Source: Dehalococcoidia bacterium
GTDB taxonomy: Bacteria; Chloroflexota; Dehalococcoidia; Lucifugimonadales; UBA3495
Assembly (NCBI GenBank): GCA_002724585.1
Contig: PBPE01000086.1
Span: 1 to 42,021, forward strand
Direction of reading: 5' to 3'
DNA length: 42,021 nt
Below, piece by piece: positions 1 through 42,021 of this stretch. Within the stretch, counting starts at the first letter, position 1. Every line of letters begins with the position of its first letter. The notes below the pieces were generated by a model. The model saw only the letters and a list, made by a program, of their open reading frames with translations. It had not been told where the DNA came from and ran no database searches. The translations under genes and the position numbers were made by a program.

Positions 1-632
1 TCTCGGCCTGCTAGGATCAATTGATCTCCCGGTTGTATCGTCTCATCTCTTGATGGATTTAATATGTAATTTCGGCCACGTCTTATCGCCAAAGCAACCA
101 GCCCGTATTTGCTGTTAGGACCTCCTAGTCCAACATCATCTAATGTGTTTCTAAGAAATTCTTCAGGTGGAGTGATTTTGCTGATTCCCGTCCCAGGCGC
201 TAGAGCCATATGATCCAGGACGCCAGAGTTAAAATCAATATGTGCAACCCGGGTGGCGCTTTCCATCTCTGGGTATACCACCTTATCAGCACCAACTCGC
301 TCCAAGGTGTCTCCATGGAGTTGGTCAGCAGCACGGCTTACTATGAAGGGTATTCTGAGGCTCTTTAATAGTACTGTTATTAGTATGCTGGCCTGTATGT
401 TTTCGCTGCCGAGAGCAACTATTCCAACATCAAACTCGTCGACTCCTAGTTCTCTCAGAACAGATTCATTTGTTGCGTCAGCAGTAACAGCATAGGTAAC
501 TTGCCCGAGCATCTCTTGGATTTTTGTGTCTGAAGTGTCAAGTGCTAATACATCGTGTCCTGATTGATATAACTCTCGAGAGACAGTAGCACCAAATCTA
601 CCCATCCCGACGACACACACTTGTTTTTTCAT
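1..632 (-). CDS. TrkA/KtrA-family potassium uptake regulatory subunit (RCK_N NAD-binding plus RCK_C), truncated by window start
   Basis: My translation of the minus strand from ATG at 632: MKKQVCVVGMGRFGATVSRELYQSGHDVLALDTSD..., a Rossmann GxGxxG start, continuing open to base 1. Sits directly downstream of the TrkH-like gene. Confidence 0.85.
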   Translation of the reverse strand, partial: MKKQVCVVGMGRFGATVSRELYQSGHDVLALDTSDTKIQEMLGQVTYAVTADATNESVLRELGVDEFDVGIVALGSENIQASILITVLLKSLRIPFIVSRAADQLHGDTLERVGADKVVYPEMESATRVAHIDFNSGVLDHMALAPGTGISKITPPEEFLRNTLDDVGLGGPNSKYGLVALAIRRGRNYILNPSRDETIQPGDQLILAGR

Positions 633-644
633 GACGGCCTCCCG

Positions 645-2081
645 TTAGCCTATTGTAACCCGTTCCTGCGCAAAGCGATACAAGGTTTGTTCACTGGGGA
701 CGAGTGCTAGAGCTAAAGTAAGAGGGCCTAATCTGCCTATAAACATCGCTAGCATAAATATTATCTTCCCTGCGAGGCTCAAATCAGGAACAATTCCAGT
801 AGAGGTGCCATTAGTGCTAAATGCTGATACTGCATCGAATAGTAAATTCAGAAATGGGATATGTGGGTCTGTAATTGTAAGTGTGGGTACAATAACAAGT
901 AAGAAGACTACTCCAAGTACTGCAACTGTTATAGCTCGCAATACCTGTGCGTTGGCGATTTCTCTCCCAAAAGCCTCTGCTCTAGGTCGACTTCTTATGG
1001 ATGATATTACTACCGCAATAATCACTGCAAAGGTATTTACTTTTATCCCTCCTGCTACAGAGCCGGATGCTCCTCCGATGAACATTAGCGCTGGATAGAC
1101 TAATTTGGTGAAATCTCCGGTTTCACTGAAATTAACAGTAGAAAAACCTGCTGTGCGCCCGCTAATAGAATGGAAGGATGCTGATATGAGCTTATCCCAA
1201 AGGTTTACATCGAGCATGGTGTTTGACAATTCTGCTAGGAAAAACACAGCTGCTCCGAATATGTATAGTGCGATCGTTGTCACTATTACAAGCTTGGTGT
1301 TTAAGCTAAAACGCGAAAATCTCCGTTCTTTATAAATATCTACTAACACAGTCCAACCTATACATCCCAGTACGATTAACACCATTACAAACCCAAGGAG
1401 ATAACTGTCCGATGCCATTCGATGTAATCCGGGTTCTACTACCGTGTCAGGGAGTATTGAGAATCCTGCATTGTTAAAGGCTGATACAGAAAGGAAAAGT
1501 GATTGCCATCCAGATTCCAAAAGTCCCATGTCATCTAGCCCTTGTATTCTCCAGAATATGCAAAAGGCTCCTATCAAGTAAACTAACAAGGCTATTAGAA
1601 CTATGTTGCGGGCGATTTTTCTTAACCCTACAAGCCTGTCTAAGCCCATGGCTTCTCTAATCATCAACCGCTCTGATAGGCTGGAGCGCTGACCAATGAG
1701 AGCCAGTATGAAGGTGGCTATAGCCATAAAACTGAGCCCGCCAACTAACATCGAGATAAAAATGACAACCTGTCCAAAAGTGCTCCAGTAGGACGATGTA
1801 TTTACAACGACATGCCCGGTAACGGTTACTGCAGATGTGGCTGTGAAAAATGCTGTGTCAAATGCAGTAAATCCGTTTGTCGTATTTGCTACAGGTAGAA
1901 GTAGCAGGAAAGCGGTTATGAGGATAAATAGTGCAAACCCCATAGCCAGTATTAATGGAGTTGTGAATAATTGGTGTGGATGCCGGTAAGGCAATTCTTC
2001 AGCTATCGTTGGTTCTAGCTGATCTGTCCTTGGTTGCCTTACAACAACGTCTCTCGGTCGCCTAGGACGATTTGCTTCCAA
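645..2081 (-). CDS. TrkH/KtrB-family potassium transporter membrane subunit
   Basis: 478 aa multi-TM ORF with TrkH/KtrB-type segments (SAVTVTGHVVVNT, SAFNNAGFSILPD, SGRTAGFSTVNF, SAFSTNGTSTG); adjacent to the TrkA-like gene. Confidence 0.9.
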   Translation of the reverse strand: MEANRPRRPRDVVVRQPRTDQLEPTIAEELPYRHPHQLFTTPLILAMGFALFILITAFLLLLPVANTTNGFTAFDTAFFTATSAVTVTGHVVVNTSSYWSTFGQVVIFISMLVGGLSFMAIATFILALIGQRSSLSERLMIREAMGLDRLVGLRKIARNIVLIALLVYLIGAFCIFWRIQGLDDMGLLESGWQSLFLSVSAFNNAGFSILPDTVVEPGLHRMASDSYLLGFVMVLIVLGCIGWTVLVDIYKERRFSRFSLNTKLVIVTTIALYIFGAAVFFLAELSNTMLDVNLWDKLISASFHSISGRTAGFSTVNFSETGDFTKLVYPALMFIGGASGSVAGGIKVNTFAVIIAVVISSIRSRPRAEAFGREIANAQVLRAITVAVLGVVFLLVIVPTLTITDPHIPFLNLLFDAVSAFSTNGTSTGIVPDLSLAGKIIFMLAMFIGRLGPLTLALALVPSEQTLYRFAQERVTIG

Positions 2082-2377
2082 TGAAAATCTCCACTAAATG
2101 TAAGGCATTACCCTGTTGAATATACGGTCTGCGCCCATACTTTTGAGCAGCTATTCGATCAATCCTGAGCCAGAGCTAAGTTTTTGTGTCTCTCTCCTGC
2201 CAGTCATTGTCTTTACACCGGGATTCTATTGATTTGAATAGCTGATGTCAACGGATCAGAGAGAGTATTACAATGCCCTTCATAATTATTATTAGCTAAG
2301 ATATATGAAAGACAATCGACCAGTAGGTTTTGTATACTAGGGGCTCGGTACTGTTAAGTGATTAGGGGTAGTTAAGA

Positions 2378-4855
2378 ATGTCTACTAACTCGAGGCAAGT
2401 TGAACTTAGATACGACCCGTCGGTGATTGATGCAAAATGGCAACAACGATGGGAAAAGGATGCTTTGCATAAAGTGTCTGATGCGACGGATAAACCTAAA
2501 TGGTATGAGATGACAATGTATCCGTATCCTTCGGGAGATCTCCATATAGGTCATTGGTATGCTATGGCACCTGCTGATTGTCATGCTCGTTTCAAACGAA
2601 TGCAGGGATACAATGTTTTGCACCCAATTGGGTTTGATGCGTTTGGTTTGCCAGCTGAAAATGCAGCTATAAGTAGAGGGATCCATCCGCACGAATGGAC
2701 CATGAGCAATATAGAAAATATGAGGCGGCAACTCAGGTCCCTCGGGGCAATATACGATTGGGATAGGGAAGTGATTTGTTGTTTGCCTGAGTATTACAAA
2801 TGGAACCAATGGCTATTCCTGAAACTATTTAATCAGGGTCTTGCGTATAGGGCTCAAGCGCCTGTAGTGTGGTGCCCATCCTGTCAAACAGTGTTGGCAA
2901 ACGAGCAAGTAGTGAATGGAGCGTGTGAACGCTGTGATACTCAAATAACTAGAAAAGATTTGGAGCAGTGGTTTCTTAAGATAACTGATTATTGTGAACA
3001 ACTGTTAGATTTCAGCGGTTTATTAGAATGGCCAGACAGAATCTTAACAATGCAGCGTAATTGGATAGGTCGAAGTGAGGGAGTCGAAATAAGCTTCGAT
3101 ATTGAAGCTTGTCATGCTTCATTCCAGGAAATTAGAGCTTTTACCACAAGGATAGACACTATATTCGGAGTTACGTTTTTAGTTTTAGCTCCGGAGCACC
3201 CTCTCGTTAGTGAATTGACTATTCCTGACCGGAGGGATGAAGTATCAAAGTATGTCAATAAAGCAAGACAAGCTTCCGAAGTAGATCGGCTCGCTGCAGA
3301 TAAAGATAAAACTGGTGTGTTTTTAGGCTCATACGCAGTGAACCGGGTTAATGGCGAAAAAATTCCGATATATACAGCAGATTATGTATTAACCACGTAT
3401 GGTACAGGAGCTGTCATGGGAGTTCCTGCACATGATTCTCGAGACTTCGACTTTGCAAAGAAATTTGGCTTGCCAATCAAAACTGTGATTGCACCAATAG
3501 ACTGGGATGGTAGCGAACCAACAGCGGCCTACATTGCAGACGGTTTTATGACAAATTCGCTAGCCTATGACGGTATGACAAACGCTGAAGGTATTCAGGC
3601 TCTAGCTTCAGATATCGAGGCGCAAGGCTGGGGACATAGAACAACTTCGTATAGGATTAGAGATTGGTTGATATCTAGACAGAGATACTGGGGTACACCA
3701 ATTCCAATGATTTATTGCGACAAATGTGGAATAGTCCCTGTTCCAGAAGAGGATCTGCCTGTTCTATTACCTCCAGACGCTGATTTTACACCCTCTGGAG
3801 AATCTCCTCTGGCTGCCAACTCTAATTTCGTAAATGTCGATTGTCCCAACTGTTTATCTCCGGCACACCGAGAAACTGATACTATGGACACCTTTTTTGA
3901 TTCTTCTTGGTACATGCTCCGATACACCAGTCCGAATTCTGCCGATGCTCCATTTGATCCAACTGCAGTCCACAATTGGATGTCAGTGGATCAATATACT
4001 GGCGGTGCAGAACATGCAGTGATGCATCTGCTATATTCAAGATTTTTTATCAAAGCCCTTAAAGATACGGGAGTGGTCCAATTTGATGAACCATTTTTAA
4101 GGCTTTTCAATCAGGGAGTTATTCTTGGTGAAGACCACGAAAAAATGAGTAAAAGCCGCGGTAATGTAGTAAATCCTGATGATGTAGTTGGTGACTTGGG
4201 CGCGGACGCCGTTAGGTGTTTTCTAATGTTTATAGGCCCTTGGGATCAAGGTGGACCATGGAGCGATGTTGGGATAAATGGCATCGCACGTTGGCTAAAC
4301 AGGGTCTGGGTTTTGTGTGAGAGAGATGGGTCTGTATTGGACGGTACGGGTTCAGATGATGAAAAATGCAAAGAAACAGTGAAGCTATTACATCAAACTA
4401 TCCGAAAATGCTATGTAGAACTTGATAAATTTAAATTTAATACGGCTATCGCTGCTTTAATGGAATTCTCTAATCATTTAAGTAAGATATGGAGTGAATC
4501 AAGTATCAACTCTCAGATATGGCAAGATTGTGTCAAGACGTTTTTGCTGATGCTAGCTCCCATTGCTCCACATATATCTGAAGAACTCTGGGAGAAAAAT
4601 GGGTATGGGTATAGCATTCACGAAAATCCATTTCCTGAATGGGATGATGAGTTAGCTTCAGAGAATACAGTTACATTGGTGGTTCAGGTGAATGGCAAAG
4701 TACGCGACAGAATTGATGTTCCAGTGGATATAGACCAAGATACAGCAGAACAATTAGCTTTAAACAGCACCAAAGTTCGGGCTTATACTGAAGGTAATAC
4801 CGTGAACAAAGCTATATATATACCAGGCCGTTTGGTTAACATTGTGGTTTCCTAG
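2378..4855 (+). CDS. leuS: Leucyl-tRNA synthetase
   Basis: 825 aa; HIGH motif (DLHIGHWYAMAPADCHARFKRMQGYNVLHPIGFDAFGLPAENAAI), KMSKS motif (EKMSKSRGNVVNPDDV) and editing domain motif (GTGAVMGVPAHDSRDFDFA). Confidence 0.98.
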   Translation: MSTNSRQVELRYDPSVIDAKWQQRWEKDALHKVSDATDKPKWYEMTMYPYPSGDLHIGHWYAMAPADCHARFKRMQGYNVLHPIGFDAFGLPAENAAISRGIHPHEWTMSNIENMRRQLRSLGAIYDWDREVICCLPEYYKWNQWLFLKLFNQGLAYRAQAPVVWCPSCQTVLANEQVVNGACERCDTQITRKDLEQWFLKITDYCEQLLDFSGLLEWPDRILTMQRNWIGRSEGVEISFDIEACHASFQEIRAFTTRIDTIFGVTFLVLAPEHPLVSELTIPDRRDEVSKYVNKARQASEVDRLAADKDKTGVFLGSYAVNRVNGEKIPIYTADYVLTTYGTGAVMGVPAHDSRDFDFAKKFGLPIKTVIAPIDWDGSEPTAAYIADGFMTNSLAYDGMTNAEGIQALASDIEAQGWGHRTTSYRIRDWLISRQRYWGTPIPMIYCDKCGIVPVPEEDLPVLLPPDADFTPSGESPLAANSNFVNVDCPNCLSPAHRETDTMDTFFDSSWYMLRYTSPNSADAPFDPTAVHNWMSVDQYTGGAEHAVMHLLYSRFFIKALKDTGVVQFDEPFLRLFNQGVILGEDHEKMSKSRGNVVNPDDVVGDLGADAVRCFLMFIGPWDQGGPWSDVGINGIARWLNRVWVLCERDGSVLDGTGSDDEKCKETVKLLHQTIRKCYVELDKFKFNTAIAALMEFSNHLSKIWSESSINSQIWQDCVKTFLLMLAPIAPHISEELWEKNGYGYSIHENPFPEWDDELASENTVTLVVQVNGKVRDRIDVPVDIDQDTAEQLALNSTKVRAYTEGNTVNKAIYIPGRLVNIVVS

Positions 4856-4867
4856 AAAAGCTGGATG

Positions 4868-6148
4868 CTACTCTGCGTACAGGCTGGAGAATAACTCAAA
4901 ATAGTCAGGGAAGGTCTTTGACACACATGCAGGATCATTTATAGTTATCGGAGAGTCTCCCAGAGCAGCCAATGAAAAACACATGGCCATTCTATGATCG
5001 TTGTAAGTGTCAATTGTAGCTGGCAGTATTTTATCCGGAGGTGAGATTTCCAAGTAGTCTTCCCCTTCTAGTACCTCAGCTCCTACCTTCCTCAATTCCG
5101 TCGCCATCGCAGATAAGCGATCTGTTTCTTTGACCCGCCAGTTCCCTATATTGCGTATTATCGTTGGCCCGTTTGCAAATAGGGCGGTCGTAGCTATTGT
5201 CATAGCGGCATCTGGTATGTGGTTCAGGTCTAAATCTACTCCTGATAAAGTGTTTCTCTCGACTTCTATCCAGTCAGTGCCCATAGTAACTTTAGCTCCC
5301 ATTTTAGTCAGTACCTCTGCTACTTGAACGTCTCCCTGAACACTTCCAGCTCCCACTCCGCGTAATCGTATTGGACCGCCACCGATAGCTGCTGCAGCCA
5401 TGAAATAACTAGCCGATGAAGCATCGCCTTCCACTAGAACAGTTTTCGGGGATATGTATTGATCTCCACCTGAGATTTCAAATGATTCATAGTTATTATT
5501 AACTACGTTGACTCCAAATTGTTTCATTACTGACAGTGTCATATCAATGTAAGGTTTGGAAACTAATTCACCTACAACATTGATTTGAATGGGTAGTTGA
5601 GATAAGGGTGAGGCGAGTAGCATGGCGGTGAGGTACTGGCTTGAAATATTGCCTTTAATATTAACCTGTCCTCCCTTGATGCCATTTGCATTTATTATTA
5701 GAGGCGGGAATCCATCGTTGGCTAAATACTTAATGTCTGAACCCAGTTGTTGTAATGCGTCAACTAGATCCTTTATTGGCCGCTCATACATGCGTTGGTC
5801 TCCGCGGATAGTATGAGTTCCGACACCCGCGCATAAAACTGCACACAATGGGCGGACTGCTGTTCCAGCGTTTCCTAGGTAAAGGTCTGTTTTGTCGACA
5901 GAAAACGGTCCTCCTGTCCCGTGTATAAGACAAGTCGTCTTATCTTCAGTGATATCGTATTTGATACCTAGTGAAGTTAAAGCATTCAGCATATGGCTAG
6001 TGTCGTCACTATCAAGGACGTTATAGACTTCGGTGTTGCCTTTTGATATGGCTGACAATAGGAGAAGCCTATTTGACAAGCTCTTTGAACCTGGTAGATG
6101 TAACTCTCCAGCGATATGTTTTATGGGGTTGAGAACAAGTTTATTCAT
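4868..6148 (-). CDS. aroA: 3-phosphoshikimate 1-carboxyvinyltransferase (EPSP synthase)
   Basis: 426 aa; [29 protein letters not shown] and [14 protein letters not shown] motifs. Confidence 0.97.
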
Positions 6149-6223
6149 AATTGTTTGTCCGTATGTTATGGTTCGATTATAGGAGTCTAGTGTGCGGAGG
6201 TCAAAAAGGCGTGAGGTAGTTTG

Positions 6224-6252
6224 TTGACATCACTATAGGGCTGGTCTATATT
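6224..6252 (+). promoter_or_regulatory. Sigma70-type promoter of the cobalamin riboswitch/operon
   Basis: TTGACA (6224-6229), 17-nt spacer, TATATT (6247-6252), about 40 nt upstream of the riboswitch core. Confidence 0.75.
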
Positions 6253-6294
6253 ACCGACTACGGTCACAAAAAATTTATATTAGTAGTGTTAAGG

Positions 6295-6470
6295 AAAAAG
6301 GTATCTCCCGAGGGAATCTTTGGATTAAATGGGGAAGACGGTGTAAATCCGTCGCGGTTGCGCCACTGTGTGCGGGGAGTAAACCGAACTGAAGCCACTG
6401 CGTCGAAAGAGTGGGAAGGCATCGGTAAGCTGAGATCCGTGAGTCAGGAGACCCGCCAAGGGAGAAAGGT
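6295..6470 (+). ncRNA. Cobalamin (B12) riboswitch aptamer
   Basis: Conserved B12 element segments: GGGGAAGACGGTGTAAATCCGTCGCGGTTGCGCCACTGTG (P5-like hairpin plus GCCACTG B12 box) and GAGTCAGGAGACCCGCC, with ATCTCCC/GGGAGA closing pairing. Directly upstream of cbi genes. Boundaries approximate. Confidence 0.93.
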
Positions 6471-6546
6471 TCCAACCCTGCGCTAACAGGGACGCCGATT
6501 TGATGTCTACGGTGCTATTCTGTATAGAGACCCGTGATGTAAGTTG

Positions 6547-6585
6547 AACCCCCCTGATTGTATAGTGTCAGGGGGGTTATTTAGT
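6547..6585 (+). terminator. Intrinsic terminator between the riboswitch and cbiC; candidate expression platform
   Basis: Perfect inverted repeat AACCCCCCTGA (6547-6557)/TCAGGGGGGTT (6568-6578) with 10-nt loop, followed by ATTTAGTT. Confidence 0.8.
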
Positions 6586-6615
6586 TAAAAAAAGTTGTAT
6601 TCGGGAAGAAACTAT

Positions 6616-7248
6616 ATGTCACTTGTTGAAAGATTAGCCTTACTCCCTGATGAAATAGATCGTACTAGTTTGGAGATGGTAGAGGAAACTTTAGTCTATC
6701 CCAACGATTTGGATGAGCATGAAAAATATATTTTGTTCCGAATAGTGCGAGCTGAAGGTGATCCAGATATAGCGTCTTCCGTGCGGTTTAGCCGTAATGC
6801 CGTTGAAAGTGGATTATATTCCTTGAGAAACGTTAAATCTGTCCTGACGGATGTACGAATGGTACAGGTAGGTATATCCAAATCACATTTATCTGGGCGT
6901 AATATCCAAACTAGATGCGAAATAGATACGCCAGCGGTTTCAGAGCGGGCAAAGAAAGAGGGCTCCACCAGATCAGTAGCCGCCATACGAGAGATGTCAG
7001 ACAGTATTAATGGATCTATCGTTGCTATTGGGAATGCTCCTACGGCACTTCTAGCATTATTGGATTTAATAGATGAACGGAAAGTCAACCCTGCATTGAT
7101 AATTGGTATGCCGGTTGGATTTGTTGCTTGCGCAGAATCAAAAGATGAGCTTGCAAAAAGAGATTTGCCTTTTATAACTATTCTCGGTAACCGTGGAGGT
7201 AGTTCTGCTGCTGCTGCTGCTGTAAACGGGTTGCTTGACCTGCTTTAA
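6616..7248 (+). CDS. cbiC: Precorrin-8X methylmutase family protein (CbiC/CobH)
   Basis: SVRFSRNAVESGLYSL, SIVAIGNAPTALLALLDLI and GMPVGFVACAESKDEL motifs; first gene after the riboswitch. ORF track starts at TTG 6595; ATG 6616 has GGGAAG upstream. Catalytic His replaced (see findings). Confidence 0.9.
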   Translation: MSLVERLALLPDEIDRTSLEMVEETLVYPNDLDEHEKYILFRIVRAEGDPDIASSVRFSRNAVESGLYSLRNVKSVLTDVRMVQVGISKSHLSGRNIQTRCEIDTPAVSERAKKEGSTRSVAAIREMSDSINGSIVAIGNAPTALLALLDLIDERKVNPALIIGMPVGFVACAESKDELAKRDLPFITILGNRGGSSAAAAAVNGLLDLL

Positions 7249-7272
7249 ATAATCTAGGAGAACCTTGTTGTA

Positions 7273-8178
7273 GTGGTCGAACAAGATAAAAACTCAGATA
7301 AACAATTGCCAGATGACAAATGTGGCATAGTACTGTTGTGTCACGGAAGTCAAAGAGGTACTAGTAAGTCGGAATGTTCTTGCGCATGGGATCCGTACAA
7401 TACTGCTCCACGATGGTGTAGAGAGTGCCCAAGTACTCCCGCAGGACTTGAGGATGCGGCGGAAACGTTGCAAGGTCTTTTAGGGTCTGAATCAGAAGTT
7501 ATTTTATCCTGCTTGGAATTTATAGAACCGCACCCAGATCAGGCAATCCAAATGTTAGTAGACAGAGGGATCAGTAGAGCTGTAGTTATGCCATATCTTC
7601 TGGGAAATGGAAAACATGCGACCGAAGAGATGGATGAAGTATTAGGGGAACTTAAGTTAAGCGCCCCTGGATTGGAGATACATCTAGCTCAAGGACTTGG
7701 TTTTGATGCTAGGTTAGCTGATGTAGTGTGCGACAGATTATTTGAGATGCACGATGACATTCCCGAAATCGACGAGGGCCCAATCGGGGTTCTCCTGGTG
7801 AAAGCTGGAACGAAAAGTGAATACGATTCATGCGTTTGGCTTCAAGAACTTGGTATTTTTGTAGAAAAAAAACTTGGCACTGGATATGCGGTTGAAGTGG
7901 CACAATCGCACTATGGGGACCCTACTATGGAGTATGCAGTTGATGCCTTGGTAAAGACGCGAGGTGTACAAGTTATTGTTTGTATACCATATGTATTTTT
8001 CCCAGGTCTAATCTTGCAGCGGAATATAGCGGGGGGAATAGCGGAATTACAGGAATTATATAAACATGTACCCATGTTAATTGCTCCTCCTCTTGGGGTG
8101 GACGAACGAATAGTTCAGGTTGCAGCAGAACGGATTAGAGGTGTGTGGCAGGATAATGAATCACAGGGCGACGACTAG
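7273..8178 (+). CDS. cbiX: Sirohydrochlorin cobaltochelatase-like protein (CbiX)
   Basis: 301 aa; VLLCHGSQRG active-site-like motif, VMPYLLGNGKHATEEMDE, SHYGDPTMEYAVDALV; position in cbi cluster. Confidence 0.88.
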   Translation: MVEQDKNSDKQLPDDKCGIVLLCHGSQRGTSKSECSCAWDPYNTAPRWCRECPSTPAGLEDAAETLQGLLGSESEVILSCLEFIEPHPDQAIQMLVDRGISRAVVMPYLLGNGKHATEEMDEVLGELKLSAPGLEIHLAQGLGFDARLADVVCDRLFEMHDDIPEIDEGPIGVLLVKAGTKSEYDSCVWLQELGIFVEKKLGTGYAVEVAQSHYGDPTMEYAVDALVKTRGVQVIVCIPYVFFPGLILQRNIAGGIAELQELYKHVPMLIAPPLGVDERIVQVAAERIRGVWQDNESQGDD

Positions 8179-8189
8179 AGTGTTTGCAG

Positions 8190-9380
8190 ATGACTAATCG
8201 TAATATGTATAACAAATCAGAGGAGAGCGATTACAGTAAGCAAACTGTGGGTCCGCGTAACCTTCGCACCGGTTACACAACAGGCTCCACGGCTGCTGCT
8301 GCCTCTAAAGCAGCTGTTATACGGTTGTTGTCAGGAAACGAAGTTCCAACTGTTCTTATTGATTTACCTATCGGAGAATCTGCTGAATTTGCCATACACA
8401 AGTACGAAGTAATCGATTCGGAACACGTGCTCTGTTCTGTTATAAAAGATGGAGGTGATGATCCGGATGCCACTCATGGTGCAGAAATATGCGTTAAAGT
8501 CTCACGTGATAGCTCCCGTGGTGGGGTAACTATCACTCGAGGAGAGGGTGTTGGTCTTGTTACCCGTCCCGGGACAGGTATAGATGTGGGAGAACCGGCT
8601 GTTACAAGAGTGCCGCGTAGGATGATAGTCGAAGCCGTTCAGCAGGCGGCTGAAAGTCAAGGGCTTGACCCAGAGTCGGGTTTCATTGTGGAAATATCCG
8701 TTCCGGGAGGTGAGGAAATAGCACTAAAAACGACCAACTCAAGGTTGGGAGTTTTGGGAGGAATATCTATTCTTGGAAGTACTGGCGTTGTTCAGCCTTT
8801 TTCTACCGCTTCTTGGAGAGCAAGTGTGCATCTAGCGATAGATGTAGCAGCTACAAACGGATTATCTCATTTGGTACTATCGACTGGCACTCGTAGCGAA
8901 GAATTTTCTAAACCATTGTTAAATCTCCCTGATATGGCCTATATAGAGGCTGGAATATTTAGTGGGCCTGCCTTAAAAAGATGTACTATGCGTAACGTTA
9001 AAAGGGCAACCCACGTCGGTATGGTTGGCAAGTTCTCCAAAATGGCTATGGGTTACTTTGTAACGCATGTTGCTGGCAATCGTGTTGATACTGAGTTTCT
9101 AGCTAGGCTCGCATCAGATTGTGGAGCATCTAGTGTAGTGCAGCAAGAAATAAAAGAAGCTAGTAGCGCCAGACATTTTCAAGAAATTGCGCAAGAAAAT
9201 GGCTTAATGAATGTTTTTCCTGTCATGTGTAAAATGGTATGCGAGGAAAGTCAAAAGCTACTAGCTTCTGAATCTAGTGATTTGATCGTGGACGCGATGT
9301 GTTTTGATTTTGAAGGGACCCTGCTTGCCAGCGCGTCGACCTCGCCAATAGGCATACCGCATCTGAATAAAAAGGATTGA
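8190..9380 (+). CDS. cbiD: Cobalt-precorrin-5B (C1)-methyltransferase (CbiD)
   Basis: LRTGYTTGSTAAAASKAAV N-terminal motif, GEGVGLVTRPG, NSRLGVLGGISILGSTGVVQPFS. ORF track starts at TTG 8184; ATG at 8190 used. Confidence 0.95.
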   Translation: MTNRNMYNKSEESDYSKQTVGPRNLRTGYTTGSTAAAASKAAVIRLLSGNEVPTVLIDLPIGESAEFAIHKYEVIDSEHVLCSVIKDGGDDPDATHGAEICVKVSRDSSRGGVTITRGEGVGLVTRPGTGIDVGEPAVTRVPRRMIVEAVQQAAESQGLDPESGFIVEISVPGGEEIALKTTNSRLGVLGGISILGSTGVVQPFSTASWRASVHLAIDVAATNGLSHLVLSTGTRSEEFSKPLLNLPDMAYIEAGIFSGPALKRCTMRNVKRATHVGMVGKFSKMAMGYFVTHVAGNRVDTEFLARLASDCGASSVVQQEIKEASSARHFQEIAQENGLMNVFPVMCKMVCEESQKLLASESSDLIVDAMCFDFEGTLLASASTSPIGIPHLNKKD

Positions 9381-9389
9381 GGGATTCCG

Positions 9390-10004
9390 GTGGCTGATAT
9401 GGGAGAGATGCTTTACGGACTTCCAGATGAAGTCTTTGAACAAAGGATGCCACTGGTTGGTCAAATCACCAAGAAGGAAATACGTGCTATCAGTATTCAT
9501 AGTTTGGGATTGAGACCAGACAGTGTACTGTGGGATATAGGCTCTGGCTCTGGATCAGTCGCTGTAGAATCTAGTCATATTGCGACAAACGGTGTTGTCT
9601 ATGCGATAGAAAAGGATATTGAAAGTCTAGACATATTAAGAAGTAATGTTCATAACTATGGATCAGGTAACGTGGAGATTGTATTAGGCGAGGCACCAGG
9701 AATTTTATATGATCTTGAAGCTCCGGACTCTGTATTTGTTGGTGGAAGTGGCGGTAACCTGCAAGAGATATTAGAAGTGTCCAGAGCTAGAATAAAACAT
9801 GGGGGTCGGATCGTAGTCAATCTTGCTTTACTGGAGCGTACGCAAAAGGTTTATGACGATATGAAGGAACTTGGATTTTCGAGCGAATTGGTGATGATTA
9901 ATGCTTCCAGGTCAAAAGAGATGTTGGGAGGATCACTAAGATTGCAAGGATTGAATCCTGTATTCATTGTGACAGGTACTTTAGACCTGGGAGAAGATTT
10001 GTGA
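9390..10004 (+). CDS. cbiT: Cobalt-precorrin-6B C15-methyltransferase, decarboxylating (CbiT)
   Basis: GLPDEVFEQRMPLVGQITKKEIRAISIHSLGLRPDSVLWDIGSGSGSVAVESS, SAM-binding CbiT-type sequence. No CbiE domain. Confidence 0.93.
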   Translation: MADMGEMLYGLPDEVFEQRMPLVGQITKKEIRAISIHSLGLRPDSVLWDIGSGSGSVAVESSHIATNGVVYAIEKDIESLDILRSNVHNYGSGNVEIVLGEAPGILYDLEAPDSVFVGGSGGNLQEILEVSRARIKHGGRIVVNLALLERTQKVYDDMKELGFSSELVMINASRSKEMLGGSLRLQGLNPVFIVTGTLDLGEDL

Positions 10005-10705
10005 GCAACGGAACACTGTATGGCGTAGGTGTAGGGCCCGGAGACCCTGAGCTGTTAACTATAAAAGCCCAGAGGGTTTTGAAATCTGTATCGGTGATAT
10101 GCATGCCTCAGTCAGAGACGAGCTCTGAAAGTTTTGCATACACTATTGCAAAAGGGTTCATAGATGAGACGCGGCAAGAAATAATGAGAGTTCAATTTCC
10201 TACAGACGATGAATCCGGAGCTTTATCGGCGTGGGTGGGTGCTGCAGAGCAGATTGCTGGTATGTTACAAATGGGTACTGATGTCGCTTTTATAACTGAA
10301 GGTGATCCAATGCTCTATAGCACGTTCTCATATGTGTTAGAGAGTTTGAAAAGTAATCATCCAGATTTGACAATTGAGATTATTCCGGGTGTTTCGTCAG
10401 TGATGGCAGCAGCAGCGAGTGCTAGTGTGCCGCTTGTGACTCATGGACAACGACTAGCTATACTCCCCGCGGTGTATGGTATTGACGATTTAAGTGAGGC
10501 TATCGCAAATTACGATACTATAGTCTTGATGAAGGTAAATCGGACTCTTATACAGGCGTTAGCGAATTTAGAACAACTTGGTTTGGCAGGCAAAGGGATT
10601 TATGTGAGACGAGCATCCACGAGTAGGGAAGAAGTCGTAAGAGACCTTAACCAGTTATCTGATGAGGATCTCGATTATTTTTCATTATTGATAATCAGGA
10701 AGTGA
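10001..10705 (+). CDS. cbiL: Precorrin-2 / cobalt-precorrin-2 C20-methyltransferase (CbiL/CobI)
   Basis: YGVGVGPGDPELLTIKAQRVLKSVSVICMPQSE; ITEGDPMLYSTFSYVLESL; IIPGVSSVMAAAA. Overlaps cbiT by 4 nt. Confidence 0.93.
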   Translation: MSNGTLYGVGVGPGDPELLTIKAQRVLKSVSVICMPQSETSSESFAYTIAKGFIDETRQEIMRVQFPTDDESGALSAWVGAAEQIAGMLQMGTDVAFITEGDPMLYSTFSYVLESLKSNHPDLTIEIIPGVSSVMAAAASASVPLVTHGQRLAILPAVYGIDDLSEAIANYDTIVLMKVNRTLIQALANLEQLGLAGKGIYVRRASTSREEVVRDLNQLSDEDLDYFSLLIIRK

Positions 10706-10711
10706 ATATTT

Positions 10712-11581
10712 ATGAATAAGACGAACGGGAAAGTTTATTTTGTGGGGGGTGGCCCTGGCGATCCAGAACTATTGACTCTTAAAGCAAAGAGGATCATTGA
10801 AGAGTCTGATGTAGTTATTTATGCAGATTCTTTAGTTCCAGAGGAGGTAGTATCTTACGCCAATGACAAAGCGGAAGTTTATGGCAGTAAAACTATGGCT
10901 CTACCTCAAATAATGGAGATTACTCTGAAGGCAGTGTCCGAGGGGAAAACGGTTGCCCGAGTGCAGAGCGGAGATCCGTCGATTTATGGGGCAATTTTGG
11001 AGCAAATGAGGATTCTAGAATCCGAAGATATTGATTACGAAATAATCCCGGGTGTTAGCTCAGCATTTGCAGCTGCAGCTGTCCTCAAAGCAGAGTTAAC
11101 GGTACCAGAAATCTCTCAAAGTATTATTATGACTAGAGCTGAAGGACGAGTGTCTTTGCCTCCAGGTGAGGAATTAAAGAGCCTCGCATCACACGGATGC
11201 TCATTAGTAATATTTTTGAGCGTAACTAGGATGACAAAAATTGTCAGGGAGCTCAGATCAGCAGGTTATAGTAAGGATACTCCCATAGCGGTAGCCTATA
11301 GAGTAGGTTGGCCCGAAGAATTGGTAATCAGAGGTACGTTGACTGATATATCTGCAAAGGTAAGAGATGCTAAAATAACTCTTCAAGCAGTTATAATAGT
11401 TGGGCAAGCAGTGAACCCTGATGTGAGACTGCCTGATTCGGATAGACCAGAACAGCGAGCTTCCTCTCATCTGTATTCTGAGACGTATACACATTTATAC
11501 CGGAAAGCTTCGCGCCGTAGCAGGTCATCAGCAAAGGATAAGGACAAAGCTGTTTCGGGCGTTGATTCAGTAAAAGCGTAG
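10712..11581 (+). CDS. cbiF: Precorrin-4 / cobalt-precorrin-4 C11-methyltransferase (CbiF/CobM)
   Basis: KVYFVGGGPGDPELLTLKAKRIIEESDVVIYADSLVPEEVVSYA; VARVQSGDPSIYGAILEQM; basic C-terminal tail (YRKASRRSRSSAKDKDKAVSG). Confidence 0.94.
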   Translation: MNKTNGKVYFVGGGPGDPELLTLKAKRIIEESDVVIYADSLVPEEVVSYANDKAEVYGSKTMALPQIMEITLKAVSEGKTVARVQSGDPSIYGAILEQMRILESEDIDYEIIPGVSSAFAAAAVLKAELTVPEISQSIIMTRAEGRVSLPPGEELKSLASHGCSLVIFLSVTRMTKIVRELRSAGYSKDTPIAVAYRVGWPEELVIRGTLTDISAKVRDAKITLQAVIIVGQAVNPDVRLPDSDRPEQRASSHLYSETYTHLYRKASRRSRSSAKDKDKAVSGVDSVKA

Positions 11582-11585
11582 GATA

Positions 11586-12704
11586 ATGTCTAAAACAGCT
11601 ATAGTAGCGGTGTCCAAAAATGGATCTTTGCTCGCTAGTAGACTGAAACAGGTATATGGAGATCAAACCGACTTATATGTCGTTAGTAAATTTTCTGAAT
11701 ATGCTAGTGATTGTATAAGTTATGACCTCCCGCTCAGGCCTGTCGTAAGTAGGATATTCAAAACGTACGATACGATAGTTATGTTTCTTCCAGTTGGCGC
11801 AGTAGTCAGATTGGTCTCTCCACATCTTAAAACCAAGACGGTAGACCCTGCAGTGATCTGCGTCGACGAAATGGGTAAATTTGCTGTTAGTCTTGTGTCG
11901 GGGCATATTGGAGGGGCTGATGAGGCAACGCAAAAGATTTCTGACGTTTTAGGGTCTATCCCCGTAATTACCTCTGCTTCTCATGTGTTGGACAGTATAT
12001 CTGTAGATTTGCTAGGTAAAGAATGGGGATGGGTCTTGGCCTGTGATCCTGACACTATTACTAGGTCCAGTGCCGCGATAATAAATGGGGGAAGTATTGG
12101 GGTTTATCAGAACAGTGGACAAACGGACTGGAGGGGGGAACTGGAGTCGCTGGATAATGCCGTGAGCCATTATGATTCTTTAGTTGATTTATTGGACAGC
12201 AGTGTGGATGTTAGGTTAGTAGTAAGTGATATGAATATCGAATCGGAAACTGAGACTACTTCTCAAAACGGTAAAGATATAGTGTTATATCATCCAAAAT
12301 CTCTTGTAGTAGGAATGGGATGCCGGAGGGGAGTTTCTGCTGATAAATTGAATGAGTTGCTAATCAATTCTTTTGAAGAATCAGGACTTTCTTTGCACAG
12401 TATCTCAGCTTTTGCAACTGCTGAGATAAAACGGGATGAACCAGGTCTAATGGAATTATGTGAAGCATATGGTGTCCCTTTGTATTGTTACAGTGTTGAA
12501 GAACTGAACTCCGTTTTCGATAAAGAGACTGATAGAGAAGATGACTTCTATTTAGACAGATCAGAAAAAGCTCATAGCCTTCTTGGAGTATGGGGCGTTT
12601 CTGAACCAGCTTCACTCTTAACCGCTAAATCATCTGATCTAGTGATGCATAAACGTAAAAGTGAATGTGCTACCGTAGCTGTGGCACGAATTAAATGGGA
12701 TTAA
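11586..12704 (+). CDS. cbiG: Cobalt-precorrin-5A hydrolase (CbiG)
   Basis: Central SLVSGHIGGADEATQKISDVLGSIPVITSAS and C-terminal VVGMGCRRGVSADKLNELL domains typical of CbiG; in cbi cluster. Confidence 0.92.
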   Translation: MSKTAIVAVSKNGSLLASRLKQVYGDQTDLYVVSKFSEYASDCISYDLPLRPVVSRIFKTYDTIVMFLPVGAVVRLVSPHLKTKTVDPAVICVDEMGKFAVSLVSGHIGGADEATQKISDVLGSIPVITSASHVLDSISVDLLGKEWGWVLACDPDTITRSSAAIINGGSIGVYQNSGQTDWRGELESLDNAVSHYDSLVDLLDSSVDVRLVVSDMNIESETETTSQNGKDIVLYHPKSLVVGMGCRRGVSADKLNELLINSFEESGLSLHSISAFATAEIKRDEPGLMELCEAYGVPLYCYSVEELNSVFDKETDREDDFYLDRSEKAHSLLGVWGVSEPASLLTAKSSDLVMHKRKSECATVAVARIKWD

Positions 12705-12719
12705 AGGATTCCTGGTGGA

Positions 12720-13508
12720 GTGGTTTATATGAAAAATAGTGGAAGTAGGACAGGACGTATCTCTCTAGTCGGGCTGGGTCCAGGAGATCGCATTATGACT
12801 ACACCCAACGCGCTGGATATCATTCGGAATTGTGATGTGATCGTCGGTTACAAAGGTTATGTAGACCAAATAGCTGATCTGATATCTGGTCAAACGTTAG
12901 TATCAATGGAATTGGGCGAGGAATTAGATCGAGCGAATCGTACCATTGAACTGGCCAGAACCGGGCGTAGCGTGGCTTTAGTATCTTCAGGGGATGCAGG
13001 GATATACGGTATGGCCGGACCACTATTCACTATCTTGGCAGATCAAGGTTGGGATGGGGTGACTCCACATGTGGAGGTAATTCCCGGGGTATCAGCTCTC
13101 CAATCAGCAGCATCGTTATTAGGCTCGCCTTTGATGCAGGATTTTTGCGCTATTAGCTTGAGTGACTTGTTAACTCCTTGGGAGGTAATAACTAAGCGTA
13201 TAAAAGCCGCTTCCGTAGGTGATTTTGTGATCGCTTTGTACAATCCCAGAAGTAGAGCTCGAAAAGATCATATTTTGAAAGCAAGAGAGATCTTATTGGC
13301 AGATCGCGCTGCAGAAACTCCTGTTGGACTGGTAAAAGAGGCGTTTCGCCCGGACCAATCTGTGTTGATAACGACCTTAGGGCAATTGGATGCTAGCATA
13401 GACTTTGTGGACATGTTTACGACGGTGATTATCGGGAACTCAACAACGTATAGGTATAAAGACAGGATGGTTACTCCAAGAGGATATGAACGTAAATTAA
13501 ACTCATAA
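12720..13508 (+). CDS. cbiH: Precorrin-3B / cobalt-factor III C17-methyltransferase (CbiH/CobJ)
   Basis: GRISLVGLGPGDRIMTTPNALDIIRNCDVIVGYKGYVDQI; VSSGDAGIYGMAGPLF; FVIALYNPRSRARKDHI. Confidence 0.94.
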   Translation: MVYMKNSGSRTGRISLVGLGPGDRIMTTPNALDIIRNCDVIVGYKGYVDQIADLISGQTLVSMELGEELDRANRTIELARTGRSVALVSSGDAGIYGMAGPLFTILADQGWDGVTPHVEVIPGVSALQSAASLLGSPLMQDFCAISLSDLLTPWEVITKRIKAASVGDFVIALYNPRSRARKDHILKAREILLADRAAETPVGLVKEAFRPDQSVLITTLGQLDASIDFVDMFTTVIIGNSTTYRYKDRMVTPRGYERKLNS

Positions 13509-13548
13509 ATCCGCATGGGTTGAGCGATAATAATATCTAGGAGGACTA

Positions 13549-14301
13549 ATGGCAATAATGCGAAGAAATGTCGCAAAAGAAAAATTAGCGTCGGGTCAAA
13601 TAGCTACTGGTATTATGGGTAATATGACCAGCGAAATCATCGACTTTTTGGGCCCGTTGGGTTTCGATGCTGCTTGGATTGAGTGTGAACATGGTAGTCC
13701 TAGCTGGGAAAATATTAGTGATATGAGCAGAGCTTGCGATTTATGGGGTTTATCTTCATTGACGAGAGTCAATTCTAATGATCCAGGTTTAATCACCCGA
13801 ACATTGGATAGAGGATCTATGGGGATAGTGGTTCCTCATGTTAACAATCGTGAATCAGCGGAAGCGGCAATGGGAGCTAGTAAATTTGCGCCTCTGGGGT
13901 ATAGGGGTATGTTTCCGGGCCGACAGTCTTATGGGGTTGGAGATTACTTTCAAAACGCCAACAACCAGACTATGGTAGTGGTGCTATTGGAAGAAATCGA
14001 AGCTTTGAGGAACCTTGATCAAATACTGGAAGTCGACTATATAGATGTATTTTTTATAGCCCCGTCCGACTTGTCGCAAACCATGGGGCATATAGGCAAT
14101 CCGGGACATCCGGAAGTTCAACAGGCTATCAATACTGGTTTGGACAAAATCATATCTTCCGGACGTGTAGCAGGGACGCTGGTTAATGATGACAATGTAG
14201 AGCAATACGTCGATAGAGGCGTTAAATTTGTTATGACCTCTTGGAACGCTTGGGTAGAGAGAGGGTCACGCGGATTTTTAGAAAAGATAATAGTCAACTA
14301 G
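13549..14301 (+). CDS. HpcH/HpaI aldolase/citrate lyase family protein
   Basis: DAAWIECEHGSPSWENISD, RVNSNDPGLITRTLDRGSMGIVVPHVNN and FIAPSDLSQTMGHIGNPGHPEV motifs; AGGAGG Shine-Dalgarno upstream of ATG. Confidence 0.9.
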   Translation: MAIMRRNVAKEKLASGQIATGIMGNMTSEIIDFLGPLGFDAAWIECEHGSPSWENISDMSRACDLWGLSSLTRVNSNDPGLITRTLDRGSMGIVVPHVNNRESAEAAMGASKFAPLGYRGMFPGRQSYGVGDYFQNANNQTMVVVLLEEIEALRNLDQILEVDYIDVFFIAPSDLSQTMGHIGNPGHPEVQQAINTGLDKIISSGRVAGTLVNDDNVEQYVDRGVKFVMTSWNAWVERGSRGFLEKIIVN

Positions 14302-14466
14302 CAGGCTCAATTTGCATATGTAGTGTTGTGTTTCTACTAGAAGCGTCAGCCGTCAAAGTGCTAGCAAAACAATATTCTCTCCATTTGCGATTGTTATCTA
14401 AATCTGATGTTTGAAGATGTTGTAGGAACTGTTTTAGATCAGACTCGATTGGAATAGTGGTTCATT

Positions 14467-15450
14467 TTGAATGGTACAGTAAATATATGTTCTTTATTAC
14501 CTAGCGGTACTGAAATAGTTTTCGCTCTTGGGTTAGAAGATTCTGTTGTCGGTGTTACGGACCTCTGCGATTATCCTGAAGGGGCGACTACAAAGCCCAT
14601 CGTATCTCGTAGCCGGATAAATGTTGAAAATCTCTCCAGTGCCGAAGTAGAAATAGAAATGAAGAAGATTTTAGAGTCTGGAGAATCGCCTTACCTAGTG
14701 GACGAAGAACTTTTAGCGAATTTAAATAGTGATATCGTACTCACTCAAGACTTGTGCTATTTTTGTGAAGTCGACTCCAGAACCGTCGGGAACACCGTAG
14801 CAAATCTAGGTTTGTGTCCGGAAGTTTTAGTCTTAAATCCTAGAACCGTTGAAGAGATACTAATTACCATTGAACGTGTTGGAATAAGCTGTGGTGTACC
14901 AATGGCAGCCGAAACATTGGTAGGAGACCTGCGTGACAGAATTGAGAGCATCGTTCATGGTATCAAGGAGGTAAGAGACCGTCCTAAAGTGTTTTCTATT
15001 GAAGGTGTGGATCCGCTTGTCATTGGCGGTCACTGGATAAGTGATGTATTGAACATAGTGGGAGTTTCTGCTTATCAGTCCGGGTGCGATGCTCAAAGAA
15101 TAAATTGGGACGATGTTGTCGCATACGCTCCTGATAAACTATTTATTGACCTTTGCTCCTCTAATATTAAACGGAACTCTAGGGAGGTGTCTTGGCTGGT
15201 TGAACAAAAAGGCTGGTATGATTTGCCAGCCGTTCAGACTGGTGAGGTCTATCTCATTGATCATGTGTATCTTAGTAGGCCTGGTCCACGTATAGTCAAT
15301 GGTCTAGAGATAATTGCGCAATTGACATATCCTGACCATTTTCACAATCTGCTACCTGCCGGAGCAGTTGCTAAGTTAGATACGAGCATTATGAACTCGA
15401 CTCTTTCTAAGAATAGTTCTGACTGGTTTATCCTGTGCGAGTCCGATTGA
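14467..15450 (+). CDS. BtuF-like cobalamin/metal-chelate-binding domain protein (periplasmic-binding fold, COG0614-like)
   Basis: NICSLLPSGTEIVFALGLEDSVVGVTDLCDYP...; GRPG-like end VYLSRPGPRIVNGLEIIAQL. No obvious signal peptide at the called start. Confidence 0.82.
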   Translation: MNGTVNICSLLPSGTEIVFALGLEDSVVGVTDLCDYPEGATTKPIVSRSRINVENLSSAEVEIEMKKILESGESPYLVDEELLANLNSDIVLTQDLCYFCEVDSRTVGNTVANLGLCPEVLVLNPRTVEEILITIERVGISCGVPMAAETLVGDLRDRIESIVHGIKEVRDRPKVFSIEGVDPLVIGGHWISDVLNIVGVSAYQSGCDAQRINWDDVVAYAPDKLFIDLCSSNIKRNSREVSWLVEQKGWYDLPAVQTGEVYLIDHVYLSRPGPRIVNGLEIIAQLTYPDHFHNLLPAGAVAKLDTSIMNSTLSKNSSDWFILCESD

Positions 15451-15477
15451 TGTGGGTGATCGTTTATACGATAATAA

Positions 15478-15495
15478 TGTACAATATGTACAATA
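15478..15495. repeat. Two tandem copies of the 9-mer TGTACAATA upstream of the flavin reductase gene
   Basis: Read directly: TGTACAATA (15478-15486) TGTACAATA (15487-15495). Confidence 0.9.
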
Positions 15496-15532
15496 TGGTT
15501 ATAACTACACGAAATTAAGGAGATATCTGACA

Positions 15533-16018
15533 GTGGTTAATAGAGACGATTTTAGAACTGCTATGTCAAAATTTGCTACCGGAGTAACAGTAGTATCGAG
15601 TGTTGATGATAAGGGCGAACCGCACTCCATGACTGCGAATTCGTTTACCTCTGTATGTTTAGAGCCTCCAACGGTTTTGGTGTGTGTTGCCCATGGAACC
15701 AACACCCATGGCTTTGTAAGTAATAATGGAAGATTCGGAGTGAATATATTGGCAGAAGAACAGGAGTATCTGGGGTCGTACTTTGCCAAGCGTCCCGAGG
15801 ATCGCCAAGGAGATGCGGATTACACCTATACCATCGACGAAGCAGGAGTCCCTGTTCTAGAGAATTCTATGGTGTCGTTCAGCTGTAATGTATCCGGAAC
15901 GCATGTTTATGGTGATCATACTATTTATGTTGGAGAGGTAGTAAATCTTAGCCAGGGTGGTGAGTACGAACCTCTTATGTTTTATAACAGTCGCTGGTAC
16001 CACCCAAACAAAGCCTAA
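15533..16018 (+). CDS. Flavin reductase (HpaC-like) domain protein
   Basis: NRDDFRTAMSKFATGVTVVSSVDDKGEPHSMTANSFTSVCLEPPTVLVCVAHGTNTHG. GTG at 15533 is preceded by AAGGAG (15517-15522), so the upstream start at 15452 is probably not used. Confidence 0.9.
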   Translation: MVNRDDFRTAMSKFATGVTVVSSVDDKGEPHSMTANSFTSVCLEPPTVLVCVAHGTNTHGFVSNNGRFGVNILAEEQEYLGSYFAKRPEDRQGDADYTYTIDEAGVPVLENSMVSFSCNVSGTHVYGDHTIYVGEVVNLSQGGEYEPLMFYNSRWYHPNKA

Positions 16019-16021
16019 TTA

Positions 16022-16711
16022 CTATTTAATAGAATTTACAAATTCTTCTATACGAGCATTTACCTGTCTATAATTTTGTAGTTGGGCGAAATGCTCAGCA
16101 TCTGCGATGACGTGCTTTTGGGCATTATGGATTTTCTCGGAAAGATAGTCGGCATATTTTATGGGCGTCATCTGGTCCTTATCTCCGCATAATATGAGCG
16201 TCGGCAATTTGATATTCTCAATTTTATCCATTACGTCGAATGCGTCACATGCCAAAAGATCGTTCAATTCGACCTGTGGTCCGATTTCTTGTGCCCTTTG
16301 CATTAGGACTCTTTGGATGTCGTATTCGACGCCTGTGAAATAGTTCTCTTGATGCTGTATCCATTCTCTGTTGTTATCACCTGGATTGCGACATTGTTCG
16401 AGGTAATCAGGATGGACTCTTAACTTGGCTCCCGTTCCTATCAATATCAATCCTCGAATCTCATCTGGATATTTGAGAGCGTGCTGTATAGCTATGGCCC
16501 CTCCCATAGAATGCCCACAGAGTATGACATCTTTATATCTACGGGCGGTTATGAATCCTCGCACCCATTCTAGATATCCGTCGATCGACACACATGGCCT
16601 TCCATTGGGATGCCCGGGGAGGTCAAGGGCTTTTGCGTTTCGGAAATGACGAAGTTGATAATAAGAAGATAAACTTGAACTTCCGGCGCCATGGATAAAC
16701 ACCAATTTCAT
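16022..16711 (-). CDS. Alpha/beta hydrolase
   Basis: MKLVFIHGAGSSSLSSYYQL, LCGHSMGGAIAIQHAL nucleophile elbow, LILCGDKDQMTP, DAEHFAQL. ORF track starts at TTG 16738; ATG 16711 has AAGGA upstream. Confidence 0.88.
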   Translation of the reverse strand: MKLVFIHGAGSSSLSSYYQLRHFRNAKALDLPGHPNGRPCVSIDGYLEWVRGFITARRYKDVILCGHSMGGAIAIQHALKYPDEIRGLILIGTGAKLRVHPDYLEQCRNPGDNNREWIQHQENYFTGVEYDIQRVLMQRAQEIGPQVELNDLLACDAFDVMDKIENIKLPTLILCGDKDQMTPIKYADYLSEKIHNAQKHVIADAEHFAQLQNYRQVNARIEEFVNSIK

Positions 16712-16863
16712 TAAATGCATTCCTTCTATTGGAGGCAAAATACCTTTATTTCATTACACCTAATTATAAAGCAACAAACTCTACGAAACAAATACATCCC
16801 GAACTAGCAGTTGTGGCTAAAACCGTTACGGTGTGACAGATTTCGTCGACCGGTTAATGTGAA

Positions 16864-16907
16864 TTAGAGGAACTGATATGTCTTATGTTGAATGTCAGTT
16901 CCTCTAA
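16864..16907 (-). terminator. Inverted repeat just downstream of gyrA, probable terminator
   Basis: Perfect 13-bp arms TTAGAGGAACTGA (16864-16876)/TCAGTTCCTCTAA (16895-16907), 18-nt loop, immediately 3' of the gyrA stop. No strong U-tract. Confidence 0.55.
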
Positions 16908-16911
16908 AAGG

Positions 16912-19416
16912 TTACTTTTCGTCAGGTTCTTTTTGGGTTGACTGAGGTAATTCTTCAGTGTAATCAGTCTCTTGGAAACATGCTATTGATGCTACGTAGT
17001 CATCGGGGTCCCGGTCCCGCCACACAATGACCCCTTGCGTGTCGCGACCTGTAATACGTACATCTTCCAGATTTATGCGGACAACCTGAGCCATTGCAGA
17101 GATTATGAAGACTTCCTGTCCTTCGGTTTCAGATACAACTCGCGCTGCAGCTACCCTGCCGGTCTTATCCGTGACTTTAAACGTCCTCACACCTAGGCCT
17201 CCTCTAGTTTGAGTCGGGTACATTGACAGAGGAGTGGCTTTACCGTATCCGCCTTCGCTGACTACTAGCAACCGATCTTCTGATGTAACGGTAAGCATAG
17301 TTACTACTTTATCGTCTTGCCGTAATCGCATCCCTCTAACACCACCTGCTGTACGAGATCTGGGCGCAAGGTTTCTAATCGGAAACCTTATACTTTGTCC
17401 GGTTTCCGATACCATTACAACATCTTCAGATTCTCCTAGTTGTTTGACACTCACCAGCTCATCCCCTGATTCAAGGTCCATGACTATTAGACCTCGGGCT
17501 TGGATGTTTGAAAGTGCTCCTTCTTTCAATGCTTTGACTTCTCCTAATTGTGTTGCCAAGACCAGTAGATCGCCTTCTTTAGGATTCTTCGTAGCAAGCA
17601 TGGTCTGAATCTGTTCCCCGGGTCCAAGGGGAATCAAGTTGACTAATAATGTTCCTCTACTAGTTCGAGATGTGTCTGGAGCCAGTTGAAAGACTCTGAG
17701 TGGATACACACGGCCACGGTTAGTGAAAAATAGTAAGGTGTCATGAGTATCGACTACTACTAGCTCTTTTAGCGCGTCGTCTTCCCTAGTTGTCATTCCC
17801 CGAACACCTTTTCCTCCCCTGTGCTGCGTCTTGTAGGTTGCAGATGGAACTCGCTTAATATAGCCTTTTTGACTTAGTGTAATTACGACGTCCTGGTGTG
17901 GAATGAATTGTTCTATCGTCTGGTCTTCGACCTCGTCTAGATGGATCACAGTTCGGCGTGCATCACCGAAATCCTTCTTTAATTTTCGAGTCTCGGTCTT
18001 TACCGCATTTAGTATTTTTTCAGGACTGGCAAGCAGCTCTACTAAACTAGATATAGTAGTGACAAGATCATTGTGTTCATTTTCTAATCTCTCTCTTTCT
18101 AGTGCGGCTAATCGTCGTAGTTGCATGTCTAGGATAGCCTGTGCTTGAACCTGATCTAGGTCGAATCTTTGCATTAGGTTTGTCCGAGCAACTTCAACAT
18201 CATCTGATGCCCTAATTGTAGCTATAACCTCATCCATTTGGTCTAATGCTAATAATAACCCTTGAACGATGTGATCACGGTCGCGGGCTTTTTGTAACTG
18301 GAACTCTGATCGTCTACGAATGACCTCTTTGCGATGGTCTATGAATAAAGATAGGGCTCGCTTAAGTGTGAGTACTTGAGGTTGTCCGTCAACTAGTGCC
18401 AGCATTATCGTGTTAAATGAAGATCTCATTGAGGTGTGTTTGTATAAATTATTAAGAACTATACTCGGTTGCGCATCTCTTCGAAGCTCGATTACTACTC
18501 TCATGCCATGACGGTCTGATTCATCACGAATATCAGAGATGCCATCGATTTTTTTATCTCTTACTAGCTGTGCTATCTTTTCTACTAAGTTTGCTTTGTT
18601 AACTTGATATGGGAGTTCATTGATAATTATCCTTCTGCGGTCACCTCGGGTTTCTTCGATTTCGGTATCTGCTTCCATCACTATTCTGCCGCGACCGGTG
18701 GTGTAGGCGTCTATAATTCCTGCAGTGCCTCTTATTATCCCTGCCGTCGGGAAATCAGGTCCTGGTACTAACTTAATTAAATCATCAACACTGCATTCCG
18801 GTTTTTCTATGACATGACATATGGCATCACAGATTTCACTAAGGTTATGGGGAGGCATATTTGTAGCCATACCTACTGCGATCCCAGAGGCTCCATTCAC
18901 CAGCATGTTAGGCAATCTACTTGGTAGTACGGAAGGTTCCTGCATGGAATCGTCGAAGTTAGGTAAGAAATCGACTGTATCCTGATCTATATCAGCTAAC
19001 AGCTCATCTGCTATGTTAGCAAGGCGCGCCTCGGTGTATCGCATTGCTGCAGGTGGGTCTCCGTCTATACTTCCAAAATTTCCTTGACCGTCGATAAGGG
19101 GATATCTCATGGAGAATGGTTGCGCCATTCTCACTAAAGTGTCGTAGACGGATGATTCACCATGCGGGTGGAATTTGCCCAGTACTTCGCCGGCTATTCT
19201 AGCGCTTTTCCTGTGTTGGCCGTTTGGTCTGATGCCCATGTCCTGCATTGCGTAAAGTATCCTGCGCTGAACGGGCTTGAGGCCGTCTCGTACGTCGGGA
19301 AGAGCTCTAGATACTATGACGCTCATAGCGTACGTCAGATAAGATGTTCGCATCTCATCGACTATTCTTACCGGATTAATTCTCCCGTCCGGGTTAGTGT
19401 CGTTTGTCGTTACCAT
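16912..19416 (-). CDS. gyrA: DNA gyrase subunit A
   Basis: 834 aa; [85 protein letters not shown]-terminal beta-pinwheel repeats. Confidence 0.97.
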
Positions 19417-19507
19417 ATGTACTCCTTTTGAGACGGTGCTTTATCGGGTTATTGGATTAACTGGATTCATCTTAGAATTTTGAATCTTGTCTTATGTATA
19501 AACTAGG

Positions 19508-20194
19508 TCATTGGTCTACACCTGAACGTTCCACGAGCGCAAGGAATAGGTTTGAAAAGCTTCGAGGTACCTGATCTTGCAATTCAGGATTGCATTGCAA
19601 GCCGATCACCCAGCTATGCTCGGGGCTTTCTAGTCCTTCAATAATTCCATCCTCTATCGAATAAGCTGTACTCATTAACTTTGGGGACCGTTGTATTTCC
19701 CGTAAGCCGGAAGTATGGTTGCTGTTCACTCTGAAAAATCCTGCACTCCCTATAACAGCCGAAGCCTTTGCGCCCGGAGATAGGTAAATAGTGTGACTTA
19801 GGTTTTTACCTGTGTCAGAACAGTTTTCTGAATGTCCAGTGACTTGTTGGGGAGGTTTGCCGCCTTGGCACATATTCAATATGTGTAATCCTCTTCCTAT
19901 AGCTAATATCGGTAAGTCTAGAGCTAAGGCTTTTCTAGTAACATTTAATTCAAATTCATCTTGATCTTTTCTAATTGTTTCAGAATCTGGCGTCTGTCGT
20001 TTTGTATATTCCGTTGACCCGAAAACGTTAGGCCCGTCAGTTAGCAGAATAGCTGAAGCGTTATTCAGTTGGTTGTTTAATGTTCCGTTATCGTGCGGAG
20101 TCATTACTTTTGTAATGGCTCCCATAGATTCTAGTATCTGCACATATAAATATGCGCTTTCAAGGTTGGTGCTGGTAATAGCGACGACAGACAT
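19508..20194 (-). CDS. Class I glutamine amidotransferase-like / peptidase C26 (PuuD-like) homologue with degenerate catalytic residues
   Basis: LPILAIGRGLHILNMCQGGKPPQQV aligns by eye to the PuuD PxLGICRGxQxxNVxxGG motif; EDGIIEGLESPEHSWVIGLQCNPEL aligns to the DGxIEAxE...GVQWHPE region. Confidence 0.75.
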   Translation of the reverse strand: MSVVAITSTNLESAYLYVQILESMGAITKVMTPHDNGTLNNQLNNASAILLTDGPNVFGSTEYTKRQTPDSETIRKDQDEFELNVTRKALALDLPILAIGRGLHILNMCQGGKPPQQVTGHSENCSDTGKNLSHTIYLSPGAKASAVIGSAGFFRVNSNHTSGLREIQRSPKLMSTAYSIEDGIIEGLESPEHSWVIGLQCNPELQDQVPRSFSNLFLALVERSGVDQ

Positions 20195-20485
20195 AAATAC
20201 ATCTGTAATTATAGCGCATTTTGAGCGCTAGTTTACATATTGTTTGGTCGTTATTGGCGTTAAAACAGTGGTTTAGGCAAGAATATATCGATATAAGTTA
20301 TAATCATACTAATCTGCCGGGAATGTATATGATAATTCAAGTGTATTTTCGGATCGCTTGGCTTGCATAAATGCCTAGCACCCAACCCGTGATATCGTTA
20401 AAAGTGCTCTATGTATTTGTTTTCACAAGGTGAGATAATTCTAGTAGCAATTTGGCTTCATAAGTTGTTGTAATCGAGGCTGACC

Positions 20486-21613
20486 ATGAAAGAAGTTATT
20501 AAAGAGGCAGTTGATTTACTCCGAAAAGACAAACCTTGCGTCTTAGCAACCGTTGTCAGGACGAAAGGCTCTACACCACAAAAACCTGGCGCCATGTTGT
20601 TGGTTAAGGAAGATGGTACTGGTGTTGGGACTCTCGGTGGAGGTTGTGTTGAAGGTGATATTTGGTTTGCCGCCAGAGAGATGTTACGGAATAATGCTGG
20701 CCCCGAATTCAAGGAATATTTTCTGAATGAAGATATCGCTGCCCGAGATGGATTGGTCTGTGGCGGAACTATGTATTTTTATCTGGAGCCCATGACTAAT
20801 GCCAAAGTCTTTGATGATATTGGTCAAAAGGTGATAGACGCTTATGAAGGTGGTGAACCAGTGGCTTTGGCTACTGTAGTCGCGGACGGAAGCGACGCAG
20901 GCTTTCTGGGATCCAAGTTGCTATTAAGTGTAGACGGGACGGTCAATGGTTCATTGGGAAGTGTCTCGCTTGATGAAAGAGCGATAGAGATAGCTAAAAG
21001 GGTAGCAGATCTAGGAGCTATTGAAAGTTTTGTCACTGATGAAGGTCTGGAAGTTTTTATAGAGGGATTTACTACTCCGCCAACTCTGATAATGGTGGGT
21101 GGCGGTCATGTTGGTAAAGCTACGGCAGACCTTGCTCACAATTTAGGATATTCAGTACATGTTGTTGACGATCGCTCTGAGTTTTCCAATTCAGATCGCT
21201 TTCCTTATGCTAACGAGACGATTGTTACTGGCTATCAAGATTGGTCAAAACAGATAAAGATAAATGTTAATACGTTTATAGTAGTGGCAACTAGAGGTCA
21301 TCGTTATGACGATCTGGCTCTCGAGTCAGCACTTGATACACCGGCTCGTTATATTGGTTTGTTGGGTAGTAGAAGAAAAACATTAATGATTTATCAGAGA
21401 CTCTTGTCCCAAGGCATATCGGTAGATCGCCTGAAGGACGTTAAATCCCCTATTGGGTTGGATATCGGTGCGCTCACTCCGGAGGAGATAGCAGTTAGCA
21501 TAATGTCAGAGATTATTATGGAGCGTCGAGGAGGACAGGGAAGTCCCTTGCAAATGGGTGAATGGTACCTGAATAGAGCTTCAGATATAGTCGATCAGTC
21601 CATTAACGTTTGA
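20486..21613 (+). CDS. XdhC/CoxI-family protein (molybdenum hydroxylase maturation factor)
   Basis: PCVLATVVRTKGSTPQKPGAMLLVKEDGTGVGTLGGGCVEGDI and LIMVGGGHVGKATADLAHNLGYSVHVVDDR; RYIGLLGSRRKT. Confidence 0.92.
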   Translation: MKEVIKEAVDLLRKDKPCVLATVVRTKGSTPQKPGAMLLVKEDGTGVGTLGGGCVEGDIWFAAREMLRNNAGPEFKEYFLNEDIAARDGLVCGGTMYFYLEPMTNAKVFDDIGQKVIDAYEGGEPVALATVVADGSDAGFLGSKLLLSVDGTVNGSLGSVSLDERAIEIAKRVADLGAIESFVTDEGLEVFIEGFTTPPTLIMVGGGHVGKATADLAHNLGYSVHVVDDRSEFSNSDRFPYANETIVTGYQDWSKQIKINVNTFIVVATRGHRYDDLALESALDTPARYIGLLGSRRKTLMIYQRLLSQGISVDRLKDVKSPIGLDIGALTPEEIAVSIMSEIIMERRGGQGSPLQMGEWYLNRASDIVDQSINV

Positions 21614-21622
21614 GCAACTAAT

Positions 21623-22225
21623 ATGGCTGGTTTCGTCTCTATTCTCTTAGCTGCTGGTAAGTCCCAACGCATGGGAGAACCGAAAGCCCTATTGAATTGG
21701 GGAGGCATTAGTTTAGTTCAATATCAAGTGTCGACTTTAATCGAGTCAGGATCTCAAGAAGTAATTGTAGTTTTGGGTCATAATGCCGAGTTGATTGAGC
21801 CTCACCTCAAAGGGTTTAGTAAGGTTCGCTGTGTAATCAATGAAGATTACATGCTAGGAAGAACCTCCTCAATCAAAGTTGGTGTAAAAGCCATTGGCAT
21901 CGTTGATCCGGACTGCATTTTATTCTTGAATGTGGACCAGCCGAGAAACACAGAAGTAATCGCCCGTTTACTGCTGAACCACAAATGGAGCCGTAACCAC
22001 ATAACCGTTCCAACATACGATGGAAAAGGCGGACATCCCATAATATTCGGGACAGAATTCACGTCCGATTTGTTGAACATTACGGAGGAGACGTTTGGAT
22101 TCAGATCAATCATGACTAGTCATACGTCAAAAGTCGAGAGAGTTAGTGTCAGTGACCCTTGTGTATTGTGGGATTTAAATACTCCAGAACAATATGCAGA
22201 TGCATTGCAAAATCTAAATATGTGA
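21623..22225 (+). CDS. MobA-like NTP transferase (MocA-like molybdenum cofactor cytidylyltransferase family)
   Basis: ILLAAGKSQRMGEPKALLNWGG signature; directly downstream of xdhC-like gene. Confidence 0.88.
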   Translation: MAGFVSILLAAGKSQRMGEPKALLNWGGISLVQYQVSTLIESGSQEVIVVLGHNAELIEPHLKGFSKVRCVINEDYMLGRTSSIKVGVKAIGIVDPDCILFLNVDQPRNTEVIARLLLNHKWSRNHITVPTYDGKGGHPIIFGTEFTSDLLNITEETFGFRSIMTSHTSKVERVSVSDPCVLWDLNTPEQYADALQNLNM

Positions 22226-22702
22226 CGCAGAGTAACCTATATCGATTTGTAAATCGTTACTCTTAGCAGCCGTCACTGCTAAATAGTCGCACCTTTCATT
22301 GTGTTTGTCTCCACTGTGACCTTTCACCCATCTGATTGTTACACTGTGATGCGCGCAAAGATCGAGTAGTCTTTCCCATAAATCAGGATTTATTGCTCGC
22401 TCCTTTTTATTCCGCATCCAATTATTCAACCTCCATCGGGACGCCCAGCCTTTATTAATGGCGTCTACAACGTACTTTGAGTCACTGTAGACATCCACGT
22501 TGGAAACCTGCTGTAATGATTCTAAAGCTTTTATAACAGCTAGAATTTCCATGCGATTATTTGTAGTTAATTGGTATCCCCCAGATATTTCTTGAGATTG
22601 TCCTTCAATAGTAATTACAGATCCATATCCTCCTGGCCCAGGGTTGCCTAGGCAAGATCCGTCTGTATAAATTGTTATTCGTGGGTTGGAGACATGGTTC
22701 AT
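22214..22702 (-). CDS. rnhA: Ribonuclease HI
   Basis: IYTDGSCLGNPGPGGYG, TTNNRMEILAVIKAL, VYSDSKYVVDAINKGW, VKGHSGDKHNERCDYLA; all four acidic active-site positions present. Confidence 0.96.
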   Translation of the reverse strand: MNHVSNPRITIYTDGSCLGNPGPGGYGSVITIEGQSQEISGGYQLTTNNRMEILAVIKALESLQQVSNVDVYSDSKYVVDAINKGWASRWRLNNWMRNKKERAINPDLWERLLDLCAHHSVTIRWVKGHSGDKHNERCDYLAVTAAKSNDLQIDIGYSASHI

Positions 22703-22708
22703 AAGCTA

Positions 22709-23974
22709 TTACTCAGACGTCCTTTGTACTAGATTTGATGGCATCATCAGTGAGCTGACGAATCCTATTGCGAACAATATTGCTGAGAAATAAAATGCAG
22801 ATTGCCATCCGAAAACTCCCACTAGCGCGCCTGCCGCAATCGATGCTATAGCTCCGAAGAAAGCATTAGATCCCCACATGAGACCTATAAATGTTGCTTC
22901 CAGTCCTTTGCTCTCTGCAACATCTATAGCAGCAGCCTGTGTTAGTGAGTTCACAGAGAATAAGAATAATCCGAATAATGCTATTGAAATCGTCATCACT
23001 ATAGTAGCCCCACCCAACACGATAGAGATTGGTAGGAAGGCTGCTGTGGCCATAATGAATGTTATCACTAGTTTTCGACTTGTAAGGTCAGATAGCACCC
23101 CGAATATAGGACCAGAAATTATTCCAGGGATCGCTAATAACGCTACATGGACGCCTACCCAAAATCCTCCAAATCCCAATTCTTGTGATAAATACAAAGG
23201 GATTACCCATAATAGTGCTCGATCTCCCATTCCTCGTACTGCGGATACTGTAAATATGGACCACATGCCTGTCCCTTTGAACGATGAGATCATGTCAGAG
23301 AATTGGGTCCTGAACTTTTCTCCAAAATTGATATTATTAGTGCTAGATCCACCAATATCCCTGAGGAATATAAAGATAAGCAGGGCGGCTACAATCATAA
23401 TGGGCGTTCCACCTCCCATTATCCATCTCCATGCTTCTGGGTTATTACTCAATACTGCTAGCAGTGATCCCACTAGTACTGGTCCAATCCAGTCCCCTAC
23501 ATTTCCGGATGAGCGATGTAATGATATAAACAAGCCTCGACGATTAGGAAAGCGTTGTGACAGGATACCTAGTGATGGTGGATGCCATAGAGCACTTCCG
23601 GCAGACGCCATTGTGAGAGCGGCAAGTATTAGCAAATACGTGGGTGAAATTGCAACCAATAGGTATCCGAATCCGATCAATAGCAGACTTAACGCTAGAG
23701 CTTCTCCCCTGCGGTGCTGAAACATATCTACAAAAAAACCACAACTCATGCTGGTGATTCCACTTGACAGTTGTCTGACAGCGTCTAATAGGCCAGCCTG
23801 TATGGGTGCAAGCCCGAATGCCATGTATATAGCTGGTATAAGGACTAGAAAACTTCTCCCGTACATGTGCTCTAGTCCGTGTGTGGAGATCAAGCTAGTG
23901 GCTATTGTTGAGTTCGTTAGGCTGTTACTTTCTGGGTATCCTGTGTCTCCGCTGGTCAAAGTCATATTACACAC
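22709..23974 (-). CDS. Major facilitator superfamily transporter
   Basis: 421 aa, about 12 hydrophobic segments; FVDMFQHRRGEALALSLLLIGFG, GILSQRFPNRRGLFISLHRSSGNVGDWIGPVL. Confidence 0.88.
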   Translation of the reverse strand: MCNMTLTSGDTGYPESNSLTNSTIATSLISTHGLEHMYGRSFLVLIPAIYMAFGLAPIQAGLLDAVRQLSSGITSMSCGFFVDMFQHRRGEALALSLLLIGFGYLLVAISPTYLLILAALTMASAGSALWHPPSLGILSQRFPNRRGLFISLHRSSGNVGDWIGPVLVGSLLAVLSNNPEAWRWIMGGGTPIMIVAALLIFIFLRDIGGSSTNNINFGEKFRTQFSDMISSFKGTGMWSIFTVSAVRGMGDRALLWVIPLYLSQELGFGGFWVGVHVALLAIPGIISGPIFGVLSDLTSRKLVITFIMATAAFLPISIVLGGATIVMTISIALFGLFLFSVNSLTQAAAIDVAESKGLEATFIGLMWGSNAFFGAIASIAAGALVGVFGWQSAFYFSAILFAIGFVSSLMMPSNLVQRTSE

Positions 23975-24133
23975 CTGTCTAAGTCAGAGTAAGGATACGG
24001 TTTTATGACCGATAGTATACACAGGATTAGATGTGGAATATATCACAAACGTGATCAGGCGAATAATAAATTTTATTTTTAATCAAACAGCACTTGTTGA
24101 GGAGTATTTGTGCCAGGAGTAAGATGTTAAACC

Positions 24134-24265
24134 ATGTGGAATAAAGATCGTGAAGGTTTGTATGTTGAATGGGAAGACCGACGTGTTCCGGTCCTAGTTC
24201 TGTCAGTATTATTATCAGTATCACTTGGAGTTCTAATATTGTTGGTATGCTTCTATGTCATTTGA
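24134..24265 (+). CDS. Small hypothetical single-TM protein (43 aa)
   Basis: My translation: MWNKDREGLYVEWEDRRVPVLVLSVLLSVSLGVLILLVCFYVI*; charged N-terminus then one hydrophobic helix. Below the ORF-track size cutoff; RBS spacing not ideal. Confidence 0.5.
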   Translation: MWNKDREGLYVEWEDRRVPVLVLSVLLSVSLGVLILLVCFYVI

Positions 24266-24351
24266 AGTAAGTGTGAGATGATGCTTGGTGATTGTTAATT
24301 CGCTTCAAGACAGACTAGTGAAAGAAATATTGTGGAGTAATTGGCATTGAT

Positions 24352-24654
24352 ATGAAATCATGGGTCGATTTAGGACGATACAACTGTGACCAATTAAGGT
24401 CTTTGGTTTCTGATCTATTGAAACGAGTGGAAGAATTAGAGAAGGATATTACCTTGCAGAGAGGAACTCCCGCTGGCATTCGGGAGGCATATTCAATCAC
24501 AAAGAGAATGCAATCAGATTGGGAACAGATTGATAGGATGGAACTGACAATACAGAAACAATCAGAATATATCGGGATGCTGGCAGAACATATTCAGAAA
24601 CTTTCAATAATATTGGAGGAGCATGGGCTAGGGGATTATGCTCCTAAATTTTAG
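24352..24654 (+). CDS. Hypothetical helical/coiled-coil protein (100 aa)
   Basis: MKSWVDLGRYNCDQLRSLVSDLLKRVEELEKDITLQRGTPAGIREAYSITKRMQSDWEQIDRMELTIQKQSEYIGMLAEHIQKLSIILEEHGLGDYAPKF; heptad-like hydrophobic spacing. Confidence 0.6.
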   Translation: MKSWVDLGRYNCDQLRSLVSDLLKRVEELEKDITLQRGTPAGIREAYSITKRMQSDWEQIDRMELTIQKQSEYIGMLAEHIQKLSIILEEHGLGDYAPKF

Positions 24655-24744
24655 AGATAATTGGATGTTTTTCGTATCTTGTACAATAAGGTTTTGATTC
24701 TTATCTCGGGTATCACGCCCTGATAAAGTTAAGGAGTGTTAGGT

Positions 24745-24909
24745 ATGTGGTCTTGGGCAACAATTGTGCTAGTTGTATTATGCGTAATAAGTTTGGTGTA
24801 TGCCTATATCTTTCGAATACAAGCGGAGACTGTTTATTTAACAGCGATTGTATTAGCGCTGTTAGCAATATTGACCCAAAGAGAGCACCATCATAAGAGT
24901 GACAGATAA
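24745..24909 (+). CDS. Small hypothetical membrane protein (54 aa)
   Basis: My translation: MWSWATIVLVVLCVISLVYAYIFRIQAETVYLTAIVLALLAILTQREHHHKSDR*; AAGGAG at 24731-24736, 8 nt before the ATG; two hydrophobic stretches. Absent from the ORF track (size cutoff). Confidence 0.7.
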   Translation: MWSWATIVLVVLCVISLVYAYIFRIQAETVYLTAIVLALLAILTQREHHHKSDR

Positions 24910-24957
24910 AGTTTTGCCGTTTACCTTTACGTGGCACGTTATTTATCGTTCAACTAA

Positions 24958-24986
24958 TTGATGAGTTGAGCTACCTGTGTTAATCT
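24958..24986 (+). promoter_or_regulatory. Candidate promoter for tRNA-Lys/tRNA-Leu
   Basis: TTGATG (24958-24963), 17 nt, TAATCT (24981-24986), 26 nt before tRNA-Lys. Confidence 0.5.
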
Positions 24987-25012
24987 TGCTTTTACGTTCG
25001 AATTGGGCAATC

Positions 25013-25088
<76 letters not shown>

Positions 25089-25121
25089 CCGGGCTAAGTG
25101 AGCTCTCGGACCAATTTGGGC

Positions 25122-25206
25122 GGGGGAGTGTCGGAATTGGTAGACGAGCATGATTTAGGATCATGTGCCGAAAGGCGTGGGAGTTCGAGTCTCCCCTTCC
25201 CCACCA
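25122..25206 (+). tRNA. tRNA-Leu (anticodon TAG), CCA encoded
   Basis: Acceptor GGGGGAG/CTTCCCC, anticodon arm CATGA-TTTAGGA-TCATG, long variable arm TGCCGAAAGGCGT, T-arm GGGAG-TTCGAGT-CTCCC, ACCA end; 85 nt class II. Confidence 0.96.
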
Positions 25207-25275
25207 GCTGAAGTGGTTATATGGATAGATTGACTGTCATTACTTACAGATAAATTCAGAAATTCGGAGGATATA

Positions 25276-26283
25276 GTGTCTCCACTTTTAGAAGTAAAAA
25301 ATCTAAGAACACATTTCTATACCTTTGAAGGAGTGGTCAAAGCCGTTGACGGGGTAAGCTACGATCTTGAAGAAGGTGAAACTCTTGGGCTAGTCGGAGA
25401 AAGCGGATGTGGCAAAAGTGTAAGCGCAATGTCGTTGATGCGTTTGATACCGGACCCGCCGGGTAAGATCGTAGAAGGAGAAATTCTGTTTGAAGGACAA
25501 GATGTCTTGCAGTTAAGCATGGATGAAATGAGGTTGATCAGAGGTGCGAAAATGTCCATGGTCTTCCAAGAGCCTATGACGTCTCTGAACCCAGTACTTA
25601 ATCTTGAAAAACAACTGGGCGAAACTTTACAGCTTCATAAAGGTATGAATAAACAGGAAGCCCGTCAGGAGTCAATAGAGTTACTCGCAAGGGTCGGTAT
25701 CCCAGACCCTGAACGTCGTATAAGCCAGTATCCACATCAATTCAGTGGCGGTATGCGTCAAAGAGTGATGATCGCTATGGCTTTAAGTTGCAACCCGAGG
25801 GTGATAATAGCAGATGAACCTACCACGGCATTGGATGTGACGATACAGGCTCAAATTCTGGAGTTGATGAAAGGGCTAACTCAAGAATTTGGGGTGGCGA
25901 TGATCGTTATTACGCACAATTTAGGCGTGGTGGCTAGATACGCAGATAGAATGAATATCATGTATGCTGGTAAGATAATAGAAAGAGGGGAATCAGCAGA
26001 AATATACAGGAATCCACGGCATCCATATACTGTAGGTTTGTTGAAGTCGGTTCCCAGGCTTGACTTGCCTCGTAGGACTAGGCTAGATCCCATTGAAGGA
26101 CAGCCTCCAGATTTAATAGCTGTTCCTACTGGATGTGCATTTCGTGCACGATGTAAATGGGCAGTGGATAAATGTGCTACAGATGAACCTGGTTTGGAAT
26201 CGGTTGCTGAAGGTCATTACTCCGCTTGCTGGAGGTCGGAAGATTTGGGGCCAGAAGCGTTAGACTTTCTCAACGACCAATAA
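25276..26283 (+). CDS. Oligopeptide/dipeptide ABC transporter ATP-binding protein (DppD/OppD-like)
   Basis: Walker A GESGCGKS, signature FSGGMRQR, Walker B VIIADEPTTALD, C-terminal oligo_HPY Cys region (TGCAFRARCKWAVDKC). Confidence 0.93.
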   Translation: MSPLLEVKNLRTHFYTFEGVVKAVDGVSYDLEEGETLGLVGESGCGKSVSAMSLMRLIPDPPGKIVEGEILFEGQDVLQLSMDEMRLIRGAKMSMVFQEPMTSLNPVLNLEKQLGETLQLHKGMNKQEARQESIELLARVGIPDPERRISQYPHQFSGGMRQRVMIAMALSCNPRVIIADEPTTALDVTIQAQILELMKGLTQEFGVAMIVITHNLGVVARYADRMNIMYAGKIIERGESAEIYRNPRHPYTVGLLKSVPRLDLPRRTRLDPIEGQPPDLIAVPTGCAFRARCKWAVDKCATDEPGLESVAEGHYSACWRSEDLGPEALDFLNDQ

Positions 26284-26362
26284 TGCGACATATATAGTAG
26301 GGAATTAAACGGCCTATTATAACGTTTATTCTTAAAACAAAATATTGTGAGAAGATGAGAGC

Positions 26363-27394
26363 ATGACCACTTTATCTACTGAAACTAACACCGGTAATAC
26401 TAGTACTCACGATGATGTACTCGTCGAGGTAAATAATCTCAAGATGCATTTTCCGGTTACCTCAGGATTGTTGTTCCAAAGAGAGGTAGCTCAGGTGAAA
26501 GCGGTGGACGGTGTAAGTTTTTCAATACGTAAAGGTGAAACATTAGGATTAGTGGGTGAAAGTGGTTGCGGTAAAACAACAACAGGGCGGTGTATTTTAC
26601 AATTATATAAACCGACTGATGGCGAAGTAATTTTCGAAGGCACTGATCTGACAAAATTAGGCAACCGTCAAATGCGCCAAATGCGTCGGCAAATGCAGAT
26701 CATTTTCCAGGATCCGTTTAGCTCGCTTAACCCTAGAATGACTGCGGGGGATATTATCGGAGAACCATTGGTTGTTCACGGACTAGTGAAAAATGGTCAA
26801 GAGAAGAGAGAAAAGGTCAGGAAGCTCTTAGATGATGTTGGCCTACACCCGTACATGGCAGACCGGTTCCCACACGAATTCAGCGGTGGACAACGCCAGA
26901 GAATAGGGGTTGCCAGAGCCTTGTCTGTCGAGCCGAAGCTGATTGTCTGTGATGAGCCCGTCTCTGCTCTTGATGTGTCCATTCAAGCTCAGGTAATAAA
27001 CCTACTTGAAGAATTACAGGAGCAATACGATCTGACTTTCCTATTTATAGCCCATGATTTGTCGGTCGTAAGGCATATAAGCGATCGTGTGGCAGTAATG
27101 TATTTAGGGAAAGTTGTTGAGATAGCAGACCGAAATGAAATATATCAAAACCCATTACATCCGTACACAAAAGCATTGTTGTCAGCAGTCCCTATCCCTG
27201 ATCCGGTCATCGACGCTCAACGTGAGCGTATCATACTAAGTGGGGAAGTACCTAGCCCGTTAAACCCACCAAGCGGATGTGTGTTTCATCCTAGATGTAG
27301 TATGGCTGTCGATAACTGTTCTCAATTTATACCAGAGCTTCGGGAAGTATCTCCGGGGCACTGGGTAGCATGCTCGGAAGTGGACGGTTACTAA
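26363..27394 (+). CDS. Oligopeptide/dipeptide ABC transporter ATP-binding protein (DppF/OppF-like)
   Basis: [53 protein letters not shown]-terminus. Confidence 0.93.
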
Positions 27395-27492
27395 GGCTTA
27401 GAGGTTTGCGCTGAGTAAGAGTTGCCAGTAATTGATAGTATTGGATACGGATTTTCTTGTAGGCGTAGTGTACCCGTGATAACATTCCTAGT

Positions 27493-29337
27493 ATGACCCC
27501 TGATTTAATTCGTAATTTCTGCATTATTGCTCATATCGACCATGGGAAGTCTACTCTCGCGGATCGATTTTTGGAGATTACTGCAACTGTCCGACCGCAA
27601 GAAATGAAAGCGCAGTTCATGGACCAGATGGATCTGGAACGAGAACGGGGTATTACCATAAAAGGTAAAGCAGTAACCATGAACCATCACTATGTTGATG
27701 GTACGTGCTATCAGTTGAATCTTATTGATACACCAGGACATGTCGATTTTAGTTACGAGGTGTCTCGCGCACTGGCAGCTTGCGAGGGAGCTCTTCTCGT
27801 CGTTGATGCAAGCCAGGGGATCGAAGCACAGACAATAGCTAACACACTATTGGCAATGGAATACGATCTTGAACTTATACCGGTAGTAAACAAAGTTGAC
27901 CTACCACAGGCCGAACCAGAGAGAGTCGCGGCAGAACTTGAGCAAGTATTTGGATTTAAACAAGATGAGATACTTTTTGTTTCCGCAAAAGAAGGTGGGG
28001 GTGCAAAAGAGATACTTGATGCTGTTATAGAACGTGTTCCACCTCCGAGAGGCCAACAAGCAAATGCGTTCAGAGCGCTAGTGTTTGATTCTGTATATAA
28101 CTCCTATAAGGGCATAATAGGCTATGTTCGTGTAGAAGACGGGGAAATATCCAAAAATGACCGCATTCTGGTGATGTCATCGGGTAAAGCTGCGGAAATT
28201 GTTGAGATAGGGATATTCGCACCTACGCCTAAGCCTGTAGAAACCCTGTACAGTGGGCAAGTTGGGTATATAGCTACAGGGTTTAAGGATGTACAGGAAT
28301 GCGGAGTAGGGGACACTCTTAGTAATTATGCTGATCCGGCTACGGATCCCCTTCCTGGTTATGTTGAACTTAAATCCATGGTATTCGCAGGCCTGTATCC
28401 TGCAGATGGCGAAGATTATAACAATCTTAGGGCTGCTCTAGAAAAATTGAGACTTAACGATGCTTCTTTATCCATGGAACCAGACACTAGCACGGCATTA
28501 GGGTTTGGATTTAGATGTGGATTTTTGGGCTTAATGCACCTAGAGATTATCCAAGAAAGATTAGAGCGTGAATATGATCTTGATTTAATTGTCACCGCGC
28601 CGAGTGTTGCATATCGGGTAATACTAAACTCCGGGGAAACGGTACTAGTTGATAATCCGTCCAAGCTTCCTTCGCCAAGTGATCTACAAGAAATACAAGA
28701 ACCGATACTTAATCTGACTATTGTAGCTCCAAGTAAGTATGTCGGAGCAATAATGGAATTAATGCACTCTCGGAGGTCAGATTATAAGCGAGTGGAATAC
28801 ATACAAGGATATGGTGATAGTGGAGGGAGTTCTAAGTCGTCCGACCAATCTAGAGTGGTAATGGAATACGCAATGCCATTGTCCGAATTATTGGCGGATT
28901 TTTTCAATCAACTAAAATCCAAGACTCAGGGATATGCTTCTCTGGATTATACGTTTGAAGGGTACAGGGCAGCACCTTTAGTGAAAGTCGATATTTTAGT
29001 CAACCATCAATCTGTTGAAGCTTTATCTATGATTGTTCATCGAGAACAGTCCGTTTACGTAGGCCGAGCTGCAGTGCAAAAACTTCATTCTACTATCCCG
29101 CGCCAGTTATTTGAGGTTCCTATACAGGCGGCGATAGGGGGACGGGTGGTTGCACGTGAAACAGTTCGAGCTGTACGAAAAGATGTGTTAGCTAAGTGCT
29201 ATGGAGGAGATATTACCCGTAAGCGCAAATTGCTCGAAAAGCAAAAAGAAGGTAAGAAGAGACTTAAAAGTATCGGTAGGGTGGAAGTGCCACAAGAGGC
29301 GTTTCTTAGTCTCTTAGGAATAGGTGACGACCGGTAA
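27493..29337 (+). CDS. lepA: Elongation factor 4 (LepA)
   Basis: NFCIIAHIDHGKSTLADRFLE, IDTPGHVDFSYEVSRALAACEGALLVVDASQG, full length 614 aa with C-terminal KCYGGDITRKRKLLEKQKEGKKRLK. Confidence 0.97.
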   Translation: MTPDLIRNFCIIAHIDHGKSTLADRFLEITATVRPQEMKAQFMDQMDLERERGITIKGKAVTMNHHYVDGTCYQLNLIDTPGHVDFSYEVSRALAACEGALLVVDASQGIEAQTIANTLLAMEYDLELIPVVNKVDLPQAEPERVAAELEQVFGFKQDEILFVSAKEGGGAKEILDAVIERVPPPRGQQANAFRALVFDSVYNSYKGIIGYVRVEDGEISKNDRILVMSSGKAAEIVEIGIFAPTPKPVETLYSGQVGYIATGFKDVQECGVGDTLSNYADPATDPLPGYVELKSMVFAGLYPADGEDYNNLRAALEKLRLNDASLSMEPDTSTALGFGFRCGFLGLMHLEIIQERLEREYDLDLIVTAPSVAYRVILNSGETVLVDNPSKLPSPSDLQEIQEPILNLTIVAPSKYVGAIMELMHSRRSDYKRVEYIQGYGDSGGSSKSSDQSRVVMEYAMPLSELLADFFNQLKSKTQGYASLDYTFEGYRAAPLVKVDILVNHQSVEALSMIVHREQSVYVGRAAVQKLHSTIPRQLFEVPIQAAIGGRVVARETVRAVRKDVLAKCYGGDITRKRKLLEKQKEGKKRLKSIGRVEVPQEAFLSLLGIGDDR

Positions 29338-29378
29338 CTTCTGGGCTCCTTGGAGCGTATTATTTCATTTGGAAATAA

Positions 29379-29879
29379 TTACTTCCCGAGTTCACATTTC
29401 AAAAGTTCTAATTGTTCTAAGTGTGCTATCCAATGTCTAGCGAACAGCCCTCTTAGTAGGTTTTCTAAAGACCTTACCTCATCTGTTTCACGTGATAGAT
29501 GATGGCAAATGACTGTAGTTTCTTCCAGTGACTTAAGTGTGGCCTCGGAAACTACTGATTCTATTTGGTCTAGAATAGATATCAAATCAGCTACTCCGTC
29601 CTGTAGAGTGCTCTTTTGTCGCTCTGATGTCACATTAGTCAAATCAGGCGTAAGGTCGAATTCGAGTACACTGTTGGATATCATTCCTTGAAACAGTGCT
29701 CCAAGTCCTCCTGCAGGAGTATCAGACAGATGGTAGATAATCTCCCGAGTAGACCAAGATTCATTTTGGGTGGTCTCGTCCATACAGTTATCCATACCGG
29801 ATAAGACATTTAACATTCTATTGCGGATAGCTATTGTGTTTTCTAGATGAGTTGGTGCTTTCTCCGTCATGATACACAC
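29379..29879 (-). CDS. DinB-like superfamily protein
   Basis: 166 aa; SWSTREIIYHLSDTPAGG and RHWIAHLEQLELLK, His positions compatible with the DinB four-helix metal site. Confidence 0.6.
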   Translation of the reverse strand: MCIMTEKAPTHLENTIAIRNRMLNVLSGMDNCMDETTQNESWSTREIIYHLSDTPAGGLGALFQGMISNSVLEFDLTPDLTNVTSERQKSTLQDGVADLISILDQIESVVSEATLKSLEETTVICHHLSRETDEVRSLENLLRGLFARHWIAHLEQLELLKCELGK

Positions 29880-29881
29880 TC

Positions 29882-30778
29882 CTAAGTGGCGGAATTTGAT
29901 GAAGCTGATAGTAAAGACCCCAATAGCTGGATAATATCTTGTTTCATGTCATTCCTGGCTAAACCAAATTCTAAGCTCGCTCTTAGTAAGCCAAAGGGGG
30001 TTCCTCCGTCGTATCTTACCCCTTCGAATTCATAAGCAAGAATACGTTCAGTGTTTAGTGCCAAGGATAATGCGTCCGTCAGTTGTATTTCGTTTTTGGC
30101 TCCAGTTTTGGTATTACGTAAATCATTGAATATAGTATGAGGCAGGATGTATCTTCCGACTATGCATAAGTTAGATGGCGCTTGGTCCATAGCAGGTTTC
30201 TCTACAAGGGATTCGATTTGGTGGAGATTGTCAGATATGCGATTGCCAGATATTACACCGTATTTATCAACTGATTCCCAAGGTACTGCTTCAACCGCAA
30301 TGACCCCACTGCCGTAGGCATTATAAATGTCTATCATTTGTCTAAGTGCACCTGGTGTGTTTGTGATGATATCGTCTGGCAATACTATGGCAAATGGGTT
30401 GTCGCCGATAGCAGCGTGTGCAGTCAGCACCGCATGGCCTAATCCTAAGGGTTCTTCCTGGACTACATAAGATACTTGGTCTCCAGTCGGTATGTTTTTA
30501 ACTAATTCAATTAACTTGTGTCCATCTGTCGAGGATAAGTGCTTTTCCAATTCAGTATTGTCTCGGAAGTACGACGATATGGATTCTTTTCCCGGTGATA
30601 CGACTAGTATGATTTCCTCTATTCCTGCTTCAATGACTTCTTCAATAACAAATTGCAACATGGGCTTGTCTAGAATGGGGAGCATCTCCTTCGGTACTGC
30701 TTTTGTAACCGGTAAAAATCTGCTTCCGAGGCCTGCTGCTGGTATGATTGCCTTGGTTATTTGTCGATGATTTACCAT
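29882..30778 (-). CDS. galU: UTP-glucose-1-phosphate uridylyltransferase
   Basis: TKAIIPAAGLGSRFLPVTKAVPKEMLPILDKPMLQFVIEEVIEAGI; VLPDDI; LVEKP; GVRYDGGTPFGLLRA. ATG 30778 preferred over track start 30814. Confidence 0.95.
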   Translation of the reverse strand: MVNHRQITKAIIPAAGLGSRFLPVTKAVPKEMLPILDKPMLQFVIEEVIEAGIEEIILVVSPGKESISSYFRDNTELEKHLSSTDGHKLIELVKNIPTGDQVSYVVQEEPLGLGHAVLTAHAAIGDNPFAIVLPDDIITNTPGALRQMIDIYNAYGSGVIAVEAVPWESVDKYGVISGNRISDNLHQIESLVEKPAMDQAPSNLCIVGRYILPHTIFNDLRNTKTGAKNEIQLTDALSLALNTERILAYEFEGVRYDGGTPFGLLRASLEFGLARNDMKQDIIQLLGSLLSASSNSAT

Positions 30779-30807
30779 GACAAAGATTCTAGCATTCCAT
30801 GGTCTAA

Positions 30808-30836
30808 TTGACACCTATATCGACCTAATCTAACAT
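30808..30836 (+). promoter_or_regulatory. Promoter of the SRP RNA gene
   Basis: TTGACA (30808-30813), 17 nt, TAACAT (30831-30836), directly upstream of the SRP RNA. Confidence 0.65.
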
Positions 30837-30843
30837 TAGCTAT

Positions 30844-31068
30844 GAGATCGTGCTAGGCGGGGAGTTAGCGGTGCCCTGTACCCGCAATCCGCTACAGCGG
30901 GGCGTAATCCCCTTCCAGAGGCTCAATGTGATAGACCCCTGTGTCGGTATTGGGGTGTTGACGACCGGGTCCCACGCGGCATAGACTTGTGAACCCCGCC
31001 AGGTCCGGAAGGAAGCAACGGTAAATGAGATCCTATGGGTGCCGTGGGAGTGCCTGGTTTGAGTTCCG
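30844..31068 (+). ncRNA. ffs: Signal recognition particle RNA, bacterial type with Alu-like domain
   Basis: 5' Alu-type segment GTGCTAGGCGGGGAGTTAGCGGTGCCCTGTACCCGCAATCCGCTACAGCGGGGC and S-domain signature GTGAACCCCGCCAGGTCCGGAAGGAAGCAACGGTAA; terminal pairing GCTAGGC with GCCTGGT. Ends approximate. Confidence 0.93.
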
Positions 31069-31154
31069 GTTTTGATACACGTCTATTACACTTAGTCGAA
31101 GAAGGGTGCACGGTCTCTTTTATCCAGAGAGGGTATTTGAATAATAATTCTCAC

Positions 31155-31952
31155 ATGCGGCGTTCGCCTAGGAAATCATTAGGTCAGCATTTCTTGGTGG
31201 ATGGGGCATACCTGAATAGGATAATGAAAGCTGCTCAGATTTCCAGTTCTGATATTATTCTTGAAGTGGGGCCAGGGAGAGGATCACTCACTTCTAGACT
31301 GGTAGATTCAGCTCAGGAAGTTATCTGTATTGAAATAGATCAGGATTTAGCGGGTACACTACCTGAAAAACTTGGAATGCCTTCGAATCTGACTGTAGTA
31401 AATGCTGATGCGAGACAGTTTAATATTGATGCAATTATAAACAGTCAGAAGTATAAGCTTGTTGCTAATTTACCCTATTATGCGGCTACACCGATCATAC
31501 GGAGATTCTTGGAAGATGAAAATCCCCCTCAACTACTAGTTGTGATGGTTCAAAGGGAAGTGGCTAAGGCAATGGTAGCTAAACCCGGGAATATGAGTAT
31601 GTTGTCCGTAGCGACCCAATGTTATGCGGATTCTAGATTGGTGTGTCACGTGCCAGCTAAAGCTTTCAGGCCGCCTCCGTCGGTAGTGTCCTCTGTAGTA
31701 TCACTTGAACCGCGTTCTGAACCATATGTTGCTAGAGAAAAACGGGACACGTTTTTCTCTATAGTTAGGGCGGGGTTTTCCGCGCGCAGGAAACAACTTA
31801 AGAATTCTTTGAGTCATGGTTTGGGTATAGATGCTGGTATTGTTGCGACGTCTTTAGATAAGGCCGACATTGATGGAACACGCCGCGCCGAAACATTAAG
31901 TTTGAGCGAGTGGGTGAATTTGCATCTGATAATGGAGACTACAGTCGAGTGA
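31155..31952 (+). CDS. rsmA: 16S rRNA (adenine1518-N6/1519-N6)-dimethyltransferase
   Basis: RRSPRKSLGQHFLVDGAYLNRIMKAAQ, LEVGPGRGSLTSRL, VANLPYYAATPIIRRFL. ATG 31155 (or TTG 31137 after GAGAGGG) preferred; the track start 31035 lies inside the SRP RNA. Confidence 0.95.
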   Translation: MRRSPRKSLGQHFLVDGAYLNRIMKAAQISSSDIILEVGPGRGSLTSRLVDSAQEVICIEIDQDLAGTLPEKLGMPSNLTVVNADARQFNIDAIINSQKYKLVANLPYYAATPIIRRFLEDENPPQLLVVMVQREVAKAMVAKPGNMSMLSVATQCYADSRLVCHVPAKAFRPPPSVVSSVVSLEPRSEPYVAREKRDTFFSIVRAGFSARRKQLKNSLSHGLGIDAGIVATSLDKADIDGTRRAETLSLSEWVNLHLIMETTVE

Positions 31953-32803
31953 AAATACATGCACCTGGGAAAATAAACCTGAGCCTAGAGATTCTTGCCC
32001 GTAGAAGCGATGATTTTCATGAAATTAAAACCGTTATCCAGCGTATAGATCTATCGGATGTTATCGAAATTGAAGAATGTCCTCAGTTGATTGTGGAGTG
32101 CGATGACCAAAGTATATGTGATGATATCAATTTGGTTAGGAGAGTTGCTGATAAATTATTAGACCACACTGGGTGCGGTCTGGGGGCATATATTAGATTG
32201 CAGAAACATATTCCCGTGGGTTTTGGTCTGGGAGGCGGAAGTAGTGATGCTGCAGCGACTATCAAGGCATTAAACAAATTATGGGATCTAAATCTGTCAT
32301 CGGGAGTTTTGGCAGATATAGGCGCTAGTGTGGGTTCTGACATACCGGCTCTATTGTGTGAAACCACAGTTTTGGGTGAAGGTAGAGGAGAATTAATATC
32401 GAGGGCACCAGGGCTAGATGGTACGCCTATCATACTTATATTTCCTAAACTTACGATGGCTAACAAGACAAAGCAGATGTATGGAAAGATTAGGCCTGAT
32501 CATTACACTGATGGGACGGTAACGGACAGACTGATACATAATCTGCGGAACGAGTTGATTGTTGAGGCCGACATGTTTAATGGCTTTGAAACAGTTGCCT
32601 TTGAAACCTTTGATGGTCTCCAAATTTTGAAAGATTCTGTCGAGGGAAAAACAGGCTTATCGCTACATCTTTGCGGTTCAGGGCCTGCAATGTTTGCTAT
32701 TGACAAGCCAACTGGTATATATACAGAGGTTAGCGAAATTTGCTCATTCTATGAGGCTGAGACCAAACTAGTACATGCTATAATTTCAAGTCAAATGTAC
32801 TAA
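31949..32803 (+). CDS. ispE: 4-diphosphocytidyl-2-C-methyl-D-erythritol kinase
   Basis: HAPGKINLSLEILARRSDDFHEIKTVIQRI and VGFGLGGGSSDAAATIKAL; GTG 31949 overlaps the rsmA stop (GTGA). Confidence 0.94.
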   Translation: MKIHAPGKINLSLEILARRSDDFHEIKTVIQRIDLSDVIEIEECPQLIVECDDQSICDDINLVRRVADKLLDHTGCGLGAYIRLQKHIPVGFGLGGGSSDAAATIKALNKLWDLNLSSGVLADIGASVGSDIPALLCETTVLGEGRGELISRAPGLDGTPIILIFPKLTMANKTKQMYGKIRPDHYTDGTVTDRLIHNLRNELIVEADMFNGFETVAFETFDGLQILKDSVEGKTGLSLHLCGSGPAMFAIDKPTGIYTEVSEICSFYEAETKLVHAIISSQMY

Positions 32804-32838
32804 TAATTACATATGAGAAAGTTTAGGCGAGATGCATT

Positions 32839-33726
32839 ATGAATGTTTTGGGAACCATTTCGATACCATTTGATCCATATATAATTGGCCTGGGGCCATT
32901 CCTATTCTCGTGGCACGGATTTTTTACGGTTGTTGGTGTGGCTGTGGCTGTTTACTTGGTCCATAAATTTGGGACAAGGCAAGGCCTGAGCTCAGATGCA
33001 ATACTATCTATAGCAATGTGGTGCATCATTGGTGGCATAGTCGGAGCTCGTATATTACATGTAGTGGACTTTTGGAACAGCGGAGGAGTCTGTGGAAAGG
33101 CTTTTACTGGTTATGGAGACTGCCCCTTAACGATATTTATGGTTTGGAAGGGCGGTATAGCGATTCTCGGTGCGGTATTGGGAGGATTTGCGGGTGGATC
33201 AGGCTATATTATGGTCAGAAATTCGGATTGGTTTCTAGCGATATGGGATAAGTGTTTCAAATTCTTGGGAAAGCCTCAGACAATACAGTTGCCCCACATT
33301 GGTAGTTTCGCTGACCTTGTAGCTCCGTGTCTTCTTCTCGGTATGGCGATTGGTAGAATTGGAGACGTTATAAATGGTGAGCATTTTGCGAGATTTACTA
33401 CGTTACCCTGGGGTGTGGTCTATACTCATCCGGACAGCCCTGCCATAAATCGGCCTGCGAGTCATCCAGCTGTCGCCTATGAATTAATATTCGATCTGAT
33501 CATAGTAGTTGTTTTGTGGTTTGCTAAAGATAAGCTGAGACCGGATGGTATGGTATTCGCGCTGGCGCTGAGTTTATACGCACTAGGAAGATTCTTTATA
33601 AGCTTCCTCAGAATAGAGGCAAATACGTACTTTGGTTTGAACGAAGCGCAGATTGTGTGTTTGGCAATTCTAATAGTTACTGTGCCGTTATTAGTTTACA
33701 AGGCTAGTTTGGTAAGGCGTTCGTGA
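32839..33726 (+). CDS. lgt: Prolipoprotein diacylglyceryl transferase
   Basis: 295 aa membrane protein; SWHGFFTVVGV, GGIVGARILHVV, MAIGRIGDVINGEHFAR, HPAVAYELIFDL. Confidence 0.93.
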   Translation: MNVLGTISIPFDPYIIGLGPFLFSWHGFFTVVGVAVAVYLVHKFGTRQGLSSDAILSIAMWCIIGGIVGARILHVVDFWNSGGVCGKAFTGYGDCPLTIFMVWKGGIAILGAVLGGFAGGSGYIMVRNSDWFLAIWDKCFKFLGKPQTIQLPHIGSFADLVAPCLLLGMAIGRIGDVINGEHFARFTTLPWGVVYTHPDSPAINRPASHPAVAYELIFDLIIVVVLWFAKDKLRPDGMVFALALSLYALGRFFISFLRIEANTYFGLNEAQIVCLAILIVTVPLLVYKASLVRRS

Positions 33727-33743
33727 TCTTGATCAAGATTGGG

Positions 33744-34991
33744 TTATATAGTCGGGTTAGTAAATACTAGAACGGAGTTGTGTCCTCCAAATCCGAAAGA
33801 ATTACTAACACAGACGTTGATTTCTAGCTCCTTGGATTTTAGGGGAGTGTAGTTGAGATCACAGTCATCGTCTGATTCATGGAGGTTTGCCGTGGGCGGG
33901 ATAATTCCATTTTGTATGGCCATGATGCATACACAAGCTTCTAGCGCTCCACCAGCCCCCAATAGATGGCCAGTCATGGATTTTGTAGAGCTTATTCTGA
34001 CTCGATAGGCGTCCTCGCCGAGAGCTAGTTTGATGGCTTTGGTCTCTTGTCTGTCGTTCAGAGGAGTAGATGTTCCATGTGCGTTCAAATAATCTATATC
34101 TGCTGGGCAAATCTGTGCGGCACTCATTGCCATTTTTACTGCATTAGAAGCACTTAGTCCTGTGGGGTTTGGTTCGGTTAAATGGTGAGCATCTGATGTT
34201 GCTCCATAACCAGCCAAGACTGCAAGTGGTTTGATGCCGCGGCTAGTCGCATGCTCGGCGCTTTCTAACACTAGCATTGCTGATCCCTCGGCCATGACGA
34301 AGCCATCTCGATCTTTATCGAAAGGTCTGCTTGCTTTATGTGGATCATCATTGAACCTAGATAAGGCTTTGCAGGCATTGAAACCGGCTACCGCAATCGG
34401 GGTGATTGGAGCTTCACTTCCGCCTGCTATAACTACATCGGCTTGCCCTCTACGTATCATTTCCCAGCCTTGTCCAAGTGCATCTGCCCCGCTAGAACAT
34501 GATGATACTGTGCAAAAATTAGCTCCCATGGCCCCAGTGGCCATTGACACTTGGGCAGATGCCATGTCTCCTAGCATCATCGGTATTAGGAAAGGAGTAA
34601 CCCTTCGAGGGCCTCTCTCAGCTAAAATCTCTTGTTGTTGTGATAGAGTAACTATGCCACCAATGCCGCTGCCTACTACTACTCCTGTCCTAAAAGGGTC
34701 TAATGATGAAACTTCGAGGTTAGCTTGTTGGCAGGCTTCCTTCGCTGCAGCCACAGCGAATTGAGCGAATCGATCCATTCGTCGAGCATCTTTGCGATCC
34801 ATATAATTCTCTGGATCGAAGCCCTTAACTTCCCCTGCAAATGTGGTTTCAAAGCCGGTAGTGTCAAAAGCGGTTATGAAGTCTATCCCTGATTGCCCAG
34901 CGATAAGCTGTCGCCAACTGGAATCAATATCCAGTCCAACAGGGCTTATCGCCCCAATGCCAGTTATAACTACAGGTTGGGTTTGATTCAT
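33744..34991 (-). CDS. fabF: Beta-ketoacyl-ACP synthase II (FabF-like)
   Basis: VVITGIGAISPVGLDI; active site Cys (TVSSCSSGADALG), His (NAHGTSTPLND), His (KSMTGHLLGAGGALEA). Confidence 0.94.
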   Translation of the reverse strand: MNQTQPVVITGIGAISPVGLDIDSSWRQLIAGQSGIDFITAFDTTGFETTFAGEVKGFDPENYMDRKDARRMDRFAQFAVAAAKEACQQANLEVSSLDPFRTGVVVGSGIGGIVTLSQQQEILAERGPRRVTPFLIPMMLGDMASAQVSMATGAMGANFCTVSSCSSGADALGQGWEMIRRGQADVVIAGGSEAPITPIAVAGFNACKALSRFNDDPHKASRPFDKDRDGFVMAEGSAMLVLESAEHATSRGIKPLAVLAGYGATSDAHHLTEPNPTGLSASNAVKMAMSAAQICPADIDYLNAHGTSTPLNDRQETKAIKLALGEDAYRVRISSTKSMTGHLLGAGGALEACVCIMAIQNGIIPPTANLHESDDDCDLNYTPLKSKELEINVCVSNSFGFGGHNSVLVFTNPTI

Positions 34992-35018
34992 ACGTTATTT
35001 AGCTCAGAAACTCAACCG

Positions 35019-36809
35019 TCATGATGTTGGATTTGTCTTAGTCGGCGTGTCATAGACCTGGTTTAACAGGTCTGACAAAGTCGAAATACTGTCCGTAACT
35101 TTGCAGGCTATATTTTGTCGGTCTAAAGTTGCTGGATCTGCCAGGCTGGATAAATCCTCAGCCAGTTCGTGGACCTGTATGCCTATCGTATCAGACAGTT
35201 CTTTTGGACTGTTAGCTAGCGGTTGCGATACTGATCGTAGAGTTTCAGTAAGATCTGCTATCCTAGATGATACGGAGTAGCCCAGTTCTTTGCCTACAGT
35301 GCTCATAGGATCAGACCAAAGCTTTAGAGTTTCAGTGGCTTCAGCTATCCTAGAGCTAATTGTGTCTCCTAGATCTTTACCGCTTGCTGCTAGTCTCATA
35401 CGGTATGACCGTAGAATACGGAATATCCTGCCATATAGAGTGTCGATAGATGTTAATCGCGCAGTATATTTGTCAAATATTTCACGGCTTTCATCCATGC
35501 TCCATCGTTCGTCATGATGGACAAATTGCCTACCCGTATACAGATGATAAGGGCGTATTTCACCCTCTTCAAGCAGCTCTCCATTTTCATTCAAGGGTTT
35601 TAAATCTGTCCAGTTGGATGTAGCCGGTAGAGGAGTGAGTAGATTAGCCGTTTGATACCGACTGTTTTGTGTGACCCATTCTGCGAGATTCATAATGGAT
35701 TCTTCGGTATCATAGGGCAGTCCGATGATGGTCATGGCCACAACGGAAAATCCCATCCCATTTAGAGTGGTTAGATCTCTTTCCATTTGGCCCGGCTCTT
35801 GACGTTTACCTACTGCGAGTAGATTCTGGGCGTTATTTGATTCAACTCCCAGATATAACATTTTTATATTTGCATCGTACATAGACTGGGCCAAATCGGG
35901 ATCTTGCCCGATTTCCGCTCTAGCCTGACATATCAGGTTCATGTTATCCGTGTGACCGTGCCAGTTTTTTAGGCGTTCTAGCCGCTCATTACGGAACTTG
36001 ACGGCTCTCAGCGGCGGGGGGTGTAGATCATCCGATATGAACACGTTAAATTTACCGTTTCGACCTGAGTGTATTAGACCGTCCGATGCCAGTTGCTCTA
36101 GTTGGTGTAGGCGCTTGAGTTCCGTGTCCCTATTGATCAGGCGATACCCCAGGAATTGTTGTATAACCTGACAATAAGAGCAGTTCTCAGTACAACCTCT
36201 GACGGTTTCTAAAACTCCGCCTGCCATAGGATTATCAGGGCTTAGGTCTTTAATAGATAAATAGTCAGGCAATTCTACGAAATCAGGTGCTACCAGGCCA
36301 ACGCGCTTAGTTTGGATTACATTACCGTCCCTCATGTAGCTTATGCCAGATATATTTTCTAGATAGGAGTCCAGCATATCCGAACTCTTGTACTCTATTA
36401 GAACATCGCACAATTGGCCAATTATGTCTTCGCCTTCCCTGTTCACTATTACATCAAACTTCCCTAATCGGATAGCTTCCTCAGGTAGCGGGCTCATTTG
36501 CGGGCCACCACCAATGGTTATCAAGTCAGGATGATATTCTTTGGCTAACGCCGCTAGCTGGTACGCCCGCGGAGCCTCATTAATTAGCGCAGTGACGAGT
36601 AATATATCGACACCCTGCAAGTCTTTATCTGGATCGATTAGGCCCACTCTATCCTCAAACCAGATCTGTCGCTCGTATTGATATTGACCATCCCACTGTC
36701 CTAGAGCGCCCGAAAGAAAAAGCATCCCTTGTCTTGGTATGGCTATGTATTCGAAGTTACCACCAGCTGAAGCCGGTTGGATCAAAACTACTTTTCTTGC
36801 TTGTGACAT
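35019..36809 (-). CDS. B12-binding-domain-type radical SAM protein with C-terminal repeat extension
   Basis: Rossmann-like N-domain (LITIGGGPQMSPLPEEAIRLGKFDVIVNREGEDII) followed by the radical SAM CxxxCxxC cluster (VRGCTENCSYCQVIQQFLGYR) and LICQARAEIGQDPDL...YLGVES. Confidence 0.88.
   Translation of the reverse strand: MSQARKVVLIQPASAGGNFEYIAIPRQGMLFLSGALGQWDGQYQYERQIWFEDRVGLIDPDKDLQGVDILLVTALINEAPRAYQLAALAKEYHPDLITIGGGPQMSPLPEEAIRLGKFDVIVNREGEDIIGQLCDVLIEYKSSDMLDSYLENISGISYMRDGNVIQTKRVGLVAPDFVELPDYLSIKDLSPDNPMAGGVLETVRGCTENCSYCQVIQQFLGYRLINRDTELKRLHQLEQLASDGLIHSGRNGKFNVFISDDLHPPPLRAVKFRNERLERLKNWHGHTDNMNLICQARAEIGQDPDLAQSMYDANIKMLYLGVESNNAQNLLAVGKRQEPGQMERDLTTLNGMGFSVVAMTIIGLPYDTEESIMNLAEWVTQNSRYQTANLLTPLPATSNWTDLKPLNENGELLEEGEIRPYHLYTGRQFVHHDERWSMDESREIFDKYTARLTSIDTLYGRIFRILRSYRMRLAASGKDLGDTISSRIAEATETLKLWSDPMSTVGKELGYSVSSRIADLTETLRSVSQPLANSPKELSDTIGIQVHELAEDLSSLADPATLDRQNIACKVTDSISTLSDLLNQVYDTPTKTNPTS
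35121..35381 (-). repeat. Three tandem 29-aa repeats coded in the C-terminus of the radical SAM gene
   Basis: GKDLGDTISSRIAEATETLKLWSDPMSTV / GKELGYSVSSRIADLTETLRSVSQPLANS / PKELSDTIGIQVHELAEDLSSLADPATLD, back to back, 87 nt each. Confidence 0.85.
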
Positions 36810-36937
36810 GCATTGCCTCTTTAGATTGAGTTTATGCCTGATTGAAACATTACACGGACTTTAGTGTTGGATTATACACTAAAGGTTTACATAAACGGAA
36901 TACAAACTAAGCCTAGTTATTTCAGTTTAATTGCCAT

Positions 36938-37978
36938 TCAGGATCGAATTGTGTCTCCAGGGTATAGGTCTTTTAATCCGGGTATTATTTCATTTGCTAT
37001 AGTCTCTATGTGGCGTGCCCGGTCATCGCTTGGTGCTGCCACACTGAATATTATATGTCTAGCGCCTGCTTCTACGTATTGACTGAGCCTTTCTATGCAT
37101 GTTTTAGGTGGTCCAAGTATGCAGTAGTTCTTTACTATATCTATAAAATCTCCCCCATATAGGTAGCGTCCTCCTAGGGCTTCTGCTGCAACGCGAGCGG
37201 ATTCTTCTACAGTAGGATATATTGAAATATAAGGAAAAAAGCCCCATTGGAATTGATCAAGTGACTTGGATTCATGGGAAGCTATGTTATTGATCTTATG
37301 TACACTGTCGGCGTAGCGTTCGGGACTATAGAAGTATGGTAACCATCCATCCCCGTATTTTACTGCCCGTTTCATAGCAGCGTCGCGTCTACCTGCTACC
37401 CATATGGGAGGCTTAGGTGTCTGAAACGGTGTAGGGTTTATCGCAACACTGTTTAAATCAAAGAAATCGCTCTGATGTGTTACGGTGTCACCATTCCATA
37501 ATTTCCGAAGTAGTAACAAGCATTCGTTAGTTATCCGACCCCGGGATTTAACGTCGATGCCTGCAGCTTCATATTCTGCAGGAAATTCTCCTCCCACCCC
37601 TATGCCTAGAGTTAGGCGTCCGGATGAAGCTATATCGAGTGTAGTAGTAAGCTTGGCTAACATTAGTGGATGGTAAAACGGTGTTAACAGTATTGATGTT
37701 AATAGTCTGATGTTTTCGGTGGCACCAGCCGCGACAGCCAATAGTGGTAAGGTAGCATGTGTAACTCCTGGAGGCTGCCCTCTCATGAAATGCTCTCCTG
37801 CCGCAATGTATTCGAATGCAAGATCTTCTAACCATCTAGCTTCTGCGATAATCTCGGATGCTCCCAACACAGTACTAGATCCGAAATGTAGGTGAACGCT
37901 TTTTGTATCTATGGTATGCCCCCTCTCAGCACTTATCGGAATTGTCTCTATGCTAATATTACACTGACAGCTTATCAA
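36938..37978 (-). CDS. LLM-class (luciferase-like) flavin/F420-dependent oxidoreductase
   Basis: RLTLGIGVGGEFPAEYEAAGIDVKSRGRITNECLLLLRKLW; PKPPIWVAGRRDAAMKRAVKYGDGWLPY. Start codon uncertain. Confidence 0.9.
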   Translation of the reverse strand: MISCQCNISIETIPISAERGHTIDTKSVHLHFGSSTVLGASEIIAEARWLEDLAFEYIAAGEHFMRGQPPGVTHATLPLLAVAAGATENIRLLTSILLTPFYHPLMLAKLTTTLDIASSGRLTLGIGVGGEFPAEYEAAGIDVKSRGRITNECLLLLRKLWNGDTVTHQSDFFDLNSVAINPTPFQTPKPPIWVAGRRDAAMKRAVKYGDGWLPYFYSPERYADSVHKINNIASHESKSLDQFQWGFFPYISIYPTVEESARVAAEALGGRYLYGGDFIDIVKNYCILGPPKTCIERLSQYVEAGARHIIFSVAAPSDDRARHIETIANEIIPGLKDLYPGDTIRS

Positions 37979-38066
37979 CCCAGTGATCTATAGTAATTAG
38001 TCGGAATTGGGGTGCTAGGTAGCAAATATGCGGATGCGCCAAAATAACATTTAGGCGGCCAAATAA

Positions 38067-39038
38067 ATGGTTGTTTTAGTAGCTGGTGCTACAGGTTTTA
38101 TAGGACGCAGTGTAGTTAATGAACTACTACTGCATAACTATACTGTTCGATGTTTAGTTCATACGCCGGGGTCGGAGCGAGTGTTTCCTGATAGGGCGGT
38201 GGAAATCTATTATGGCGATCTTAGAAACAAGGATTCACTTAAAAGCGCATGTCGCGGTGTTGAATTTGTGATTAATCTAGTGTCTGCGATTAGTCTACCG
38301 CGGGCATCTGATATGTTATCTATCAACATAGAGGGGGTAGCTAATTTAGTTTCTACCATAGAAAACGAGCATTCGGTTAAGAGGCTTGTGCACGTCAGTG
38401 TATTGGGTGCCAATGACAATCCGAGGGAAAGGTATTTTTTCGCTAAATGGAGAGGTGAGCAAGAAATAAAGAGAACCAACGTTCCCTATACGATTATCCG
38501 GCCGTCAGTAATAATAGGGGCATCAGATAGGTTTTCAAACGTATTTGCAGGCTTAGTAAGGCGATTTCCCGTGATACCAGTGTTTGGCCACGGTAGGAAC
38601 AGAGTCCAACCGATGGCCGTAGACGATTTTGCATATTGTATTGTTGCGAGTCTGAACCGTCAGGATCTGCAGAACACTACTATTGAGCTTGGAGGAGATC
38701 TCCAACTGAGCATAAATGAAATCATTGATTCCATATGTTCTACGATGAATAGGAGACGCATAAAGATGCATTTTCCGTTATGGATGTCCAGGCTGTTTTG
38801 CCCATTAATGAATCTGTTAATGGCTAAACCTATATTAAATACAGAATTGGCAAAACTGTTGTCCATACGTAACGTAACTGATACAGACGTAGCAAAGTCT
38901 GTTTTTGGGATTACCCCAAGAGGTTTTTCAGAAGGTATAGATTACTTAACACAGATTGATGTGGCGACTTCTACTAATTTACCTTCCCGTAACGTTTCTA
39001 ATAAGCGTAAGTCTCCTAGTAATGAGGGGGGAGAGTGA
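38067..39038 (+). CDS. NAD(P)-dependent SDR/epimerase, NDUFA9-like atypical SDR
   Basis: VLVAGATGFIGRSVVNELLLHNYTVRCLVHTPGS; YFFAKWRGEQEIKRTNVPYTIIRPSVIIGASD. Confidence 0.87.
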   Translation: MVVLVAGATGFIGRSVVNELLLHNYTVRCLVHTPGSERVFPDRAVEIYYGDLRNKDSLKSACRGVEFVINLVSAISLPRASDMLSINIEGVANLVSTIENEHSVKRLVHVSVLGANDNPRERYFFAKWRGEQEIKRTNVPYTIIRPSVIIGASDRFSNVFAGLVRRFPVIPVFGHGRNRVQPMAVDDFAYCIVASLNRQDLQNTTIELGGDLQLSINEIIDSICSTMNRRRIKMHFPLWMSRLFCPLMNLLMAKPILNTELAKLLSIRNVTDTDVAKSVFGITPRGFSEGIDYLTQIDVATSTNLPSRNVSNKRKSPSNEGGE

Positions 39039-40384
39039 TATACGCGGATGCAATAAATTATCTGATGGACCTAATTGATCATGAAAGAGCTCCAGATAGA
39101 TTGCCTAGGCAGAAGAGGATTTATGACCTAGAGCTAATGAATTGTTTATTACAGAGTATGGATAATCCGCAAAGAAATTGTAGAACTATTCATGTTGCAG
39201 GGACTAAGGGAAAAGGTAGCACAGCTTCTATGTGTGATTCTATTCTCACTGAGTCTAAATATAAGACTGGTTTTTATTCTTCTCCTCATCTGCACACTTT
39301 TAGGGAAAGGATTCGCCTAGGGACTCGCGAAATTACTGAACAAGTGTTTAGTGATTTGGTAGATGTTGTGAAGCCTCACGCAGAAAGTATTACGGACGGT
39401 CAAGTGTCATTGTTTGAGTTTATGACCTCAATGGCTTTTTATTGTTTTTCAGAGGAAGTTGTGGATTTTCAGACGATAGAAGTAGGGTTGGGAGGGCGTC
39501 TAGATGCGACAAATGTCGTAAGTCCAGAAATCGCAATTATAACGTCAATTAGTTTGGATCATACAGCTATACTGGGTGACTCAATAGAACAAATAGCGAT
39601 GGAAAAAGCAGGGATAATAAAACCCGGTTGTGATGTTGTTATATCACCACAACAAGAGGCGGTGTATGGGGTGCTTAGTAATATCTGTAAGTCGCATGGG
39701 GTGAGAAGTATACTCGTTGGTAAAGATGTCACATGGGAGTGTCGGAGCCAAGATTCTAATAGACAACAAGCTACTATTAACGGCCGTTTGGGAAAATACG
39801 ACATAGATCTACCGCTTTTGGGAGAGTTTCAGATAGAAAATGCGGCGAGCGTAATAGCAGCCATGGAAATTTTAATCGAAAAGGGTGAAATAATCACCGA
39901 ACAGTCTATATTCGACGGATTTTACAAGGTCTCATGGCCTTGTCGTATGGAGTATATATCTAGCTCTCCTCCAGTATTGTTGGACGGGGCACACAATCCG
40001 TATTCTATGAAGGTGCTACTTGAGAGTTTGAAGAGTAACTTCAAAGATCTTAATTATTTATTTATTACAGGGTTTTCGAAAGATAAAAACATTGCTGAAA
40101 TGGTTGATTTAATATCAGAACTGGACTGTAGGGTCATAACAACCGAATCTCGACATCCAAGGGCATTGGATTGTCGAGATTTGTCCAAATTGTTTATCCA
40201 ATCTGGAGCTATACGCGTGAATCCTATCTCCAGCGTCAGTCAAGCCCTTGAAGAAGCGACGTCATTAATTTCTGAGAATACACTTATAGTGGTCACCGGA
40301 TCCCTCTTTGTTGCTGCAGAGGCTCGAGAATATATTTTAGATATAACTCCAGAGATATACCCAGATTTCCTGCCGCGTAGTTAA
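39035..40384 (+). CDS. folC: Folylpolyglutamate synthase / dihydrofolate synthase
   Basis: HVAGTKGKGSTASMCDSIL, GFYSSPHLHTFRERIRLG, TIEVGLGGRLDATNVV, LLDGAHNPYSMKVLLESL. Confidence 0.95.
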   Translation: MIYADAINYLMDLIDHERAPDRLPRQKRIYDLELMNCLLQSMDNPQRNCRTIHVAGTKGKGSTASMCDSILTESKYKTGFYSSPHLHTFRERIRLGTREITEQVFSDLVDVVKPHAESITDGQVSLFEFMTSMAFYCFSEEVVDFQTIEVGLGGRLDATNVVSPEIAIITSISLDHTAILGDSIEQIAMEKAGIIKPGCDVVISPQQEAVYGVLSNICKSHGVRSILVGKDVTWECRSQDSNRQQATINGRLGKYDIDLPLLGEFQIENAASVIAAMEILIEKGEIITEQSIFDGFYKVSWPCRMEYISSSPPVLLDGAHNPYSMKVLLESLKSNFKDLNYLFITGFSKDKNIAEMVDLISELDCRVITTESRHPRALDCRDLSKLFIQSGAIRVNPISSVSQALEEATSLISENTLIVVTGSLFVAAEAREYILDITPEIYPDFLPRS

Positions 40385-40475
40385 ATATAGTTTTGTTTGG
40401 AAATAGATTGGTAAATTGTTTTTGGAGTGTTGATTATATTACTATGTTATGTGTCTATCAGGGAGAAGATTAGTA

Positions 40476-41723
40476 ATGACTGGTAACCGCGTCGTAATAA
40501 CTGGACTTGGGGCTGTGAGCCCATTGGGGGAATCTGTAGATGATTTCTGGACTGGGCTGAAGTCTGGTGTGTCAGGCGTCGACACCATGACACTTTGTGA
40601 TCCCTCTGCGTATCCATGCCAGGTAGCTGGAGAAGTTACTGGATTTGATTATTCCCAATATATAAACAAGAGAGAATCCCGAAGAATGGCCAGATTCTCG
40701 CAGATGGCGGTTGTAGCTGGTATGCAGGCGTTGGAATCAGCCCATTTGAACCTTGCGGATGAGGATCCATTTCGGCTTGGTGTAATTCTTGGTAATGGAA
40801 ATGGAGGCTTCCCGACACTAGAGGATAACTGCAGGATATTGGTGGACAAAGGTGGAATGAAGATGACCCCATTTTTCTTCCCTATGGTATTGCCAAATAT
40901 GGCTGCAGGAAATTTGAGCCATTATCTGGGGTTCAAGGGGTATAACTCGACAGTTAGTACAGCATGCGCGGCTTCTAATCAGGCAATAGGGGAAGCGTTG
41001 ACTGTTATACGGAATGGGCTCGCTGATGTGGTGTTTGCAGGCGGAGCAGAAGCAGGAATAAGTGAATTGGGTCTCTCTGGCTTTGCTGTTATGAGAGCAT
41101 TGACCACTCAAAATGAGGTTCCCGCAGCGGCGAGCCGGCCATTTGATCTCAATAGAGATGGATTTATACCTGCCGAAGGTTCAGGCATTCTAGTACTAGA
41201 ATGCCTAGATCATGCTTTACGTCGTAATGCACAAATACTGGCAGAATTAGTTGGATTTGGATGTACCGCTGATGCAGGGCATTTAGTCCAGCCAGAAGCT
41301 ACTGGATCAGCAGCTTCTGCTGCTATACAAATCGCTTTATACGATGCCGAGCTACAACCTCATCAAGTTGACTATATCAATGCTCATGGAACGTCCACTC
41401 CGTTAAATGATGCTATAGAAACAACTGTAATCAAGAAAGTTTTTGGGGATCATGCATACGGAATCCCAATAAGTTCAACAAAATCTATGATAGGGCATTC
41501 TCTTGGAGCGGCTGGGTCGTTGGAGGCTGTGGCATGCGTGAAAACCATAATGGATCAAGTGATTCACCCGACAATTAATTATGAAACCCCTGATCCGGAT
41601 TGTGACTTGGATTACGTTCCTAATGAATCCCGCAGTGGTAAAGAGATAAAGGTGGTATTGTCCAACTCCTTTGGATTTGGAGGTCAGAATGCCTGTCTTC
41701 TATTTAGGAGTTATACAGATTGA
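40476..41723 (+). CDS. Second beta-ketoacyl-ACP synthase (FabF-like)
   Basis: RVVITGLGAVSPLGESVDDFW; Cys (VSTACAASNQAIGEAL), His (NAHGTSTPLND), His (KSMIGHSLGAAGSLEA). ATG 40476 with GGGAGA upstream. Confidence 0.92.
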   Translation: MTGNRVVITGLGAVSPLGESVDDFWTGLKSGVSGVDTMTLCDPSAYPCQVAGEVTGFDYSQYINKRESRRMARFSQMAVVAGMQALESAHLNLADEDPFRLGVILGNGNGGFPTLEDNCRILVDKGGMKMTPFFFPMVLPNMAAGNLSHYLGFKGYNSTVSTACAASNQAIGEALTVIRNGLADVVFAGGAEAGISELGLSGFAVMRALTTQNEVPAAASRPFDLNRDGFIPAEGSGILVLECLDHALRRNAQILAELVGFGCTADAGHLVQPEATGSAASAAIQIALYDAELQPHQVDYINAHGTSTPLNDAIETTVIKKVFGDHAYGIPISSTKSMIGHSLGAAGSLEAVACVKTIMDQVIHPTINYETPDPDCDLDYVPNESRSGKEIKVVLSNSFGFGGQNACLLFRSYTD

Positions 41724-41740
41724 CCGTGGTTAGTTTGCGG

Positions 41741-41977
41741 TTAGCCGGTAACGCTTAGTATCTGGTCCAATATGTTTTGAAGAGCCATTGTATGGCTGCA
41801 TATATTCTGGTATGGATATGATTGGCAATTACATGACCAGTGATCTTGGTTGTACATGACCTCATGAGTGCCGTGATTGCCTTGGAAAGTCGCACTGAAT
41901 GTTTTTATATTTACGCGGCTTGGTTCTGAAGAATACTGGAGGGCTTTCTGGACACGACCAATGGCATACGATGTCAT
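41741..41977 (-). CDS. Small SWIM-type zinc-finger protein (78 aa)
   Basis: CxCx8CxH motif (C-N-C-QSYPYQNI-C-S-H) in WSCNCQSYPYQNICSHTMALQNIL; GGAGAGATTATG gives a good RBS/start context on the minus strand. Confidence 0.75.
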   Translation of the reverse strand: MTSYAIGRVQKALQYSSEPSRVNIKTFSATFQGNHGTHEVMYNQDHWSCNCQSYPYQNICSHTMALQNILDQILSVTG

Positions 41978-42021
41978 AATCTCTCCATTTCTCTATAGGT
42001 GCACCGATTCTACGAATGTAA

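Follow-up and report, generated by a model that had tools for sequence, protein, structure and literature searches.

The window, that is, the whole 42,021-nucleotide stretch of DNA analysed here, is contig C75 of a 2.1-Mb draft genome (72% complete, 125 contigs) that, among named genomes, is closest to metagenome-assembled SAR202/Dehalococcoidia genomes (Chloroflexota). On its plus strand lies a cbiC-X-D-T-L-F-G-H operon, the first gene of which, cbiC (6616-7248, ATG at 6616), encodes a (cobalt-)precorrin-8 methylmutase homologue of 210 amino acids. The initial annotation had placed this gene at the head of a riboswitch-controlled operon, and this was borne out by the run of cbi genes and by an RF00174 cobalamin riboswitch aptamer that precedes cbiC at 6294-6474 on the plus strand, which cmscan matched over the full-length model (97.7 bits, E 2.5e-23). 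In the gap between aptamer and gene, a GC-rich hairpin (aacccccctga...tcaggggggtt; 6547-6578, plus strand) was read by eye in the sequence and is likely to be a terminator or expression platform of the riboswitch.

The genes that follow, all on the plus strand, are a cbiX-type cobalt chelatase gene (7273-8178; Pfam CbiX, 92.6 bits), cbiD for cobalt-precorrin-5B C1-methyltransferase (8184-9380; TIGR00312, 374 bits), cbiT (9390-10004; TIGR02469, 130 bits, exceeding the cut-off of 78), cbiL/cobI (10001-10705; TIGR01467, 243 bits), cbiF/cobM (10712-11581; TIGR01465, 330 bits), cbiG (11586-12704; Pfam CbiG_N, CbiG_mid and CbiG_C) and cbiH/cobJ (12720-13508; TIGR01466, 314 bits). The same order is kept in six other SAR202 genomes that were read; in one of them (L060), no cbiH was found in the stretch covered. 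The CbiX protein of the window (301 amino acids) begins with a region rich in Cys (CSCAWDPYNTAPRWCREC) that might bind a metal or an Fe-S cluster, and closely downstream of the B12 genes, at 14467-15450, lies a gene for a Peripla_BP_2 (BtuF-like) substrate-binding protein.

Cobalamin synthesis has been reported to be prevalent in deep-ocean SAR202 (PMC11245477). The window genome also encodes CbiE, CbiA, an adenosyltransferase, CobT, CobS, CbiB, CobD, CobC, CobQ and CobU, as well as several B12-binding domains, so that the rest of the pathway is present with the exception of CbiJ (PF02571, precorrin-6 reductase). With CbiA and the later B12 genes there, whatever CbiC makes can be used further on in the pathway. 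CbiJ was absent from all 10 SAR202 genomes searched, in which the precorrin-6 reductase must therefore be a different enzyme; it was likewise not found in four of seven CbiC-positive control genomes, and thus its absence from SAR202 is not special.

A CbiC/CobH homologue without the catalytic histidine

By both profile and fold, the window protein is a CbiC/CobH homologue. It matches Pfam CbiC (PF02570) at 216.4 bits, against a cut-off of 22.5, over profile positions 1-195 of 196. Its AlphaFold (AF2) model has a pLDDT of 96.2, and the best solved structures that Foldseek matched to this model are CbiC/CobH proteins at an rmsd of 1.2-2.1 Å, with TM scores of 0.90-0.91 against 2afr, 3e7d, 4au1 and 1f2v. 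In contrast, the NCBIfam precorrin-8X methylmutase equivalogs all score under their cut-offs, the best reaching 172 bits where 276 are required (NF006136). Residues retained in SAR202 CbiC include I14, S18, D79, M82, T118-R119, G139-N140-A-P-T143, P166-V-G, E174, K176 and GGS, and the view of the initial annotation that the rest of the family signature is intact can therefore be kept.

The exception is the residue at the position of CobH His43, where the canonical mechanism has a histidine and the window CbiC has none. The gene reads ...EKYILFRIVRAEGDPDIASS... at this point, and the codon CGA at 6748-6750 (plus strand) gives Arg45. In phmmer alignments with PDB sequences, Arg45 stands opposite CobH His43 without gaps, as it does opposite the histidines of 3e7d (RVIHACG), 1f2v/1i1h (P. 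denitrificans CobH, RMVHACG), 2afr (RIIHATA) and 4fdv/4au1 (RMIHAAG), which confirms the substitution first read from the DNA. A misalignment concealing another histidine is ruled out by the ungapped alignment together with the lack of any conserved His column in SAR202 CbiC, where the best column has His in 18 of 46 sequences; thus, no other histidine is visibly in the catalytic role. Nor was a second gene found that could supply it: the window genome, at 72% completeness, has one CbiC copy, and the window cbiC is the only one in the window. Two residues from Arg45 is Glu47 (codon GAA, 6754-6756, plus strand), which the column table shows to be invariant in SAR202.

Fixation of arginine across the order

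The arginine is no peculiarity of a single gene; it is a wider natural replacement. A search of 250 genomes of the order to which the window belongs (SAR202, Chloroflexota) found cbiC in 49, confined to two families and present as a single copy in each genome, and the motif reads RIVRAEG(D/E), with Arg at the catalytic position, in all 49. The genomes concerned represent many independent assemblies, two of which (G025 and G033) are single contigs. The same was seen in every one of the 29 cbiC-bearing relatives of a first sample and at all 32 genome-collection loci. Among 45 distinct sequences the site is encoded by CGC (19), CGG (15), AGA (4), CGT (4), AGG (2) and CGA (1); because all six arginine codons are in use, it is the amino acid and not the codon that has been conserved through synonymous change. 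Those ending in C or T following CG (CGC/CGT, 23 of the 45) lie a single transition away from a histidine codon. Glu47 is encoded in the 45 Arg-type sequences by GAG (26) or GAA (19). In a tree built after the catalytic-His column had been dropped, the SAR202 proteins form one clade with 100/100 support, and a search of viral_contigs returned no relative.

Although the genome is a draft in many contigs, a sequencing or assembly error at CGA 6748-6750, or decay of the gene, has a negligible probability and we exclude both, since Arg recurs with varied codons in 49 of 49 genomes and the open reading frame is full length with zero stops. The retained residues and the confidence of the predicted model agree with the earlier judgement that the gene is not decaying.

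The replacement of histidine extends beyond the order, and the invariance of the residue assumed at the outset does not hold for the family. In the other Chloroflexota that were sampled the residue is His, except for 16 copies in which it is Tyr (mostly as YAAGD). The Tyr-type proteins occur in cbi operons of several families (L092, L094, L099, L100, L107, L111 and others), and two genomes (G298 and G123) have two Tyr-type copies apiece. As in SAR202, His has been replaced in these proteins (L092, L094, L099 and L107) within a cbi operon and in an xAxGD-like neighbourhood; they differ in having Tyr itself and Ala or Ser at the position of Glu47, and in belonging to a clade or clades apart from SAR202. 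A second Dehalococcoidia family, f51 (L108, L126; G439, G457), also has Arg at the catalytic-His position in a cbi operon, with Thr at position 47 and Leu at 126. The f51 proteins have in addition the changes N140T, M82V, F169L and GGS to GGG, none of which is found in the SAR202 copies, and their function may be relaxed. Wherever the surroundings of Tyr-type and f51 loci were read, the operon encoded at least several, if not all, of CbiD, CbiT, CbiL, CbiF, CbiG and CbiH.

Outside references in which the position could be read all have His; these were plasmid records and PDB sequences rather than a genome-by-genome search of other phyla, the plasmid records coming from Pseudomonadota, Deinococcota, Fusobacteriota, Bacillota, Bacteroidota, Actinomycetota, Nitrospirota, Cyanobacteriota and Halobacteria. 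In AU tests, trees uniting all Arg types (p 0.51), all Tyr types (0.22) or Arg and Tyr together (0.40) were not rejected; therefore, we do not claim repeated independent losses of His. No paper on a CbiC without His was found in the open-access literature.

Compared with the known systems, SAR202 CbiC resembles the CobH proteins (P. denitrificans 1f2v/1i1h; 4au1/5n0g; Brucella 3e7d) in predicted fold (rmsd 1.2-1.5 Å), in sequence (33-41% identity) and in the other invariant residues. CobH, the precorrin-8X methylmutase of the aerobic pathway, differs in having His43 where SAR202 has Arg, and the SAR202 gene lies in an operon with CbiD, CbiG and CbiX. With the CbiC proteins of cbi operons (2afr, Thermus 1v9c, Fusobacteriota, Clostridia) it shares the fold, the operon type and the presumed substrate, whereas those sampled have His and SAR202 combines Arg with the invariant Glu47. 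The SAR202 protein thus appears, from these comparisons, to be a new His-less variant of CbiC that is presumably active.

A proposed methyl shift with arginine in place of histidine

In CobH the proton donor is reportedly His43, which Shipman et al. are said to have described in 2001 as strictly conserved. Concerted pericyclic reactions need, in principle, no catalytic group. Arginine is too weak an acid for good protonation of a nitrogen; it is a permanent cation and a hydrogen-bond donor. Very few enzymes besides CobH are thought to move a methyl group by a sigmatropic route (PMC5524880, PMC5501846). The CobH reaction is regarded as [1,5]-sigmatropic and as aided by nitrogen protonation (PMC5501846, citing Shipman et al. 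2001).

We consider it probable, judging by sequence and gene context, that SAR202 possesses a functional (cobalt-)precorrin-8 methylmutase whose catalytic His has given way to an invariant Arg, and that Arg45 has an electrostatic or hydrogen-bond role. Activity is suggested because the CbiA of the same genome needs the product and no other CbiC is encoded. Arg45 would bind the right tautomer of the substrate and would stabilise charge at ring C, thereby helping the methyl group to move from C11 to C12 in a concerted [1,5] shift; unlike the role thought for His, it would give no proton. The occurrence of Tyr in other Chloroflexota agrees with this view, in which a hydrogen-bond donor, not a titratable acid with a pKa near 7, would be needed there. 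A pericyclic shift depends less on proton transfer than on orientation and the stabilisation of charge. For this reason, and in view of the Tyr types, the residue at this position may mainly hold the reactive tautomer and stabilise ring C. More tentatively, and as a fairly even possibility, the shift might need no acid catalysis by the residue at this position at all, the permanently charged Arg or the Tyr that replaces His serving as a hydrogen-bond or electrostatic positioner for a truly pericyclic reaction and SAR202 CbiC representing a mechanistically distinct class. The initial annotation had raised the idea of an altered C11-to-C12 shift chemistry, and the order-wide fixation of Arg strengthens it; we infer the rewiring itself from sequence.

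The chief rival to this reading holds that the enzyme is active and that acid catalysis has been kept, the donor having been relocated to Glu47 on the same helix, to Glu126 or to Cys172, with Arg45 tuning it. Glu47 is the candidate here, as it is present in all SAR202 Arg-type sequences and uncommon in the His and Tyr types, the residue being mostly Thr, Ser or Cys in the former; Glu126 and Cys172 are near-invariant in the SAR202 clade alone. However, the Thr47 and Leu126 of f51 and the Ala or Ser at 47 in the Tyr type mean that Glu47 is not tied to every loss of His, and the histidine columns of the SAR202 clade offer no conserved substitute. We therefore regard a relocated acid as rather unlikely.

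A further explanation is that SAR202 CbiC has lost catalysis and now carries or senses a tetrapyrrole, the shift occurring spontaneously or being carried out by another protein. The CobH fold does have a regulatory, tetrapyrrole-binding use outside the pathway in CoaR (PMC7689651; PDB 9ikt, 8x33), and a slow unaided pericyclic shift is conceivable in principle. The CoaR domain, however, is part of a MerR-type cobalt regulator, whereas SAR202 CbiC is a stand-alone protein of 210 amino acids without a DNA-binding domain, and its gene lies in a biosynthetic operon in all SAR202 genomes whose surroundings were read. Given also that the remaining invariant residues are kept and that none of the 49 genomes has a second CbiC, a dead carrier protein is unlikely, with a probability well below that of a relocated acid.

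If Arg45 does act as proposed, without giving a proton, the order-wide change from His to Arg in SAR202 challenges the accepted view of the CbiC/CobH mechanism, and the natural Arg and Tyr enzymes in intact operons are ready variants for deciding whether a proton donor is needed. There is also a practical consequence: SAR202 CbiC fails annotation that expects His or that applies strict equivalog cut-offs, and B12 producers could thus be missed.

The form of the substrate bears on the role of the histidine as well. In cobalt-early intermediates the ring-C nitrogen is metal-bound, and we offer the hypothesis that His is required just in cobalt-late enzymes, a cobalt-bound nitrogen freeing the enzyme from His. 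We go no further than this because many CbiC proteins of cbi operons retain His and because SAR202 encodes CobN, which is present in 9 of 10 SAR202 genomes although CbiX, CbiD and CbiG are kept. As CobN and a ChlI/D-like partner are encoded, the substrate of CbiC might be either metal-bound or metal-free. Markers of early-type and late-type cobalt insertion thus co-occur in these nine genomes; in the other (G011), no CobN was detected, and CbiX and an Arg-type CbiC are present. In the window genome, cbiE adjoins cobN on another contig (G000:C19; L224:8250-15077, minus strand), followed by the gene for the ChlI/D-like chelatase subunit.
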